DNA of 64,000 bases from Halobium salinum (GTDB taxonomy: Archaea; Halobacteriota; Halobacteria; Halobacteriales; Haloferacaceae). This document shows positions 1-64,000 of the stretch, one piece after another. Position 1 is the stretch's first letter, and each line of letters starts with the position of its first letter. Below the pieces are notes generated by a model. That model made no database searches. It was given only the letters and a program-made list of their open reading frames with translations, and had not been told where the DNA came from. The position numbers and the translations under genes were made by a program. The stretch spans positions 1 to 64,000 of the forward strand of contig NZ_JAODIW010000007.1 of assembly GCF_026586625.1 (NCBI RefSeq), in the 5' to 3' direction.

Positions 1-1
1 G

Positions 2-1723
2 CTGATTTCTGGCATAGAGCACCAAGAAATCACGTCGCCTCACTTTTCACGCTTAACTAAACACGACCGGCAGAGGTATAATCAGGTTCAAAGCGAGTAC
101 GGTGTTTTCGAAGGGAATACCGTGCTACTTGTGTGGGAGTCCAATACGGGTGAGGAGACGTATCTCGATGGACTGGTAACGGCGATTGGATCATCGTCTA
201 TTACTATCGACCCTGCTTTCGGTGCGGTTGACTTCAGTGACGTCAACCTTGGTGGAATCGATGAGTGCTCTCTTCGTGTGATAACGAAAGGGATCGCCGA
301 AAAACGAGAGTACGAAGCATTTGAGTCGATTGCGGCCAACCACCGTGATCTTCTCGCTGGGAACCGCGAGATCTCGTTCTGCTCACCTCTACGGGAAAAG
401 TTCGAGCCGTTCCTCAACTTGAACACGTATCAAGAACGCGCCGCTGTGGACGCACTACGAACGGATGACGTCTTTTGTATTCATGGCCCACCGGGGACGG
501 GGAAAACACGGACGCTTGTCACGGTTGTCGCTCATGCAGTGAAGCAGGGCCAACGAGTGCTTGTCTGCGCTCATTCTAACCAGGCAGTCGATAACATCGT
601 AGCCGGGGAAAGCACTGAGAACGAAATTGATCGGGCGTCGCTCCACAACGTGGTAGAGGAATTTGACGATCTCGATGTATCGATGGCTCGAATCGGAAGT
701 TCAAGGCGAGATGTCAATAGCTTCGTAGGCAGGCGGTATTTCCAACAGTCAAACCAGTTGAATGGGAACCTTGGTGATACTGATATCATTGCTTCAACGA
801 CCAATACTGCTGCGACGCTCGAAAACCAGAGCGAGATCGCATTCGACTTGGTGGTGATTGACGAAGCGACGCAAGCTTCAGGGCCTGCAACGGCAGTTCC
901 ATTCGGTCGGGGACGCCGACTAGACGAGGATGAGGAGTACCCCCGTCCATATGGTCTCCGGACCGTGCTTGCGGGTGATCACAAACAACTCCCACCATTT
1001 GTGTCTGACCCTGAGATGCGAGATCAAGAGCTACACACGTCGCTTTTCGAGCACCTCTTGAACGTATACGGGGACGACCTCGCGCAGACCCTCCATCGGC
1101 AATACCGTATGCATGAGGACATTGCAGCGTTCGCCAGTCAGGAGTTCTACGACGGGAACCTCGAACATGGAGAAGCAAATCGGGCCGAGACCATTGATGG
1201 GCTCACACCGCTGCTTGGGATCGATGATTCTGGCGATGAGCAACAGGACGATTATTCCTACTACAACCCTACAGAAGCACAATACGTGGTTGCGCAAGTG
1301 AACAAGGCGCTTCAACATGGTGTGGCTCCATCAGATGTCGGGGTGATTACTGGGTATAGCGCGCAACGGGATTACATTCGTAGTCAAATTCGGACGGAAC
1401 TTGATAGCGAAGTCGGGAACGGTGTTGACGTCGAAACCATTGACAAGTTCCAGGGTGGTCAGCGAGAAGTGATTATCGTGTCGTTTGTCCGGTCGAATGC
1501 AAGCAACGATTCTGGATTCCTTGAATCACCTCGGGATGATGGCCGCAAACGGCTGAACGTTGCCCTCACTCGTGCGAAAAAGCGACTTGTGGTGATCGGT
1601 GATTGGGACACGCTCTCGAACACCGCAGCGTTTCGAGACGAGGAAGACAGTTGTGCGGACACATTCGCCCGTCTTAGTGAGTACCTTATCGAAAAGGACG
1701 TGCTGGTATCGAGATCACGTTGA
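2..1723 (+). CDS. Superfamily 1 helicase (UPF1/DNA2-like), 5'-truncated by the window edge
   Basis: The reading frame is open to the first base, so the N-terminus lies outside the window. The visible part starts with a beta-rich region and then carries the SF1 helicase series: Walker A HGPPGTGKT (near nt 482), Walker B with VIDEAT (near nt 855), LAGDHKQLPP, LHRQYRM, DKFQGGQ (near nt 1445) and a C-terminal NVALTRAKKRL box. This order is typical of AAA_11/AAA_12 helicases that unwind RNA or DNA 5' to 3'. The target here is unknown. A small helical gene follows 70 bp downstream on the same strand. In archaeal accessory DNA such helicases are often in defence loci, but nothing nearby proves that role. 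Confidence 0.85.
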   Translation: MISGIEHQEITSPHFSRLTKHDRQRYNQVQSEYGVFEGNTVLLVWESNTGEETYLDGLVTAIGSSSITIDPAFGAVDFSDVNLGGIDECSLRVITKGIAEKREYEAFESIAANHRDLLAGNREISFCSPLREKFEPFLNLNTYQERAAVDALRTDDVFCIHGPPGTGKTRTLVTVVAHAVKQGQRVLVCAHSNQAVDNIVAGESTENEIDRASLHNVVEEFDDLDVSMARIGSSRRDVNSFVGRRYFQQSNQLNGNLGDTDIIASTTNTAATLENQSEIAFDLVVIDEATQASGPATAVPFGRGRRLDEDEEYPRPYGLRTVLAGDHKQLPPFVSDPEMRDQELHTSLFEHLLNVYGDDLAQTLHRQYRMHEDIAAFASQEFYDGNLEHGEANRAETIDGLTPLLGIDDSGDEQQDDYSYYNPTEAQYVVAQVNKALQHGVAPSDVGVITGYSAQRDYIRSQIRTELDSEVGNGVDVETIDKFQGGQREVIIVSFVRSNASNDSGFLESPRDDGRKRLNVALTRAKKRLVVIGDWDTLSNTAAFRDEEDSCADTFARLSEYLIEKDVLVSRSR

Positions 1724-1793
1724 TCTCTCAGCGCCCATAGTCCGCCAACCAGGGGGAGAAAGTATATACGAGCACATTTTGTCGTTCGATTTG

Positions 1794-2297
1794 ATGGGAG
1801 ATATCCTGACAGAAGCGCAAATTCAGCTCGAAGACGCGTACGAAGCGTTCGAGAACGTCCAATCCGTCCACCAAGTCGTGTATGCATCGCAGGATACCAT
1901 GTCGGCGCTCTTGTACTTACAACTCGTCGCAGCCCATCACGACGAGAAGCTGAAAGCAGACGTGACTGAACTCAGTCAAAACCTCATCAGTAACATTTCA
2001 GCGCTAACAAACACCGAGATCGGCAACCACGGCGAGCTAGAGAATCCGACCGCTGTTGACGACGTCCGGTTGACAATCGACGAGGCTCGCAGTGTGGCGT
2101 GGGAACTTCGAGACTACCGCGATGACCCCGACTTCGATCTAGAAGAGATACGAAACTGGACCACGGCTGACGAACGCTTCCAAGCAATCGGCCGGGCGAT
2201 GTACCGCCACCCAGAAATTACCAAAAGCACATTGGAAGAATTATTCCGCTTAGAGTCCGATCTAGAACCGCCGTTCGGCCGTATTCAAACGGATTGA
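1794..2297 (+). CDS. Uncharacterised helical protein downstream of SF1 helicase
   Basis: 167 residues from the ATG at 1794. I prefer this start because the frame further upstream overlaps the helicase in another frame. The protein is acidic and almost entirely helical by composition, with no membrane segment, cysteine cluster or nucleotide-binding motif. I do not recognise the family. Same strand and short spacing suggest co-transcription with the helicase. Confidence 0.55.
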   Translation: MGDILTEAQIQLEDAYEAFENVQSVHQVVYASQDTMSALLYLQLVAAHHDEKLKADVTELSQNLISNISALTNTEIGNHGELENPTAVDDVRLTIDEARSVAWELRDYRDDPDFDLEEIRNWTTADERFQAIGRAMYRHPEITKSTLEELFRLESDLEPPFGRIQTD

Positions 2298-2378
2298 CCG
2301 CATTCCAATACTCTCGAAAAGGTTGTCTCGGCAGACAAATACCACATGTGCGGGAATCGTGACCGACTGGAGGCTGTA

Positions 2379-2468
2379 TTAGGGATTCACGTCGTCTTCA
2401 TCAAGGATGAATCCGCCAATCCCTCGCTCCCTACCGATTAGGCGTCTTTTTCGCAGCCAGTCGGCCAT
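2379..2468 (-). CDS. Possible 29-residue small protein
   Basis: A short minus-strand frame beginning MADWLRKRRLIG and ending DEDDVNP has the basic-then-acidic pattern of real haloarchaeal peptides. It sits alone in the 385-bp gap before the recombinase. It could be a true small protein or the remnant of a longer gene. The rest of the gap (2298-2682) is AT-rich towards the recombinase and shows nothing else I can name. Confidence 0.25.
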   Translation of the reverse strand: MADWLRKRRLIGRERGIGGFILDEDDVNP

Positions 2469-2682
2469 GATGATGATTTGTAGCTACGAATCCTCCGAAT
2501 CTGTGGCCTCAGCCCACCCGGCATTTTGTATAGCCACATACAGTTCATAAAATAGAATATCGCCGTTATAGCCTGTGTACCCTTCGATATAGGAAGAATT
2601 TAAGAATTTAGAATTACTGTGTATTATCCCAGTTGTACACAGTAGATTTACGTGGGTCGCCGCCGTCGGTCGAGCACGAACC

Positions 2683-3807
2683 ATGGAACCCGACGAGGGC
2701 GACGCTACACCCGGGGGAACACCGGTCGAGACGGCCATCCAGCAGTACCTCGACAGTGTCGAGGCTGGTAACTCCAGGAAGAACTTCGCGTCGACCCTCG
2801 CGACGTGGCGAGCCTGGCTGCGCGAGGAGCGCGGTGTGACGGACCTCGAGGACCTGGACGTCCTCGACTGCCGCCGATACGCGCGTCATCTCAAAAAGCA
2901 GGCCCGCGACGGCGATTTGAAAGCGAGTACCGCGACCACCTACTACGCGTACGTCCGCGCGTTCCTCACGTTCTGCGTCGCCGACGAGCTCCTCGATACG
3001 AATCCGGCCAAAGCGAAGCGTGCCACCGACGAGCTCCCCGAGGATCTCGGTGACGCCGACCGGCAGTTCTGGCGGCAAAAGGAGCGGCGGGCGATCACGC
3101 GCTACGTCGACGAACGCGTCGACCACGCCCTTGACGAGGAAGCGGACGTGAGTCGTGAGCGGGCCTTTCGCGACCGGGCAATCGTCTATCTCCTGGGACT
3201 CTCTGGTGTTCGCGGTGCGGAGGTATTCGCTGAACCCTCCGACGACAAGCGCGACGGCATCACCTGGGGAGACGTCCAACTCGACTCCGGTGCCGTCCGC
3301 GTCCTCGGGAAGTCACGAGAGTACGAGTACGCACAGCTTCCCGAGCGGGCCGCCACGGCATTAGAGCGGTACAGGACTGTCCTCGATCCACCGACCGACG
3401 AGTGGCCGGTCTTTCCCAGCGGCCACGTCCCGTCGAAATATCGCGCCGTTCGCGAACAGCTGACCCACGAGGGAGTTTCGGACGAGGAGATCGAAACTAT
3501 TCTCGAGCGCAGCGATATCGAGACGGTACTCCGAGAACATGAGGTCATCCCACCAGCGCTCTCGACGAACGGTGCTCGCAACCTGATGAAGCGGCTGTGT
3601 GATGACGCTGACCTCGACGTCGACGGTGACTACCTGAAGCCACACGGTGCCCGTCGAGGGCTTGGTCACGAGCTCTACGCGAGCGGCCACGCCGAACTTG
3701 CCCAATCAGCACTCCGACACGCGAGCATCGAGACAACCCACGAATCGTACTCCGATATCCAAGCAGCAGAGACCGCGAAGCAAGTCGACGATCTCCTCAA
3801 GGACTGA
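2683..3807 (+). CDS. Tyrosine recombinase / phage-type integrase (XerC/D-like)
   Basis: 374 residues. The N-terminal half (about 15-110) is a SAM-like core-binding domain. The C-terminal half carries the catalytic set: Arg in GVRGAEVF, Lys in GKSREY, HGARRGLGHEL (H-x-x-R) and LRHASIETTHESYS with the nucleophilic Tyr. All are present, so the enzyme looks active. The family cuts and rejoins DNA at short inverted core sites for integration, dimer resolution or inversion. The stop codon is followed after 1 bp by an inverted repeat that recurs four more times in the window. No tRNA gene or obvious att duplication is adjacent. The gene is clearly more GC-rich than its surroundings. Confidence 0.9.
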   Translation: MEPDEGDATPGGTPVETAIQQYLDSVEAGNSRKNFASTLATWRAWLREERGVTDLEDLDVLDCRRYARHLKKQARDGDLKASTATTYYAYVRAFLTFCVADELLDTNPAKAKRATDELPEDLGDADRQFWRQKERRAITRYVDERVDHALDEEADVSRERAFRDRAIVYLLGLSGVRGAEVFAEPSDDKRDGITWGDVQLDSGAVRVLGKSREYEYAQLPERAATALERYRTVLDPPTDEWPVFPSGHVPSKYRAVREQLTHEGVSDEEIETILERSDIETVLREHEVIPPALSTNGARNLMKRLCDDADLDVDGDYLKPHGARRGLGHELYASGHAELAQSALRHASIETTHESYSDIQAAETAKQVDDLLKD

Positions 3808-3808
3808 A

Positions 3809-3849
3809 TTAACCAACACTAATCCAATTGTATGGAGACTGTTGGTTAA
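3809..3849. repeat. Inverted repeat A (TTAACCAACA / TGTTGGTTAA)
   Basis: Perfect 10-bp arms at 3809-3818 and 3840-3849 with a 21-bp spacer, starting 1 bp after the recombinase stop codon. First of five such elements. There is no T-tract, so a plain intrinsic terminator is not the obvious reading. Confidence 0.85.
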
Positions 3850-3876
3850 AGCAGAGGGGAACTCCCCTGACCATGT

Positions 3877-3900
3877 ATTAATCCTAATATTAAGATTAAT
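3877..3900. repeat. AT-rich palindrome 1 (TTAAGATTAA family)
   Basis: A 24-bp imperfect palindrome (22 of 24 positions symmetric), with arms ATTAATC and GATTAAT. It lies in the non-coding stretch 3808-4219 and belongs to a family of six. The rest of the stretch holds inverted repeat A and an insertion-sequence-like end at 3970. Confidence 0.6.
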
Positions 3901-3969
3901 TCTAGAATCAACCGGTCAGCTGTAGTGACTCAGCTATCATTGGTTAGGATGGAAGCATGAGAACTCCCA

Positions 3970-4045
3970 GGCTTTGTTGAGCACTTGAGGTCTGATAGGT
4001 TTCAGGAGCCGTGCTGAACGTAGAGCGCGTATCGTGTATTCGAGA
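3970..4045 (+). mobile_element. Relic resembling an insertion-sequence end
   Basis: The stretch starts GGCTTTGTTGA and resembles, by eye at roughly 70% identity, the stretch at 61538-61610, which starts with the same 11 bases. GGCTTTGTTGA resembles terminal repeats of IS5-family (IS903-type) elements. No transposase reading frame remains here: a frame similar in both copies soon meets stop codons. It is probably a decayed end or a non-autonomous derivative. Confidence 0.35.
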
Positions 4046-4219
4046 TTGATCTGTTGTGTGAGAGCGTGATCCGACTGAACAGCTTCATCCGCTGTGAGTC
4101 CGATTTAGCGAGTTCTAGAGTTTCTGCTCGGTGTCAATCAACTGCTTGAGAGAGTTTTGACTGCCTCCGGTAACGAGACACGAACGATACCGCGTATTGA
4201 TTAGGTATTGAGAGCGGAT

Positions 4220-6154
4220 TTAGATTGAGGGATTGCAGTCATCAACAAGATGAGTCCGGAGATCTGTCGCTATCGTATTGCCGCAGAGAGGACAGCTTTG
4301 CTTGACGTTGATTCGAATTTGGTTTGTCAGGAATTGGAATCGCAGCGTATGTTCTGTAAACCAGAATCCTGGTTCCCCGATTTCGTAGTGTAACACCAGT
4401 TTCGGTGGCGTAGGGCCATCCGCTCCGAGATCCAGCTGCTCGAGGATCTCTTCCACCTTGGAGGAGTGATCGCTGAGAGCCTCGACTAAGTCCTCGTATC
4501 CTCCTTCGTATCCTCTGGCCACCACTTGGAGATCCTTTCCTGGGTCACCCCATTCCTCTTCGAACTGTTCTGTGTGCTCGTCCTCGTAAAACTCGATATC
4601 AGGGATTAGTTCGCCCTGTATCTGGCAGACAGGTTCAGACTGGAGTGTGCGGCCGTCTAAGGTGACTAAATCGACGTGGACAGTAGTCCAGTGATTCTTT
4701 TCACCAACTGTTTTCAGCTCTTCTACAGCGGCTACAGCATCGTCTTGTTCCAGATCTGATTCGATGCACTCGTTGATGATGTCTCCTTGTTCCTTCGCAA
4801 CGTTCAGAGGAATCGGGATTCGCTCGCCGCTGATCTGTTGCAGCCAATACAGCTGTTTCAACTCCTCCCACTCCAGGAAGTAGTCCAGTTCCTCCGGGAT
4901 GTCGAAGTTCTCTGGGGTTCCGGTGTCGATCTCTTGATTCGCCTGTTCGTCAACGATGATAATTCGGTCAATTCCTTCGCCGTTCAGTTCTAACTCCTGG
5001 AGATTGAGGTATTCGAAGTACTGGTCGACGTCGAGTTCGTCGACGATGAAGTTGAAGTTGACACCGAGTAACGGTTGCGGGGTAAGACCGACGACTCCGC
5101 GTTGTAGCGTTGTAACCTCCAGAGGGTACTCTTCCGAGGTTTCCTCATCGTATTGGGTCTTGATGTAGAGGGTGCGATGATCTAGTTCGATCCTGCCCGG
5201 AAATTTCACTTCCTGTGGCTGCTGTAGTTCTTCCAGTTCCTCGATTTTGGGGAGGATGATGACTCCGCTCTTGCTTGTGGCTGTAATCCACTCCTGTTCA
5301 TCCTCATCATCGGCTTCCTCGAACCGGAAGAAGGAGAGGTCGATTTCCTCGCCAGAGGTTTCTGCCCGGGAAACCTTCTTGAGGTAGCTGAACACTCGGT
5401 GTGTCTTCCCAGCGATTTTCAGCGAGTGGTCAATGAGGTAGTCGATAGGGACACCGGCGAGGAATGGCTTCCAGTCCTGGGTTCTGCATAAGAACAGTAC
5501 GAAGTTCAGATCAACTTCGAGTTCCGTGTCTTTCTCATTTTCCCGGGAGATCTTGAATCCGTTCTCCAATTGAGGTAAGGCCCTGTTCCCGTGCTTTACC
5601 GCGTTGTAGATATCGTGGAAGTACAGATAGAACTCGCCTATGCGTCGAATATTGGCGTCTAAGACTTCGATGGACTGGTCGATTGCCTCCCGCAACTCTT
5701 CTTCAGAAACTTCTTCTCCAACTTCGTCGATGAAGGCGTAGCCAAACAGTGACTCCAGGACGGCTTCATAGTCTTCGTCGATTCCCTGGTTCTGCAGGTA
5801 TTCGTCTTCTTCTCCATCCTGGAGGCTTTCGAAGAAGCGGTGGAGGTGTTTGGGTCGGATTTCAACGAGATGGTCGACGAGGTTCTCTTTGCCTTTGATG
5901 TAGGAGAGTAGGTAGATTCCGAAGGCTTCGACGTACTGTATGGTGGATTGGAAGACTTCGACTTGGGCGTGGGTTTTGATTTTCTCTTCCTTGCCGTCCG
6001 CGTCGATTTGTATTCCTGATTTTGTTTTCTCGTAGGCGTCTTGGATGTAGTAGTAGAGGATGTCCTCATCGTGGATCGTGTCGATGAACTCTCCTGCAGT
6101 ACGTTCTTCAGACCCGGATGAAAATTCCAGGCCGTCAAGAGAGTCTTCTGTCAT
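4220..6154 (-). CDS. Uncharacterised 644-residue acidic protein with C-terminal zinc finger
   Basis: The N-terminal third is helical. The middle is a mix of beta-strands and acidic helices. The last 30 residues hold a C-x2-C-x10-H-x4-C zinc-finger pattern beginning CPLCGN. There is no Walker motif, membrane segment or recognisable nuclease motif. The start at 6154 gives MTEDSLDGLEF and no better start is visible. It stands alone, with a 525-bp gap upstream and about 410 bp downstream, and has lower GC than the recombinase. I do not recognise the family. A nucleic-acid-binding role is only suggested by the zinc finger. Confidence 0.7.
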   Translation of the reverse strand: MTEDSLDGLEFSSGSEERTAGEFIDTIHDEDILYYYIQDAYEKTKSGIQIDADGKEEKIKTHAQVEVFQSTIQYVEAFGIYLLSYIKGKENLVDHLVEIRPKHLHRFFESLQDGEEDEYLQNQGIDEDYEAVLESLFGYAFIDEVGEEVSEEELREAIDQSIEVLDANIRRIGEFYLYFHDIYNAVKHGNRALPQLENGFKISRENEKDTELEVDLNFVLFLCRTQDWKPFLAGVPIDYLIDHSLKIAGKTHRVFSYLKKVSRAETSGEEIDLSFFRFEEADDEDEQEWITATSKSGVIILPKIEELEELQQPQEVKFPGRIELDHRTLYIKTQYDEETSEEYPLEVTTLQRGVVGLTPQPLLGVNFNFIVDELDVDQYFEYLNLQELELNGEGIDRIIIVDEQANQEIDTGTPENFDIPEELDYFLEWEELKQLYWLQQISGERIPIPLNVAKEQGDIINECIESDLEQDDAVAAVEELKTVGEKNHWTTVHVDLVTLDGRTLQSEPVCQIQGELIPDIEFYEDEHTEQFEEEWGDPGKDLQVVARGYEGGYEDLVEALSDHSSKVEEILEQLDLGADGPTPPKLVLHYEIGEPGFWFTEHTLRFQFLTNQIRINVKQSCPLCGNTIATDLRTHLVDDCNPSI

Positions 6155-6417
6155 TAAGTTGGTTCAGTTGTTCACTGCATATAGTCCTACGCTCAGCAAT
6201 AATTCGAGGCGCTCGCTTGCGGGGTCTCTGACTTGTACAGTGAAGGGAAGACGCGTTTAGTTGTCTCGCTGTACTTAGCAATTCAGCCGTCTCACTCTGG
6301 GTACTCCGCTGCAAGATACACCCTCTGTATCTCGCACGGGGGTTGTATCAGCTATTGAGGGCTTCAATAGAGCCAACTCCCAATACAGTACTTGTGCCTA
6401 TGAGTTCCTCAGAAGAG

Positions 6418-6435
6418 TTTAATATTAAGATTAGA
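6418..6435. repeat. AT-rich palindrome 2 (TTAAGATTA family)
   Basis: Contains TTTAATATTAAGATTAGA, one clear half and one degenerate half of the family motif. It lies in the gap 6155-6679, which otherwise holds a 7-bp-stem hairpin at 6486-6502 and no supportable gene. Confidence 0.4.
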
Positions 6436-6485
6436 GTTGAGGGCAACGGCCCATTCGTAGTCTCACAGCAAGGCACCAGGATAGC

Positions 6486-6502
6486 GGTAGCTTAGAGCTA
6501 CC
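6486..6502. other. Small hairpin
   Basis: GGTAGCT-TAG-AGCTACC forms a perfect 7-bp stem with a 3-nt loop, followed at once by another partial copy (GGTAGCTC). Purpose unknown. There is no adjacent T-tract. Confidence 0.4.
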
Positions 6503-6679
6503 ATGGTAGCTCAGAGAGAACATTCATCCCGGAAGACACCATGATACCACCTCGATGAAAAGGCGCTCGCAGCCATTCACCATCGCTTCCAACAGTCGCA
6601 GCGACGGATATGGCGTTCGAAGTACCAGCCAACCTGGAGGCAGCGAGAAAGTGCTCTCCTCGAAACCACCTGACGAACC

Positions 6680-7156
6680 CTAGGAAGCCTCAGCCGCTTC
6701 CATATTCGGTTCGTCGAATTCGAGGGGCTCTCTGACGGCTTCGGGAAGCGTCGGTCGCGGTGCGTCCTCGTGGCGCTGCACCCGCTCGGATTTTTTCGTC
6801 TCCTCGTAGACCGCGCGGGCAATCGGGACGCCCCGCAGGAAATTATGCTCGTAGAGAATCTCAACCCCGCGCTCGGTTGGTCCCCAGAACTTTGACGGAA
6901 GGTCTCGCGTCGACACGTTGGGTTCGTGCACGTAGACGTCAAGGATTCCTGCTTCTTGGAGCGTCTCAAGCTGGTCGAGGATGGCCGCCTCGTTCTTCGG
7001 GATCATATAGTCGAGCTCGGCCAACGACGCGAGGTGTGCTGGGTGACCGAGGATTAACTGCAAGATGAGGTGGCGCGTCTCCTGGGAGAGCAGCTCACGC
7101 ATCCGCTGCTGCTCTGCGAAGGGGTCCTCGAACCCTTCCGGGGCCGTGTCGCTCAT
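6680..7156 (-). CDS. Winged-helix (ArsR-like) transcriptional regulator
   Basis: About 158 residues from the ATG at 7156 (MSDTAPEGFEDPF). A longer frame to 7207 begins with a low-quality extension. The middle reads as a winged helix-turn-helix: RMRELLSQETRHLILQLILG, then LAELDYMIPKNEAAILDQLETLQEAGILDV, the usual helix-helix-recognition-helix pattern of haloarchaeal ArsR-like regulators. The C-terminus is acidic. It is divergent from the gene at 7272 with 115 bp between them, so it may control that gene and itself. Confidence 0.75.
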   Translation of the reverse strand: MSDTAPEGFEDPFAEQQRMRELLSQETRHLILQLILGHPAHLASLAELDYMIPKNEAAILDQLETLQEAGILDVYVHEPNVSTRDLPSKFWGPTERGVEILYEHNFLRGVPIARAVYEETKKSERVQRHEDAPRPTLPEAVREPLEFDEPNMEAAEAS

Positions 7157-7271
7157 ACTATAGAGTAGTGGGCTCGACTGCATAACGGTTTGGGTTGAAC
7201 AAGTCAATAGAATCGTCGAAGTACTGAGTCAGTTAGAAACGTCTTTTACCCAGCCAGTACTGTTCCCGCGT

Positions 7272-8054
7272 ATGAGTGCTCCATCCGTTCCCCCGAACTC
7301 GGGCGAGATTATGAAGGCTGTACAGCAGGCCTTACGTGGGCTCGACGTTGGATCGACGGAGGCCGTTCGAATCCTCTCGTGGGCAAACAGTGAGACACCA
7401 GCAATTTACGACCGTGATCAAACCGCGTATCTCGTCCTCGGGAGCTACCGTGATCCGTATCTCCGCCGAGTACGGGCAGTCAGCGATCGGCTAAACCGCC
7501 GATACGGAACGTATGCCTTCCTCATCGGAGACCTCTCAGACATCGATCTTCCGCGTCTTCCGGAGTTCCGGGTGAAGTTCCATATCACGGCGACACTCTG
7601 TGATTACGTGGCTGCCGTGTTCGAGCAAGACGCGGGCGGGGAGATCAACGAACTCGGCAAACTGGGCGAAACCGAGTACTTCGAAAAGGCGTACGCCTTC
7701 CCGCGTGCCTACCAGTGGGAAACGGAGGATCGCCTCACCGACGAACGTGACGTAGTCGCTGCTGCTGCGCAGATCAAAGCTGCCACCGACATCGATGACG
7801 AGACAAAGATTGCAGAACTCGAGGCCCTCGTCGAACGAGCAAACCAAACTGGGATCGACATCTCGGTCGATGCGGTGAGGACCACGCTTAAGGAACACGA
7901 TATCGAGGTTCCGTCGTACAGCTGGGTCCATCTGAACGACTTCCGTCTCTTCGAACTTCACGGGCGATGTTATCCCTGGACGACTGAGGAAGAGCTACTC
8001 GACGCTACAGATGATCTTCCGGGGTCACCGAGACCGGGGTGGGAACAGCGGTAA
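7272..8054 (+). CDS. Uncharacterised haloarchaeal protein
   Basis: 260 residues. The N-terminal half (YLVLGSYRDPYLRRVRAV, RYGTYAFLIGDL) looks like an alpha/beta fold. An acidic helical part follows, and the protein ends in a short conserved-looking HGRCYPWTTEEEL segment. I do not recognise the family and no catalytic motif is certain. It is divergent from a winged-helix gene, its probable regulator. The start at 7272 is preceded by AT-rich sequence 20-30 bp upstream, consistent with a leaderless or short-leader haloarchaeal transcript. Confidence 0.65.
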   Translation: MSAPSVPPNSGEIMKAVQQALRGLDVGSTEAVRILSWANSETPAIYDRDQTAYLVLGSYRDPYLRRVRAVSDRLNRRYGTYAFLIGDLSDIDLPRLPEFRVKFHITATLCDYVAAVFEQDAGGEINELGKLGETEYFEKAYAFPRAYQWETEDRLTDERDVVAAAAQIKAATDIDDETKIAELEALVERANQTGIDISVDAVRTTLKEHDIEVPSYSWVHLNDFRLFELHGRCYPWTTEEELLDATDDLPGSPRPGWEQR

Positions 8055-8058
8055 AATT

Positions 8059-8085
8059 AGTTTAAGATTAATCCTAACCTTAAGA
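8059..8085. repeat. AT-rich palindrome 3 (TTAAGATTAA family)
   Basis: Reads TTTAAGATTAATCC followed by TAACCTTAAG, just after the stop of the gene at 7272-8054. With palindrome 4 it occupies most of the notable sequence in the 249-bp gap 8055-8303. Confidence 0.5.
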
Positions 8086-8222
8086 AAGGGTCTTCCGTTG
8101 TTGTTCGACATCAGTGTGTCCAATCGAAAGCCCTCTTGTCCGAGAGAAATGCCGAAGTCCCCACTGATTCGAATAGGTCTCCATTGAAACGGCGCTGTCT
8201 GTGATCGGGACTAGAACTGCCA

Positions 8223-8244
8223 TTAATCTTAACTCTAAGATTAA
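8223..8244. repeat. AT-rich palindrome 4 (TTAATCTTA / TAAGATTAA)
   Basis: Arms TTAATCTTA and TAAGATTAA around a 4-bp centre. One of the two best-formed members of the family. It lies about 60 bp beyond the 3' end of the AddA-like gene. Confidence 0.6.
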
Positions 8245-8303
8245 ACTCGGTACACACCTGTTATCGAGAGGCGTAAGCGATAAATTCCTTTCCACTATTC
8301 GAC

Positions 8304-11207
8304 TTAACGGGAGCTGCCTAACGGAGGCGTAGTTTGGGGTGATTCCACATCGGATACCGCCTTTACGACATCGACCAGATCGTCCCGAGAGAGGGGGTCA
8401 ATCTCTTCGCGGACTCCGTCGACTGTATAGAGAATCGACGCCGAAATCTCACGCTCAGGATACAGCTCCCGAAGCACGTGATAGTAGACACTGAGTTGTT
8501 TCCGATACTCGGCTTCCGCGTGCCGACCACGGTCGGTCTTGTAGTCGACCACTTCGATGCGGTCGCCTCGAACGTGAACGAGATCGATAATCCCGGAGAT
8601 CATCACACGAGTCCCGTCGACGTCCAGCGGAAGGTAGGCGTCCTCCTCGACGAGCAGGTCGCCCGACAGGCCGTCGAGAAACGACATCACGTGCTGTTTG
8701 TCGTCCCATCCGGGGTCGTCCCGATTCAGTTCTACATCATCGCCGCGCGCGTACGCTTCCGCAAAGTCGTGGACGTCGGTACCGAACGCCTTCCCCATAC
8801 CTTCGTCGACGTCCTCGAAAACATCCTCACGCATCAGCGAGTGTGGTGAGTGTCCGACCGGTCCCTCCGGTGTCGGTACCGTGATCAGCAACTCCGTCTG
8901 CTCGGTTTCGTCTACGGTGTCCGCATCAGGTTCAGTGTCCCACGCTTCGATTTCGACCGGGAGTTCTTCGAGGAACGTGTTTGGGTCCTCCCCGGCCGAG
9001 AAGATCACGTGGCTCTCGGCGCGCGTAATCGCCACGTAGAGCAGTCGGCGCTCCTCGTCGTACTCCCTGGGCAAACACCGGCGGAGGATGTCAGTCCGCC
9101 AGTCATCGTACACGTGAGGGAGGCCATCAACCTCGGCGTAGCGTTTCCGCTGTCGGAGTCCGGCCGGATCCTGGAACGTGATCGTTCCACTCCCGCCGCC
9201 CGATGGCGGGAATCGCCCACTGTTCATGTTCGCGAGTACGACGATCGGATGTTCGAGCCCCTTCGCTGCGTGAATCGTCTGGACCGTCACCGAGTTCGCA
9301 CCGGCGTTCGCGTGAACATCGTGGGTACTGCCCGCTTCGATGCCGCGCTCGATGAACCGGATAAGGTCTCCCCGAGTCAGTGTCGTCGCGGTGTGTACCG
9401 ACTGAATCGTGTGGAGGACGACGTCGGCCGTCGCACCGTCATCCCCGTACCGCGAAAAGACGCGTTCAGCCACGCCGCCGAGCGTCTCCAGTTCTGCCAG
9501 CTTCTCGCGGAACGAGCGCATGTTCTCGGGATACGCCTCAGTCTCCAGGACGTGCTTGATCTCATCGAGTGTGTAGCCTGCTTCCTCGAGGACGACCGCC
9601 CAGCCGCGGTCGGTGTCGGATTCGAGGATGCGGAGCCACGCCAGCAATAACTTCGCCTGGGGCGTGCGGAACAGTTCGATCCCGCCCTCGTACGCCATCG
9701 GCAGCCCGTACTCCTTGGCGGTCTGCAGCAGGTCGCGGCCGAACTCTCGTGTTCGCGTGAGAACTGCGACGTCTCGATACTCGGGCGTCCGAAGCGACCC
9801 GTCATCGGCCTCAACCCGGTAGGCGTCGTTGCCGACGATCTCCTGTATCTTCGCGACCACCGACTCGTGTTCCTCCGGGCTCGCGATCGCTTCGATCTGG
9901 GTGTTCTCGTGTTCGGTGTTGGTCGAGAGTGAGACGATTCGATCCTGGATGGCCTCGACATCGACGTTGTCCCGGTTCGCCGCCGGAACAAGTAGCCCGT
10001 GCTCCGAGAAGTCAAGGATCTCCTGGGTGGAGCGGTAGTTCTCGATAAGCTCGATGGTATGAATCGGCCGAGTGTCGAAGGTGACCCGTTCGTGGTCGGC
10101 ATTCAGTTCGTCGACGAACCGATTGAGCCGGTCCTCGAAGGCAGTGATGTTCTCGACTTCGGCGTACTGGAAGCCGTAGATGCTCTGCTTCCAGTCGCCG
10201 ACGACACAGAGGTTGTTCGTGCCCGCGAGTAGCAGCGTCAGCTTGAACTGGATCTCGCTGGAGTCCTGGAACTCGTCAACCATCGCGTAGTCGAACGCAA
10301 TGGACTCACGAAGCGCGTGGTCCTCACAGAGCAGGACGAACGCGAACAGTTGGAGGAAGCCGAAGTTGAGGTAGTTCCGGCCGAGCGCGAATTCGAGGTA
10401 CTCGTAGTAGACATCGTGAACGAATGCCTTGAGTCTCTCGCGGTCAGCATCGAACACCATCCGAGCGACAGCATCGGGGACGCGTTTCGTGCCCTGCCCG
10501 CGAATCTCGGCCTTCTCAGGGGCGTCTGGCAGGTAGCATTTGTTCTTCCCGTAGCGGTTGAGCTTCGAGCGAAGCCGTGACTGCTTGCTCCCGCCATTCT
10601 GTGGCTTATTTACCTCGTCGAACAGCGATTTGAACGCCTCGAAATCCCCGTCGAGATACCGTTCGCCGTTTCGATACCAGCCGTCGGCTGTCGGGAACAC
10701 GCCCTTCGAGGCGAGTTGCGAGACGAGTCCGAGGAGTTCGGTCGGGTCGGAGACGATGCGGAAGTAGTCATCGTACTCGGGGTGGTCGTCGCTGAACCGG
10801 TCGATGAACTCCTCGAACAAGGCTTTCTCGACGAGGTCATCCTCGACGATCCGCGTCGAGCCCGTGATGCGGTCGTCGAGCCCGAGGTGCGTCGGCGCAG
10901 CATAGCCGTGCTCCTGGAGGAGATCGTGGCAGAGCGAGTGGAACGTCTGAATCGGCGCATCAGCGAGATCGCGCATCCCGTACTCGCAGTGGCCGACGAT
11001 CCGGTCTTTCATCTCGGTTGCAGCGTTGTTCGTGAACGTCACCAGCAGCACGTCCTCGGGGGCGACGTCGTCCTCGTCGACGATGTTCGCATAGCGGCGC
11101 GTGATGGTGAACGTCTTCCCCGTGCCTGCGCCAGCGTCAACGAGGTATAAGCCGTCGGTGCTGTCGATGAGGTCCTGCTGTTGAGGGTTGGGATCAGTTT
11201 CAGTCAT
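8304..11207 (-). CDS. AddA/RecB-like helicase-nuclease (UvrD-type SF1 helicase with PD-(D/E)XK nuclease)
   Basis: 967 residues from the ATG at 11207 (MTETDPNPQQ). A frame running further upstream lies inside the partner gene. Helicase motifs are intact: DAGAGTGKT (25-32), MVDEFQD, GDWKQSIYGF, NYRST, TIHAAKGLE and YVAITRAE. The C-terminus has a RecB-family nuclease core, GIIDLVHV then VVDYKTDRG (near residue 885). Together these activities unwind and resect double-strand DNA ends for recombination or degrade invading DNA. The start overlaps the end of the upstream AddB-like gene by 8 bp, so the two are translationally coupled. Confidence 0.9.
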   Translation of the reverse strand: MTETDPNPQQQDLIDSTDGLYLVDAGAGTGKTFTITRRYANIVDEDDVAPEDVLLVTFTNNAATEMKDRIVGHCEYGMRDLADAPIQTFHSLCHDLLQEHGYAAPTHLGLDDRITGSTRIVEDDLVEKALFEEFIDRFSDDHPEYDDYFRIVSDPTELLGLVSQLASKGVFPTADGWYRNGERYLDGDFEAFKSLFDEVNKPQNGGSKQSRLRSKLNRYGKNKCYLPDAPEKAEIRGQGTKRVPDAVARMVFDADRERLKAFVHDVYYEYLEFALGRNYLNFGFLQLFAFVLLCEDHALRESIAFDYAMVDEFQDSSEIQFKLTLLLAGTNNLCVVGDWKQSIYGFQYAEVENITAFEDRLNRFVDELNADHERVTFDTRPIHTIELIENYRSTQEILDFSEHGLLVPAANRDNVDVEAIQDRIVSLSTNTEHENTQIEAIASPEEHESVVAKIQEIVGNDAYRVEADDGSLRTPEYRDVAVLTRTREFGRDLLQTAKEYGLPMAYEGGIELFRTPQAKLLLAWLRILESDTDRGWAVVLEEAGYTLDEIKHVLETEAYPENMRSFREKLAELETLGGVAERVFSRYGDDGATADVVLHTIQSVHTATTLTRGDLIRFIERGIEAGSTHDVHANAGANSVTVQTIHAAKGLEHPIVVLANMNSGRFPPSGGGSGTITFQDPAGLRQRKRYAEVDGLPHVYDDWRTDILRRCLPREYDEERRLLYVAITRAESHVIFSAGEDPNTFLEELPVEIEAWDTEPDADTVDETEQTELLITVPTPEGPVGHSPHSLMREDVFEDVDEGMGKAFGTDVHDFAEAYARGDDVELNRDDPGWDDKQHVMSFLDGLSGDLLVEEDAYLPLDVDGTRVMISGIIDLVHVRGDRIEVVDYKTDRGRHAEAEYRKQLSVYYHVLRELYPEREISASILYTVDGVREEIDPLSRDDLVDVVKAVSDVESPQTTPPLGSSR

Positions 11208-13782
11208 GGTCAAGAAGGAGGTCGCGGTTGTCGACGCGACGGTAGTTCGGTTCACCGGCGAGCCCGTTCACAGGGAAGCGTTCTTCGCCAGCGCGTCGCT
11301 GATTCAGTTCTGTCATGCGCTCGGTGACGAACGTCTCGAAGGCATTGAGGTCCTCTTCGAAGTAGTTCTGACTCCGAACTCGTGCCAGCTGATGAAGCAG
11401 CTGTTTACAGCCCGACGAGACGTATTTGTACTCACCGACACACGCCTGCAGTCGGGTTTGCATCGCCTGCCCGAACTCGGAGTCGATGAGTTCGTCACTA
11501 TCGCGTGTCGCCGGTAGTGGGGCCGTCTCGAACGCGGCTTGGTAATCAGCGTACGCAATCTTCGAGAGCGTCTTCTGGCAGTTCTTTGCCCCGTCATCGC
11601 GGAGCGCCTCGAACGTCGCTCGCGACCGGGCGTGCTCCTCGAACTGGGTCGGATGATACTCAATGGTCGTCAGCGTCTCCTCTAAGTCCGCCTCGCCGGC
11701 GACGACGTCGTCGAGCGTCTCGAGAAAGTGGAAGAACGTGAACTGTAGGCGCTCGCCTGGGTGCTCGCTCCGACGGTGGGCGAGATAGAGAAGTGCCTGG
11801 AAGTTCGGCGTATCGCTCGGTGGATCGAGCGCGGAGTTCTTGACGACGCGAGATGCCCGTTTCCGACTCCCACTCTTGTAATCGAGGAGGTGAGTCGGTC
11901 CATGAACAAGGTCGATCTTGCCTTTCAGTCCGAGGTCTTCGTTCTCGAACCAGCGCTCCGTGAACGGCGAGTCGACTTCCCTGTCAAAATGGGCCGCGAA
12001 GAAATTCTGCCCCCACCCACTGTTCGGAGTGAGCAGGTCGTCACCCTCCGGGGTGCGTTCGTCGAGCAGCTCGACGATGGTTTCGAGGCCGACCCAGTAC
12101 TTGGTACGGCGCGTTGGACGGTCGACGCGCCGCACGAACGGACCCGCCTCCTCGAGCATTACGTCTACGAGGTCTTCGATGGTCTCCTCGTCGATCAGGT
12201 CGGGATGGTTGACGTAGAACTCGGCGAAGTCGTGGAAGAGATTCCCCTCCTTGAAGTAGTCCTTATCGGGGCCATCGACAAGCCGACTGAAGAGGTAGTC
12301 ACGCGGGCTGTTGACGTACGTACTCAGACTGGACTGGCTGACGGTGTCGATTTGCGTCGGTGAGACGTCGAGTGATTCCTTCTCGAACCCATCCTGGGCC
12401 GCACTGAAGGTCCGTCCGTGAGTCACCGTATCGAGATCGCTGAACCGTTCGAAGTCATCATCGAGGAGGTCCTCGAAGTAGAGACACGGCGTTGCGGGTG
12501 AGCCGCCGATCGTGTCCTGAACGAGGTAGTACTGTTCGACGCCGTTCTGGAGGAGGAGCTGAAACTGCGTCAGGTTCCGACTGAATTCAGCGTCACGGTC
12601 GACCCATGGACGACGTGGTGGAGAGTGAGTCCACGCTTCGTCGAGGCCGAGGTAGAATACGACGGGGCGGTCCACGTAGGCTGCTGACTTTGCGTCGGCC
12701 AGGAGAACTCCTTCGTCTTCGCGGTCGACGGGGACTTCGTAGCTCTGGAGATAGTATTCGAGCCGATCTATGCCCTGTCTAGTGACGTCGACGGTAGCGA
12801 TTCCGAGCGCATCGAGTTCAACTCGGAACGCATCGAGGCTGATCCCGGCCTGTCGTTCGTATGCAGTAAGTGCTCCAGCGAACGTTGTCTCGCCGATTTC
12901 CGCGCTGAACTCCTGGAACCACGTGAGACTGTCCGCGTCGACATCCTGTAGCCGTTTGTCGTCGTGTTCAACGTCGACATCGATACCGAGGTTGGAGAGG
13001 ACTGAACGAATTGTCTTCACACGCGTCTCTGTCCCGCGAGTAGCGGCGCGAAGGAACTGGACGAATCCGCGGTGATGCTGTTCGTCAGCGAACCCTGGGC
13101 CACCGATAAACGGAATATCGGCGGCTTCGAGCGCGCTCGGAACGAGCGTTGCATATTCACTCCCGCGATCCGCGACGACCGCAACGTCCTCCGCATTGTC
13201 GGCGGAGAGGATGCCGAGCACAGCGTCGACGATTGCGGTACTTGAATCGAAAATGTGGAACGGCGGTCGGTCGAATGCGGCATCGGTGAATGGATCGAAC
13301 GTATCGTACTGCGTGGGGAGAATCGATCGTTCGAGAGTCGTGAGCTGGTCGTGGCCGACGACGGTGACGTCTTTGCTGTCGTCGATTTGGTACTCGCCGA
13401 GTCGCCGGGAAGTCGTATCGAGCGTTGAGAGCTGGTCGACGGTGGTTTCCGTCGCGGTGTCAGCGTATGCGTCGTAGTCGAGAACGGCATCGACACGTCC
13501 CTGGTGCTCCCAGCATTGGAGCGTGTTGCCAATCGCGTATGCAGCCTGCTTCCACTCGAGGTCGGTGGTCGTAACGAGTTCGAGAAAGGCGCTCCGGTCC
13601 TCGGCGCGTTCGCGGCGGCCTGCTGCGAGTCGACGCGGCGTGATGGCAAATATACCGAGATGAGCGCGATCAAGACGTCGGTTCAGCCCACTGGCAAGCG
13701 GCGCATCAGGAACGATGACGAGGTCATAGTCTCGGACTTCGTCGTAGAGGGAGTCAAGTGGTTTCGCCCGCGTAACTGGCAC
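11200..13782 (-). CDS. AddB-like nuclease subunit of a helicase-nuclease complex
   Basis: 860 residues, GTG start at 13782. The N-terminal two thirds are diverged and lack a recognisable Walker A. The C-terminal part has a PD-(D/E)XK nuclease core, KGKIDLVHG then LLDYKSG (about 620-637), and late cysteines that might bind an iron-sulphur cluster as in AddB, though I cannot confirm four ligands. It immediately precedes and overlaps the AddA-like gene, the order of bacterial addB-addA operons. An AT-rich promoter lies at 13801-13825. Such two-nuclease complexes are not standard archaeal end-resection enzymes (those are HerA-NurA-Mre11-Rad50), so acquisition by transfer is likely. Confidence 0.8.
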   Translation of the reverse strand: MPVTRAKPLDSLYDEVRDYDLVIVPDAPLASGLNRRLDRAHLGIFAITPRRLAAGRRERAEDRSAFLELVTTTDLEWKQAAYAIGNTLQCWEHQGRVDAVLDYDAYADTATETTVDQLSTLDTTSRRLGEYQIDDSKDVTVVGHDQLTTLERSILPTQYDTFDPFTDAAFDRPPFHIFDSSTAIVDAVLGILSADNAEDVAVVADRGSEYATLVPSALEAADIPFIGGPGFADEQHHRGFVQFLRAATRGTETRVKTIRSVLSNLGIDVDVEHDDKRLQDVDADSLTWFQEFSAEIGETTFAGALTAYERQAGISLDAFRVELDALGIATVDVTRQGIDRLEYYLQSYEVPVDREDEGVLLADAKSAAYVDRPVVFYLGLDEAWTHSPPRRPWVDRDAEFSRNLTQFQLLLQNGVEQYYLVQDTIGGSPATPCLYFEDLLDDDFERFSDLDTVTHGRTFSAAQDGFEKESLDVSPTQIDTVSQSSLSTYVNSPRDYLFSRLVDGPDKDYFKEGNLFHDFAEFYVNHPDLIDEETIEDLVDVMLEEAGPFVRRVDRPTRRTKYWVGLETIVELLDERTPEGDDLLTPNSGWGQNFFAAHFDREVDSPFTERWFENEDLGLKGKIDLVHGPTHLLDYKSGSRKRASRVVKNSALDPPSDTPNFQALLYLAHRRSEHPGERLQFTFFHFLETLDDVVAGEADLEETLTTIEYHPTQFEEHARSRATFEALRDDGAKNCQKTLSKIAYADYQAAFETAPLPATRDSDELIDSEFGQAMQTRLQACVGEYKYVSSGCKQLLHQLARVRSQNYFEEDLNAFETFVTERMTELNQRRAGEERFPVNGLAGEPNYRRVDNRDLLLDHD

Positions 13783-13800
13783 GGCAACAACAACTCAGCC

Positions 13801-13825
13801 AATAATTCATATAATTATGGGAATT
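13801..13825 (-). promoter_or_regulatory. Probable promoter of the AddBA operon
   Basis: On the minus strand AATTATATGAATTATT lies 20-45 bp before the GTG start, matching an archaeal TATA box position for a short-leader transcript. It is the only strongly AT-rich patch here. Confidence 0.45.
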
Positions 13826-13940
13826 TGGAGGCTAAACTCCTGCCCTTCAGAACGAGGATACAGCCGACAATTCCTGCACTAACTACCGATGACAGAGCCT
13901 AATGTTTCCATCTCAACCATCGGTTTTAATACTTAATTTC

Positions 13941-13954
13941 CATAAGTGCTTATG
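13941..13954. repeat. Palindrome at the 5' side of tnpB
   Basis: CATAAG-TG-CTTATG, a perfect 6-bp-arm palindrome 12 bp before the tnpB start. It may mark the left end or the promoter of the IS200/IS605-type unit. Confidence 0.45.
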
Positions 13955-13965
13955 AACACAGTCTG

Positions 13966-15234
13966 ATGCTGGAAACAAGCCGCACCTATCGAGCGAAGGT
14001 TGTCAACCACAAACAGGTGAGTGACGACCTCAACCAGTGCGGGTTCTCGGCATCGAAACTGTGGAACGTCGCTCGCTATCATACGCAACAAGAATGGGAT
14101 GAGACCGGAGAAATTCCGTCTGAAGCCGACCTCAAGCGCGAACTAAAAGACCACGAACGCTACAGTGATCTGCATTCTCAATCAAGTCAGCGCGTTCTCG
14201 AAGAACTCGCTGAGGCGTTCAACGGTTGGTTCAAAAAGCGCAAGAACGGCGATACTAACGCAAATCCACCCGGTTACAGAAAGCGAGGCGACAAGCATCC
14301 ACGTTCCACCGTGACATGGAAGCAGAACGGCATCAAGCACGATTCCAAGCACAACCAACTCCGTCTGAGCAAAGGCTTCAACCTCAAGAACCATCATTCG
14401 GACTTCATCCTCTGTGAGTACGAGACACGACCGGACGTAGCTGTGGAGAACATCCAACAGGTTCGAGCCGTGTGGAACGGCGATCGCTGGGAACTCCATC
14501 TCGTCTGCAAGGTCCAAATACCCATCGAGGATGCCCCCGGTGACAGGACGGCTGGTATTGACCTTGGAATCAGTAACTACCTCGTCATTGCATACGACGA
14601 TGGTGATGCTGAGTTGTATCCGGGAAACGTTCTCAAGCAAGACAAACACTACTTTACGCGAGACGAGTACGATACCGCGGGCAAAAACGGGTCGTCACGA
14701 CGGGCACTCCGCGCTCGGCAAAAGTTGTCTCGGCGGAAAGACCACTTTCTACATGCCCTCGCCAAGCAGATCGTTGAGCAGTGTATAGACCGTGGGATTG
14801 GTCGAATCGCTATTGGCGACCTGAGCGAGATTCGAGAGGACAAAAACGGCGATTCCCGAAACTGGGGTCGAAGTGGAAACAAGAAACTCCACGGGTGGGA
14901 GTTCGAACGCTTCACTCGTCTCCTCGAATACAAGGCTGAAGAATACGGTATGCTCGTTGATCGTGTTTCAGAGCGAGATACGTCGAAGACGTGTTCGTGC
15001 TGTGGTCAAAAGCGTGACGCGAATCGTGTGGAGCGTGGCTTGTACGCCTGTGAGTCGTGCGGAGCGACGATGAATGCGGACGTGAACGGTGCGGTAAACA
15101 TCCGGAGAAAGATAACTCAGAATCCTCCAACAGGGGATATGAGTAACGGTCGTTTGGCACGGCCAGCAGTTCACTTGTTCAATCAGACCTCGGGGCGTTT
15201 CGCACCGAGAGAACAGGTGAATTGCGAACCATAA
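13966..15234 (+). CDS. tnpB: TnpB, RNA-guided endonuclease of a solitary IS1341-type (IS200/IS605 group) element
   Basis: 422 residues, full length. Layout: N-terminal OrfB helix-turn-helix region, beta-barrel, RuvC-like domain with GIDLGISN (catalytic Asp near 198), a zinc finger with CSCCG and CESCG, and MNADVNGAVNI with the last catalytic Asp. Motif II reads AIGDLSEIRED instead of the usual ED-L form, so the catalytic Glu may be the one in EIRE. TnpB cuts DNA next to a short motif under guidance of an RNA made from the element's right end. There is no tnpA in the window, so mobility would need a transposase in trans. Confidence 0.92.
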   Translation: MLETSRTYRAKVVNHKQVSDDLNQCGFSASKLWNVARYHTQQEWDETGEIPSEADLKRELKDHERYSDLHSQSSQRVLEELAEAFNGWFKKRKNGDTNANPPGYRKRGDKHPRSTVTWKQNGIKHDSKHNQLRLSKGFNLKNHHSDFILCEYETRPDVAVENIQQVRAVWNGDRWELHLVCKVQIPIEDAPGDRTAGIDLGISNYLVIAYDDGDAELYPGNVLKQDKHYFTRDEYDTAGKNGSSRRALRARQKLSRRKDHFLHALAKQIVEQCIDRGIGRIAIGDLSEIREDKNGDSRNWGRSGNKKLHGWEFERFTRLLEYKAEEYGMLVDRVSERDTSKTCSCCGQKRDANRVERGLYACESCGATMNADVNGAVNIRRKITQNPPTGDMSNGRLARPAVHLFNQTSGRFAPREQVNCEP

Positions 15235-15283
15235 TATCTCAACGCTCGGGAACCTCACGCTTTCGCGCGAGGAGGATGTCAAC
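15100..15283 (+). ncRNA. Candidate TnpB guide RNA (omega/sotRNA) at the element's right end
   Basis: TnpB guide RNAs overlap the 3' end of tnpB and end at the element boundary. Just after the stop codon, 15253-15272 forms a stem (CCTC-CGC with GCG-GAGG, one mismatch, TTTC loop), followed by GAGGATGTCAAC, where the element probably ends. The 5' limit is a guess from typical lengths of 100-200 nt. Confidence 0.45.
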
Positions 15284-15412
15284 GCCAAGTGTGTATTAGA
15301 TCGCGGTCGCATGGTGCCGGGTATCGACAGGTCGCCGGCTAAGACATCAATCTCCTTCATTTGCGGAGAAGTGGGTCGGGAAGCGCAGGACAGTCGTAAT
15401 CGAAGGCCCTTG

Positions 15413-15457
15413 TTTAACCAACAAAATTAAGCCGTTGAGCCCCATTTGTTGGTTAAA
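15413..15457. repeat. Inverted repeat B (TTTAACCAACAAA / TTTGTTGGTTAAA)
   Basis: Perfect 13-bp arms at 15413-15425 and 15445-15457, the longest of the five copies. It ends 8 bp before the start of the small gene at 15466, so a bound protein would block that promoter region. Confidence 0.85.
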
Positions 15458-15465
15458 GTGCTCCC

Positions 15466-15786
15466 ATGTCGTACTCAGAACCAGCGACCCCACCCGAGGT
15501 TCCCGGAGAAGTAGCGTCCTCACTCGAGGAGTGTAATGCGGAAACGCTCCGGTCTATCGCCAAGTATGCTGATGCACTCGCGGAGTATCGAGAGCGAGAG
15601 ACACGGTTGGATGAGGCTGATGAAGACGAACCTCAAGAACGCCCTGAGGATTTACCTGAAGACGTCCCTACCAAAGCCACACTGACTGAGAAGGAGATCA
15701 ACGGGAATCGATATTACTACTGGCAGTGGAGAGAGGGTGACAAAATCAAATCTCAATACAAGGGACCAGTGAATCCGAGCGAGTAA
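15466..15786 (+). CDS. Small acidic protein bracketed by inverted repeats (DUF6788-like)
   Basis: 106 residues. The N-terminal helix (LEECNAETLRSIAKYADALA) and the C-terminal beta segment (EINGNRYYYWQWREGDKIK) resemble the DUF6788 family as I recall it, common on archaeal plasmids and of unknown role. The C-terminal aromatic/basic strand pair could bind nucleic acid. An inverted repeat lies 8 bp upstream and another starts 3 bp after the stop, so the gene forms a self-contained unit of about 420 bp. This arrangement suggests either autoregulation by binding the repeats or a mobile gene cassette. Confidence 0.75.
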   Translation: MSYSEPATPPEVPGEVASSLEECNAETLRSIAKYADALAEYRERETRLDEADEDEPQERPEDLPEDVPTKATLTEKEINGNRYYYWQWREGDKIKSQYKGPVNPSE

Positions 15787-15789
15787 AGA

Positions 15790-15830
15790 TTAACCAACAG
15801 ATGCAGAATACTGGCGTGTCTGTTGGTTAA
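15790..15830. repeat. Inverted repeat C (TTAACCAACAGA / TCTGTTGGTTAA)
   Basis: Perfect 12-bp arms at 15790-15801 and 15819-15830, starting 3 bp after the stop codon of the small gene. Confidence 0.85.
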
Positions 15831-15957
15831 CCTTGTGGACTTGTTGCTGCCGATTCCAGTATCAATATCTTCCCGTAGGAGTGGATGTTTTCCGCGTATT
15901 TGAGAGAACCAGATTTCGATAGTGACTCGATTCTGAGAGTGGCTGAAACGACCGTAG

Positions 15958-15985
15958 TTAATCTTAAGATTAATATTCAGATTAG
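15958..15985. promoter_or_regulatory. AT-rich palindrome 5: likely operator of the ATPase-RHH operon
   Basis: TTAATCTTAAGATTAA (15958-15973) is a perfect 16-bp palindrome, followed by a second degenerate half (CAGATTAG). It lies about 40 bp upstream of the AAA+ gene, overlapping the expected BRE/TATA position. Confidence 0.65.
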
Positions 15986-16015
15986 ATTTAAGTCGGTTCA
16001 GTATGTGGAGCCACT

Positions 16016-16945
16016 ATGAGCGACCAATTCACCGAGGCCCTCGATAAAACAGAGGAGGCACAGGAGACCTATGCGAATCAACTCGGGATCAAGCCAGAGC
16101 GAATTCCGTTCACGGCTGAAACACTTCCTGACGCGAGTATTGCGGTGCGTGCGAATCAAGATCTACTCAACGAAGTCGCGAGCCACATCCTGAATCGAGC
16201 AGGCCACATCTCGATCATCGATGAACGGGGCGCTGGGAAATCTCACTTCCGTGATCTCGTGTACGATGCTCTTTCAGATGGCCCTCGGAGCGAGGAGTTC
16301 CGAGTCGCTCGAATACGCGAAGTGGAGTCCATCACGACACGTCGCTTCTATACACGCCTTCTCGACGAGCTCAGTGAGTACGATGACCTCGAGATTCCAG
16401 AGTCGTACCCGCACGCCACAGACGAAGTTCGACAGATCGTCGAGGAGGTTGCCGACCAGCTCGAAGCCCTCGATATCTCGTGTATCATTCAGGTTGACCA
16501 ACTCGAGGATGCAGCTCGGAATACACGAACCTTCGAGCAGCTACTAGCCGCGTTGCAGAGCGTTGGTGACCTAGGAGAAAGTGAACCCGTATTCATTCTC
16601 TTCCTGTTCGGAACGGAGCGTGCTGGTAATCGTATCGACGAACTGCGCGAGACACTCAGTTCGCGACTCGTCGCGAAGGATCGGACGCTGGAACGGTTCG
16701 GGTTCGCAGAAACAGAAGAACTCATTGCCAGATGGCTTGCCTGGGCCCGTGAGGAAGAGTACGATTCTGGATATCCGTCCGACCCCTACACGGCGAGTGC
16801 CATCGAGACCGTCGTCGAAGTCAGTGATGGGACTCCGCGTAATACTCGACAGAAGTGCTATCATGCATTCCGGGCTGGTGCGCAGCAATTCGCAGCCGAA
16901 CAAGACGTCCAGATCACGGACGAGACGTTAGACGAATATCTTTAA
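16016..16945 (+). CDS. AAA+ ATPase, Orc1/Cdc6-related, likely replicon maintenance
   Basis: 309 residues. Walker A DERGAGKSHF (about 65-74) and a Walker B-like CIIQVDQLED give an ATPase core like that of Orc1/Cdc6, with a sensor segment FLFGTERAGNR. The C-terminal lid region is helical (TPRNTRQKCYHAFR). It is shorter than true initiators and I see no clear winged-helix domain. The gene is followed after 24 bp by an RHH-type protein, and an AT-rich palindrome precedes each gene. ATPase plus DNA-binding protein plus repeated operator is the layout of a partition cassette. The ATPase is AAA+, not ParA-type, so this role is inferred. Confidence 0.75.
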   Translation: MSDQFTEALDKTEEAQETYANQLGIKPERIPFTAETLPDASIAVRANQDLLNEVASHILNRAGHISIIDERGAGKSHFRDLVYDALSDGPRSEEFRVARIREVESITTRRFYTRLLDELSEYDDLEIPESYPHATDEVRQIVEEVADQLEALDISCIIQVDQLEDAARNTRTFEQLLAALQSVGDLGESEPVFILFLFGTERAGNRIDELRETLSSRLVAKDRTLERFGFAETEELIARWLAWAREEEYDSGYPSDPYTASAIETVVEVSDGTPRNTRQKCYHAFRAGAQQFAAEQDVQITDETLDEYL

Positions 16946-16964
16946 TATTAAGCTTAAGAATAAG
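16942..16964. promoter_or_regulatory. AT-rich palindrome 6: internal operator before the RHH gene
   Basis: TTAATATTAAGCTTAAGAAT lies within 30 bp of the ATG at 16970. In a leaderless transcript this would be the promoter itself, so binding here would repress the gene. Confidence 0.55.
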
Positions 16965-16969
16965 AGCGT

Positions 16970-17284
16970 ATGAGCAACGACAATCCATTCGGCGAAGCGA
17001 TGGATGACGCAGCGGAGGAAAAAGACCGAGTGGACCAGCAAGATTCGTCGGACTTCGATACAGAACCTTACTACGACGCACTCAATACTGGCGTGAAGGA
17101 CCACACGATAGGCGTCTCCGTAAGCGAAGAAATGCATCAGTTCTGGCGTGAACTCCAGGACACGGATGATGTCGACGTCAATCCGGCCCAGTCCATTCGG
17201 AACCACCTCGAGAATCTTGCCCATCGTCACCCGGACGTATTCGAACGAGCTATGCGGAAGCTCGAAATCGATCGGGAGATGTGA
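16970..17284 (+). CDS. Small ribbon-helix-helix-like DNA-binding protein
   Basis: 104 residues. The N-terminal half is acidic and disordered. The C-terminal half reads strand-helix-helix: TIGVSVSEEMHQFWRELQ then VNPAQSIRNHLENLAHRH, the pattern of ribbon-helix-helix (CopG/ParG-like) proteins. These bind palindromes as dimers through the strand. It is probably co-transcribed with the AAA+ ATPase, although an AT-rich palindrome just before its start gives it its own control point. An inverted repeat follows 10 bp after the stop. Confidence 0.6.
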   Translation: MSNDNPFGEAMDDAAEEKDRVDQQDSSDFDTEPYYDALNTGVKDHTIGVSVSEEMHQFWRELQDTDDVDVNPAQSIRNHLENLAHRHPDVFERAMRKLEIDREM

Positions 17285-17294
17285 CCGACGCCCT

Positions 17295-17336
17295 TAACCA
17301 ACAAGGCTACCGGAAGACATCTTCGCGTTGGTTAAC
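17295..17336. repeat. Inverted repeat D (TTAACCAAC / GTTGGTTAA)
   Basis: Perfect 9-bp arms at 17295-17303 and 17328-17336, beginning 10 bp after the stop codon of the RHH-like gene. Confidence 0.85.
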
Positions 17337-17450
17337 TGGCGAGGGAGACTCAAATCGTCTTGCAATCGGTGACACGCGGACGGTACGCATCGACCCTGCA
17401 GTGACGTAGAATCCGATGAATTGCATTCTAATCGCCAGGATGCGGAGGCT

Positions 17451-17469
17451 CACCCCTATCGACTTGTTC
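17451..17469 (-). repeat. Origin iteron 1
   Basis: Minus-strand copy GAACAAGTCGATAGGGGTG, one base from consensus. Confidence 0.8.
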
Positions 17470-17495
17470 ACCGAGACAACGCGCGTACACAGAGT

Positions 17496-17514
17496 CACCT
17501 CTATCGATTTGTCC
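17496..17514 (-). repeat. Origin iteron 2
   Basis: Minus-strand copy GGACAAATCGATAGAGGTG, two bases from consensus, 26 bp from iteron 1. Confidence 0.75.
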
Positions 17515-17646
17515 AGGGGCGTAGCTAAGGTAGTTCAATCATCGAGATAGACATTCTCGAATTGTAGAATGGAATTGTGAACGGGGGAAGCCGCGGCTGA
17601 GGAACGGATTCTGCATATTGCGGTACTGACTTTGCAACCACCCCCT

Positions 17647-17665
17647 CACCCCTATCGATTTGTTC
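17647..17665 (-). repeat. Origin iteron 3
   Basis: Minus-strand copy matching the 19-bp consensus exactly. Confidence 0.85.
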
Positions 17666-17800
17666 TCCCGGGAAAGAGCAGCACGGGAGCAGTTCGACAC
17701 CGATGGAAATAATGAGAGAGACGGTGATCAAGTGTTCTCTCCCATATTTCACGCTTTTATACCACTGTTTTCGGTCTTTTCGAGAGACGAGGGCGATGTA

Positions 17801-17819
17801 GAACAAATCGATAGAGGAG
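17801..17819 (+). repeat. Origin iteron 4
   Basis: Plus-strand copy GAACAAATCGATAGAGGAG, two bases from consensus. First copy in the right-pointing orientation. Confidence 0.75.
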
Positions 17820-17943
17820 ACTCACCAAGTTCAGAAGCGAGTCTAAGGACTTGTATTGAGGATGTAGAAGCCGACCATACCCACGTTACAGGGACCTGTT
17901 TAAGTCAAGAAACGAAGCCAAATCAAGCGACTCCAATTGGTTA

Positions 17944-17962
17944 GAACAAATCGATAGGGGTG
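17944..17962 (+). repeat. Origin iteron 5
   Basis: Plus-strand exact consensus copy, preceded by GGTTA like iteron 6, so the conserved unit may be a few bases longer here. Confidence 0.85.
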
Positions 17963-17965
17963 TGT

Positions 17966-18055
17966 CTACTCTAGCTAGGCTAGTACTAGAACTAGAAGAA
18001 AGAAGAATAGATAGAGAGGACAACAACTCATCTAACGAAATATTCGGCTTAGGGG
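17966..18055. other. CTAG-rich, AT-rich stretch in the origin (candidate unwinding element)
   Basis: Five CTAG tetramers fall within 25 bp (17971-17995), followed by A-rich sequence to about 18055. CTAG is generally rare in haloarchaeal genomes. The position between iterons fits a duplex-unwinding element. Confidence 0.45.
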
Positions 18056-18106
18056 TGGTAACAGCGTGATCGACATCGAGTTACCCCCACCCCTCCTTTG
18101 TGGTTA

Positions 18107-18125
18107 GAACAAATCGATAGGGGTG
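18107..18125 (+). repeat. Origin iteron 6
   Basis: Plus-strand exact consensus copy. A decayed partial copy (AAATCGACAGGGGA) follows at 18252-18265, just before the orc gene. Confidence 0.85.
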
Positions 18126-18299
18126 AGAGGGTGTTCTTCATTTCTCGTGATGTCGTCCAAAGAAAGCCTCACAAACAAATCGTCGGAGGTCAGCGAACAG
18201 AACGCTGTAACTCTTTGATTCTATGTCTCTGAGCCTCATAGCGGCAGAAAAGAAATCGACAGGGGAATCTTTTAGTATCCTGATAGAGTGGGGTGGGGT

Positions 18300-19622
18300 A
18301 TGCCCACGGATCCTGGTCCCGAGGAAACACCCGAGTCTACGGGTTCCATTAAAGATCTCATCCTCGAGCAGGAAGAAGCCGCGAGTCTCATCAAGAACCG
18401 CTCTCTGCTCGAACCGAACGAGATCGTCGACGAGGAACGTATCGTCGGCCGCGACTCCCAGCTCACCGACATCACTCAGCATCTTCGAGTTGCGATTAGT
18501 AATGAACGGCCCCCAAACCTCTTCCTCTACGGGCCGTCAGGGACTGGGAAGTCGCTCATCATCAACGCCGTCTGTTCGAACATCCTCGAACTCTGTGAAA
18601 GCCGCGACATCAGATTCGGCGTAGTCCAGATGAACTGCCAGAACGTCGGGACTCTCGGTTCTGCCGTTTACGAGTTATCTCGAAAAGTCGCGAACGACGT
18701 CGGAGCGACCGTTGAGGTTCCAGAACACGGCATCCCGAACAAGAAGAAATGGCGAGAACTCTATCGTCTAATTAACGAGCACTACGACACAGTCGTCTTC
18801 ATCCTCGACGAACTCGATATGCTCGTCGGTCGCCGAGATATGGAGGAACCTGCCTTCTCCCGTCTTCTGTACCAGCTTTCTCGTGCTGGGAGTACGGACG
18901 AGATTACCGCCCAGGTCTCTGTGACCGCCATCACCAACGACACGAAGATGATGGAGAACGTTGGCAGTCGAGCACTCAGTTCGTTCACACCGGAGGACGT
19001 CCACTTCAGCGACTATGACGCCAACCAACTCCGAGAGATTCTCTGGGCACGGGAAGATGCCTTCCACGAGGGCGCACTCAGTAACGACGTGATCCCACTG
19101 GCTGCAGCATTTGCGGCCCAAACGAACGGGGACGCACGGAAGGCGATCGATCTAATGCGGACAGCAGGTTCAATCGCCGAAAAAGCAAACGCGGACCAGG
19201 TTCGTGAAGAGCACATTCGAGAAGCCCAAGACAAGGTCGAGAAGAACCGCGTTCTGGAGGTAACTCGTGGAATTAGTACCCAGAAGAAGCTCTGTCTCTT
19301 CGCGACTGCTGCCGTTGCCCGGGAGACCGGGGGGGCAGCGAAAAGTCCGCTCGGGTATCGAGTATACCAGTATCTAACGGGGACACTTGATGCAGACCAG
19401 TATCACCAGGAGACGTACGTGAACAAGATGAAGGAGCTCACGACGTACTCCTTGGTCGAGACTGAGCGAAAAAGTCAGGGCCCGCACTCGGGAAGCTACC
19501 TCGAGTTCACGTTTGGGGAGAATCCGAACACGATTATCGAAACGCTTCGAGAAGATTCACGACTGAAAGACGTCCACGTGGATGAACTACGGACGGTGGT
19601 GCGGGCTCAGATCAATCAGTAG
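18300..19622 (+). CDS. orc: Orc1/Cdc6 replication initiator
   Basis: 440 residues from the ATG at 18300 (MPTDPGPEETPEST). An in-frame GTG 12 bp upstream is less likely. It has AAA+ Walker A GPSGTGKS (78-85), Walker B VVFILDELDML (about 164-174), a sensor-1 region AITNDTKM, the lid with DARKAIDLMR, and a C-terminal winged helix that begins around TRGISTQKKL. Length and layout match archaeal Orc1/Cdc6. It binds origin boxes and loads MCM helicase. Iterons lie on both sides of it, so it most likely recognises them and autoregulates. Confidence 0.93.
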   Translation: MPTDPGPEETPESTGSIKDLILEQEEAASLIKNRSLLEPNEIVDEERIVGRDSQLTDITQHLRVAISNERPPNLFLYGPSGTGKSLIINAVCSNILELCESRDIRFGVVQMNCQNVGTLGSAVYELSRKVANDVGATVEVPEHGIPNKKKWRELYRLINEHYDTVVFILDELDMLVGRRDMEEPAFSRLLYQLSRAGSTDEITAQVSVTAITNDTKMMENVGSRALSSFTPEDVHFSDYDANQLREILWAREDAFHEGALSNDVIPLAAAFAAQTNGDARKAIDLMRTAGSIAEKANADQVREEHIREAQDKVEKNRVLEVTRGISTQKKLCLFATAAVARETGGAAKSPLGYRVYQYLTGTLDADQYHQETYVNKMKELTTYSLVETERKSQGPHSGSYLEFTFGENPNTIIETLREDSRLKDVHVDELRTVVRAQINQ

Positions 19623-19632
19623 CTCCTGCTCG

Positions 19633-19651
19633 GAACAAATCGATAGGGGCG
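19633..19651 (+). repeat. Origin iteron 7
   Basis: Plus-strand copy with one change near the end (GGGGCG), 10 bp after the orc stop codon. Confidence 0.8.
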
Positions 19652-19686
19652 AGGGTGATGCGACGTTCTAGCTCACTCGATATCGA

Positions 19687-19705
19687 GAACAAGTCGATAG
19701 GGGTG
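19687..19705 (+). repeat. Origin iteron 8
   Basis: Plus-strand copy GAACAAGTCGATAGGGGTG, the same variant as iteron 1. Confidence 0.8.
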
Positions 19706-19733
19706 TGTCTCTAGGGTTTGGTGGACTCTCACA

Positions 19734-19752
19734 CAACAAATCGATAGAGGTG
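19734..19752 (+). repeat. Origin iteron 9
   Basis: Plus-strand copy CAACAAATCGATAGAGGTG, two bases from consensus. Confidence 0.75.
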
Positions 19753-19837
19753 TCTCTCCTGGCCCCGAGATTCTGGATGACCGGCACCTAATGAAAAATC
19801 GATATAAGTCGGTACGCCTGGCGCTCTTGCGCTCAGA

Positions 19838-19860
19838 TTATGCGGACGTGGTGGGGGGTG
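19838..19860 (+). repeat. Second iteron family, copy 1 (TTATGCGGAC ... GTGGGGGGTG)
   Basis: 23-bp element with an 8-bp invariant head TTATGCGG and a G-rich tail. Three copies lie between the orc gene and the PolB2 operon. Confidence 0.75.
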
Positions 19861-19892
19861 ACGAAGCGTCGTCTCAAATATCCCCGAACAAT

Positions 19893-19915
19893 TTATGCGG
19901 ACACGGTGGGGGGTG
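19893..19915 (+). repeat. Second iteron family, copy 2
   Basis: Same 23-bp element with ACAC instead of ACGT in the middle, 55 bp downstream of copy 1. Confidence 0.75.
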
Positions 19916-19957
19916 AGGGTTCCTTTCTTACGGTATCCCCAGACCTTCTTCAGAAGA

Positions 19958-19978
19958 TTATGCGGACACAGGGGGGTG
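19958..19978 (+). repeat. Second iteron family, copy 3
   Basis: Same element shortened by 2 bp, 65 bp after copy 2. The tail GGGGGGTG is kept. Confidence 0.7.
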
Positions 19979-20054
19979 TCCCTCTGTATCACTATGCCGG
20001 CACAGATCCTCCAGATTGTTCGGAAGCGGGAGCTGAACTTCTTCCGATGGCTGA

Positions 20055-22220
20055 TTACCTAGGTTCCACAACCGTGAACTCCGTCAGATCCAGCTCCCGT
20101 GTCTCGGCGAGTTCCCGACGAATATCTGTTCGATCCCACCCGAGCGGGGAGAGAATGCTTTCGACAGCACGGATGAGCTGGATTTCGTAGTACGACGAGT
20201 CGTACGTATCGAACTCTTCATGGGCGAGGGCGACACGCTCCCGCGAGGTTTTCTCGTCGTCGACGACCACGTACCTGATATCTTGGCCAGGATGAACTGC
20301 GAGGTCTTGGTCGCGAGCACGTTTCAGCGCCGCGACGGTCTGTGTGCTCTGTGTATAGCCTTCGAGTGGTTTTGAGACACGGTTCCGCTCAACGAGCTGC
20401 TTCACCGGCACCGTACCAGCATGGAGTGTTTTGATTGCCCGTTTGAGACAGCCGAGGACGGCTCTTGGGGATCGAGTTGCGTCGAGCCGTTCGAGACACT
20501 CCCGCTGGACGTTCTCGATGAACGGTGGCGTCGACCGCTGTCGAGCCTCGATGCCACGGATTTTGAACTCGTCTTCGCCAGCGACCTTTCCGAAATACTT
20601 CGTCAACGCACCGGCGTCACTCTCGCGTTGGGGTACGAACGCCACCCAGTCGTAGTGAGCTTCGTACTCGAGCCGAATGTCGACTGCTTCGGTGATCTCA
20701 GTCGCGAGTTCCGTGAGATTCTCTCGCTGATCGTCGCCGATATCAGGATCTGGTGTCACCCAAATTGAATCGACGATGCCGTGGACGACACGCCAGCCAC
20801 CGGCTTCGAGGCGTTGCTTTGCCGTCAACAAAATTTCGCGAGCGAACGCGTTGATCGCCTCGTGGCACTCGATTCTCCCATATTTCGCGTTGTTGAATCC
20901 TTGATAGCCGAAGCAGGCGACGAGGATCCATTTCAGGGCTCCCGACCGCCCTTCGAGTTCTTCGAGGCGTTCCTCGTCAGGGTCATCGCGTTCTTGTTCG
21001 CGACGGATCGCGGCCTTGATCTCGTCACGCGCATCGATGATCGGCTGGAGGACGTCGACGAGATAGCCGCGTTCGTCACAGATCGAATAGCCGAGGTCGG
21101 GGACATCGTCGCGGCCGCGATGGCACTCACACCGGATCACGTCGGGCGACACGTTCCTCGTACAGATGATGTTCGGGTACAACGATGAGAAGTCGAGTTC
21201 GTGGACGTCCTCGTGTAGGCCGACTTCCGGCGCGAAAATGAACCCACCACGGTCGGCGTCGTGGAGCGTTCCCATCGATTTGTACTCCTCGTGCCGCCAA
21301 GAGTTCCACGGGACGAGAACTCCTCGCTTGTGGGCTTCGCAGATCTGGATGGCCGTGAGGATGTTGCCGATCGACGCCCAGGCCGCCTCCTGAATTGGCT
21401 TTCGTGACCGGGTTACCAGGTCGAGGACGCCGTCAATGTAAGTCTCGCCAAAGAAGAACGTGTTCGATCGGTCAATGATTGCTCGCCCGGGTACGTTGTA
21501 GCGTGCCGGTGAGTGCCCGACGCGGCCGTAGCTCGCATAGGTCGATCGGCTCGCGAGCTGCTGGTAGTCAACATCGGCCCACCGGCTCAGCGAGAAGTCG
21601 TCGACGCCGGCGCTGGCAGCCATCCCGTACAGGGTCGGAATGATTTGGCTCGTTGAGCACACGAGGACATCCGGGTCGTGTTGGTCGAGCGCCCCCTGTA
21701 CTGCCGTCAGGATGTCTACCGGCGGGCCTGTAACCGTATCGCCGTCGACGGACAGTTCAGTGTACACATCGCCGCTTGTCTCCGTAAGCGGGACGCTGAG
21801 TCGGAGTGTAGAGAGGTCGCTCGCTGGCGTCGGGTTCACATCGTTCTCGAGACAGTACCTGAACTCTCGTGAGAGGTCGACGTTGAAGCAGGCGAGATCC
21901 CCAACCGGGTAGTCGGACAACTGGCGTGCCTGCCGAGCAAGCGATGTGACTCGGTCGATGTGGCTGACGTCAACAGCGAGGACATCCTCGTCGCCGCGAC
22001 GGAAGCCGGGCCGCCGGGGGACGACCTCGGTCGCGACGACATCGGGGTGACGCTCGTAGACCGTTCGAAGGTTCGTGAGGTCGATATCTACGTCGGGTGA
22101 GCGTGGGGCAACGTAGAAACGCGGTGTGTAGTCGTCATGCTCGGTTACAACGGCATCGTCGGCTCCGGTCTCCCATTCGAGGATGCGGCCGTCATCGAGG
22201 TAGTCGATTGTGAACGGCAT
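20055..22220 (-). CDS. Family-B DNA polymerase, PolB2-like, probably without proofreading
   Basis: 721 residues from the ATG at 22220 (MPFTIDYLDDGRI). The longer upstream frame is an overlap with the neighbour. Polymerase motif A DFSSLYPNII (about 342-351) and a motif B-like ACFGYQGFNNAKYGR are clear. Motif C reads HGIVDSIW, keeping the second Asp of the usual YGDTDS but not the first. The Exo I DxE acids expected in the N-terminal exonuclease are not visible, so proofreading is probably lost. It is the last gene of a three-gene operon that resembles damage-tolerance cassettes. Translesion synthesis is an inference from family and context. Confidence 0.85.
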   Translation of the reverse strand: MPFTIDYLDDGRILEWETGADDAVVTEHDDYTPRFYVAPRSPDVDIDLTNLRTVYERHPDVVATEVVPRRPGFRRGDEDVLAVDVSHIDRVTSLARQARQLSDYPVGDLACFNVDLSREFRYCLENDVNPTPASDLSTLRLSVPLTETSGDVYTELSVDGDTVTGPPVDILTAVQGALDQHDPDVLVCSTSQIIPTLYGMAASAGVDDFSLSRWADVDYQQLASRSTYASYGRVGHSPARYNVPGRAIIDRSNTFFFGETYIDGVLDLVTRSRKPIQEAAWASIGNILTAIQICEAHKRGVLVPWNSWRHEEYKSMGTLHDADRGGFIFAPEVGLHEDVHELDFSSLYPNIICTRNVSPDVIRCECHRGRDDVPDLGYSICDERGYLVDVLQPIIDARDEIKAAIRREQERDDPDEERLEELEGRSGALKWILVACFGYQGFNNAKYGRIECHEAINAFAREILLTAKQRLEAGGWRVVHGIVDSIWVTPDPDIGDDQRENLTELATEITEAVDIRLEYEAHYDWVAFVPQRESDAGALTKYFGKVAGEDEFKIRGIEARQRSTPPFIENVQRECLERLDATRSPRAVLGCLKRAIKTLHAGTVPVKQLVERNRVSKPLEGYTQSTQTVAALKRARDQDLAVHPGQDIRYVVVDDEKTSRERVALAHEEFDTYDSSYYEIQLIRAVESILSPLGWDRTDIRRELAETRELDLTEFTVVEPR

Positions 22221-22222
22221 GG

Positions 22223-22528
22223 CTACTCGTTTCCATCGCGCGGGTCGGCCTCCAGGTCGTATTCGGCTTCGCATGCTTCCTCGAGACCCTCGAGGCGATC
22301 TTCGAGGCTTTCGAGTCGTGCTTCCTGTTCGAGATCGATGCTGAGGAGCGCCGGCAGGAACGGGTTCTGGTGATTCAATAGCCCACTTGCGTCGGCGTGC
22401 TCGCGAGCGTAGGTGAACAACTGATCGAACCGTGGTTGGTCGCGACGACGAAGCGCACGACGGAAGTCCGCCCACCGGTCTTCGATGGCTCGTAGTGCGT
22501 CCCGGTACGTCGGATTGGTCCGCCCCAT
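22223..22528 (-). CDS. Small conserved partner protein of the PolB2 operon
   Basis: 101 residues from the ATG at 22528 (MGRTNPTYRDALRAIEDRW). It is entirely helical, basic at first and then acidic, with a coiled-coil-like end (LEQEARLESLEDRLEGLEE). Its stop lies 2 bp before the polymerase start and its own start 2 bp after the upstream gene, so all three are one transcript. I recognise no catalytic motif. A structural or adaptor role for the polymerase is likely. Confidence 0.75.
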   Translation of the reverse strand: MGRTNPTYRDALRAIEDRWADFRRALRRRDQPRFDQLFTYAREHADASGLLNHQNPFLPALLSIDLEQEARLESLEDRLEGLEEACEAEYDLEADPRDGNE

Positions 22529-22530
22529 CG

Positions 22531-23496
22531 CTATTGGCCTCCAGCACCGACAGTGCCAGTCCACGCATCGAGGAGTGGGTTTGCGGTGAGCGATGCGGTC
22601 GATCCGTCGGCCATCACGCCCAGTCCGATGCCGTCGGTGGCATCTGTCGGGGTCGGGGGCGCGGCCGGTTCCAGTCCGACCTGTTTCGCACGAGCACCGA
22701 GCAGCTGCCGCCAGTAGGCAAACGTCGTCTGGTAGTACGCGCCGCCGTCGACGGGATAGACGAGCGTTTCGAACTCGTCACCGACGAACCGTGGCCCCAT
22801 CCGCGTTTGCTCGCACTCTAAGTGGTGCTCAGCCGCCGTGGCGACAGATGCCGTGAACTCATCGGGCTTGGTTCGGGTAACGAGAACCGGGATGTCGTAA
22901 CCTTCGGCGTAGGTCGCGAGCCGTGCGAGCGTACGCGCTTGGAGTGTCGCTGCATGGGTTTCTCCAAGCGTGTCGTCGGCACGGTATTGCGCGTCGACGA
23001 CTGGGGCGACGATGAGTGAAGGGGTGTACTGAGCTGTCTCGTCGTCGCGTCCAGAGGACTGGGTATTCGTCGCGTTGGCCTCTGTGGCCGTGGTCTGTTG
23101 GACGTGCTGATTTACCGCCCTTGGGAGATCGCAGACCGCTCCATAATGCTGATAGGCAGTGAAGCCCCGCGCAACGTGGATACGGTCGAGCAGCCGTTGG
23201 CTAGGCGATATCCGCGCGAGCGCAGTCGTTGTAGCGTGTCCGTTAGCATCGACCCAGAAGGCGGGCCCGTCGTGCATGAGCAAATGGTCGAGGACGATGG
23301 ACTGGAGTATCGGGACCCCACGGCCACCGTCGATATCTAGGAGCGTGATGCCGTCGTCGAGCGAGGGAAGCAGGATGTTCTCGCCCGGATCGGCTTTGTC
23401 GACGAGATTCTGATTCCGATCTGCCCCCCGTGATGGCCGACTTACTGCCAACTGCTTCGACGACGCGCTCGACGTCGACGTGGAGTCTTCGAACAT
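22531..23496 (-). CDS. RecA/RadA-superfamily protein with degenerate P-loop
   Basis: 321 residues, ATG at 23496 (MFEDSTSTSS). The core has RecA-like strands: ITLLDIDGGRGVPILQSIVL occupies the Walker A position but lacks the GK[ST], and SLIVAPVVDAQYRA the Walker B position. This suggests a pseudo-ATPase. The low-complexity insert (TTATEANATNTQ) is a loop. The first gene of an operon ending in a PolB2-like polymerase, it parallels bacterial ImuA-ImuB-DnaE2 cassettes, where a RecA-like protein accompanies an error-prone polymerase. That comparison is an analogy. Confidence 0.65.
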   Translation of the reverse strand: MFEDSTSTSSASSKQLAVSRPSRGADRNQNLVDKADPGENILLPSLDDGITLLDIDGGRGVPILQSIVLDHLLMHDGPAFWVDANGHATTTALARISPSQRLLDRIHVARGFTAYQHYGAVCDLPRAVNQHVQQTTATEANATNTQSSGRDDETAQYTPSLIVAPVVDAQYRADDTLGETHAATLQARTLARLATYAEGYDIPVLVTRTKPDEFTASVATAAEHHLECEQTRMGPRFVGDEFETLVYPVDGGAYYQTTFAYWRQLLGARAKQVGLEPAAPPTPTDATDGIGLGVMADGSTASLTANPLLDAWTGTVGAGGQ

Positions 23497-23659
23497 ACTC
23501 AACTAGATGCCAACCGGCCCGATAAGCCGCGGCGTGTCGTTTCCGCGTTTCAGGAAATAGAGTGGGATCGGGAACTACAGCGGCGCAGTCGCCCGGTTTA
23601 CCGATTTGAGTTACTATTTCCGAGAACGCTTCCGGAATCGTCAGATCCTATCTTTGCGA

Positions 23660-23700
23660 TTAACCAACGCCAGCGAGTTCTGGGGCCATCTGTTGGTTAA
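23660..23700. repeat. Inverted repeat E (TTAACCAAC / GTTGGTTAA)
   Basis: Arms at 23660-23668 and 23692-23700. It lies between the divergent PolB2 operon and the SRAP gene, where a bound protein could control both. Confidence 0.85.
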
Positions 23701-23799
23701 GATATGCCGTATTGCGACCTTCGCGAGTCACAACGTGGCCATACTCATCTCTGCTCACCGTGACATACGTTCAAGCCAGTCCCCCACGAATCTCTGTGT

Positions 23800-24486
23800 A
23801 TGTGCGGACGAAATTCCCTTTTCGTCTCTCAGGGTGACCTTGAGACTCGGTTTGATGCTGAGGTTGTCGCCGACGGCGGATACACACCACGCTACAATAT
23901 CGCTCCGGGCGATGACTTGGAAGTCATCACGAACGAAGCGGACGACGAGATCGACCAGTATCACTGGGGATTGATTCCCTTCTGGGCGGATGAACCTGAA
24001 GAAGGGATCATCAACGCTCGTTCAGAGACAGCGGACAAGAAGCGTGTCTTCAAGCGTGCCTGGGAATCCCGCCCCTGTCTCGTCCTCTCGTCGGGGTTCT
24101 ATGAGTGGAAATCAGCAAATGGTGGCCCGAAGCAGCCGTATCGGATTCATCGAGAAAACGGCCCCGCGTTTGCAATGGCCGGTCTCTGGGACGTGTGGGA
24201 GGGCGAAGCGGACACGATTGCGTGTGTGACAATTCTAACGACCGAGCCAAACGACCTGATGGAACCGATCCACAACCGGATGCCTGTCGTTCTGCCGGAA
24301 AACGTTGAGTCCGAGTGGCTCTCTGCTGGCCCAGACGCCCGCAAGGAACTCTGTCAGCCCTATCCAGAACACGATTTGGCGGCGTACGAGATTTCGACAC
24401 GGGTCAACAATCCCGGAAACGACGACCCCACCGTTATCGAATCGCTCGAACACGAGCAATCCGGACTAGGTGAGTTTGGTTCGTAA
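23800..24486 (+). CDS. SRAP/HMCES-family abasic-site shielding protein (YedK-like)
   Basis: 228 residues. The mature protein begins with Cys2 (MCGRNSLF), the residue that forms a thiazolidine crosslink to abasic sites. Other family hallmarks are NIAP, NARSET, GFYEWK (active-site Glu) and HNRMPVVL (active-site His). All are present, so it should be functional. It protects single-stranded abasic sites during replication. It is divergent from the PolB2 operon across an inverted repeat, so the two probably form one damage-tolerance module. Confidence 0.92.
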   Translation: MCGRNSLFVSQGDLETRFDAEVVADGGYTPRYNIAPGDDLEVITNEADDEIDQYHWGLIPFWADEPEEGIINARSETADKKRVFKRAWESRPCLVLSSGFYEWKSANGGPKQPYRIHRENGPAFAMAGLWDVWEGEADTIACVTILTTEPNDLMEPIHNRMPVVLPENVESEWLSAGPDARKELCQPYPEHDLAAYEISTRVNNPGNDDPTVIESLEHEQSGLGEFGS

Positions 24487-24501
24487 TAGGACGATACAGG
24501 C

Positions 24502-26349
24502 TTATTGAGAAGTGAACGCACTATCTTTCGCTTCTAAAAATTCTTGGAACTCCGGGTCGTTCACCTGCTCTTCGGCGAACTCATCTGTTAGTTCCCATTC
24601 GTTCGATCGTGGGCAGTGGTGATCACACCCGTCACAGAACTCACTAGTAAATGAACTGAATAGGCGCTTGAGACTTGCGCCTGTCATACCACCACCATGC
24701 TGGCACCACAGCGATTTTGAACCGATAGAAGTAACACCTGTTACTTTTCCAAAGAAACTAGGTTGGTACGCTAAGTGTAAGTGCTCACAATGGCGGTAGT
24801 ACTCCTCTGGATCCGCATCTTCAACACCTAGCCGGGCTGCGGTAGCCATTGGGTCATAGGATTCTGTGCTTTGGTCACCTTCCATGTCTACGTCAATCCC
24901 CTGTACTTCCAAAACGCGTTTAGTCGCTTCTTCGGGGGCTATATCGTCGTAATCGGTTTCTTCAGAATGGTCATACGGGTCCGGCTTTGTGTCAATTTTG
25001 TCGAGGAGTTGCTCGGTGTCCTTGACGAGAATACGGTCATCGATCTCTACAGCGAGATCTCTTGCATCCTTGAGGAACTCCTTAGCTGTCTCTGGGTTCA
25101 ACGTCTGGTAGTGATAGAGACCAACGCTTTTTCGCAGATTAAATTCGGTCTCCGGGTCTGGTATGAAGTCGGCTATCTGGGTGGCTTGTTCCACGAGTGG
25201 ATGTACGCTATCGGGTATGTCTTGCTCGTTCCTTGGTGAGAGCACATTTACCATGATCCGACTCAACAAGTAGTCAATAATTGGGCTAAGACAGACGGCG
25301 TATACGTAGTACTGGTCGTTCTCCCGTAAGTCGGCAAGAGTACGGTTGATTTCTCCAGCAGCGTTTAATTCCCCAGTTAGCAACTCTCGAGACTCTCTAT
25401 CACGAAGGTAGTCATATTCGGAGACGTTGAACTGGTCAAGATCTTGGATGGAATCCGTAGCGACCATTTCTTCACGTTTCTCGAGGATTACGAACAGACC
25501 AGCGACGTGCTTATGAACTCTCGCTAACAGTTCATCTGCTTCTAAGCCAAGGTCCCGTGCAAGTGTCTCAGCTTCATGAGCAAATTCCGCCATCTCCACT
25601 GCTTCGTCAGCGTTTGCTGGATTTCGCGTCATCATCTCCATGAACAGAGCTTTGACTTTGGCCTCATCGTCGTGCTCTGATTCAGAGATCTCACTAATCG
25701 ACTCTTCGGCGGCTTCGAAATCACCACGCTTCAGGTGCTGTCGGGCTTTGAGCAGCAGATGCCCACGGTAGCTAAGACGATCATTGTCAACTTGGCGTTG
25801 GAGCTCGGTGAAATCGTCCGGTGTGAATGCTATCCCTTCACCGATATTCATGCCGTACGACTGCTGTCTCGTAATACGGTTTTGTGCTCGCTGTACAGCT
25901 GTTTCGAGCCGATCGTGATTGGTAAGGTTACGTGATCGATTTATACGTACTCGAACGGTTGTTTGCTCTCGCCAATTCTTCTCCCTATTCGAGAGCTCAT
26001 CCCAAACGAACTCTTGCACAACGCACCAATAGATCTCTCCGGAATCGTCGTCGTAAATGGCGAGAAGCACCGGAATTGGCTGTTCTAGATACTGTGTGAG
26101 GTGCGTAATTTTCAGATCCGCATGCACGCTGTCGTCGTTTTCGAACCCGGATGACGACTTCAGCTGAATAAACAAGTGCTCCCCGGTGACGTGCTGAAAC
26201 TCATCGTCTTCTTCTTGCTCGGTTAGATTCACCTCGAAATCTAAACCGAAATCGTTCTCATAGGAATTCACAACGTACTTTTCAAGTTGCAGTTCTAGAT
26301 GTGCTTCACCCCGTCTATCGAGGCGTTGTTGCTCACTACGCTTTGTCAT
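24502..26349 (-). CDS. DUF4365-type nuclease-like protein with helical repeats and Cys-rich tail
   Basis: 615 residues. The N-terminal 150 match the DUF4365 pattern: GLDFEV (D37, E39), then FIQLKSSS (Q62, K64), the D-x-E ... Q-x-K layout of a PD-(D/E)XK fold. The middle is TPR-like helical repeats (LKRGDFEAAEESI). The C-terminus has a Cys/His cluster around EFCDGCDHHCP, probably metal-binding. DUF4365 proteins often occur in defence islands, fused to other domains. The start region faces the second orc gene, also on the minus strand, 22 bp away, so they may share a transcript. Confidence 0.7.
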   Translation of the reverse strand: MTKRSEQQRLDRRGEAHLELQLEKYVVNSYENDFGLDFEVNLTEQEEDDEFQHVTGEHLFIQLKSSSGFENDDSVHADLKITHLTQYLEQPIPVLLAIYDDDSGEIYWCVVQEFVWDELSNREKNWREQTTVRVRINRSRNLTNHDRLETAVQRAQNRITRQQSYGMNIGEGIAFTPDDFTELQRQVDNDRLSYRGHLLLKARQHLKRGDFEAAEESISEISESEHDDEAKVKALFMEMMTRNPANADEAVEMAEFAHEAETLARDLGLEADELLARVHKHVAGLFVILEKREEMVATDSIQDLDQFNVSEYDYLRDRESRELLTGELNAAGEINRTLADLRENDQYYVYAVCLSPIIDYLLSRIMVNVLSPRNEQDIPDSVHPLVEQATQIADFIPDPETEFNLRKSVGLYHYQTLNPETAKEFLKDARDLAVEIDDRILVKDTEQLLDKIDTKPDPYDHSEETDYDDIAPEEATKRVLEVQGIDVDMEGDQSTESYDPMATAARLGVEDADPEEYYRHCEHLHLAYQPSFFGKVTGVTSIGSKSLWCQHGGGMTGASLKRLFSSFTSEFCDGCDHHCPRSNEWELTDEFAEEQVNDPEFQEFLEAKDSAFTSQ

Positions 26350-26371
26350 ACTCTGTCTCTTTCCATATTGC

Positions 26372-27400
26372 CTATTGCATTACTGAGGGAGCCGTCGAAT
26401 CGACGAGTGAATATTCTCGATCTCGACTCGTACCCTCCGCCTTGAGGAGATTGTACTGTGCCATCTTCGAGAGATACGTCCGGACGGTCCGTTTCGTACG
26501 GGGGTCATCAACCTCCGCAGTATAGCGGTCGTGGATGTCACTTGGCCCAAGCGGGCCGTGTTCGCGAACGATGTCGTAGACGATCCGCTGGTGGGGGGTA
26601 AGCGAATCGAGGCTCTTCTGCTTTATCTGGGCCCGAGCATCGGTCGCAGCATCGAGGAGAATGTCGTCGGTAATCCTCTCGACATTCTCACGGTCGGCCT
26701 TACTGGCCGCCGAGCGTAGAATCCCGATGGCGAGACGGGCGTCACCAGCAGCCGCATCCGCAGTCCGGTAGAGCTGATCGTCGGTGATGACATCTTGGTC
26801 GAGGCCCCACTTGGCACGAGCCTGCAGGATGTCATACAGCTGCTCGTCGTGGTAGCTGTCCATTCGGACGTGCTCGCTGGAGCGGAGTCGACTCACAAGG
26901 CGGTCGTCGACGCGGCTGAACAGCTCTTGTTCCTGGTTGGCGATACAGATGATTGCAAACTGGGGGAGACTGTGCAAGTCGTAGATGACGCTGGCGTCCT
27001 CGAGTTGGTCTGCCTCGTCGAGGATGACGACTCTCCGGGGGCCGTCGTACTGCTGAAGCCGGTCGACCAATTCGTCGTGGGGTGTCGACTGGCGATGAAT
27101 GTCGATGGTTTCTCCGAGCCCATCGAGAATTTGGTAGAGCGTTCGGAATCGGGTGTAGTTGCGCCAGCAGTTGACGTAGGTGGCTTCGACGTCGAGTACC
27201 TCTTCACGGAGGCGTTCGGTGACAAACTGGGAGATGCAGGTTTTCCCGGCACCGCTGGGGCCGGTGACGATAGCAGTGTCGGCAGGCTCCCCGTTCGTGA
27301 TCGGTTCGAGAACGCTGGAGAGGTGGTTGACCTCCTGGTCGCGATGCTCGACTTCTCTGGGAACAAACCCGGCACGAAGGACGCGAGCATCGCGAATCAT
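26372..27400 (-). CDS. orc: Second Orc1/Cdc6-family protein
   Basis: 342 residues from the ATG at 27400 (MIRDARVLRAGFVPREVEHRDQE). A longer frame adds 14 dubious residues. Walker A TGPSGAGKT, Walker B VVILDEADQLE, sensor-1 IICIANQEQELF, the lid DARLAIGILR and a C-terminal winged helix (LTPHQRIVYDIVREHGPLG) are all present. No iteron of the first type lies near it. Upstream are two 12-bp palindromes with core TTTCCGGAAA, possible binding sites. It may be a second initiator or a regulator of the first. Confidence 0.9.
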   Translation of the reverse strand: MIRDARVLRAGFVPREVEHRDQEVNHLSSVLEPITNGEPADTAIVTGPSGAGKTCISQFVTERLREEVLDVEATYVNCWRNYTRFRTLYQILDGLGETIDIHRQSTPHDELVDRLQQYDGPRRVVILDEADQLEDASVIYDLHSLPQFAIICIANQEQELFSRVDDRLVSRLRSSEHVRMDSYHDEQLYDILQARAKWGLDQDVITDDQLYRTADAAAGDARLAIGILRSAASKADRENVERITDDILLDAATDARAQIKQKSLDSLTPHQRIVYDIVREHGPLGPSDIHDRYTAEVDDPRTKRTVRTYLSKMAQYNLLKAEGTSRDREYSLVDSTAPSVMQ

Positions 27401-27451
27401 GCGGTACTGACAGACTGATTTCTCGTCAAGACTTATAAGCATGACCGGGTC

Positions 27452-27463
27452 CTTTCCGGAAAG
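27452..27463. repeat. Palindrome CTTTCCGGAAAG upstream of orc
   Basis: Perfect 12-bp palindrome about 50 bp upstream of the second orc start. A second one lies 82 bp away. The 305-bp gap 27401-27705 holds nothing else clear. Confidence 0.5.
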
Positions 27464-27533
27464 TAGCTAGTGTGGCTTCTAAGAGTCGTGACGACCGTAC
27501 GCAGTCGAGCGGTTTCCGTCTCTGAACCCGCCT

Positions 27534-27545
27534 GTTTCCGGAAAC
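27534..27545. repeat. Palindrome GTTTCCGGAAAC
   Basis: Perfect 12-bp palindrome sharing the ten-base core TTTCCGGAAA with the one at 27452. Confidence 0.5.
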
Positions 27546-27705
27546 TTCCAGAATCACCTTCCATTCCGACGGCTGAGAAATCGAATACCGCTGTGAACTT
27601 ACGTAGTGCGGCCTGAAGACCGCCTTTCTCCAAATTAGACTCATTCTCGAGCCCCACTCAGACACTCACTTGTCAATCAGCGACACACTCAAATCCATCC
27701 TTTGA

Positions 27706-28896
27706 GTGACTTTCAACAACGTGCCCTTCCGTGCGCTGCAGAACGGTACCGTCGTCGTGCCGGCAATGATCCCGGATCAGGAGGCCGTCGAGTGTCCAGA
27801 ATGCCGGGACGTAATGTATCCACGCGACGGCGACGGACGTGCTCGCCACTTCTACCATCCCAGTACAGACGCTCAGACATCCTGCTCGATCGCAGCGACC
27901 GGTGAATCAGACACCCATGCTCGGTGTGTCGCCCTCGCAGTCGCAGCTCTTACCGAACAGTTCGGCCACCAGGCCGCACAGTGTGCGCCGGAGGTGACAC
28001 TCGACGTCTCCGACAGCGGGAGTGAACACAGTACTCGACGGGCCGACGCACTCTTAGAGTTCACAACGCCGAACGCCTTCTTTGGCAACGGCGTCATCAT
28101 CGAAGTTCAACACAGAAACCACGAGAAGGATATCCGAACGACGACCCACGACTACCTGAGCGCAGGGTACTCCGTCGCGTGGCTCTCCTCCCAAGACTTC
28201 GGTACGGACCAGCTCGACTATTCGGTCGTTAACGACGCCTTCGCTTCGAAGGACGCCCCCGGGTACAGCGTTCGCGACTACTCGGTGAGGCGGTTCATCG
28301 AGTGTGAGAGCTACCAGTATTCCGGCGAACACAGCTGGGGAACTGTCCCTGGATACGTCCTCACCTGCGAGGAAGACTACGAAATCTGTACCAGCCGTCC
28401 CTGCACCCTTCGCCGTCAATACGATGAAGACGCCAGCGAGTACGTGTACAATCCGGATTCGATTACGACCCCCGACCTGCCATTACGCGTGCTCCAGAAT
28501 ACGCTGGTCGTCGAGTACCCCTCCGATTTCGAGGAGCAACTTACCCAGCGCTACCATGATGCAGTACTGGAGAAGGCACTTGCTGATCGGCCTGAAATCG
28601 ATCGGTGCAGCGGTCCGAAAGGATTCCACGAGTGGGAATCAGCGGAGGCGGTTTGGACGAACTTCGATGATCAACCGAAGATCGAGCTTCGGGAATGCCA
28701 GTACTGCCCGGTTCGTCTCCTCACAAACCTTCGAGGCTATGCAGACGAGCGGACGGACATCTTCTTCGGTGGACCGCCGGATCCAGACCTGAATCTCGTG
28801 ACCCTGGAAGAGAAACCAGAACGCTGCCAACACAGAAGCCACAAGGAAGGCGCGTGGTTCGAGTACTGCCCTGATTGCGGTGAGACGAACCCGTGA
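27706..28896 (+). CDS. CoiA-like nuclease
   Basis: 396 residues, GTG start. The N-terminus has the CoiA zinc-site pattern C30-x2-C33, HFYH (48-51), C60, then GESDTHARC. The nuclease core follows: RRADALL (D114) and GVIIEVQH (E133, Q135), a PD-(D/E)XK arrangement. The C-terminus has a further Cys/His cluster (CQYCP; CQHRSH with CPDC). CoiA is known from bacterial competence, where it acts after DNA uptake. Archaeal homologues have no proven role, and on a conjugative element handling of incoming DNA is a reasonable guess. Confidence 0.75.
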   Translation: MTFNNVPFRALQNGTVVVPAMIPDQEAVECPECRDVMYPRDGDGRARHFYHPSTDAQTSCSIAATGESDTHARCVALAVAALTEQFGHQAAQCAPEVTLDVSDSGSEHSTRRADALLEFTTPNAFFGNGVIIEVQHRNHEKDIRTTTHDYLSAGYSVAWLSSQDFGTDQLDYSVVNDAFASKDAPGYSVRDYSVRRFIECESYQYSGEHSWGTVPGYVLTCEEDYEICTSRPCTLRRQYDEDASEYVYNPDSITTPDLPLRVLQNTLVVEYPSDFEEQLTQRYHDAVLEKALADRPEIDRCSGPKGFHEWESAEAVWTNFDDQPKIELRECQYCPVRLLTNLRGYADERTDIFFGGPPDPDLNLVTLEEKPERCQHRSHKEGAWFEYCPDCGETNP

Positions 28897-29131
28897 TTGA
28901 TTCTACCTACAATTCCAAAGGGAGATTCATACTCTTCATCTCAGTACTAGTATCTTACAACTTCTCCCATCTCGAGAGCGCCTCAGATCGAGCCTTGAGT
29001 AGAGGACCTCTGCACTGATGTAGGAGGAATACCCGTGTTTCAAGCCTATAGCGGCGGATTGAGGGCGTATGATACTCTTCTAGAGCCATGCAAGCGTTTA
29101 TACGCTGGAAGAGTCAAGATTAGGTTGACCA

Positions 29132-29236
29132 ATGAGTCTTGACCAGGCGGTTGACGAAGCGCTCGCGACGTACAATATGTCGCGCAGCGAAGAGGCCGAG
29201 GAAACGGGCCGAACAGTCGCCACGCTCCAAGACTAA
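29132..29236 (+). CDS. Possible 34-residue small protein
   Basis: MSLDQAVDEALATYN opens a 34-residue acidic helical peptide ending TVATLQD. It has a plausible TATA box (GTTTATAC at 29096) inside the palindrome AGCGTTTATACGCT (29093-29106). It converges with the Doc-like gene, ending 10 bp from its stop. It may be a real small protein or the N-terminal scrap of a lost gene. Nothing else is visible in the rest of 28897-29245. Confidence 0.35.
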   Translation: MSLDQAVDEALATYNMSRSEEAEETGRTVATLQD

Positions 29237-29245
29237 CAGACCCAC

Positions 29246-30121
29246 TTAGTCGAGGTTCCGGATCTTTTCAGCGAACTCTGTTTTCGATAGCCCCGGCGTT
29301 TCCTTCAGCTCCGGATAGCCTGCGCGTTCGACAGCCTCCTCGACGAACTCGGTCCAGAGGTCTTCGTGCTGCTCCGCATAGACGATTTTCGCCCCACTCG
29401 GGTACATATCCAGCTCGTATGCGGTCAAGTCGATTTCGACCGCGTGTTTCCGCTCAAGCGTTCTCGCGCCGAAGCGGTACAAGTGCTTGAAGAGGACGTT
29501 CTTCCGCCGAACGGTCAACAACCGCTTCGATTCGTTGATGTACTCGTTCACCCACTTCCGCCAGTCGTACGATTCTGAATCGACTTCGACGGACGTTTCC
29601 GGCATCGAGAAATCCGGATTCAGGCGCCGGAGGTAGAACTGGACCAGTGCGACAGCGGTCCGGTGATTGGCGTTCGGAAGTGCGTGTTTCAGAATCAGGT
29701 TTGAGGCGAGTCGACCTGCAACGGTTGTTGCCGATCCCTCCCACGACGTCCGATTAAGCACATCCGGCAGCGCGTCGACATCGATATTCTTGTACGCCTC
29801 GACGGGAACTCCTTCCTCTTCTTCATTCTGAGCGATGAGGGCGCGGTAGATCTCGAGCAGACGAACGACGATGGTGCTGTTGTCCTCGCTCATCTTCGCG
29901 AGTGACTCATTCAGATTGAAAGCGATCTCGCGAACGGGGCCACCGCCAACGCGGGACGTGTAGACGACGTAGAACGCTTCATCAATATCGTAGGACTGGA
30001 CCTTTACGGCAACGTCGTCGTCGTAGCCGACGATCTGCGAGACGACTTCAGCAGGGTCCGGATGCACGAAGTCAAGAGAAAACTGCTTGTCACCGGGATG
30101 ATGGTAGTAGACGTGGCCCAT
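29246..30121 (-). CDS. Doc/Fic-like protein
   Basis: 291 residues. The motif HALPNANHRT (146-155) fits the Doc form of the Fic active site, with catalytic His146, Asn150, Asn152 and Arg154. An N-terminal domain of about 100 residues precedes it and a helical C-terminal domain follows. Doc enzymes phosphorylate targets such as elongation factor Tu, and Fic enzymes mostly add AMP. Whether this one is a toxin is unknown, as no antitoxin with an inhibitory helix is evident. It is divergent from the AbrB-like gene of the defence operon with 105 bp between them. Confidence 0.7.
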   Translation of the reverse strand: MGHVYYHHPGDKQFSLDFVHPDPAEVVSQIVGYDDDVAVKVQSYDIDEAFYVVYTSRVGGGPVREIAFNLNESLAKMSEDNSTIVVRLLEIYRALIAQNEEEEGVPVEAYKNIDVDALPDVLNRTSWEGSATTVAGRLASNLILKHALPNANHRTAVALVQFYLRRLNPDFSMPETSVEVDSESYDWRKWVNEYINESKRLLTVRRKNVLFKHLYRFGARTLERKHAVEIDLTAYELDMYPSGAKIVYAEQHEDLWTEFVEEAVERAGYPELKETPGLSKTEFAEKIRNLD

Positions 30122-30173
30122 CTGGTATATTGTACTCCTTCATCAGTACTTATTAACCCAGTCTGTTGAGCCG

Positions 30174-30202
30174 ACTTAGTCTAAGTAAAGGTTATAACAT
30201 TC
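30174..30202 (+). promoter_or_regulatory. Operator and promoter of the defence operon
   Basis: The palindrome ACTTAG-T-CTAAGT (30174-30186) is followed by a TATA-like GGTTATAAC (30189-30197), about 30 bp before the AbrB-like start at 30227. A repressor on the palindrome would cover the promoter. Confidence 0.5.
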
Positions 30203-30226
30203 CGGTCAGGTGATGTGAGTATTCAG

Positions 30227-30442
30227 ATGACTCAGAAAACAATCGGACAAAACACCGGCCAATCCGGTCGGGTGAACTTGTCCGGCCCCGAACTCGACAT
30301 GTTCGATGCTGACGTCGGAGACCCCATCAAGGTCGACATCGCTGAGTCCAAAGACATCGCTCACGCGATTATCGACAACAGCACACACGGTGAGTTCGTA
30401 ATCGTGTCTAAACCCACAACCGAGGAAGATTCCAATGAGTAG
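30227..30442 (+). CDS. AbrB-like small regulator at the head of the defence operon
   Basis: 71 residues from the ATG at 30227. The core RVNLSGPELDMFDADVGDPI with following strands resembles a SpoVT/AbrB swapped-hairpin DNA-binding domain. Its last 8 bp overlap the DUF499 gene, so it is translationally coupled to the operon and probably acts as its autoregulator. It could alternatively be an antitoxin-like partner of the divergent Doc-like gene. Confidence 0.6.
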   Translation: MTQKTIGQNTGQSGRVNLSGPELDMFDADVGDPIKVDIAESKDIAHAIIDNSTHGEFVIVSKPTTEEDSNE

Positions 30443-33400
30443 CAGCGAGTATCCTGACCTCTTCGAAGCTTGTACTCCACGAGACGACGTCCTCGATGGA
30501 ACGCTCCAGGAGGATCAGTTCGCCGCAAGTCTAGCGACAGTTGTCCACTCGGTCGATGACGCCGCGCCGGTGTATCGGGATGCAACGAAGTTCTTCGACA
30601 TGACGTATCCCACTGATGGGCTGCGAACACTGTTGACCAACCTATCCGGGCGATTCCTTGCAGGTGGTGGATATGACGATAGAGGTTATTCAAGCAGTAT
30701 CCTCTGTTTGGACACCCGCTTCGGTGGCGGGAAGACGCACGATCTTATCGCTTCCTACCACCTAGCGACGAGCCCAACCGATATTGAAGACCTCAACCGT
30801 CACCTCGTGGATAATGCGAGTGACGTAGGCGACGCATATCTCGATGCTGTTCAGGATGGTCTGTCGGTCGACACTGCAGTGTTCGTCGGCGGGCACGTCG
30901 ACGCCCGGAACGCTCGAAGTGACCGAACCGATCCGGACGCCCCGAACACCCGTACGATGTGGGGCGAAATCGCCTACCAGCTATACGGCCTCGAAGGGTA
31001 CGAGTACCTCAAGGAGTACGACCAGGAGCGCAACGCCCCCGGCGGGAACACACTCAAAGGTCTCTTCGACCTCGGCGATGATCCTGCGCTCATCCTCGTC
31101 GACGAGATCGCGGCCTATCTCGAGACTGCGTCTGCCGTCGAAGTCGGAACTGCCACGCTTGCCAGCCAGACACTCAGTTTTATCCTCTCTCTTCTCGAGA
31201 CTGCGTCTGAACTCGACAACGTCACAGTCGTCTACAGTATCGCAGACACCGCATTCGAAGAGGAAGCAGAGGAAGTCCGGACGCTCATCGACGAACTCAA
31301 TCAGATTGGTCGTCGGCAACACAAGACGGTCACTCCGACGTCCGAAAACGAGGTCGGGCAGGTTCTTCAGCACCGTCTCTTCGAGGATATCGACCACGAG
31401 CAGGCAGCAGCGGTCTCAGAGTCGTATTTCCAGCTGTACGCTGATAGCGACCGGCAGTTCCCCCAGGAGGCGACCGACGCGAGCTTCGTCGATCGGTTGG
31501 AGCGAGAGTATCCCTTCCATCCGACGATTATCGACACGCTCACAGAGAAGATTGACACGATCCCCAAGTTCCAGCGAACCCGTGGCGCACTGAAGCTTCT
31601 CGCTCGTGCCGTCTACTACCTCTGGAATCACCAACCCACTCACTACGACCGACACTGGATTCGCCTCTACGACCTCACGCCGGCAGACAATGCACCTGAT
31701 GGGAGTATCGATTCGACTCTCCGCGAGACGCTCTTCGAGTTCGTGGATCTCAGTGCGGCTGTCTCGGCCGACATCTACAGTGAGGATGACACCGCCCACG
31801 CGCAACTCGAAGACCGCAAGTGGACCGAGAAGGGCATTCCGCCACTGGCCAGCCACCTTACGACCACTGTCCTATGGCACAGCCTCGCCTACGGGGAGCA
31901 GGCTACCGGGCTCACGCGGGCAGAGATGAACGCCGCCCTCGGACACCCAGAGGTCCGCTTCGACAACTACGACTCGGCCTTGGAAGCCCTCGCAGGTGGG
32001 GACATGAACGTCGCGTGCTACTACCTCTACGACGAGGAGCGTGTCCGGTTCAAGTCCGACCCGAATCTTATCCGGATCATCGACCAGCGTGTGGACAACA
32101 CGCCCGACGCACAGGCACGCAACCGATTCGAATCGCGGTTGGAGAATTCCGAGATCGGGACGGGTGGCTTCAAAACAGTCGTCTTCCCCGAGTCGCCAGC
32201 GGATCTCCCGGACAAAGTGTCCAAGCCTCAGCTCGCAGTGATGCACATGGACACCGCCCCCGTCTCCGACGGCGGGAGTGAGGTTCCTGAGAAGATTCAG
32301 ACGCTGTACCAGAAGTCTGCCTCAAAGCACGGCGGTGAGACCCAGAGCCGAGTTTACAAGAACTACGTGCTCTTCCTCGCCCCTGACAAAGAACGCATCC
32401 AGAGTGCGATCGACGAGGCACGTCAACTCGAGGCAATCGAGGCTCTACTGGACGATTCACAGCAGACGGCTGACCTCTCAAACGAACAGATCGAGGAGCT
32501 TCGTGAACGCCGCGACCAGACCCACGGGCTTCTGGGCGAACTCGTCCGCGGCGTCTACCGACACCTGTACTACGTCGACCGTGACGGACTGACCCATCTG
32601 ACAATCAATGCCACCGAAGCGAACGGTGGGACGACGCTCGTCAACGCCGTCGAAGAGACACTCGAGGACCGTCTGATTCGTGCAGACGCCGGCCCGAAGG
32701 GTGCTGCGTTCTTCAAACAGAAGCTCTGGCAGCAGACGCAGGATAGCATGACCACCGAGCAGTTGGTCACGCAGTTCGCGAAGAAGCCGGGGCTCCCGTA
32801 CCTCCTCAACACGAAGCCACTACGGAAAACGGTGGCCAAGATGGTCGACGACGCTGGCTACACCTACTGGGACAGCACGTCCGGTGAACAGGGACTCGCC
32901 TACTGGGACGGCGACGAGGACGACCGTCCGGAGAACTGGCGAAAGGCGAACCCGCTCTCTGACTCTCCGGATGTCCAAACAAGTATCCGGGACTCGGACG
33001 TGAAGGTCGGCGACGAGTACGTCGTCTACACCGACATCAACGCCCTTCTCGACGTCCACCACGACGCTATCCGTCCACCGGAGACAGACAAAATTCTGTG
33101 TGCTAAGGACGGCTGTGACGTCGAGGTCGACCAGGAAGGAGACTTCTGCTCGGAACACGAGCCCGATATCGAACATGAGTGCGCTAACTGCGGGAAGACC
33201 GTCGCGAGTCAAGCTGAGCTGAACCCGCGTGGACTCTGCGCCGAGTGTGCCCAGCCGAATGACTGGGAGCGTTCGACGAGCTTGATGGCCGCCTCACGAG
33301 CATTCAACGAGGTACGAACCCACGCACTCGGGAAGGCGGCATCGGGTGGCGACCCCGGCATCGACCGCGTCACGATCGAGATCGGTGGTGAGGACCAGCT

Positions 33401-33746
33401 GTCGAAGGGGTCGTTCATCGCTCAACGCCAAGCGTTCAAGGATCGGGCCGAAAACGTCTCTGTACGGATGCGGTACGAGACAGAATCGTCCGGTGGTGCG
33501 ACGTACCAGGCGCAGTTCACTGGTGGCATCGACGAGTTCTCACGGGTGACGAATCAGCCGGACCCGTTCGGAGGCGCGTCGCGGGTCGAGCTCAAGTTCC
33601 GTGTGGATATGGACGACCCGGAGCCGATTACGGACGCCGAAGACGACGTGCTCGCAGAGCTCCAGGACGAGCTCGGCTCGACGAACATCGACGTGAAGGT
33701 TCAAGGCCGAGGACCGGTCGAACTCCCCGCAGAGCTTCAACCATGA
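30435..33746 (+). CDS. DUF499-family large AAA+ ATPase (defence)
   Basis: 1103 residues. Walker A RFGGGKTH (about 95-102) is the diagnostic GGGKTH form, and Walker B is LILVDEIAAYLE (about 217). A zinc-binding region near the C-terminus (about 888-945) has CAKDGCD, CSEHE, CANCGK and CAECAQ. DUF499 ATPases (COG1483) occur with DUF1156 methyltransferases and SNF2 helicases in archaeal and bacterial defence islands and are distantly like BREX BrxC ATPases. The gene overlaps its neighbours at both ends (8 and 4 bp), showing one operon. Confidence 0.88.
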   Translation: MSSSEYPDLFEACTPRDDVLDGTLQEDQFAASLATVVHSVDDAAPVYRDATKFFDMTYPTDGLRTLLTNLSGRFLAGGGYDDRGYSSSILCLDTRFGGGKTHDLIASYHLATSPTDIEDLNRHLVDNASDVGDAYLDAVQDGLSVDTAVFVGGHVDARNARSDRTDPDAPNTRTMWGEIAYQLYGLEGYEYLKEYDQERNAPGGNTLKGLFDLGDDPALILVDEIAAYLETASAVEVGTATLASQTLSFILSLLETASELDNVTVVYSIADTAFEEEAEEVRTLIDELNQIGRRQHKTVTPTSENEVGQVLQHRLFEDIDHEQAAAVSESYFQLYADSDRQFPQEATDASFVDRLEREYPFHPTIIDTLTEKIDTIPKFQRTRGALKLLARAVYYLWNHQPTHYDRHWIRLYDLTPADNAPDGSIDSTLRETLFEFVDLSAAVSADIYSEDDTAHAQLEDRKWTEKGIPPLASHLTTTVLWHSLAYGEQATGLTRAEMNAALGHPEVRFDNYDSALEALAGGDMNVACYYLYDEERVRFKSDPNLIRIIDQRVDNTPDAQARNRFESRLENSEIGTGGFKTVVFPESPADLPDKVSKPQLAVMHMDTAPVSDGGSEVPEKIQTLYQKSASKHGGETQSRVYKNYVLFLAPDKERIQSAIDEARQLEAIEALLDDSQQTADLSNEQIEELRERRDQTHGLLGELVRGVYRHLYYVDRDGLTHLTINATEANGGTTLVNAVEETLEDRLIRADAGPKGAAFFKQKLWQQTQDSMTTEQLVTQFAKKPGLPYLLNTKPLRKTVAKMVDDAGYTYWDSTSGEQGLAYWDGDEDDRPENWRKANPLSDSPDVQTSIRDSDVKVGDEYVVYTDINALLDVHHDAIRPPETDKILCAKDGCDVEVDQEGDFCSEHEPDIEHECANCGKTVASQAELNPRGLCAECAQPNDWERSTSLMAASRAFNEVRTHALGKAASGGDPGIDRVTIEIGGEDQLSKGSFIAQRQAFKDRAENVSVRMRYETESSGGATYQAQFTGGIDEFSRVTNQPDPFGGASRVELKFRVDMDDPEPITDAEDDVLAELQDELGSTNIDVKVQGRGPVELPAELQP

Positions 33747-34387
33747 CATCGCACCCAACACCCAACGTCGACTCGGCGACGCCACCTGCAGCCGAGAGTG
33801 ACACCCTCTCAGACGGCCGCTTCGGAAGCAGCGTGTACGGGGGCCGACCGACGTTCGCACTCGCCCGTCGTGACGACGTCGACGGCGCCTCACTGACGCT
33901 GTACGAGCTACTCCCCGAAGACCAAGCCGAAGCCCGTCGCGATCGTCTTCAGCGTGGAAACCCGAACCGTCGGCTGGTAACCGAACCGTTCGATACGGTG
34001 TTTGCAGAGTCAGCTGACCCCGACGTCGACCGATGGGAATGGGACGACTGGACGGCTGTGAAGGTCACTCGCCTATCTGGGAGTCGCCTTCGAGCCACAC
34101 TTCCACTGTTACGTGAGACGCTCCGTGGAGCCGACCTCGACGAGTCGGTTATCACGACCACCGGCGACGCCGAAGTCTTCCTCCCTGAGACCGTCGGCGT
34201 CCGACTTGCTCTAGGTTTCCTCGGTGTGAAGCCAATCCACCGCGTCGACCGGATGCGGGCGTTCTCTCGTGGCATCGCACGAATGAGTGACGAAGAGTGC
34301 TACTACTGGCACGCAAAGTGTCGATCTCCGTCCTCACCGAACGGCGAGAAAGCACTGCGAACGCTACTGACTGACCACATTAACTGA
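33743..34387 (+). CDS. Small conserved protein of the DUF499/DUF1156 system
   Basis: 214 residues, overlapping the ATPase gene by 4 bp (ATGA). After an unstructured N-terminus it has alpha/beta sequence and a conserved-looking end (GFLGVKPIHRVDRM; SDEECYYWHAKC). In bacterial versions of this locus a DUF3780-type protein lies between ATPase and methyltransferase. This gene holds that position, but I cannot prove homology. No catalytic motif is visible, so a specificity or scaffold subunit is possible. Confidence 0.7.
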   Translation: MTSHPTPNVDSATPPAAESDTLSDGRFGSSVYGGRPTFALARRDDVDGASLTLYELLPEDQAEARRDRLQRGNPNRRLVTEPFDTVFAESADPDVDRWEWDDWTAVKVTRLSGSRLRATLPLLRETLRGADLDESVITTTGDAEVFLPETVGVRLALGFLGVKPIHRVDRMRAFSRGIARMSDEECYYWHAKCRSPSSPNGEKALRTLLTDHIN

Positions 34388-34388
34388 T

Positions 34389-37262
34389 ATGACAAAAAAA
34401 TCCAAATCTGAGAAAACGATGAAATCACTCGCAATTGAGGGTAAACTTCCACTGAAGGCAGTTGGGATTGAGAACCTGAAGGAGGACAATCCCAAGCATA
34501 TGCCACCTAATCGATATTTATTCCCGTGGTATGCTAGACGGCCGACTCCTGCTGCACGTCTCGCTGTCTTGGCATCAGTTCTGCCAGAAGGTGTCAGCAG
34601 TGATGATATACTCAGTTTGATGCAAATCAAGCCAAACTTTGAGCCAGGCATTCCATTAGAAGATTATGTGGTAAACAAGAAAGCGACAGAAGGAAACCGA
34701 TCCGGTACGCTTGGTGACCACTACGGATATCCACGTCCTTTCGAATCCAGTCCGACTAAGAATCAACAAAGTGATCTTCACTCTCAACTCCGTGAATTTT
34801 GGGATGGCTCTCTCCCGACAGTACTTGATCCAACAGCTGGTTCAGGAGTAATCCCGCTTGAATCTCTAAGATACGGTCTGCCAACGAAGGCAAACGAACT
34901 CAATCCCGTTCCTTCTGTAATGCTGAAGGTAGTCCTCGATTATCCATTATCCGCTGGTCACCTTCGTCAAGAAGTAGAAAAATGGGGGTCGGAAATCGAC
35001 AAAACCGCTTCAAAGAACTTAGTAGAATATTTCCCAGGAAAGAACAGTCGGCAGACGCCCTCACACTACGTTTCGACCTATACTATTCGTTGTCCTAACT
35101 GTGCTTGTGATTTACCCCTAACGTCGAAGCTGTGGCTCCTCAAACGTTCTTCATCAAAGGGTATCGCTGCAAGACCGAAATACGTGAATGGAGAACTTAC
35201 GTTTGAAAGAGTAGAACTCCCTAACGACGTCAAAAAAGATGAATTCAACCCCCAAGATGGTCCGCGGTCTCGAGGTGGGAATACGGAATGCCCTAACTGT
35301 GGTGTAGTAACGGAAAGTAGTGAAATCAAAAAACGGGTAAAGAATGGCGACTACGAGTACGCAATCCTCGGTGTAAAGTACACGAAATCTGGAGGCGGTT
35401 CGGGATACCGCGTAGCAACTCAAGCGGATTACGACGGATATCAAAAAGCGGTTGATAGAGTCGAATCTGACTACAATTTGTTCTCGTTATTAACGCAGAG
35501 TATCCCTGAAAACGGACAGAAAACGTCTGAACCTGCTGGTTACGGTTTCTCCGAGTGGAGGGATGCGTTCACTCCACGTCAATTGGTTGCCCATTATGAG
35601 TATTGGCAGGCGTTTGAGAAAGCAAAGGATAGGATTCAACAGGAGTACTCTCCGAAAAAAGCTGAAGCAATTATCACAATATTAGCCCTTGCCGGCGGGA
35701 AAATGGTCGATCGGAACTCTCGGTTTTCACCATACAATATCCATCGTGGATACCCCATGCACCTTACTGGTGCAAAAAACCTCAGTCCGCAATGGCAGTT
35801 CACGGATAATAATCCTTCTTCGGGTGATCAACAGTATACCGACATTTTGGATAGAATACTTGGGTCTTACGAGAAAATTGTCGGATATCTAGAAAACTCT
35901 GAATCGGAGCCTGCTGAAGTACTGAATGGAGACGCAGCAAGTCTGGACCTGAAATCTAATTCAGTTGAATCCGTGATTGTTGACCCACCATACTATTCAA
36001 GTATCATGTATGCGGAGCTGTCTGATATATTCTATGTGTGGCTAAGACAATATCTTGATGATGTATTCTCTGATCTATTTGTTGAAGAAGTGACAAACAA
36101 AGACCAGGAAGCTGTCGCTAATCCATCTAAGTTTAGTGAACTCGCAGGTAGCACCTCGAAAAAGGATCTTGCCCGATCTGATTATGAGGAGAAAATGAGT
36201 GATATCTTCTCTGAGATATATCGAGTGGTGAAGCCAGGTGGAGTGATGACCGTTATGTTCACGCACAAAGAGACAGACGCATGGGATACGCTCACACAGT
36301 CTCTAATCAACTCTGGATTCACTATAACGGCTACTCACCCAATTACTAGCGAACGCCCCAACCGTACAGACACTCAGGGAAGCGGTTCAGCCGATAGCAC
36401 TCTATTACTTACTGGACGCAAGGCTGTTACAGAAGACGATGATGACTCTTCGATTCCGACGCTGTGGAGTGATGTCAAACAAGATACGAGGGATGCTGCA
36501 AAAGAGGCTGCACGGAATCTAATCGATTCCGAGTTCAACTTAACAAAGACTGATATCATTATCAGTGCTTTCGGACCCACATTGAGAGTCTTCGCTGAGG
36601 CACACCCTGTGGTTGATGACCAGGATGAACCGGTTCCTCCACGCCGTGCATTGGAGGAAGCACGAGAAGCGGTCACAAGAGTGCTTGCTGAAGAATATTT
36701 GGAGGCAGAGGGAATAGATGACTTGGATAGTGTGACTGAATGGTATATTCTATGTTGGCTAGTTTACGAAAGACAAACGTTCTCCTACGATGAAGGACGC
36801 CAGCTTGGTCTGGGTGTTGGTGTTGATATTGATGACATTAAACGCAATACGAAAATATGGCAAAAAAGTAGCGGAGACATCAATCTCCGAGGACACGCTG
36901 ATCGTGTCCAAAATATTAACGAGAAGCCAGAAAACCGTTCGAGTCGAACACCGGTCAATCCAGACGACCTCTCGTTCAGTCTCGCTATAGACAAAGTTCA
37001 CGCGGCGATGCACGTCTACGATGTGCAGGGCGAGAGTGCTTGCTGTGATTGGCTCCGTGAACGGAATTTCGACTCCGACTCGACGTTCAAGGCGACACTG
37101 AAGGCAATCCTTCAGGTACTCCCTCACGACTACGAAGACTGGGAAATCGCCCGCGACCTAGCTGTTGGGCGAACAAAGAAAGTGTTGGATCTCGACTTCA
37201 GCCCAAACGTCTTCGCGGATAACGGCGATGAGAAAAAGCAGAGTAACTTGAGTAATTTCTGA
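34389..37262 (+). CDS. DUF1156-family DNA methyltransferase (likely adenine-N6)
   Basis: 957 residues. N-terminal DUF1156 signature FPWYARRPTPAAR (about 45-57); SAM-binding motif I LDPTAGSG (146-153); two zinc ribbons (CPNCACD; CPNCG); catalytic motif IV VDPPYYSS (about 530). The family (COG1743) methylates DNA in restriction-like systems, marking self. It starts 1 bp after the preceding stop. Its first about 2.5 kb is clearly poorer in GC than both neighbours, while the last about 300 bp returns to the local composition, a sign of allele replacement by recombination. Confidence 0.88.
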   Translation: MTKKSKSEKTMKSLAIEGKLPLKAVGIENLKEDNPKHMPPNRYLFPWYARRPTPAARLAVLASVLPEGVSSDDILSLMQIKPNFEPGIPLEDYVVNKKATEGNRSGTLGDHYGYPRPFESSPTKNQQSDLHSQLREFWDGSLPTVLDPTAGSGVIPLESLRYGLPTKANELNPVPSVMLKVVLDYPLSAGHLRQEVEKWGSEIDKTASKNLVEYFPGKNSRQTPSHYVSTYTIRCPNCACDLPLTSKLWLLKRSSSKGIAARPKYVNGELTFERVELPNDVKKDEFNPQDGPRSRGGNTECPNCGVVTESSEIKKRVKNGDYEYAILGVKYTKSGGGSGYRVATQADYDGYQKAVDRVESDYNLFSLLTQSIPENGQKTSEPAGYGFSEWRDAFTPRQLVAHYEYWQAFEKAKDRIQQEYSPKKAEAIITILALAGGKMVDRNSRFSPYNIHRGYPMHLTGAKNLSPQWQFTDNNPSSGDQQYTDILDRILGSYEKIVGYLENSESEPAEVLNGDAASLDLKSNSVESVIVDPPYYSSIMYAELSDIFYVWLRQYLDDVFSDLFVEEVTNKDQEAVANPSKFSELAGSTSKKDLARSDYEEKMSDIFSEIYRVVKPGGVMTVMFTHKETDAWDTLTQSLINSGFTITATHPITSERPNRTDTQGSGSADSTLLLTGRKAVTEDDDDSSIPTLWSDVKQDTRDAAKEAARNLIDSEFNLTKTDIIISAFGPTLRVFAEAHPVVDDQDEPVPPRRALEEAREAVTRVLAEEYLEAEGIDDLDSVTEWYILCWLVYERQTFSYDEGRQLGLGVGVDIDDIKRNTKIWQKSSGDINLRGHADRVQNINEKPENRSSRTPVNPDDLSFSLAIDKVHAAMHVYDVQGESACCDWLRERNFDSDSTFKATLKAILQVLPHDYEDWEIARDLAVGRTKKVLDLDFSPNVFADNGDEKKQSNLSNF

Positions 37263-37266
37263 GCGG

Positions 37267-38217
37267 ATGCGACCGTTCGGCGATCTCAGTGCTGCTCGTC
37301 TCGCCGCCCGAGAGTATGATTACTTCGAGTCCGAAGTCGACACGGTCCACCTAAAAACCGCACTTCCTCAGGATGGCTGGCACGCTGTGATTGTCGAGCT
37401 TTGTCTCGAGCGATTCAGATATTGCTATTCCCTGTATCAGTCCTCGCGGTCGATTTTCCAAACTGACCTCCAGAGGCGTAACTCGTCGGACGGATACACC
37501 TTCGGGCCACTCCCTGTACGGATCAGCTGGGGAGTCGGGGAGATGGCTTCCTTGATTAACAGCTCTGAGTATCGGTTGAACCAGTTCGAACAGGAACTCA
37601 ACCTCTGCCGACAACAAGCTTCGTTTGGGACCGCCGACCCGTACGAGCAACTCGCACGACGGTGGCTTCGTCACTCTCGGGACTTGCGTCGCCGAACCGA
37701 ATACTCACTGCAGGCGGCGATGTGGGTACAATGGACTGTTGAAAGTCTGTGGCAGGCTGGTCAGATTGCTGGACACCTATTGGACGAAGACTCACATCAT
37801 CTCTCATCATACGGCCCAGAGGCGTTCAGTTATCTAGCTCACCCACCGCTGTTCGTTGCAGTAATGGCAGCAGCATCGATGGTCGAAGAGGTTGGCGCGT
37901 TCACTGTCAAGGAGTTAGATACGGGTATCGACCCTGATATGGACGAGACTCGGCTGGAGGAGGTTCTCGGCTGGCTCTCAGACTGTGACCTTATTCCCGA
38001 CGGGACTGACGCCGACGTGTTGGATAATGACCTCAGGTCTGCCCGCAACGAGTTGGCTCACTCGATGATGGCTCGGAGTACAACGGTGACGCTCCAGACA
38101 TTCGAAGACTATGTTGCTGTTGTCTGGGAAGCTATTTCGCTCACAAACCACCTTGCTGAGCAACTACTCGAAAACGTATTCGTCGATTTGAATACGCTAC
38201 CTCTGACCCCTCGTTGA
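37267..38217 (+). CDS. Helical protein with HEPN-type motif in the defence operon
   Basis: 316 residues, starting 4 bp after the methyltransferase stop. It is almost wholly alpha-helical. Near the C-terminus RNELAH (about 259-264) matches the R-polar-x3-H (Rx4H) active-site motif of HEPN ribonucleases, and lies in the second half of a helical bundle as expected. I do not recognise the N-terminal part. If the motif is catalytic the protein could cleave RNA when infection is sensed. If not, it may be a helical scaffold. Confidence 0.6.
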   Translation: MRPFGDLSAARLAAREYDYFESEVDTVHLKTALPQDGWHAVIVELCLERFRYCYSLYQSSRSIFQTDLQRRNSSDGYTFGPLPVRISWGVGEMASLINSSEYRLNQFEQELNLCRQQASFGTADPYEQLARRWLRHSRDLRRRTEYSLQAAMWVQWTVESLWQAGQIAGHLLDEDSHHLSSYGPEAFSYLAHPPLFVAVMAAASMVEEVGAFTVKELDTGIDPDMDETRLEEVLGWLSDCDLIPDGTDADVLDNDLRSARNELAHSMMARSTTVTLQTFEDYVAVVWEAISLTNHLAEQLLENVFVDLNTLPLTPR

Positions 38218-38329
38218 CAGGAGTCGATATTTTGGCTCCTGTTGCCAAGTGGAAGCTCCGAACTGTACTCCACTGGCAGGCACACGTTTATAAATAGAGT
38301 CCCGCATTACTCGAACATAAGTCATCTCG

Positions 38330-41300
38330 ATGTCGCTTCCCTCATACACCTGGAAGTCTATCTACGAAAGCAAGCCACAGGCAGACGGTGCGTACCTCGT
38401 CGACGAGTTCTACGTCCCAGCGCTCACACGGTCTATCCGATACGACCGAATTGCGGGCTACTTCTCTAGCAGCGCGCTCGCGGTTGCCTCCAGAGGGATT
38501 GACGCACTCCTCGAGAACGACGGCGAAATGCGATTGGTTGTGGGAACGGAACTCTACACGACTGACCGTCCCGTTTTCGAGGCACTCACCGACGAACTCA
38601 CTGAATCTCTGGACGAACTGGACGACGAACAACTGAACGCCCAGCTCCAACTTCTCGCTCGGCTCCTCCGTGAGGATCGGCTTCACATCAAAGTCGCTGT
38701 CCCTCGTCAGGGTTCGTGGCGCATCTTCCACCCGAAGATGGGTGTCTTCCACGACGAAGACGGGAACGCGCTCTCTTTCGAAGGGAGCGTCAACGAGACC
38801 GTCGGTGGGTGGAAGAACAACTACGAGCGGTTCAAGGTCCATCGTTCGTGGGTCGACCAACAGTCGACGTACGTCGACGGCGACGTCGACACGTTCGAGC
38901 GCCTCTGGAAAGACGAACACCCCTACGTCGAGGTCTACAACCTCCCAGAGGCCATCAAGGAAGAACTCATCGACTGGAAAGACCCGGACTCGCAGACGAA
39001 GCTGGAGGAGGCAATCCAGATCGCCCGAGGCGAAGCACCTCCGACCGACCGCGACAAAGCCAACATCATCGCCGACGGACCACTCTCTCCCGGCGGTCTC
39101 GCGCTCGCAGAGAAAGGGAGTACGATCACGCCGTGGCCGCACCAGCGGGTCGTCTCCGACACGCTCGTCAACACCTATCCGAACAGCTTCTTGCTGTGCG
39201 ACGAAGTCGGCCTCGGAAAGACAATCGAGGCCGGCTTGACACTCTCACGTCTTGGACTCACCGACGAACTCGAAACCGGCCTCCTGCTGGTTCCAGCAAG
39301 TCTTACGGTCCAGTGGCAAGAGGAGATGTGGGAGAAGTTCAATCTGAATACGTATCGATACGAACGTGGGAGTGACTACGAATACGCCTTCATCGACGCC
39401 TTCGGCCGCGAACACACTCCTCCTACAGCTTCAGAGCTCGATGTCGATAGTGACGAACACGAACAGGCATGGGTCGAGAGCCCTATCTGGCGGTTCCTCC
39501 ACGAGCAACTAGCGAACACCGTCGCCAGCGCTCCCTCGATCATCATCATGTCCTGGCACACGGCACGGCTGAAGGACCGATGGGATCAGGTGGCACCAGA
39601 GGACGGTGGCCACGTCCGGACGCGGGAGGACGTCCCAGCGAGCTGTCGTGGCCGACAACCAGTTAACCGAGAGGGGGTGTGGGATGCCGTCATCGTCGAC
39701 GAGGCACACAACGGCCGCGAGGGAAGCAATTTCTACTCGATGCTCGAACGGCTTCGTGGTCACACACAGACCTACTACCTGCTCACGGCGACGCCGATGC
39801 AGCTGCACGCTGGCGAACTGTACGACTTGATGGCTCTGCTTGACCTCCCTAGCGGATGGGGCAATCAGGAAAATTTCGTGGAGTTCTTCGAGACACGACG
39901 TGCACTCACGAAGGCACTCGACGAGGTTTTCGGAGGGGGCGAATCGTCTGGAGACACCGACTCGTGGTCCGCACAAGCAACCCTCACCGAGGGGAGATAC
40001 CAGGACCGTATCTCTGGGTCTCGAAGTCTCTCAGATCGGGTTTTCGACTCTGTTGGTGCAGAACTCGACGTGAGAGATGAACAGCATGCACGCTCCATCG
40101 CGAAGCAGCGTGTCCTGCGTGCCTGTGACCTCGCTAGCGATTACGGCGAACACTACGACGGGTACGTCGACCTGTTCGAATCCTCGATGGAAGAGTACGA
40201 CGTCGATCCGTTCGACGCCAAGGAGGACGAGAAGCTGAAGTATCTCCTCTATCCCGAATGGAAGGCCGACGAAGAGTGGTTGACCTACTCACGAAACGAA
40301 CGACTTGCCGCGCTTGACGAGCTATCAGAGCCCGGCTGGCAAGTTGTTCAGGACGTTCTCTCTGAATCGACGCCCGTCGATGCGCTCATCCATCGAAACA
40401 CTCGTGACACCCTTCGAAAGTACGAACGGGTCGGCCTCCTTGACGCGACGGTTCCCGACCGTGATCCAGAACAGCACAAGATTGAGCTCACTGAGGAGAC
40501 CCGACGTGTGTACGACCGCATCGACGACTACACGAGGAAGTTCTACAAACTCGCCCAGCAGTCAGACGAGGCCGAATCCCGTGCTATCGGGTTCGTGATG
40601 ACCACGTATCGGCAACGTCTCACCAGCAGCGTGTACGCGATTTCACAGAGTCTCCAAAATCGGCTCCGAAAGCTTCGGGGACAGCGTACCGTGCTGAAAG
40701 GTAAGCAACGGGCAAAGGACGGTTCTGATGCGAGTACCCAGCAAGTCGTCATGGAGACACTTGCTGAGTATGATCTCGATGATTCTGAAGCGCTCGATGA
40801 GTTAGAAGGTAATCTCGAAGATGCGGACCTCGCGGAGATCATTCCTAACGTGACTGATGAAGGGCTTCACTTGCTGGAACAGGAGATTGACGAGTTAGAG
40901 TCGTTCGTGGATGAACTCGCAGCGATTGACCAAGACCCGAAGATCGGGCAGTTAATCGAGGATCTCAACGAGTTAGACCGCGAGGGGCACAATCGAGCGA
41001 TTGTGTTCACCCAGTACGCAGACACGATGGACTTCATCCGCCAGAGTCTCGTCTCTATACACGGTGAAACGGTCGCAACCTATTCCGGCCGCGGTGGCGA
41101 GGTGTACGACGGCGAGTCTGGAGAGTGGATACAGGTCGGTAAGGAGCGTGTGAAGCGTGAATTCTCATCTGACGAAGGTCACGTCGACATTCTGGTCTGT
41201 ACCGACTCTGCGAGTGAAGGGCTCAACCTGCAGGAGTGCGGCGCACTGATCAACTACGACCTCCCGTGGAATCCGATGCGCGTTGAGCAGAGGATCGGCA

Positions 41301-42271
41301 GAATCGACCGTATCGGACAGCGGTTCGATGAAGTCGCCATCCTCAACTACAGCTACGAGGATACCGTCGAGACAGACATTTACGACCGACTTGACGACCG
41401 AATCGGCTTGTTCGAGAACGTTGTCGGCGAGATGCAGCCCATCCTCTCTGGAGTGAGCCGCCAGATTCGAGATGCGGCCCTCAAAACCGACCGTGAGGAG
41501 AGCAGACGGGTCGTCGAAGAGGCTGACCGAGAATTCTCCAAACAAATCGAAGAACAAGAACAAGGTGACAGGGTCGATGTCGGTGAATCGCTAGACTCCA
41601 CCGACTCGTTGGTCGCACAGGACGTTATTGATGAGGCAAAGCTCGATGCGTGGCAGTCCTACAAGCATCCTGATATCGTCGACGTTGGAGATTCTGAGTA
41701 CGAGTATCCGGCCCCATTCGAGGTTGAGAGCCTGCAGGCGTTCTTCGTTGGCAATGAGACGCTGGTCGACTTAGGTGTCGAATTCACGCAAATCGGCGAC
41801 CTGGAGCTTGATGTAGACCACCTCGACTCTGTCGACGAGTTCGCCTTTGAAGCGAGCACGTATCGACTCACTACTGACGGAGCATCGATTGAGCTTCCGC
41901 AGTCCGATGGAGAGCAGACGCTTGCTCAAGCGATTGCACCAGCCGACGACATGGTCGCAGTGACGTTCTCCGCAGAATGTACAGACGAATTTCCATCTGT
42001 GCACCATCTAGCGCCTGGGAACCCCCTGTTGAGCCAGCTCGCCACCGCTATTCGTGAGGAAAACGAAGACCCCCAGCGCTTGGTTCGTCACGCAGAGTCG
42101 CGAGATAACCTTCCTACCAGGCCAATTATCTGTGGATGGGGACGTGATGGCGTACTTAGTCGACTTCTTACCGATGGAGCGATCGCCGAGGATATCGACA
42201 TCAATGTGCTTCCTACCTGGTTAGATGGCTTCGAACGAAACCGCGACCAATCATCCACAAGTTCGCTCTGA
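38330..42271 (+). CDS. PLD-domain SNF2/SWI2-family helicase (defence)
   Basis: 1313 residues. N-terminal phospholipase-D-like domain: HPKMGVF (near 134) followed by GSVNET (near 153), one HxK-type half site as in drmC-like and HKD-type nucleases. SF2 core: Walker A DEVGLGKT (near 290), VIVDEAHNG (near 455), LLTATPM, and the C-terminal lobe with TDSASEGLNLQ and RIGRIDRIGQR (near 990). Such proteins translocate on double-stranded DNA and, in these loci, probably act on unmethylated foreign DNA. A 112-bp gap separates it from the HEPN-like gene, so it may also have its own promoter. Confidence 0.92.
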   Translation: MSLPSYTWKSIYESKPQADGAYLVDEFYVPALTRSIRYDRIAGYFSSSALAVASRGIDALLENDGEMRLVVGTELYTTDRPVFEALTDELTESLDELDDEQLNAQLQLLARLLREDRLHIKVAVPRQGSWRIFHPKMGVFHDEDGNALSFEGSVNETVGGWKNNYERFKVHRSWVDQQSTYVDGDVDTFERLWKDEHPYVEVYNLPEAIKEELIDWKDPDSQTKLEEAIQIARGEAPPTDRDKANIIADGPLSPGGLALAEKGSTITPWPHQRVVSDTLVNTYPNSFLLCDEVGLGKTIEAGLTLSRLGLTDELETGLLLVPASLTVQWQEEMWEKFNLNTYRYERGSDYEYAFIDAFGREHTPPTASELDVDSDEHEQAWVESPIWRFLHEQLANTVASAPSIIIMSWHTARLKDRWDQVAPEDGGHVRTREDVPASCRGRQPVNREGVWDAVIVDEAHNGREGSNFYSMLERLRGHTQTYYLLTATPMQLHAGELYDLMALLDLPSGWGNQENFVEFFETRRALTKALDEVFGGGESSGDTDSWSAQATLTEGRYQDRISGSRSLSDRVFDSVGAELDVRDEQHARSIAKQRVLRACDLASDYGEHYDGYVDLFESSMEEYDVDPFDAKEDEKLKYLLYPEWKADEEWLTYSRNERLAALDELSEPGWQVVQDVLSESTPVDALIHRNTRDTLRKYERVGLLDATVPDRDPEQHKIELTEETRRVYDRIDDYTRKFYKLAQQSDEAESRAIGFVMTTYRQRLTSSVYAISQSLQNRLRKLRGQRTVLKGKQRAKDGSDASTQQVVMETLAEYDLDDSEALDELEGNLEDADLAEIIPNVTDEGLHLLEQEIDELESFVDELAAIDQDPKIGQLIEDLNELDREGHNRAIVFTQYADTMDFIRQSLVSIHGETVATYSGRGGEVYDGESGEWIQVGKERVKREFSSDEGHVDILVCTDSASEGLNLQECGALINYDLPWNPMRVEQRIGRIDRIGQRFDEVAILNYSYEDTVETDIYDRLDDRIGLFENVVGEMQPILSGVSRQIRDAALKTDREESRRVVEEADREFSKQIEEQEQGDRVDVGESLDSTDSLVAQDVIDEAKLDAWQSYKHPDIVDVGDSEYEYPAPFEVESLQAFFVGNETLVDLGVEFTQIGDLELDVDHLDSVDEFAFEASTYRLTTDGASIELPQSDGEQTLAQAIAPADDMVAVTFSAECTDEFPSVHHLAPGNPLLSQLATAIREENEDPQRLVRHAESRDNLPTRPIICGWGRDGVLSRLLTDGAIAEDIDINVLPTWLDGFERNRDQSSTSSL

Positions 42272-42310
42272 GTAAGCGAAATCTCCGACCTGGAGAGAGC
42301 AGGTGTTTCT

Positions 42311-42901
42311 TTGTATTCCCGGTTTCTCCATTATCACGTGTCCAAACCAGATATCGAAGTCCTCGACGACGCCGATGGCTATCCATATTCGTCTCATATC
42401 AGTGTAGACGGCTCTGAACTGCGACACGGCGATCTCCTGCTTGTCTTTGAGTCTTCAGAAAGTTCGATCGTGAATTTTTTCGAGCGCGTATACGGGTTTA
42501 CCTGGCCGGGAATTATCACTCACGTCATCGATGGACCGGTCCCTGCTGAGTTCCGTAGCTTCGAGTCACTCGCTGAAAAACTTCAAAACGGGAAAATCGC
42601 ACTTGCCAAAGAGCGAGAACAGACTAGCTACTTTTCTGACGATGATACAATCCGAACACTCTCACTCTATCGTTACTTCCACAGCAATGGTTGGCAACCG
42701 ATTCTCATCGACGAGTACCGAGATCCGCTTGAGCAGAGTTCTCTGACACAGTCGATTACACTCTGTGAAGACGCTAGCGAGGTTGTAGAGGAGTTATTCG
42801 AGGGCCAGTCGTTCTCGTCTGACTCTGAGCCAGACCAGATCCGTGACTTCCTCTTGTCTGCTGGATATGATGACGCTTCTATCCCTTCGATTGAACGCTG
42901 A
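42311..42901 (+). CDS. Uncharacterised protein after the PLD-SNF2 helicase
   Basis: 196 residues from a TTG at 42311. A GTG at 42338 would give MSKPDIEVLDD and is a good alternative. Acidic, mixed alpha/beta, with no recognisable motif. It follows the helicase by 39 bp on the same strand, so it may be the last gene of the defence operon. Confidence 0.55.
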   Translation: MYSRFLHYHVSKPDIEVLDDADGYPYSSHISVDGSELRHGDLLLVFESSESSIVNFFERVYGFTWPGIITHVIDGPVPAEFRSFESLAEKLQNGKIALAKEREQTSYFSDDDTIRTLSLYRYFHSNGWQPILIDEYRDPLEQSSLTQSITLCEDASEVVEELFEGQSFSSDSEPDQIRDFLLSAGYDDASIPSIER

Positions 42902-42925
42902 ACCCAGAATTATCCGAGACTCGCC

Positions 42926-43465
42926 TTAGCGACCTTTCAGGTGCTCCATGTAGTACGCTTTTTCCACAGTCCGTAGATCAAACTCCCCCGGATTCAGCTC
43001 ACGAAGTTTGCCGAGGAGTCGCTCATAATTCGAGAGTGTGACCTGTGTATCGACTAACCCGAGAACCGCCTCGTTGATGTATCGATCCCCTATGGCATAC
43101 TCTGTAGGGTTTCTAAACGTCATCAGGACTGTCGCAGTAGCATAACCCACTCCTGGAATCGCAGACAAGGTCTTCATCTGCTGTCGAGTCTTTCCAACAA
43201 GAAACGCAGCACTCGTAACAAATTCCACGAACTTTCCAGGGACAGAGCGAAGGTTTTCGATATACCGATCACGACGACTAGGTTGATTAGCTAATTTCCA
43301 CCGGATTGCGTCGGCAACCTCGTCGACGCCGAGATGATTTTGTTCCTGAAGCAGGTCAGTCAACCGTTCCTCCACTACAGGATGCGTTTCTGGAAACTCT
43401 TGGGAATGATATCTGTTGAAGTCCTCCGCGAGGCGGTCGACCTCGGTCGCTGAGAGTTCAGTCAT
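42926..43465 (-). CDS. HhH-GPD-like DNA repair/glycosylase-fold protein
   Basis: 179 residues from the ATG at 43465. The sequence SAIPGVGYATATVLMTF (101-117) is a helix-hairpin-helix, followed by AIGDRYINEAVLG with Asp127 where HhH-GPD glycosylases have their catalytic Asp. There is no iron-sulphur Cys cluster and no clear Lys of bifunctional enzymes. It would bind DNA and may remove a modified base. Convergent with the defence operon. A role against modified phage DNA is speculative. Confidence 0.6.
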   Translation of the reverse strand: MTELSATEVDRLAEDFNRYHSQEFPETHPVVEERLTDLLQEQNHLGVDEVADAIRWKLANQPSRRDRYIENLRSVPGKFVEFVTSAAFLVGKTRQQMKTLSAIPGVGYATATVLMTFRNPTEYAIGDRYINEAVLGLVDTQVTLSNYERLLGKLRELNPGEFDLRTVEKAYYMEHLKGR

Positions 43466-43539
43466 ACCCACGCTTTACAATACGCCGTCTGATTTCATGA
43501 AATTCGCTTCCAATGTATCACTTGTGAGTCCCCTGTGTT

Positions 43540-43776
43540 TCAAAGCTGAATGTCGGGGAGCATCTCGAGGGCTTCGTTCAGGACGTATGCTTCAATGAGC
43601 TTGCGGGACGCCTTGGTTGTCCACTCCTTTGTCACTGCCGCTGAATCGAAGACCAGATTGAGCGCTTGCCAAAGGTGTGGGTGCTGAGTTCGAAGGAACC
43701 ATCCCCAGATGACCGCGGTGAGAGCTGCTTGATGTTCCTGGGTTAGCTCTATTTTGTCAACGTTGATGGACGCCAT
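43540..43776 (-). CDS. Small uncharacterised protein
   Basis: 78 residues, ATG at 43776. Helical and neutral, with Trp-rich segment VIWGWFLRTQHPHLW. No known motif. It is upstream of the HhH-GPD-like gene on the same strand and may be co-transcribed with it. The sequence between 43777 and 43930 is AT-rich with no gene. Confidence 0.45.
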   Translation of the reverse strand: MASINVDKIELTQEHQAALTAVIWGWFLRTQHPHLWQALNLVFDSAAVTKEWTTKASRKLIEAYVLNEALEMLPDIQL

Positions 43777-43930
43777 TCGTTACGAAAACGTTCGTGTCAG
43801 GCGTGTATATATCTTGACTCCGCATTCGGTTGGATGAATTGGTGTCTACGTGGAATACCAATATTCTTATTCAATTAACTCTCTATTGGCTTATATAGGG
43901 CCGCTCAGACGACCGTGGTTTCTGGCTGGT

Positions 43931-44395
43931 TCACTCATATTCGAAGTCGTCGTCTTCAGAGTCAACCTCTGTCCCATCCTCAATCAGCACTGCCTGATAT
44001 GAGAGGGTGCTAGTCTCGGTACTGGTGTTCTCTACAGGAACAATCTTACCGCCTGTCATGGGGGCCTGTAAGCCCCATTTGCGCTCAACATGGAACATAG
44101 TAGTCTTGGTTCCGCCATCTGAACTGACAGAAACTCGCACCTTGTAATCCGACCCTGACTTCAGGTTAGTGAGTGTGACTTGGAACCCGAGAGTGTTGAG
44201 TTCGCCAATGTTCGGTATCTCATGCACTTTCACCTCTGAGATATAAGCGGGCTCGGGTGAACGAGTAGGACTCTGCGTACGGGTAGGAGTATGTGGAGAT
44301 CTGCTGTCCCCAGTTCTGCCTTCATTTGAAGAACAACCGGCCAGAAGCGATGCAGCCCCGAAAGAGGCGAGTGACAGGAGTTTACGTCTTTTCAT
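43931..44395 (-). CDS. Tat-exported lipoprotein
   Basis: 154 residues from the ATG at 44395. The N-terminus MKRRKLLSLASFGAASLLAG followed by Cys has a twin-arginine signal and a lipobox, so it is exported folded and lipid-anchored outside the cell, as most haloarchaeal lipoproteins are. A Thr/Ser/Pro linker leads to a beta-rich domain with a FxxEx2-like immunoglobulin or DUF-type fold that I cannot name. Substrate-binding or structural role unknown. Confidence 0.75.
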   Translation of the reverse strand: MKRRKLLSLASFGAASLLAGCSSNEGRTGDSRSPHTPTRTQSPTRSPEPAYISEVKVHEIPNIGELNTLGFQVTLTNLKSGSDYKVRVSVSSDGGTKTTMFHVERKWGLQAPMTGGKIVPVENTSTETSTLSYQAVLIEDGTEVDSEDDDFEYE

Positions 44396-44459
44396 CACAA
44401 AATGGTCTCTCTGAAACATATATGTTAGTTCCGCTGACGAAACTCTCCTTTTGTTTTTT

Positions 44460-44840
44460 TCAGATGTCTGTGGGCATAATCATTTCACGCACGAATCGAA
44501 GATATTCCTCGGCGACCCATTCACCTCGGCCGGTGAGCGAGTATTCCTTCCGGCGCTTGTCGCTTTCCTTCGTCTGTTTACTGATTAATCCTGATTCGAC
44601 CATCCGGTCGAGACTTGGGTACAACCGCCCATGATTGATGTCTTCCGGGTAGAGATTTTCGAGCGCATTCTGGAGGGTCACTCCTTCCACTGTCTCAAAT
44701 CGATAGATGAGACAGAGGAGATAGGTCTGAAAGGCGGTGAGGTCGGTTGGAATATTATACGTCGAAAAATCAATCGAACCGGCCGGCGGGGGGTCCTGGT
44801 CGCTTGCCCCCTCCTCGTCCGGTGGATCTGAATCAGCCAT
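44460..44840 (-). CDS. PadR-family transcriptional regulator
   Basis: 126 residues from the ATG at 44840 (MADSDPPDEEG). After an acidic Pro-rich leader, LTAFQTYLLCLIYRFETVEG ... LYPEDINHGRLYPSLDRMVE ... SGLISKQTKES is a PadR winged helix with the typical GRLYPSLDRM recognition part. Lies between the lipoprotein and the T4SS operon and could control either. The 427-bp stretch 44841-45267 upstream contains AT-rich promoter-like DNA and no gene. Confidence 0.8.
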   Translation of the reverse strand: MADSDPPDEEGASDQDPPPAGSIDFSTYNIPTDLTAFQTYLLCLIYRFETVEGVTLQNALENLYPEDINHGRLYPSLDRMVESGLISKQTKESDKRRKEYSLTGRGEWVAEEYLRFVREMIMPTDI

Positions 44841-45267
44841 ATTCACCCATCCTAGCACCGATGCTTAAAATTCTGTGCTTCAATTCAGACTGGACTCGAT
44901 AGTTGTCATACCTTATCTAGCAGAAGCCAGGCGATTTCCCAGGATTCTTCAGCCGACTAGCTGTGCTTATACCACCTCTATTTCGATCTAAAGCCGATGC
45001 GTCTGCGCTCCCCAGTGATTCGGTCAGACTGGTGTAAATCGGACTCTTAGCGGCAATGAGTACGCTTTTGATTCCAACGGATAGGTCTCCTTGTAATCCG
45101 ACCGTCTGAATACCAATGGCATGATGGCACTGAATCGTCTCGAAACCCCTGCCTGAATGCGGTCTACTTACTATTTTTGTCGGTTAGAAGCGCTATCTGT
45201 CGTCTAAGATAAATGCATCAATAGTCTTATCTAAGGTTTTTAGTGCCGTCACTATAATGAACTAATC

Positions 45268-45603
45268 ATGCGCCATCGTCACGGTGTCGCACGATCCCTG
45301 GTCGTCCTGTTCGCGTTCACCGCAAGTACAGGCGTCGCTGCCGCCCAACAAAGCGAAATAAGCAGCTCACTCACGCAGATCGAGGAGTTCGTCGCCACAA
45401 CCCTCGGTCAGATCGGTGTGATCGTCTTCCTCGTCGGCGCTGCCGTCTGGTTCGTTTCCAGACGCAGTGCCGACCGCGCCCAATGGGGCTGGCGCGGCAT
45501 GTGGGGCGGCGCCGGGATGATCGTCCTCTCGGTCAGCTACAACGTGTTCGTCGGCCTCTTCGAGAACCTCGCCCCGGGGATGATTGTCCCAGTCCTTCCC
45601 TGA
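45268..45603 (+). CDS. VirB2/TrbC-like pilin-type membrane protein
   Basis: 111 residues. A signal peptide (RSLVVLFAFTASTGVAAAQ) is followed by two membrane helices (IGVIVFLVGAAVWFVS and GAGMIVLSVSYNVFVGLF), the size and layout of VirB2-type pilins. First gene of a long operon with VirB6, VirB3, VirB4 and coupling-protein homologues. It probably forms the extracellular conjugation fibre. Confidence 0.65.
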   Translation: MRHRHGVARSLVVLFAFTASTGVAAAQQSEISSSLTQIEEFVATTLGQIGVIVFLVGAAVWFVSRRSADRAQWGWRGMWGGAGMIVLSVSYNVFVGLFENLAPGMIVPVLP

Positions 45604-45664
45604 GCAGTGTCCTCGGGTGAGGCGAGAGCGGGCTACCGCTCTCTCCACCCCATCACTCTGACCT

Positions 45665-47503
45665 ATGACGGACAGTCGTCCCCTCACTGGCCTCGTGGTT
45701 GTTGCCCTCCTCGCGCTCCCCGTCGTGAGTGCGGTCACAGCACCGACTGGTACCGCGCCCAACAACGGGACGCGTGCGTTCATCTCCGACGACCGCGATC
45801 CAGACGCCGGGGCTCTTCCGCCGTTCGTGCTCTCCACCCTCGACGATGTCGTCCGTGCGGAGAACGTCTCTGTGGCGAACATTAGTCGGATGCGCGATTT
45901 CTCCTACGCGACGACTCGACCACCGTATCGTGTCGGGCCGAACCAACAGACGCTTCGTGAGTACCGACTCGCCCAGTTGAACTCGATTCAGCGCAACGAT
46001 TCGACGAGTCTCTGGCTCCCCGACTCACAACGCTCGAACGGCACGGTCGTCAAAGACGCCCATATCACGATTCTCGGGACAAACAAGGGAGTGCGTACTG
46101 GCATGGGAGCCAGCGAGGACAACCGCTCTGAAAACGCAAGTGACCGACTGCTGATTCCCCGGAATGGCACGGTTTTGACGCAGCTCGATTACTCGACGCT
46201 CCTTCCGAACCGGACATGTACCGTTGCCGGCGACACCAAGACCTGTCTCTCGTACGATCTCCTCGAGCAGCAGGTCGACCGAAGCGTCCGAATCGGCAAT
46301 CAGACCTGGGAGAGTGATTCAGCGTCGCCGCGTCAACTCGAGTACGACGGGGCGAGCGCAACCGAGCCGACGACGATGCAGGTTCGCGCGACGATCAACT
46401 CAACCGTCGCTGTCACGACGAAGACCTACGTCCGCGACGGCGGTGGCTGGCAGCTGTCGAATACGACTGCCGATGAGACGCTCACCCTCTCGCACACGGT
46501 CCAGGACAGCGCTTCTGTGGTCGTCTCCACAAATCAGGACCTCAGCGTCACACAGACGGTCGTCCGCTCCGAGGAAGGGATTGACCGAATCATCCTCCGG
46601 TTCGAGGGCCCACAGACGCTCTCCGACCGCCGACTCTGGAGCTATGCTCGGTTCAAGGGGTCGGCTGGACGCGTTCAGAACGTGTGGGGCGTCTATTCGC
46701 AGCGCCGGTACACGAATGCGACACGCGGTCGACGGCTTCTCACGACGTCGAACACCACCCTCTCGCTCTCACCGAGTAACACGACCCGACTCAAACAGAC
46801 GCTCGCACAGCAGCTCGCGGCCACAAACGAACGGCAGCGCACCGTCCCGTTCCCGAACGTCCTCGAACTGCGGCTCACCGCTCGTAGTCGGCAGCCGACG
46901 CTCCGCTGGACGCAGAACACGAGTGTCACCGCTGCTCCAGAGATTACGAGACTGAACGGCTTCAATATGTCCGGCAGCGCGGCCCCGCTTGACCGGCGTG
47001 TGAATCTCACCTCGGTGTCGCCTCGCGGCTACACGACAATCGTCATCACGAACGTCGACCAGCCGATTACAGAGCTCCGAGATATCCACAACGATTCGAT
47101 TCCGGTGACCACACAGACCGTTCGCGAGCAGAACGCGAGTCTCTCCGCGACGACACTCAACGAGACGCACGCCCGGATCCAACTCACCGACGTCACCACT
47201 GGCCAACCGCTAGCGGGCCGAACCCTCTGGCTCAGCGGGGCCGCTCAGGGACGAGTAACGACGAACGCCGATGGCGCAGTTGTCGTCGAGCGGCGTGACC
47301 TCTACGTCACAGCCTCGTTCACGGGCGCGACCAACGTCTCCGAGAACGTCTACTACGGATCAGCACAGACACGAGTCGCGTTCCAGCCGGATCCATTCAA
47401 CATCTACCAGCTCCTGACCAGCCTGGCGGGTGCGCTCGTCTCCGTGGCGGCGTTTCTCGTCTTCTTCGCACCGTTCGCGTACATGCGGCGGGGAACAGGC
47501 TAG
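45665..47503 (+). CDS. Large membrane-anchored surface glycoprotein of the T4SS
   Basis: 612 residues with an N-terminal signal (LTGLVVVALLALPVVSAV) and a C-terminal membrane helix (LAGALVSVAAFLVFFAPFAY). Between them lie about 540 extracellular residues rich in Asn-x-Ser/Thr sequons, so heavy N-glycosylation is likely. The last part has an Ig/CNA-B-like segment (GQPLAGRTLWLSGAA). I recognise no enzyme. Position 2 in the operon suggests a surface or mating-pair component. Confidence 0.65.
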   Translation: MTDSRPLTGLVVVALLALPVVSAVTAPTGTAPNNGTRAFISDDRDPDAGALPPFVLSTLDDVVRAENVSVANISRMRDFSYATTRPPYRVGPNQQTLREYRLAQLNSIQRNDSTSLWLPDSQRSNGTVVKDAHITILGTNKGVRTGMGASEDNRSENASDRLLIPRNGTVLTQLDYSTLLPNRTCTVAGDTKTCLSYDLLEQQVDRSVRIGNQTWESDSASPRQLEYDGASATEPTTMQVRATINSTVAVTTKTYVRDGGGWQLSNTTADETLTLSHTVQDSASVVVSTNQDLSVTQTVVRSEEGIDRIILRFEGPQTLSDRRLWSYARFKGSAGRVQNVWGVYSQRRYTNATRGRRLLTTSNTTLSLSPSNTTRLKQTLAQQLAATNERQRTVPFPNVLELRLTARSRQPTLRWTQNTSVTAAPEITRLNGFNMSGSAAPLDRRVNLTSVSPRGYTTIVITNVDQPITELRDIHNDSIPVTTQTVREQNASLSATTLNETHARIQLTDVTTGQPLAGRTLWLSGAAQGRVTTNADGAVVVERRDLYVTASFTGATNVSENVYYGSAQTRVAFQPDPFNIYQLLTSLAGALVSVAAFLVFFAPFAYMRRGTG

Positions 47504-47580
47504 CACTCGTGATGCACTTACTTGCATTTCCACCCTAAAGCTCACGCAACAAACGCACACCACCGAACTCAGACCACACG

Positions 47581-49062
47581 ATGACCGGATCGAGATTCCA
47601 CGTCCCACTCGACGTCGTCCACGACAGCATCGGTCCCGATACTCTGGCGTCCATCCAGCACGGCATCGCGACGCTGCCGACTGACGCCACGCTGGTTCCG
47701 CTCGCCGCCGTCTTCACCGACTGGATCGCGAACTTCTTCACCTACATCCTCACCGGGATTCTCGGCTTCATCGGCGAGCTCATCGCCAACGGGATGCGGA
47801 CGTTCATCATCTTCGACAGCCCCTACTCCGACCCGACGATGCAGGCGGCCTTCCAGCACAATCTCGATATCTTCCCGCAGCTGCTCGTGATCATGTTCAT
47901 GGCGGGGGTCGCAACGAAGCCGTTCGCCGATCAGCGGGAGGTGACGAACTTCATGCTCGTCTGGAAGGCGCTGAAGGTGATCATCTTCGTCGCCGTCGCC
48001 CGCCAGATCATGCACTTCGGCCTCCTGCTGACGAACGCGATCATTCGCCATATCTTCACCGCGAACTACGGTGCCGCATTCGGACCAGAGGTTCTGAAAT
48101 CCAGTCTCGACGGGGCTGCGGCGTCGGGTGCTGGGGTGATCATCGGGGCGCTCATCCTGAGTATGGTGTCCGTGGCGGGCATCCTGCTGGCACTCGGTGT
48201 GTTCGTCCTCCGGGAGTTCCTGTTCAACGCGACGTTCATTCTCCTGCCCGTCCTCGGGGCGATGCTCTTCCTGGACTTTGGGCCGCTCCGCTACACCTCA
48301 GAGATCGCGAAAACCGCCCTCCGGGCGACGGCCTATATGCTCCTCGCCGGAATCGTGATGGCCGGTCTCTTGCAGACTGGCGCCGCGGCTGCCGGGGCGT
48401 ACGCGGACATGGCCGGGCAGGGAGCAACAGTGGCACAGACTCAGCAGGCGAGTGATCCTGGGTTCGGGGAGGTCCTCGAGGCGTACCTCTTCTGGTTGAT
48501 TGGCCTCGTCGCTCCCGCACTCGTCGGCATCAAATCAGCGGCGATGGCTGGGCTGTCGCCGCGGCGCATTTCTGGTCGTCAGGGTGCGAAGAGCAAATCG
48601 AGTTCCCAGAGTTCGTCGACGAACCAGTCTGGTGGAAAATCGACTCGTACCGCCCTGATGGAACAGGCGAGGCATGGAACGTCTAAGGGGCTGGGCTATG
48701 CTGATCGGAAAACTGGCGGAATCGGGAGCAGCGCTGTCAGTAGGGCTGAATCTGCAGCAGGTCGGGCAAGGAGTGCAGCCGGAAGCACAGCTACAACTGT
48801 CCTCTCTGAAGAGACTGTCAAGACGAGTAAGAAGGTAGGGGCTCAAGGAAAGAAGGGCGGAAAGCGTGCCGCTCAAGACGTCAAAGCCGGTGCCGACTAC
48901 GCGACTCGAAATCTCCACCAATCACCTGTTGACTGGGCGGAAGCTGGTCTTGAGAGATACCGCGAGAACCCCGCTGTCGATACGTCGACGGAGACTGGAC
49001 CTAACCAACAGAAGATAAGCGATTGGACGGATGAGTCCGCCGACAAGGATCGGTCAAAGTGA
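47581..49062 (+). CDS. VirB6/TrbL-like polytopic membrane protein
   Basis: 493 residues. About seven to eight membrane helices span residues 45-330, including FVLREFLFNATFILLPVLGA and LFWLIGLVAPALVGI, followed by a long hydrophilic Ser/Lys-rich cytoplasmic tail. This is the layout of VirB6/TrbL, the inner-membrane channel of type IV secretion. The tail and the next gene are less GC-rich than the membrane part, perhaps marking a recombination border. Confidence 0.75.
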   Translation: MTGSRFHVPLDVVHDSIGPDTLASIQHGIATLPTDATLVPLAAVFTDWIANFFTYILTGILGFIGELIANGMRTFIIFDSPYSDPTMQAAFQHNLDIFPQLLVIMFMAGVATKPFADQREVTNFMLVWKALKVIIFVAVARQIMHFGLLLTNAIIRHIFTANYGAAFGPEVLKSSLDGAAASGAGVIIGALILSMVSVAGILLALGVFVLREFLFNATFILLPVLGAMLFLDFGPLRYTSEIAKTALRATAYMLLAGIVMAGLLQTGAAAAGAYADMAGQGATVAQTQQASDPGFGEVLEAYLFWLIGLVAPALVGIKSAAMAGLSPRRISGRQGAKSKSSSQSSSTNQSGGKSTRTALMEQARHGTSKGLGYADRKTGGIGSSAVSRAESAAGRARSAAGSTATTVLSEETVKTSKKVGAQGKKGGKRAAQDVKAGADYATRNLHQSPVDWAEAGLERYRENPAVDTSTETGPNQQKISDWTDESADKDRSK

Positions 49063-49063
49063 G

Positions 49064-50449
49064 ATGATTGGAACACTGAGGATTGGAGATCTTCTGAGGA
49101 AGGTAGTTGTGGAGCTTCTCTCAACGGGTCTCTTTACAGCAAACTATGTGCTGGCCCCACTTGGGGTCATCTGGGTCGTCGCTAATACTCCCTCTTCGGT
49201 TAGAGGAGTGGCCGCTCTTTTAGGTGTTCCAGCCATCTGGATGCTCCCTTCGTTTACTGCAGCTCTGTTGACTGGAGCGATCTACCCAATGCATGGCGAG
49301 AACACCAAAAGTGCAGATATTGATTGGGTCTTTGGGATTCTCATTGGGTCAGCTGTATTAACAGCTGTATGGTTCCTCCCGGCTTGGGAGAACAGCTGGA
49401 CGTCACTTGCAGAAACCCTCGCTCCACTTCGAGTCTCGTCTATGTTTGACCGTTTGTGGCTTATGGGTCTCAGTTGGATTGCGTGCATCCCCTTGATGAT
49501 CTCGACGAGTCTCGGCACTGCTACGGACAATATCGAAGAAAAATCCTCGCCATCAGAGACGGCTCAAACTGATGAACTGGATTCGTCTGCTCCCAGGGCC
49601 ACAAAGCATGCTAAGCATAAAGCTCCTCAGCACAGCGACGATTCAGACCAACTGCGCCCTACTCTTGGTGATCTCGAGTACGATTGGAAACCCGCTCCAA
49701 ATGTTGGGTATCGGGACGTCGGTGGCCAAGATGAGCTGAAGAAAGAAATTACGCGATCTGTCCTCCGACCTCTGACTCGAATCGACGAAGCCTACGAGCG
49801 GTTTAACGTCTCCCCACCGAATGGAATTCTCCTGTACGGCCCACCCGGAACCGGGAAGACCCTATTCGCCCGAGCAATCGCTGGTGAACTCGGCCATCCG
49901 TATCTCGAGCTATCTGCGGGCGATATCAAATCCCGGTGGATCAACGAGTCGACCGAGCAGGTCAACCGGCTGTTCGACGAGGCCGAGCAGTTCAACCGGT
50001 GCGTCATCTTCATCGACGAAATCGATGCGCTGCTCGCTGGTCGCGGAAACGAGCTCCATCGTGAGCACGCCCAGGTCGTCAACGAGTTCCTCGCGCACCT
50101 GGACGACGAAGAGCCAAATTTCCTCGTAATTGCAGCGACGAATCGAGCCGACCTCCTCGACGAGGCCGCCACACGACGGGGACGCTTCGACCAGCAATAC
50201 GAAATCGGCCTCCCTGACCACGACGCTCGTGAGGCGATCTTCCGCGTTCGACTCCGCGAACTTCCGACCGCACTCGACGAAGACGACTACCAAGAGCTAG
50301 CCGACCGTTCAGAGGAACTCAGTAGTGCTGACATCGTGGGGATCGTCGACGACGCCGCAATGCATGCCGCCGAGCGTGATGCAGAGGCAATCACGCTCGA
50401 TGATCTTCACGAATCGTTTCCGGATCCCTCTACGGACACAAATACCTAA
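49064..50449 (+). CDS. Membrane-anchored AAA+ ATPase within the T4SS operon
   Basis: 461 residues from the ATG just after the VirB6 stop (an in-frame ATG at 49031 overlaps that gene). Four or five N-terminal membrane helices (up to about residue 150) are followed by a linker and a classical AAA+ module: GPPGTGKT (near 258), VIFIDEIDALL (near 312), the second region of homology ATNRADLLDEA and an arginine-finger RRGRFD. It resembles FtsH/PAN/Cdc48 ATPases but has no protease domain. Presence between VirB6 and VirB3 is unusual. It may unfold or assemble secretion subunits. Confidence 0.8.
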   Translation: MIGTLRIGDLLRKVVVELLSTGLFTANYVLAPLGVIWVVANTPSSVRGVAALLGVPAIWMLPSFTAALLTGAIYPMHGENTKSADIDWVFGILIGSAVLTAVWFLPAWENSWTSLAETLAPLRVSSMFDRLWLMGLSWIACIPLMISTSLGTATDNIEEKSSPSETAQTDELDSSAPRATKHAKHKAPQHSDDSDQLRPTLGDLEYDWKPAPNVGYRDVGGQDELKKEITRSVLRPLTRIDEAYERFNVSPPNGILLYGPPGTGKTLFARAIAGELGHPYLELSAGDIKSRWINESTEQVNRLFDEAEQFNRCVIFIDEIDALLAGRGNELHREHAQVVNEFLAHLDDEEPNFLVIAATNRADLLDEAATRRGRFDQQYEIGLPDHDAREAIFRVRLRELPTALDEDDYQELADRSEELSSADIVGIVDDAAMHAAERDAEAITLDDLHESFPDPSTDTNT

Positions 50450-50488
50450 CAAATCACGAATACTATAGAAAACCGATATCCCGGGAAA

Positions 50489-50510
50489 ACTATTAACTAT
50501 CTATCTTAGT
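50489..50510 (+). promoter_or_regulatory. AT-rich promoter-like stretch before virB3-like gene
   Basis: The 75-bp gap 50450-50524 is the most AT-rich part of the T4SS region, with an ACTATTAACTATC TATA-like core about 25 bp before the ATG. An internal promoter would let the part downstream of the AAA+ gene be expressed on its own. Confidence 0.4.
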
Positions 50511-50524
50511 AAGGAAATAATCAC

Positions 50525-50911
50525 ATGGAGACCTTCCCCATCGCAGGCCGGATCATCAACACGAAGTTGGTATTTGGTCTCACTGCCCGCGAAGTCGGCG
50601 AGGTCCTCATCATCCCATTCCTCGCCCTCGGCATCGCCCAGAGCCTCGGGTTCACCGGCACGCTCTTCCTGATTGCTGGCGGCATCGGTCTCACACTCGG
50701 CATCCTCATCCTCCTCGTTGCGCCCGCTGGCCAGCGACCGATCAGCTACGCCCGGGCCGCCGCAGACTACTATCTCTCATCGAACTCGTACTACAACCGC
50801 CGCACTCGAACAGAGGCAGAGACGCCTGTCGTCCAGGACGTCGTCGGCGTCCGGCAGGAGGGCCTTGACGTCGAAACGATCGAAGCCGAGCAGGAGACCG
50901 AATCGAGGTGA
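50525..50911 (+). CDS. VirB3/TrbD-like membrane protein
   Basis: 128 residues. The N-terminus (FPIAGRIINTKLVFGLTAREV) leads into two close membrane helices (VLIIPFLALGIAQSLGF; LFLIAGGIGLTLGILILL) and an acidic cytoplasmic tail. VirB3 proteins have this short double-helix form and pair with VirB4, which follows here in split form. Confidence 0.65.
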   Translation: METFPIAGRIINTKLVFGLTAREVGEVLIIPFLALGIAQSLGFTGTLFLIAGGIGLTLGILILLVAPAGQRPISYARAAADYYLSSNSYYNRRTRTEAETPVVQDVVGVRQEGLDVETIEAEQETESR

Positions 50912-50917
50912 CCACCC

Positions 50918-51967
50918 ATGGGCTCTGCCTCCTCCGACGAGACCACCGACGGAACAACCGCCGACAGCGATGGGGAACACGACGTAGACGAGACAACGAA
51001 CGGGAACGCTGCATCCGATAGTTCAACCAGACAATCGACGACGAGTGTATCGGCGGACGATTCCACCTCGACGCCGAGTTCCGAGTCACAGAACGGTACC
51101 CAGCCGACCGCGGCGACTCAAAACGGAGCGCCCGAGTCCGACCTCGAAGTCCTCCGCGCACTCGATAAGTTCCTCGACGACATCGACGAGGATCTCCCGA
51201 CCGCTCGCGAACGGGCTCGGGCTCGCGACCACTTCGACCTCGAGAATCGACTCGGCGAGTCTACGACCACTCAAGAGAAACTCGGCTTTGACTACGTTCG
51301 TGACGACGGCATCGCCGTCGACGAGAACAGCTACATCGGACTGCTGAAAGTCCACCCCCAGAACTGGCTCTCGCTCAGTGACCAGGCGAAACGTGACACG
51401 ATGAGCGCATACATGTCGTTCCTGATGTCGCTGGAGTCCAGCGTTGCGGTGCCCTGCTATCCGAAGACCTTCGACCTGACGGGGCATCTCGAACGCTTCT
51501 ACACAGCCGGTGCAAGCATGGCCTCGCGGGGTCAGACGCCCATCCTCCAGTACGGACGCAAGTTCTACATCCAGTGGGCGAACACCAATATCGAAGACGA
51601 GGACCTCAAACAGCGCGATTTCTACATCGTCACGCGGGTCGACGCCGACCAGGTCCACAAGGACCTCGATACAGGAAGCGTATTGAGTCAGCTCGGGACG
51701 CTTCCGGTCATCGGGACGGTCTTTTCGGGGATCGTCGATCGAACACCACTGGGCGATTCCCACGAGGAGGCCCGCACCGAACTCTGTATCCGCGAAGTCC
51801 GGCAGCGCCAGCGCCGAATCACGAACAAACTCGGCCGGACGGACGTCTCCATCGAACGCGTCACCGACCGCCAGGAGACGATGGAGATTCTCTATCACTA
51901 CTACAACCACGTCGACCCGAAGTTCGAGAAGTTCTCACACGCGACGAAAACGGAGGGTGAGCACTAA
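50918..51967 (+). CDS. VirB4 N-terminal domain-like protein
   Basis: 349 residues. A long Ser/Thr/Gly-rich acidic leader (about 85 residues) is followed by a fold like the CagE/TrbE/VirB4 N-terminal domain: GLLKVHPQNWLSLS, AYMSFLMSLESSVAVP, FYIVTRVDAD. No Walker motifs. It ends TAATG, sharing one base with the VirB4 ATPase start, so the two are coupled. In most bacteria this domain is the front half of VirB4. Here it is a separate polypeptide. Confidence 0.65.
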   Translation: MGSASSDETTDGTTADSDGEHDVDETTNGNAASDSSTRQSTTSVSADDSTSTPSSESQNGTQPTAATQNGAPESDLEVLRALDKFLDDIDEDLPTARERARARDHFDLENRLGESTTTQEKLGFDYVRDDGIAVDENSYIGLLKVHPQNWLSLSDQAKRDTMSAYMSFLMSLESSVAVPCYPKTFDLTGHLERFYTAGASMASRGQTPILQYGRKFYIQWANTNIEDEDLKQRDFYIVTRVDADQVHKDLDTGSVLSQLGTLPVIGTVFSGIVDRTPLGDSHEEARTELCIREVRQRQRRITNKLGRTDVSIERVTDRQETMEILYHYYNHVDPKFEKFSHATKTEGEH

Positions 51968-54204
51968 TGGCGGGACGATTCGACCGTCTTCGCTCGTGGC
52001 TTCCCGTGGGGAGTAGCGAGCCGAGCATCGATGACATCGACGACGAGACCTTCGACCGCGCTGCGGAGATCCTCGAAGCGAACGGGGACGACCTCACGAA
52101 GGAGAACATCCGCGAACAAGCCGAGTACCTGCTTGAGGTCGAGGACGTCGACGAGGGTGAACTCCGGCTCGGCATTGTGCAGGACGAGACCGAGAAGACG
52201 CTTGCCGACCGGGATGTCATCGCTCCGCGCCAACTCCAGGAGGTCTCGAACCTCTTCGAGTCGGGGTATATGGTTCGCAACGACCAGTTCGTCCGCACCC
52301 TCACCATCCACGGCTATCCCGAACGCGTTCCCCTCGGGTGGCTCGAGAACCTGTACACGACGAACGACCACGTCCGCGTTACCCAACACATCGAGCCTCG
52401 CGATACTGGGTCAGTCCTCCGCAAACTCCAGAAACGCCTCACACAGCTGCGAGCCCGTCTCCACAAGAAACACGAGAAGAACCAGACCGACACCCACGAG
52501 GCTGAGGCCGACCGCGACATGGTCAAAGACCTCATCTGGGATATCATCCTCGGGGAGACGAAACTCTTCGACTTCGCGATCTACATCGAGATCATCGCCG
52601 ACACCGAACAAGAACTCGATGACGCCACCGAACGCGTCGTCGAAACGCTTGGGGCCGCGAATGCTGAGGCGGTCACGCTCGACAAACGCCAGATCGAATC
52701 TCAGGACGCACTCGCGCCGCTGGGTGATGACCCGATCAAGGCCACCCAACTCATGCAGGAGACCGCCGTGGGGACGATGTTCCCGTTCATCGAGCCCGCC
52801 GTGGCTGACCCCGAGGGCGTCTTCTATGGCTTCGATGGGACGAACACGCCCGTTCTGCTCGATCGCTATCGGCTCTCGTCGTACTCGAAGGCGATTGCTG
52901 GAAAGATGGGGTCGGGGAAGACGTTCGCCGAGAAGCACGAGATGTACCATCGGCTGATGATGGACCCCGAGATCGAGATGCTCGTCCTCGATCCGCTTGG
53001 AGACTTCGTCGACTTCGCGAACGACCTCGGCGGCCAGGTCATCCGCTTCGGTGGGCAGAACACCGTGAATCCCCTCGAAATCCGGCGCGGCATCGACGAC
53101 GTCGCCGACGACCCGTTCAAGAAGAAGTTCCGCTCCGTGATGGAGCTGTTCCGTACGCACTTCTCGGCGGTCGCGGACCAGTCGCTGAGCAAGGAACAGG
53201 AGGGTATCCTCCGGCGGGCTGTCCGTCTCGCCTATCTCAAGTACGGAATTACCCCCGACCCGGTGACGCACGAGAACACGAGTCCGACGATGCAGGACGT
53301 CCTCGACATCCTCCACGCGCTCACTGACGGCGACCGACCATCGGAGTTCATCGAGCTTCACGAGGATGCAAACGAGGAGCGCGTTCGCCCGGAGATCGAA
53401 CAGCTGGAGATGCGATTCAAAGAGGCCGACGAGAAGTACGCCTACCAACTCCTCCTCGGTCTCGAAGCGTTCCAGCACGGTGGCGAGAACGACAATCTGA
53501 ACGGGCGAACCAACGTCGAACTCGACAACCGGCTGGTCGTCATCGACATGTCGATGTTCGCCGATACCGGCCAAGCACCGCTGTTCATGCACGTCATGTT
53601 CGACTGGATCTACCAGCGTGCCCAGAGCAGTGACCGACGTACGCAGGTCACCATCGACGAGGCACACTACCTCCTGCGGCGAGCGGCGACGACGGACATG
53701 ATCGACCTGTTCATCCGGCACAGTCGGCACTTCAACACGGCGATTACGCTCATTTCCCAGACGGTCGACGAGTTCATCGCGAAGTCCGACAAGAAGTCCG
53801 AGGAGGCCGTCGAGAAGGCGCGGAACGTCTACAACCTCTGCGACATCAAGCAAATCTTCCACCACGAGTCGGTCAGCGACGCAATGATCGACTTTCACGG
53901 CCTCACACCCTCCGAGCAGAACTTCATCGCGACCGCGCAGACCGGCGAAGACGGCGGCTACTCGGAGTGCCTACTCGCGGTGAATGACTGGACGAAGTCG
54001 CTCGCCCTCCACGTGAACGACTACGAGATCCACGTCCTCGATGACGACCTCGACCCGTGGGAGTATCTCGTCGACCAGCGATACATCGACGCTGGCGACG
54101 TCGAGTATCTCGCCGAAGAAGGCCGCGTCGACGACTACGACATCCCGGACTCACTGCTCGCTGAGGCCGGTGTCTCGACAGCACCGCAAGAGGCCGATGA
54201 CTGA
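51967..54204 (+). CDS. VirB4/TraC-like conjugation ATPase
   Basis: 745 residues. Walker A AGKMGSGKT (near 311), Walker B VTIDEAHYLL (near 560), and FIRHSRHFNTAITLISQT with the sensor. Family ATPases power assembly of the T4SS channel. The N-terminal 250 residues are also partly VirB4-like (NLFESGYMVRNDQFVRTLTI). It overlaps the coupling protein gene by 8 bp. GC is high, as in the rest of this operon part. Confidence 0.9.
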   Translation: MAGRFDRLRSWLPVGSSEPSIDDIDDETFDRAAEILEANGDDLTKENIREQAEYLLEVEDVDEGELRLGIVQDETEKTLADRDVIAPRQLQEVSNLFESGYMVRNDQFVRTLTIHGYPERVPLGWLENLYTTNDHVRVTQHIEPRDTGSVLRKLQKRLTQLRARLHKKHEKNQTDTHEAEADRDMVKDLIWDIILGETKLFDFAIYIEIIADTEQELDDATERVVETLGAANAEAVTLDKRQIESQDALAPLGDDPIKATQLMQETAVGTMFPFIEPAVADPEGVFYGFDGTNTPVLLDRYRLSSYSKAIAGKMGSGKTFAEKHEMYHRLMMDPEIEMLVLDPLGDFVDFANDLGGQVIRFGGQNTVNPLEIRRGIDDVADDPFKKKFRSVMELFRTHFSAVADQSLSKEQEGILRRAVRLAYLKYGITPDPVTHENTSPTMQDVLDILHALTDGDRPSEFIELHEDANEERVRPEIEQLEMRFKEADEKYAYQLLLGLEAFQHGGENDNLNGRTNVELDNRLVVIDMSMFADTGQAPLFMHVMFDWIYQRAQSSDRRTQVTIDEAHYLLRRAATTDMIDLFIRHSRHFNTAITLISQTVDEFIAKSDKKSEEAVEKARNVYNLCDIKQIFHHESVSDAMIDFHGLTPSEQNFIATAQTGEDGGYSECLLAVNDWTKSLALHVNDYEIHVLDDDLDPWEYLVDQRYIDAGDVEYLAEEGRVDDYDIPDSLLAEAGVSTAPQEADD

Positions 54205-57200
54205 GACTCGTCGCTACGTCCGCATCGAACCAGCGCGGGAACGCGTCGACTCGGCCGATATCGTGTCCCGACTAGCTGGGTTGCGGAAGCTCCGCACCGG
54301 CTGGAAGGTCAAATACGACCCACGGAAGAGCCCGCCCACATTCGAGTTCCTCGCACTTACCCAAGGCGAAGACGCGCCGGTACGGTTCTATCTCGGCGTC
54401 GACGACGAGGAGATGCTGCCGACGGTCGAATCCGAGCTGCAGACTGCGTACCCAGCCAGCTACGAGATTTACGAGGAGACGGTTGACCTCCCCGCAGAAC
54501 TTTGTCGTCCAGATACCGACGAGGAGGAGTCCCAACTCCCGGCAGAGGACTCCGACACAGAGGATCAGGAGGTGTCACTCTCTGAATGCACGCCAATCGC
54601 CGCTCGCTGGAGCGGCGTCGGTGAGCGGAGCCGCGACTGGATGACTCCGATCAAGCAGTACTCGCAGGTCCAAGAGGAAGGCACCAGTTCGGGAAACCCA
54701 GCACGAGCGCCACTCGCGACGGCCGTTGAACGACTCACAGAGGCCACAGCCCCCACCGCGTTGCAAGTGTTGTTCACACGGTACAGCAGCTGGCAGAAGT
54801 TCGCTGAAGGTCGCAAAAAGCAGATCGAGACGAAACACGACGGTGCCCTCCAGTCCGCTCGAACGAGTCTGGCGGATATGGTCTACGGGGCCGACGAAGA
54901 GCGGATTCGAGATCGCCGACGCGGTCGTGACCCGCCACACGTCGGTGAGAGCACCCGGCAGACGTCGAGTGCAGCCAGCGGAGAGGTCGCCTCCCGACAG
55001 GCGCTCATCGATCAGAAGGGACCCTCACAGACGTTTCTCGTGAACGTCCGGACTGTCGCCGTCCTCTCGAACGAGCCAGATGAGGCAGTCAAAGCACAGG
55101 CGGCGAACAATATCGAGACGCTGGCGAACGCGTTCAATCACCTGGATGGGTACTTCTACCATCTCGACGGGAGCCGCGTCACAAAGAGCCTGACCAACCT
55201 TCGAGACCCCGCCAAGAAAGAACTGAACCGATTGGTCAACCGTTCGTTCAACCAGTCCTCGATGGGGAAGCGCCGGCCCCAGCTCATTCTGAACGCGGAT
55301 GAACTCGCGAACTTCGTGGCGGTGCCGAGCGCACAGACGTTGACCACCGAGGGCTCGCGTGGCGCTCGCGGGAAAGAGCGACTCCGCCAGCCACTACCGC
55401 TCCCAGATCCCGATCTCCTCGATGAGTTCGCCGGAACAGGCATGACAGTGGGGAAGCCCCTCCGGAACCGGAACGAATCCTTGGACCAACCTATTCGTAT
55501 TCCGTCGGACCTCTTGACGACGAGCTACATTCGGGCTGCGTCGACCGGGAGTGGGAAGTCAACAGCTGTGCAGACCGAGATGCTCTCACTCCACGAGCAC
55601 GTCGACGGCCCGACCGTCCTCCTCGAAGGGAAGGGCGATGGGATGGCCGAGAACTATCTCCACGCCCACTACGCCAAGAACGGAAACCTGGACGACGTCT
55701 ACTATTTCAACGCGCCAGATACCCTGCCGGCGGTCTCGTTTTTCGATATTCGCCCCGCACTCGCGATGGGGCGTTCCCGCCAGGACGCCGTTCAGGACAA
55801 GGTTGAGCACTTCCACGAGATCATGCGGCTCATTCTCGGTGAGGAACGCCACGAGCAGGCGTACGTCGCCAACGAGATTCTCACCTTCCTGATCAAGGCG
55901 CTGTTCGACCGGGAGTACGGCCAGGACGCGTTCAGCCTCGAGGACCTGATTCAGGCTGTGTTCCGGATGAGCCGGGACCGGACGCTCCCCGAACTCTGCG
56001 AAGCGAACGCGCATATCGAACAGTCACTGGTTCAGAAGTGCCAGGTCGACGACCATCAGTTCCAGCAGACGATGGGGGCCGCAGCGAATCGCCTCGACAA
56101 GATCGTCGAGCACGAGCATCTCTACCAGATGTTCACCCACGTCCCCGAGTGGGACGACGAGGCCGAGGAGTACGTCGGGAACGCCTTCGACTTCCGCGAA
56201 TTCGTCGACGACGACGCAGTCATCCTGTTCGACCTTGGTGAGTTCCGCGCCGAATCCCAGCACGCCCTGACGATGATCCTGCTGAGCAATCTCTGGGACG
56301 CCGTCCAGGGCCGTCGTGGCGCTGGGCGGTCGCTGAACAGTGGGGCTCGTCAGAGCGAGAGCGACGCCGACGATTCGATTGTGAATATGATCATCGAGGA
56401 GGCGGCAGCTGTCACGACTTCCTCGCTGGTCTACGAGCAGTTCATCCCCCAGGGGCGAGCCTTCGGTGTGAGTCTCGGTCTGATCCTGCAGTACCCCGAG
56501 CAGGTCGCGCAGTACAGCACGTCGGACCGGGCGTACACGGAGATTCTGAACAACGTCAAGACGAAGCTCATCGGGAATATCGCGACGGACGCGAAGCTCG
56601 CCGAGTCGATGGCCCACGAGAATCTGAATACGACCGAGTTCCGGAATCGCGTGAGCCGCCTGCCAGCCGGTGAGTGGATCGTCCAGCTACCGAGTCCACA
56701 GTTCGGCCAGACCGGCCCGGCGCCGTTCTCACTTGCATCGCTACCGATTCCCGACGGCCATCCCGAGAGCGATGCGCCGCTGTCGGGTGACGACCGGCAT
56801 CTCTTCGAGGAACAGCAGATTCCCCGGGTGATGCGGCGAACGCAGGACGAATGCAGTTTGCCGGGCCGGACGAATCAATTTGCCCGCGAGGAAGTTCGGG
56901 AGACGCTGGACGAGGTCGGCGAGGACACCGACGCAGACGTGGCATCGTCGAGCGCGAGTACAGCGGGCGCTGGAGCCGCCGACGGCGGCAGCCCATCGGA
57001 TGCACCATTCTTCGGTGCGAATGGCGAGAGCGACGACACAGGCGTCGTTGCGAAGGACGAGGCAACGAACACAGCGGATGCCCCAGGCACCTCATCGAGT
57101 GACGAGCGAGACATCGGGAGTGCGCCCATGTTCGGCGCTACTGCAGACGGGTCACAGGAATCCGAGGGAAGCCAACAACTCTCGGCTGTGGGACAGGCAG

Positions 57201-58396
57201 CGTCAGAACACCGTGAGGAGCGCAGCGAGGCTTCAGAAATTCAAACCATGAACGGCGATGAAGAGACAGCGGATTCGGCGGAGACGACCAGTGGAGATTC
57301 GCTGCCCGAGCACGTGAGTTACGACGCGGACACCGAGTGCTACGTCTGTGATGTCTGTGGCTCTGAATATCCCACGTCCGAAGAGCGAAAGGCCAGTGCG
57401 TGTTGTCAATTCGCGTCTAAAGACGATGTGTTCGTTGCCGCCAAGCGCGCTCGCTCCACCGCTTCGACATCCAGTGAACTCTTCACTCGACTCGGGACAA
57501 TCACCGAGCACGCTGAATCGTACGGCATCGAGGTGACGATTCAGGACTTCGCATCACTCGATGAATCTACTGAGGAGTCCTCTGCTTCCAACGGAGGGTC
57601 AGAGCACCCACCAGGACCAGAGGAGAATCAGAATCCGGAGGTGTCCCCATCGACCCGATTCAAGGACGCCACGACGAGCATTCCGGATGAGACGCTCCGC
57701 GAGGAAGGCATCACACGTGATGAGGCCGCCTTCCTCGGGCTCGTACTGGATGCGATGAACCACCAGATCGAGGAGTATTCGCTGCTGGAGAGCATGACCG
57801 TGCTCAAAGAGCCATTCTCTAATCTTGACCTCGAGACGCTCAAAGAGAAGGAGTTCATCGAAGAGCACCGGTCGTTCTGGCAGACGTACTATACGGTCCT
57901 CCCCGCTGGGCGACGGTTCCTCGATCGGTCACTCGATACCAGCCCTGGTATCGGTGATCTCGGTGAGAAAACGCCACACAAGGCTGGCGTTGTGTTCCTC
58001 GAAGCATGGCTCACCCAGCAGGAAGACGTTGCTCGCACGGCCGTCTACCATCACCATTCGGAGGATGTCGTATTTGACGTTGCGGGGTTCGATGCCGCTG
58101 ACGAACTCGTCTGGGTAGGGGAAGTCGAAACCCCGAGCAACAATCCCGACGCGCTGCTCTCGGATTACGAGAAGCTAGCGAGCGTCGACGCGGCTGCTGT
58201 CTGGGCGTGTGAAGACAAGGACCTCATTCTGGAGATCATCGAATCACTCACAGACACAGTCGATATCTCGTTGACGTCCACGCAAACCCGGACGATTAGT
58301 TCGCTTCGCGCGGCGATCAACGACCACGACCTGCAGGGAATGGACGCTCTCCATACGTTCCGGAGCCTGAAAACGGAGGTCGACCAAGACCCATGA
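54197..58396 (+). CDS. TraD/VirD4-like coupling protein with C-terminal extension
   Basis: 1399 residues from the ATG at 54197 (MTETRRYVRIEPA). An earlier in-frame ATG inside virB4 is unlikely. Walker A STGSGKSTA (about 447-455) and the Walker B-like MIIEEAAAVT (near 730) identify a HerA/TraD-type ATPase that recruits DNA to the channel. After residue 880 come a Ser/Ala-rich linker, a zinc ribbon (CYVCDVCG then CC, near 1048) and a helical region ending in FDVAGFDAADELVWVGEVE (near 1295), which resembles a PD-(D/E)XK nuclease core. Double the usual TraD length. Confidence 0.85.
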   Translation: MTETRRYVRIEPARERVDSADIVSRLAGLRKLRTGWKVKYDPRKSPPTFEFLALTQGEDAPVRFYLGVDDEEMLPTVESELQTAYPASYEIYEETVDLPAELCRPDTDEEESQLPAEDSDTEDQEVSLSECTPIAARWSGVGERSRDWMTPIKQYSQVQEEGTSSGNPARAPLATAVERLTEATAPTALQVLFTRYSSWQKFAEGRKKQIETKHDGALQSARTSLADMVYGADEERIRDRRRGRDPPHVGESTRQTSSAASGEVASRQALIDQKGPSQTFLVNVRTVAVLSNEPDEAVKAQAANNIETLANAFNHLDGYFYHLDGSRVTKSLTNLRDPAKKELNRLVNRSFNQSSMGKRRPQLILNADELANFVAVPSAQTLTTEGSRGARGKERLRQPLPLPDPDLLDEFAGTGMTVGKPLRNRNESLDQPIRIPSDLLTTSYIRAASTGSGKSTAVQTEMLSLHEHVDGPTVLLEGKGDGMAENYLHAHYAKNGNLDDVYYFNAPDTLPAVSFFDIRPALAMGRSRQDAVQDKVEHFHEIMRLILGEERHEQAYVANEILTFLIKALFDREYGQDAFSLEDLIQAVFRMSRDRTLPELCEANAHIEQSLVQKCQVDDHQFQQTMGAAANRLDKIVEHEHLYQMFTHVPEWDDEAEEYVGNAFDFREFVDDDAVILFDLGEFRAESQHALTMILLSNLWDAVQGRRGAGRSLNSGARQSESDADDSIVNMIIEEAAAVTTSSLVYEQFIPQGRAFGVSLGLILQYPEQVAQYSTSDRAYTEILNNVKTKLIGNIATDAKLAESMAHENLNTTEFRNRVSRLPAGEWIVQLPSPQFGQTGPAPFSLASLPIPDGHPESDAPLSGDDRHLFEEQQIPRVMRRTQDECSLPGRTNQFAREEVRETLDEVGEDTDADVASSSASTAGAGAADGGSPSDAPFFGANGESDDTGVVAKDEATNTADAPGTSSSDERDIGSAPMFGATADGSQESEGSQQLSAVGQAASEHREERSEASEIQTMNGDEETADSAETTSGDSLPEHVSYDADTECYVCDVCGSEYPTSEERKASACCQFASKDDVFVAAKRARSTASTSSELFTRLGTITEHAESYGIEVTIQDFASLDESTEESSASNGGSEHPPGPEENQNPEVSPSTRFKDATTSIPDETLREEGITRDEAAFLGLVLDAMNHQIEEYSLLESMTVLKEPFSNLDLETLKEKEFIEEHRSFWQTYYTVLPAGRRFLDRSLDTSPGIGDLGEKTPHKAGVVFLEAWLTQQEDVARTAVYHHHSEDVVFDVAGFDAADELVWVGEVETPSNNPDALLSDYEKLASVDAAAVWACEDKDLILEIIESLTDTVDISLTSTQTRTISSLRAAINDHDLQGMDALHTFRSLKTEVDQDP

Positions 58397-59286
58397 CTGG
58401 GGAGTGGCGAGAAGCAACCCGTGAGGAGCTCCACACCTACTACACAGAGACGTTTCCGGACCACCTCGACGCCCTCCCGTCATTCCTTACAGCCAGTGGC
58501 CCGAAGCAGTACGCTATCGCCTTCCGCGAGGCATACCCGATCCGGAAGCAGAACGCTCCCGATCGGTCGTTCATCCGCCGCGATACTTGGCAGACCAGCA
58601 ACTCCGGCGAGCGAACCATCCAGCAGTTCGGCTCGGTGGAGGACCTCGTCGAATTCATTCAGTACCCCGCCCGCTACGACCCCGCTCAGGGGAGTACCTA
58701 CGCGCTCGCAGACCCGGATCTCCTAGAACGACCAGAACCACGCCCTGACGCAGTCTACTACGCGCTCGATCACTGGGAGCGACCATGGGTCCTCGCGGTC
58801 GATATCGACGCGAAGGACATCGCGGCACAGCGCGCTTCCAGTGAATCAACCGATGGGAAAGCCGACGATGTTGGGACTGAGCAGCTTCGTGCTACAGGTG
58901 TCCTTGACAGCCCACCTGAGGGATATCCCTACGCGTTCGAGGATATCGAGCAGGCTCTTGAGTACGGATTTGCCGTCCGGGACATCTTCGAGGACGACTT
59001 CGCAGCCGACGAGACGATGGTTGTCTACTCGGGGCAGGGCTGTCACGTCTACCTGCTCGATGCAGATCGCGAACACCACTACGACGAGCAAAGTCGCGAG
59101 GTCATCAACGACCTGCTCCTCGAAGAATATGAGATTCCCATCGATCCGGTCGTCACGGCCGACCGGCGCCGAGTGATGCGGCTGCTGTACTCGCTACACG
59201 CCGATGTCTCGCGTGTTGTTCAGCCGATCTACGATCCGAGATTCGATTTCCGGACTGAAGCAACGCCCGAGTTCCTCGAATCATGA
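58393..59286 (+). CDS. PriS-like archaeo-eukaryotic primase subunit
   Basis: 297 residues, overlapping the coupling protein by 4 bp. Motif I LAVDIDAKD (D137, D139), motif II SGQGCH (213-218) and motif III ... VMRLLYSLHADVS (with Arg and His) are the AEP primase active site. Archaeal PriS makes short RNA/DNA primers. Placed as the penultimate gene of the conjugation operon, it could prime the complementary strand in the recipient cell, the job of TraC-type or DnaG-type primases in bacterial plasmids. Confidence 0.88.
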   Translation: MTGEWREATREELHTYYTETFPDHLDALPSFLTASGPKQYAIAFREAYPIRKQNAPDRSFIRRDTWQTSNSGERTIQQFGSVEDLVEFIQYPARYDPAQGSTYALADPDLLERPEPRPDAVYYALDHWERPWVLAVDIDAKDIAAQRASSESTDGKADDVGTEQLRATGVLDSPPEGYPYAFEDIEQALEYGFAVRDIFEDDFAADETMVVYSGQGCHVYLLDADREHHYDEQSREVINDLLLEEYEIPIDPVVTADRRRVMRLLYSLHADVSRVVQPIYDPRFDFRTEATPEFLES

Positions 59287-60788
59287 GCCGAGACACGCCA
59301 GCAGACGACGAGTACACGGCGTATCGAGTTGCAGCACTCCCACGAGACAAGGGCGAGTTACAGCTGACGCAGCTGTTCGAACGCGGGTATCAGCGGTGGA
59401 CAGTCGATGGCGAGCAGCAAACAGAGAAGATGCTCGCAGACATCGAGCGGTTCACTACCGATGCGTTCGCGCCAAGCACACGGGAGGAGGCGGCGGAGCG
59501 CCCCTATGTGGATGACCCGGGCGCGCTTGCCATCCTCACGACGCTCGGGGCGGTCTGCATCATGGACCATCCGAAACTCGAAGATACGCCACCCCGTCAT
59601 CTCGCGCTCCTCGGTGATCTCCGCGAACTCTACGTCAACAATATCGCCTCACTCGTTCGCGAGTACGAAGACTGGTCGCTCCACCAGGAAATCGCCGAAA
59701 CCCTCTACGCGAAAGACCCCGGTGAGGACGGTGTCCATCCGGGGCGTGTCTGTACGGACATCACCGAACGCCCCGAGTTCGGAGAGGGGTACTACCTCGA
59801 AATTCCGCTCGTCGCCGCCTCACGAAAGTGCCTCGCTCGTTCGGAGGGGGATGAGAACCAGCAGGGCGAGATCAAAGCACATGTCGCGGACAACCATCTG
59901 TACGTTCCCGTCTCGGACTTCATGGAAAAGTACCGTGAGTACACAGAGGACGCCTTTGGGCGGCTGCTCGCAGTTCAAGAAGAGGCGCTGACCGCAGACC
60001 AACGAAGCTGGCTCACCGCGAACGAATCAGCGATCACTGACCGTATCGACCGGTTCTTCCAGGCTGGGCAGACCCATCGCGTATGGGAGAACTGGAGCCG
60101 ACAGAAACGTGACCTGCTGACGATCATCAACGCCGTCTCCGCCGCTGACGACGATGTCGCCCAACTCGGTGAGACGCAGACTGCACGCGACCTCTACCAA
60201 GCGGTTGACGCATACGAGCCGAAGCGAACGTGGGAGCGAAGAGTCTGTGAGTCGATTTCTTCGCCGCGAAGTCTCGGGACGGTGCTCTCGCGGAACCGCG
60301 ATCACGCGAGCGTCACCGTCGAGAACGCGCGCTTGAATCGGTACACGCTCACCGAATACAGCGACGGTGCGCAACCCCTCCACGTCGACGAGCTCGCAGA
60401 TCTGTTCGAGTTGCCCTGTATGGCAGCGATGGACGAGCGCCTGCAGGAGAAGAAACCCGTTCGGAAGGACCTGTTCAATCTGGTGCGGATGGCGTGGTGG
60501 CTCCCACAGTACCGGGACGCGAGTACGGAGGAATTCATCAGCGACGTGAAAGACTTGTTCTCGCGGTGGCCCTGGTACGACGACGAGGTGACTGAGTACC
60601 AGATTCGGTACGAACTCGACAACGACATCGGTGGCGAGATACCCCTCCCGATGAATTGTACGAATGATGATATGCAGCGGTACTGCATCGGGCGCGACCA
60701 GTGTCCGTACTCGATCTATGGAAGCCTCCCCTTCCCCGATGAGATGTACGAGCAGATCGATGACCAAGGAGCGTCTCCCTCACAGTAA
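59283..60788 (+). CDS. PriL-like primase subunit with iron-sulphur domain
   Basis: 501 residues, overlapping PriS-like gene by 4 bp. The C-terminal part has the four-Cys arrangement of the PriL iron-sulphur domain: Cys379 (ELPCMAAM), Cys459 (PMNCTN), Cys468 (RYCIGRD) and Cys474 (QCPYSIYG). The N-terminal part is helical. PriL positions the primase on the template and regulates primer length. PriS and PriL as the last two genes of one conjugation operon is a rare pairing. Confidence 0.85.
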   Translation: MSRDTPADDEYTAYRVAALPRDKGELQLTQLFERGYQRWTVDGEQQTEKMLADIERFTTDAFAPSTREEAAERPYVDDPGALAILTTLGAVCIMDHPKLEDTPPRHLALLGDLRELYVNNIASLVREYEDWSLHQEIAETLYAKDPGEDGVHPGRVCTDITERPEFGEGYYLEIPLVAASRKCLARSEGDENQQGEIKAHVADNHLYVPVSDFMEKYREYTEDAFGRLLAVQEEALTADQRSWLTANESAITDRIDRFFQAGQTHRVWENWSRQKRDLLTIINAVSAADDDVAQLGETQTARDLYQAVDAYEPKRTWERRVCESISSPRSLGTVLSRNRDHASVTVENARLNRYTLTEYSDGAQPLHVDELADLFELPCMAAMDERLQEKKPVRKDLFNLVRMAWWLPQYRDASTEEFISDVKDLFSRWPWYDDEVTEYQIRYELDNDIGGEIPLPMNCTNDDMQRYCIGRDQCPYSIYGSLPFPDEMYEQIDDQGASPSQ

Positions 60789-61037
60789 CTGACCGAGTCG
60801 AGCGGACCCGGTCACTGTTGTCAGTTCGAGTAGCTATTCATCCGCCGGTCTTTCTAGAACGTTTGGGACTACGGGTTGCAAATACGAATGAGGGCTTCTC
60901 CGTGAGTAATTGAGCAGTCTTAGCGGTTCCACCCCCTCAGTTTTCATTTATCGTCGGAACTTGCTTTCATATAGGATACGTAACCTTTTCCCACCGATTT
61001 CCCGTTTCACCGATATTCAGCAGATAGCAGCCGTCAA

Positions 61038-61056
61038 ACGTTGCATATATCAACGT
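61038..61056. repeat. Inverted repeat ACGTTG / CAACGT
   Basis: Perfect 6-bp arms with a 7-bp AT-rich centre (CATATAT), in the non-coding stretch. Confidence 0.5.
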
Positions 61057-61144
61057 GAGTTCCGAGACTCGCTTTCAGATAACAAATAACGCCCTCAAAT
61101 CAGGCTTCCGTTATCCTATGCAATTCTGCAGCCGCCAAATCGGA

Positions 61145-61195
61145 ATTCGCACCTCGAAAATCGTCCAAAGGAAGGGTGGGGTACGAGGTGCGAAT
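61145..61195. repeat. Long inverted repeat ATTCGCACCTCG / CGAGGTGCGAAT
   Basis: Perfect 12-bp arms with a 27-bp G-rich spacer. The strongest hairpin in the region. It has no T-tract, so terminator use is not the obvious reading. It would fit an oriT inverted repeat or an operator. Confidence 0.7.
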
Positions 61196-61537
61196 CCGGT
61201 GTGTTGCAAAGAGGGGATTCAGGAAGGGTCGAAGTAGGGGCGGAACTTGGAAAACTATCAGCTGTGGATAACACAGTAGGTGCCGTAGTCGGGGAGTGAG
61301 ATTGAGGGAGACAGGGAAGGGGCTACGAATCGATGATGCGCAGCAGATGTAGATCGCGTAGGGGTAAATTGAGGTTCTCCATTCAACGCGAGATGGTTTT
61401 TCAGACTGCGTATAAATTCGGAAGGAGAGCTAATTCGGCCCCATCTAGTAGCCAGTGTGTTGACCGGCGGTGAGTCAGGAGTAACGAGCAGCTGACGACT
61501 CCAACGCGACGGTGGGTCCTTCGAATCTTGTGTCGGT

Positions 61538-61610
61538 GGCTTTGTTGAAATCTTTATATGGTGATATGTTTCAGCGACCATGCTGCATACAGAGCGCATA
61601 TCTTGCACGG
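61538..61610 (+). mobile_element. Insertion-sequence-like end (second copy)
   Basis: Begins GGCTTTGTTGAAATC and resembles the stretch starting at 3970, best over TTTCAG and GCTG..TA.AGAGCG. A transposase frame starting MLHTERISC soon ends. No matching opposite end was found, so it is a remnant. Confidence 0.4.
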
Positions 61611-61724
61611 CCGATGGTCGCAGATTGGCTGGTAGATAGACCCGTGTAATTTACAGGTGAAGGTAATCCGTTCCGTTGATCGGACTGAGGGTCTATCCTG
61701 CTGCCTATTTTGGGGTCAGTTTGG

Positions 61725-62279
61725 TCATCGGAGGCTGTAGTCGACGAGGACAGAGCCGTCGTCGAAACGACGTGTCGTGTTGAGTGCGAGGTCGACCCGC
61801 GCTGCGTCGGGGAGGGCTCGGGTTCCCCCACCGACGATCGTCGGGACTAAGCGCAGTACATACCGGTCGACCAGACCTGCCCGGATGGCCTCGGCAGCGA
61901 GGCCCGCGCCACCGATGGACAGGTCGCGGTCGGCTTGGTCTTTCATGCGCTGTACCACTTCGAGGTCGAACGTCTGCTCCAGGCAGGTCCGCGGTTCCGG
62001 CACGGTGTCCAGGGTGGTCGAGTAGACGACCTTGTCGGTATCCCGCCACGCCTCGGCGAATTCGCGTTGTACCTCGGGTAGGTCGTCGAGGAGAAATTCG
62101 TCCCACACCCTCATCGTCTCGTACATGCGACGGCCGAGAAGGGAAGTGCCGACCGATCGCTGGTGGTCGTTGAAGAAGGCATGGGCGTCCTCGGATGGCT
62201 CTGACCAGTCGAAGTTGCCGTTCTCGTCGGCGATGTAGCCGTCGAGTGATGCGTTGATGACGTAGATGAGGTTGGCCAT
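61725..62279 (-). CDS. Dihydrofolate reductase-family protein (RibD C-terminal type)
   Basis: 184 residues from the ATG at 62279 (MANLIYVINASLDGYIAD). ASLDGYIA, LLGRRMYETM and GGAGLAAE are signatures of the RibD-C/DHFR-like reductase fold using NADPH. The family includes many stress-associated reductases of unknown substrate. High GC and no partner on either side suggest an independent gene outside the conjugation operon. Confidence 0.85.
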   Translation of the reverse strand: MANLIYVINASLDGYIADENGNFDWSEPSEDAHAFFNDHQRSVGTSLLGRRMYETMRVWDEFLLDDLPEVQREFAEAWRDTDKVVYSTTLDTVPEPRTCLEQTFDLEVVQRMKDQADRDLSIGGAGLAAEAIRAGLVDRYVLRLVPTIVGGGTRALPDAARVDLALNTTRRFDDGSVLVDYSLR

Positions 62280-62425
62280 GGAATCCTCTTGATCGTCGCG
62301 TCTATTCAATACGGACGACAGAAGGGCCGGTAACCGATCAGACGGTATGTGTCTACGTTGCGCATCCTGATCCTGGGGATGCTCGGGCTCAAAACGGTGA
62401 CCGCCAAGAGCGTGGGGACGACCCG

Positions 62426-62872
62426 CTAGGCCCCGTCAAGCTCCTCGGCCAACCCGACGATGATGCCTTCGGGGCCGCGCACGAAGCAGAGGCGATACAC
62501 GTCTTCGTATTGGGCGACTTCACCTACGAGTTCGGCTCCGTGGGAGCGGAGGCGGTCAAGGACTTCGTCGACGTCGTCGACGGTGAACATGATGCGGCGG
62601 ATCCCCAGGGTGTTCGCCGCTGGTTCCTCGGACCCGTCGCGAGTGGCCTCGGGCGTGATGAACTTCGAGAGCTCGACGCGGCCGTTGCCGTCGGGGGTCC
62701 GCATCACGGCGATGTCGCTCTGGACGTTCTCAAGGCCCACAACGCGGTCCGCCCACTCTCCCTCAACGCGCGTCTCGCCCTCCAGCTCCATGCCGAGCTC
62801 CGCGAAGAACGCCTTCGCAGCTTCGAGATCCTCGACTACGATGAGGACGTTGTCCATCCGCTTGATCGCCAT
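62426..62872 (-). CDS. VOC/glyoxalase-superfamily protein
   Basis: 148 residues. Two beta-alpha-beta-beta-beta repeats start MDNVLIVVEDLEAAKAFFAE and RIMFTVDDVDEVLDRLRSHG. The end PEGIIVGLAEEL includes the second metal-ligand Glu position. This is the vicinal-oxygen-chelate fold: glyoxalases, dioxygenases and antibiotic-resistance proteins. Substrate unknown. Confidence 0.85.
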   Translation of the reverse strand: MAIKRMDNVLIVVEDLEAAKAFFAELGMELEGETRVEGEWADRVVGLENVQSDIAVMRTPDGNGRVELSKFITPEATRDGSEEPAANTLGIRRIMFTVDDVDEVLDRLRSHGAELVGEVAQYEDVYRLCFVRGPEGIIVGLAEELDGA

Positions 62873-63246
62873 AGTCCGAGAAAATCAGGTGAGGGATGCG
62901 CAAATAGGCTTCGCTGACGGAGGAAGCGAGGCGGGAAGTTTCGTCGCGACTGTTGACCGACCCCGTCTACTACGTCGGGCGGGAGCGGTCCCAGGCTCTC
63001 CGTACGCCCACCCAGGTCGGGGCGTCGATATCCACTTGAACTGTATCTCGCACGCCGAATCTGTCATCGGCTGAGGATTTCAACAGAGTCGTATCAGTCT
63101 CTCTATGAACCCGAAATCGAGAGTGTGTCCACGAAGCTGTTGTTCGCGCCGACAAAGGGTGACGGCGCTCAGCAGTCGTGATCATTCGGATTGACCCCTG
63201 GCGTGCGAGGGAACCGGTCAGCTGAGTGCAGTCAGTGAGTGATTCC

Positions 63247-63729
63247 ATGTCGACGTTCAGTAACTCCGAGTCCGCGACAGCATCGTCTTCAGAGAACCAG
63301 GCGAGTCCACGAGATACTGGCGAGCAATCTCGGCAGTCTGGATGGCTAGATGAAGAGAGCAGCGACGGCGGGACACCAACGCTTGAGATGGATCGGTGTC
63401 CGGAGTGCGGGGCACGTCGCTTCGTCTCGAAACTACTGGTGTACGAGGTGACGAGCTTCGACGAAGGCGGTGAGCGAGAGTTCCGTCGGCAACACGTCCG
63501 GGCGGAGTTCGAGTACACCTGTAGCGAGTGCCAGACAACACTCCGGAGGCTGCCTGCAGATCGGCGCGACTACTACGACGAGGTCAACGTTCTAGAAGTG
63601 GAACGCCGTGCAGCCCTCCGAGATCAGCTCCGACAGTTGTGTCGGCGGGTCGGGCGCCGGCTCTGGGCAACGAAGACCTGGATTGCACTCGTACTCCTCA
63701 CAGTTGCCGTCGCGGTGGTCGGGCTGTAG
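63247..63729 (+). CDS. Zinc-ribbon protein with C-terminal membrane anchor
   Basis: 160 residues from the ATG at 63247. An unstructured Ser-rich start, then CPECG ... CSECQ as a four-Cys zinc ribbon around a beta hairpin, a charged helical segment and a single membrane helix at the end (TWIALVLLTVAVAVVGL). The ribbon would face the cytoplasm. Function unknown. The gap 62873-63246 before it has no gene I can support, though one short frame near 63100 runs open for about 50 codons without a start. Confidence 0.7.
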   Translation: MSTFSNSESATASSSENQASPRDTGEQSRQSGWLDEESSDGGTPTLEMDRCPECGARRFVSKLLVYEVTSFDEGGEREFRRQHVRAEFEYTCSECQTTLRRLPADRRDYYDEVNVLEVERRAALRDQLRQLCRRVGRRLWATKTWIALVLLTVAVAVVGL

Positions 63730-63765
63730 GGGACGAAAACGAGGAACGGTGGACGTCACCCCTCG

Positions 63766-63999
63766 TCAGGGTCGTGATGGCAGCCGCAGTTCGTCATTGA
63801 CTTCGTAGAGATAGCCCTTCAGGAGCAACTGCTCGATATATGCTCGTGCGTCGGCACGCTCGACGCCTTGATCCATGAGGTGGGCGACGGCGTCCTCTCG
63901 CGTGATCGTCTCGTCACTCCCCGCTCTGTCAAAGTACTGCTCGAGATGATCGAGCGCGGCTTCCTCACTGGAGTTGATCGGGGTCCGCGAATTCTCCAT
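63766..63999 (-). CDS. Small winged-helix-like protein
   Basis: 77 residues, ATG at 63999, at the window edge. Helices HLEQYFDR, REDAVAHLMDQGVERADARAYIEQLLLKG and a short wing LYEVNDELRL follow the usual winged helix-turn-helix order of small haloarchaeal DNA-binding proteins. Target unknown. Confidence 0.65.
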   Translation of the reverse strand: MENSRTPINSSEEAALDHLEQYFDRAGSDETITREDAVAHLMDQGVERADARAYIEQLLLKGYLYEVNDELRLPSRP

Positions 64000-64000
64000 T

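Follow-up and report, generated by a model that had tools for sequence, protein, structure and literature searches.

The predicted defence operon examined here lies on the forward strand of the window (by which we mean the entire 64,000-nt stretch of Halobium salinum DNA that was analysed) and comprises the following features:

30181..30196, +: promoter-like element CTAAGTAAAGGTTATA, 31 nt upstream of the regulator-like gene, at the conserved start of the module
30227..30442, +: regulator-like gene for a conserved small protein (71 aa), which precedes the ATPase in the majority of PLD-helicase loci in its lineage
30435..33746, +: DUF499 (BrxC/ORC-Cdc6-like) AAA+ ATPase, 1103 aa (PF04465, E=3e-31; PADLOC HmaC, E=8e-93)
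33743..34387, +: DUF7680 protein, 214 aa (PF24728, E=1e-38), in the slot held by DUF3780 in Type-2 BREX-Related (BR) systems
34389..37262, +: DUF1156 DNA methyltransferase (MTase) of the N6-adenine type, 957 aa (DUF1156, E=2e-5; DNA methylase motif; HmaB, E=6e-62)
34986..35948, +: target recognition domain (TRD) nested in the MTase, aa ~200-520, an exchanged, putative specificity module
37263..38329, +: cargo slot at the MTase-helicase junction, a gap that is variable in one clade
37267..38217, +: 316-aa HEPN-like protein, carried as cargo by this copy, with motif R260-N-E-L-A-H265 (RNELAH)
38287..38296, +: TATA-like element TTTATAAATA, read from the sequence ~40 nt upstream of the helicase start
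38330..42271, +: PLD(HKD)-SNF2 helicase/translocase, 1313 aa (SNF2, PF00176, E=6e-15; Helicase_C, PF00271, E=3e-17)
42338..42901, +: last ORF, 187 aa (196 aa with a longer start), fold unassigned, outside the conserved module

Layout and borders of the module

All seven ORFs of the original prediction (7/7) were found at their predicted coordinates, and its description of the first five as overlapping or a few bases apart agrees with the junctions. The regulator-like gene overlaps the ATPase gene by 8 nt, which in turn overlaps the DUF7680 gene by 4 nt; the DUF7680 and MTase genes are 1 nt apart, the MTase and HEPN-like genes 4 nt, the HEPN-like and helicase genes 112 nt, and the helicase and last ORF 39 nt (66 nt with the GTG at 42338 as start). 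Homology to relatives begins at 30169-30176, the point at which other plasmids hold other modules—BREX-5 among them—and stops at ~42,278, at the helicase stop. The element CTAAGTAAAGGTTATA has one exact match in the window, with 0.09 expected at three or fewer mismatches, and in 27 loci CTAAGTAA precedes the start of the ATPase ORF by 125-351 nt, mostly by 251-266. Many of the named relatives are plasmid-borne, and the flanking genes are plasmid-like (Orc1/Cdc6-like and TrbC-like). For P0003 and P0005, no relatives were found in viral contigs.

Two of the small genes lie at the edges of this arrangement. The 71-aa gene, absent from the second helicase lineage, encodes a possible autoregulator; the AbrB-like label proposed for it is unsupported, neither Pfam nor PDB backing it even with a 12-sequence alignment of homologues. 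The last ORF, for which profile searches returned no family match, had been counted among the operon members. We rejected it as a part of the system, since module homology ends at the helicase stop and its homologues (~60% identity, beginning at the position that matches GTG 42338) occupy varying places: in some loci they follow the helicase, and in others they sit upstream of the ATPase in divergent orientation. It is a floating companion gene.

Core proteins and relationship to known systems

The order ATPase-DUF7680-MTase-helicase is the same in ~60 loci and is therefore not a chance arrangement; bacterial loci with an anti-phage annotation, in the order DUF499-DUF3780-DUF1156-PLD helicase, are collinear with it. 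The residues expected of each enzyme are strongly conserved. Across 59 loci, the Walker A (GGGKTH) and Walker B (DE) motifs of the ATPase are invariant, as are motif I (D147/G151/G153) and DPPY (532-535) of the MTase and its Zn-finger cysteines 235/238/301/304, located between motifs I and IV. The N-terminal PLD-like domain of the helicase was recognised weakly by Pfam (E=0.003) but strongly by the NCBIfam model for PLD-helicase anti-phage proteins (E=2e-102) and in comparison with PbeA (E=6e-66). In 58 loci, its motif H134-x-K136 plus G152-S153-x-N155-E156-T157 is invariant or nearly so, together with Walker A (GLGKT), DEAH (457-460) and RIGRIDR, which points to the PLD-SNF2 helicase as a likely nuclease effector. 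A putative promoter of its own, TTTATAAATA, precedes the helicase: T[TA]AAGT occurs 38-40 nt upstream in 9 of 18 clade members, with 0.002 expected per 20-bp window.

The other small protein included in the original prediction proved to be fixed in the core. DUF7680 is an invariant fourth core gene, directly following DUF499 in the haloarchaeal loci examined; it is present in 64/391 haloarchaeal genomes and also on Rhodococcus and cyanobacterial plasmids. Its AF2 model (pLDDT 78) has four main strands and C-terminal helices, with no significant fold match among PDB or viral models. A divergent DUF3780 was an attractive identity given the position and C-terminal pattern, but the profile score falls within the shuffled controls (hhalign E=0.066; larger profile 17.4 vs shuffled-column scores reaching 24.8); the two families share no more than their position, their size and a resemblance in the C-terminal pattern. 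DUF3780 itself was not detected in this genome and occurs in 1/247 genomes of the phylum, whereas a stand-alone DUF3780 gene is present in 98% of Type-2 BR taxa (PMC12839542).

The presence of this gene set in archaea was pointed out in 2020 (PMC7641849), and a 2026 study (PMC12839542) classifies it as DUF499-centred BR, describes the architecture with a restriction-modification-like model, reports BR systems as common in archaea (408 taxa) and defines Type-2 by an SNF2 helicase that begins with an HKD/PLD nuclease domain. The operon has the features of this class: a DUF499 ATPase, a DUF1156 N6-MTase with a nested four-Cys Zn-finger TRD and a Swi2/Snf2 helicase in the same operon. It resembles Type-2 in these components, in the N-terminal HKD/PLD domain, in lacking PglZ, in following the bacterial gene order and in having accessory nucleases in or beside the operon. 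It differs in that DUF7680 replaces DUF3780, a 71-aa gene stands in front, and a clade-specific cargo slot and a separate helicase promoter-like element are present. On family matches and gene order, we consider it quite probable that the operon is a haloarchaeal, Type-2-like variant of the BR systems with a putative antiviral role; the wording stops short of strict membership because DUF7680 scores against DUF3780 no higher than the shuffled controls. The NCBIfam anti-phage equivalogs for DUF499, DUF1156 and PLD scored 223, 121 and 344 bits against bacterial cut-offs of 1200, 1000 and 1100, i.e., far below them. The poorly characterised immune system proposed originally is thus a variant distinguished by DUF7680 and a cargo slot, yet its kind had been described (PMC7641849, PMC12839542) and its gene order already carried, in part, the BR name.

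Comparison with other systems delimits this assignment. Hma (helicase-methylase-ATPase in PADLOC; BR in PMC12839542) matches the ATPase (E=8e-93), the MTase (E=6e-62) and the SNF2 helicase (E=1e-59) but has three genes, without DUF7680. In the helicases of Type-1 BR systems, related to Hma, the nuclease is C-terminal and of the PD-(D/E)XK type, in contrast to the N-terminal PLD domain here; a profile search of the present helicase gave no PD-(D/E)XK family match at E<0.1. With BREX (Type-3, Type-5), the operon shares a BrxC-, BrxXI- and BrxHII-like core triad, along with a probable MTase specificity role of the kind shown for Type-1 BREX. The restriction-modification and BREX-like logic proposed for the gene set was right. 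It is nevertheless not BREX, as had been argued from the lack of PglZ: this marker of BREX and, together with iSTAND genes, of Type-3 BR had 0 matches in the whole genome, with positive controls, and no BrxA/BrxB family match was found in the operon. DISARM was likewise correctly set aside, the sole DrmB-type (DUF1998/MZB) gene lying on another contig (C11) and none on that of the operon (C12). The haloarchaeal DndCDEA-PbeABCD system (PMC6459918) also combines a PLD-helicase, PbeA, with small partner proteins and modification-dependent viral exclusion, but relies on phosphorothioation and an SMC-like PbeC where the present operon has an MTase and a DUF499 ATPase; no SMC-type family match occurs in the operon. 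Type I restriction-modification similarly swaps recognition domains within a constant core, and differs in that here the TRD is nested in the MTase, with an ORC-like ATPase and DUF7680 added.

Exchange of recognition domain and cargo

The recognition domain is swapped independently of the ATPase, DUF7680 and the helicase, an observation new here. DNA homology to relatives breaks within the MTase gene; the TRD (its limits, aa 200-520, chosen after viewing the identity profile) mostly retains 25-60% identity per 40-aa block, while the ATPase and helicase of the same relatives retain 72-93%. Helicases 98% identical may accompany recognition domains 40% identical; in two Natronorubrum species (N. 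sulfidifaciens and N. thiooxidans), whose helicases agree at 98% of positions and whose cargo is shared, the recognition domains differ—a natural swap experiment on specificity. In the two PLD-type clades, TRD identity shows no correlation with that of the helicase (rho -0.07 and 0.04), whereas ATPase (0.49/0.61) and DUF7680 (0.98/0.98) track it; in the second helicase lineage the TRD changes along with the helicase (rho 0.76). These values are given without P values because locus pairs are not independent. As the TRD alone is swapped among near-identical partners, the MTase probably sets specificity in marking and restriction alike, like PglX/BrxX in BREX, for which PMC11341690 and PMC11842806 provide a precedent. 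We found no literature proof of which subunit sets specificity in BR systems.

A second exchange takes place at the MTase-helicase junction, which is an exchangeable cargo slot in one clade—also new here. Across the 20 loci of this clade the gap measures 75-6078 bp (median 1664); of the two further main lineages, one has a median of 17 bp and the other of -1 bp, and the remaining junctions keep within a few bp. Unrelated genes fill 18/20 of these loci, encoding HEPN, Mokosh-like helicase, Nmad3, PHP-SMC, HSDR_N nuclease and others, and the pair L066/L062 exposes a clean empty site, the empty junction measuring 16 bp. Nothing convincing in the way of mobile-element repeats was seen at the slot edges within the window. 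We also considered TRD and cargo as a single cassette and rejected it, because they exchange separately: L054/L057 share cargo but differ in TRD, and L066/L062 share the TRD but differ in cargo.

Given the varied, unrelated genes in the slot, the HEPN-like gene is cargo rather than core. The HEPN motif named in the original prediction is present as RNELAH and conserved (R260, N261 and H265 are invariant in six homologues), although the gene is one of many alternatives and not a defining component: it occurs in 7/391 haloarchaeal genomes vs 64/391 for DUF7680. Family matches are weak, each coming from a single homologue (HEPN_MAE_28990, E=0.005; HEPN_Apea, E=0.018), and a single-sequence model, all-helical but of low confidence (pLDDT 48), was set aside. 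From its motif and these weak matches, the protein is a probable RNase.

Proposed working and alternatives

In the working that we propose, the DUF1156 MTase would bind a specific DNA motif through its nested TRD and, on self DNA, methylate adenine in that motif. On unmethylated foreign DNA, the MTase, the DUF499 ATPase and DUF7680 would assemble into a complex that senses it and either recruits the SNF2 translocase or licenses it. The N-terminal PLD domain of the translocase, which has one HxK...GSxN motif per chain and so probably works as a dimer, would then nick, cut or block the DNA. The slot would supply an exchangeable second effector; in the simplest view, the HEPN probable RNase would serve as a fallback, killing or arresting the cell when restriction does not succeed.

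The effector step could take another form. The related PLD-helicase PbeA works without detectable cleavage of viral DNA (PMC6459918), so the effector here may block rather than cut, the PLD-SNF2 protein serving as a translocating roadblock to replication in a PbeABCD-like manner. We regard this as possible rather than probable: the invariance of HxK and GSxN in 58 loci argues for retained catalysis, and an MTase stands in for phosphorothioation (DndE was unmatched in the genome, in a search whose controls were equally silent). An operon devoted primarily to plasmid stability or addiction rather than to antiviral defence would suit the plasmid-borne relatives and plasmid-like flanks described above, and restriction-modification systems can stabilise plasmids. 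We deem it improbable, as BREX-5 and other operons have the same left border at the same plasmid position and rapid TRD exchange fits selection by changing invaders, not addiction.

A stronger contender, which we put at only a little short of an even chance, concerns the cargo: HEPN and its counterparts would be unrelated passengers, independent defence or toxin units at a junction that simply tolerates insertion. The cargo genes are of unrelated types, several run in the opposite orientation to the operon (L063, L071, L067, L083) and some belong to stand-alone defence families, e.g., Ppl and Mokosh-like helicases; moreover, 2/20 loci have no cargo, and the TATA-like element of the helicase would make cargo dispensable for its expression. 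Yet cargo is restricted to one clade and one junction, occupied in 18/20 loci, and the HEPN and Mokosh-like genes have the operon orientation, with the HEPN start so few bp past the MTase stop as to suggest co-translation. Against this background we tentatively propose a three-part platform, a reading that may well not hold: a constant sensing and translocating core, an exchangeable TRD that would redirect marking and restriction together, and an effector port whose cargo the core would activate.

DUF7680 is named in no paper that we found, although it is a fixed core gene, and the slot supplies candidate effectors that already accompany a known core, some of them from genes outside any known family. 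If the platform reading is true, one core could deploy many effectors against many DNA motifs.

Conserved core of the operon

The original prediction placed seven open reading frames at 30227-42901 in the window, and all were found where described. Family scans assigned the ATPase to DUF499 (E = 3e-31), its neighbour to DUF7680 (1e-38) and the methyltransferase to DUF1156 (2e-5) and HmaB (6e-62); the helicase, with SNF2/Helicase_C domains and a PLD-like N-terminus, matched PLD_Helicase (1.5e-70), PbeA (6e-66) and the NCBIfam PLD anti-phage family (1.7e-102)—and the first, fifth and last genes returned zero family matches. The 187-aa protein at 42338-42901 is conserved but belongs to no family, and its position beside such operons varies. 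A second DUF499-DUF7680-methyltransferase-PLD/SNF2 locus (L004), with a helicase of a distinct lineage, lies on another contig of the same 4.46-Mb Halobium salinum genome.

DUF7680 was present in 64 of 391 Halobacteria genomes. Strong DUF499 matches in this set fell almost entirely in DUF7680-positive genomes and, among the loci that were read, at the DUF7680 loci; the other DUF499 matches, outside this reading, are either low-scoring or located on short or incomplete fragments. Some 60 loci, each read over at most 20 kb, all keep the gene order ATPase-DUF7680-methyltransferase-helicase. Their first three genes are joined within a few bases (the exceptions are alternative starts and broken genes), and the Walker A/B, DPPY, HxK, GSxNET and SNF2 motifs and four zinc-finger cysteines are invariant or nearly so. 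DUF7680 also follows DUF499 on plasmids of Rhodococcus, Pseudanabaena, Leptolyngbya and Nostoc. The operon is probably functional.

Two further arrangements were observed. At four cyanobacterial plasmid loci (L114-L116, L118), toxin-antitoxin pairs or PIN, macro-domain, ThiF or peptidase genes lie between DUF7680 and the methyltransferase. The copy on Halobacterium salinarum 91-R6 pHSAL2 (L132) is decayed, with upstream transposase genes, a shortened ATPase and a broken methyltransferase; its AAA-domain cargo and helicase reading frames are still open.

A variable cargo slot

The window operon belongs to a helicase clade (18 members in the tree, 20 loci for gap counts) in which the methyltransferase-helicase gap spans 75-6078 bp (median 1664). 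The same gap has a median of 17 bp among sister-clade loci and of -1 bp among those of the second helicase lineage. Genes occupy 18 of the 20 junctions.

Cargo at the methyltransferase-helicase junction of the slot clade
HEPN gene, n = 5 (window slot, 37263-38329)
Mokosh-like SF1 helicase, n = 6, two with extra large genes (count partly family-scanned, some members assigned by length and position)
Nmad3 and an unknown protein of 292 aa (13307-14952 in L066, Haloprofundus marisrubri)
TauD-like and an unknown gene
MCM-OB/HSDR_N nuclease
PHP-SMC (Ppl)
DUF3800
Membrane protein
Unknown triplet

Cargo differs even in close pairs with 93-96% identical helicases (window/L066, L071/L067, L054/L063, L058/L062), and mapping HEPN cargo onto the helicase tree takes two or more changes. 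L066 and L062 form a clean occupied/empty pair (~1.7 kb of cargo versus ~16 bp): homology runs through the entire methyltransferase, breaks, and restarts ~75 bp upstream of the helicase. In most members a TATA-like element lies ~40 nt upstream of the helicase; on this sequence evidence, the slot apparently separates two transcription units. A few bacterial relatives carry inserts at the same junction, for example an ATPase gene in Desulfosarcina and VapC in Thiodictyon.

The cargo in the window encodes a motif, RNELAH, that fits the HEPN Rx4H pattern and is invariant in six homologues; family members match HEPN profiles weakly. Its product is probably an RNase. A distant homologue (25-27% identity) occurs in a different operon (L110, 9260-16793) near an SF1 helicase of 1421 aa that gives a weak Cas4-like match; this operon is possibly a separate defence system.

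Exchange of the recognition domain

The nearest relative, L066 (also L005), shares 91% identity in the ATPase, 82% in DUF7680 and 93% in the helicase, against 61% in the methyltransferase, where 40-aa blocks fall to 30-47% over most of residues 200-520 and ~1.2 kb of DNA is almost without alignment. Recognition-domain identity is uncorrelated with helicase identity in the slot and sister clades (rho -0.07 and 0.04), whereas ATPase/DUF7680 follow it (0.49/0.61 and 0.98/0.98); in the second lineage, the recognition domain co-varies with the helicase (0.76). Within the slot clade, recognition domains are below 60% identical in 8/9 pairs with helicases at ≥90%, and helicases below 85% in 4/4 pairs with recognition domains at ≥80%. 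Natronorubrum thiooxidans and N. sulfidifaciens (L054/L057), for example, combine 98% helicase identity and the same cargo with a 40% recognition domain; L066/L062 have recognition domains at 98%, with helicases at 81% and different cargo. The DNA breakpoints lie within the methyltransferase gene. Because helicase and ATPase stay constant while recognition changes, they would most simply draw their specificity from the methyltransferase—as two BREX studies have shown for PglX/BrxX (PMC11341690, PMC11842806).

Genomic setting and relation to known systems

The adjoining gene (29246-30121; 291 aa, weak Doc match) is 83-93% identical on several other haloarchaeal plasmids, and flank homology ends at ~30,168. 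Beyond that edge, other plasmids carry BREX-5 (Halomarina), an SNF2/DUF1156 locus or a transferase/primase operon; with different operons starting near the same edge after this conserved gene, the module probably occupies a plasmid (defence) hotspot.

The operon is conserved, real and of a known kind. It had been predicted to be poorly characterised, yet archaeal sets of DUF499, methyltransferase and SNF2 helicase fused to a PD-(D/E)XK or PLD nuclease were described in 2020 (PMC7641849), the three-gene relative Hma was named in 2021 (PMC8565338), and both were united in 2026 as DUF499-centred BREX-Related systems (PMC12839542). That account already lists auxiliary effectors, including HEPN and other nucleases; its Type-3 contains PglZ, and its Type-2 has a helicase with an HKD/PLD nuclease plus a DUF3780 gene. 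Its main text mentions neither DUF7680 nor Pbe, and no mention of DUF7680 was found in the literature searched. Bacterial DUF3780 loci are collinear (DUF499-DUF3780-DUF1156-accessory genes, where present-PLD helicase); DUF3780 was absent from the sampled haloarchaea and present in 1/247 genomes of the phylum. Compared as profiles, DUF7680 and DUF3780 gave an hhalign E of 0.066, and a larger profile scored 17.4, within the range of shuffled-column controls (up to 24.8). Where Type-2 has DUF3780, the window operon has DUF7680. It is a haloarchaeal variant of Type-2-like make-up, set apart by its fourth gene and by a slot whose cargo is exchangeable.
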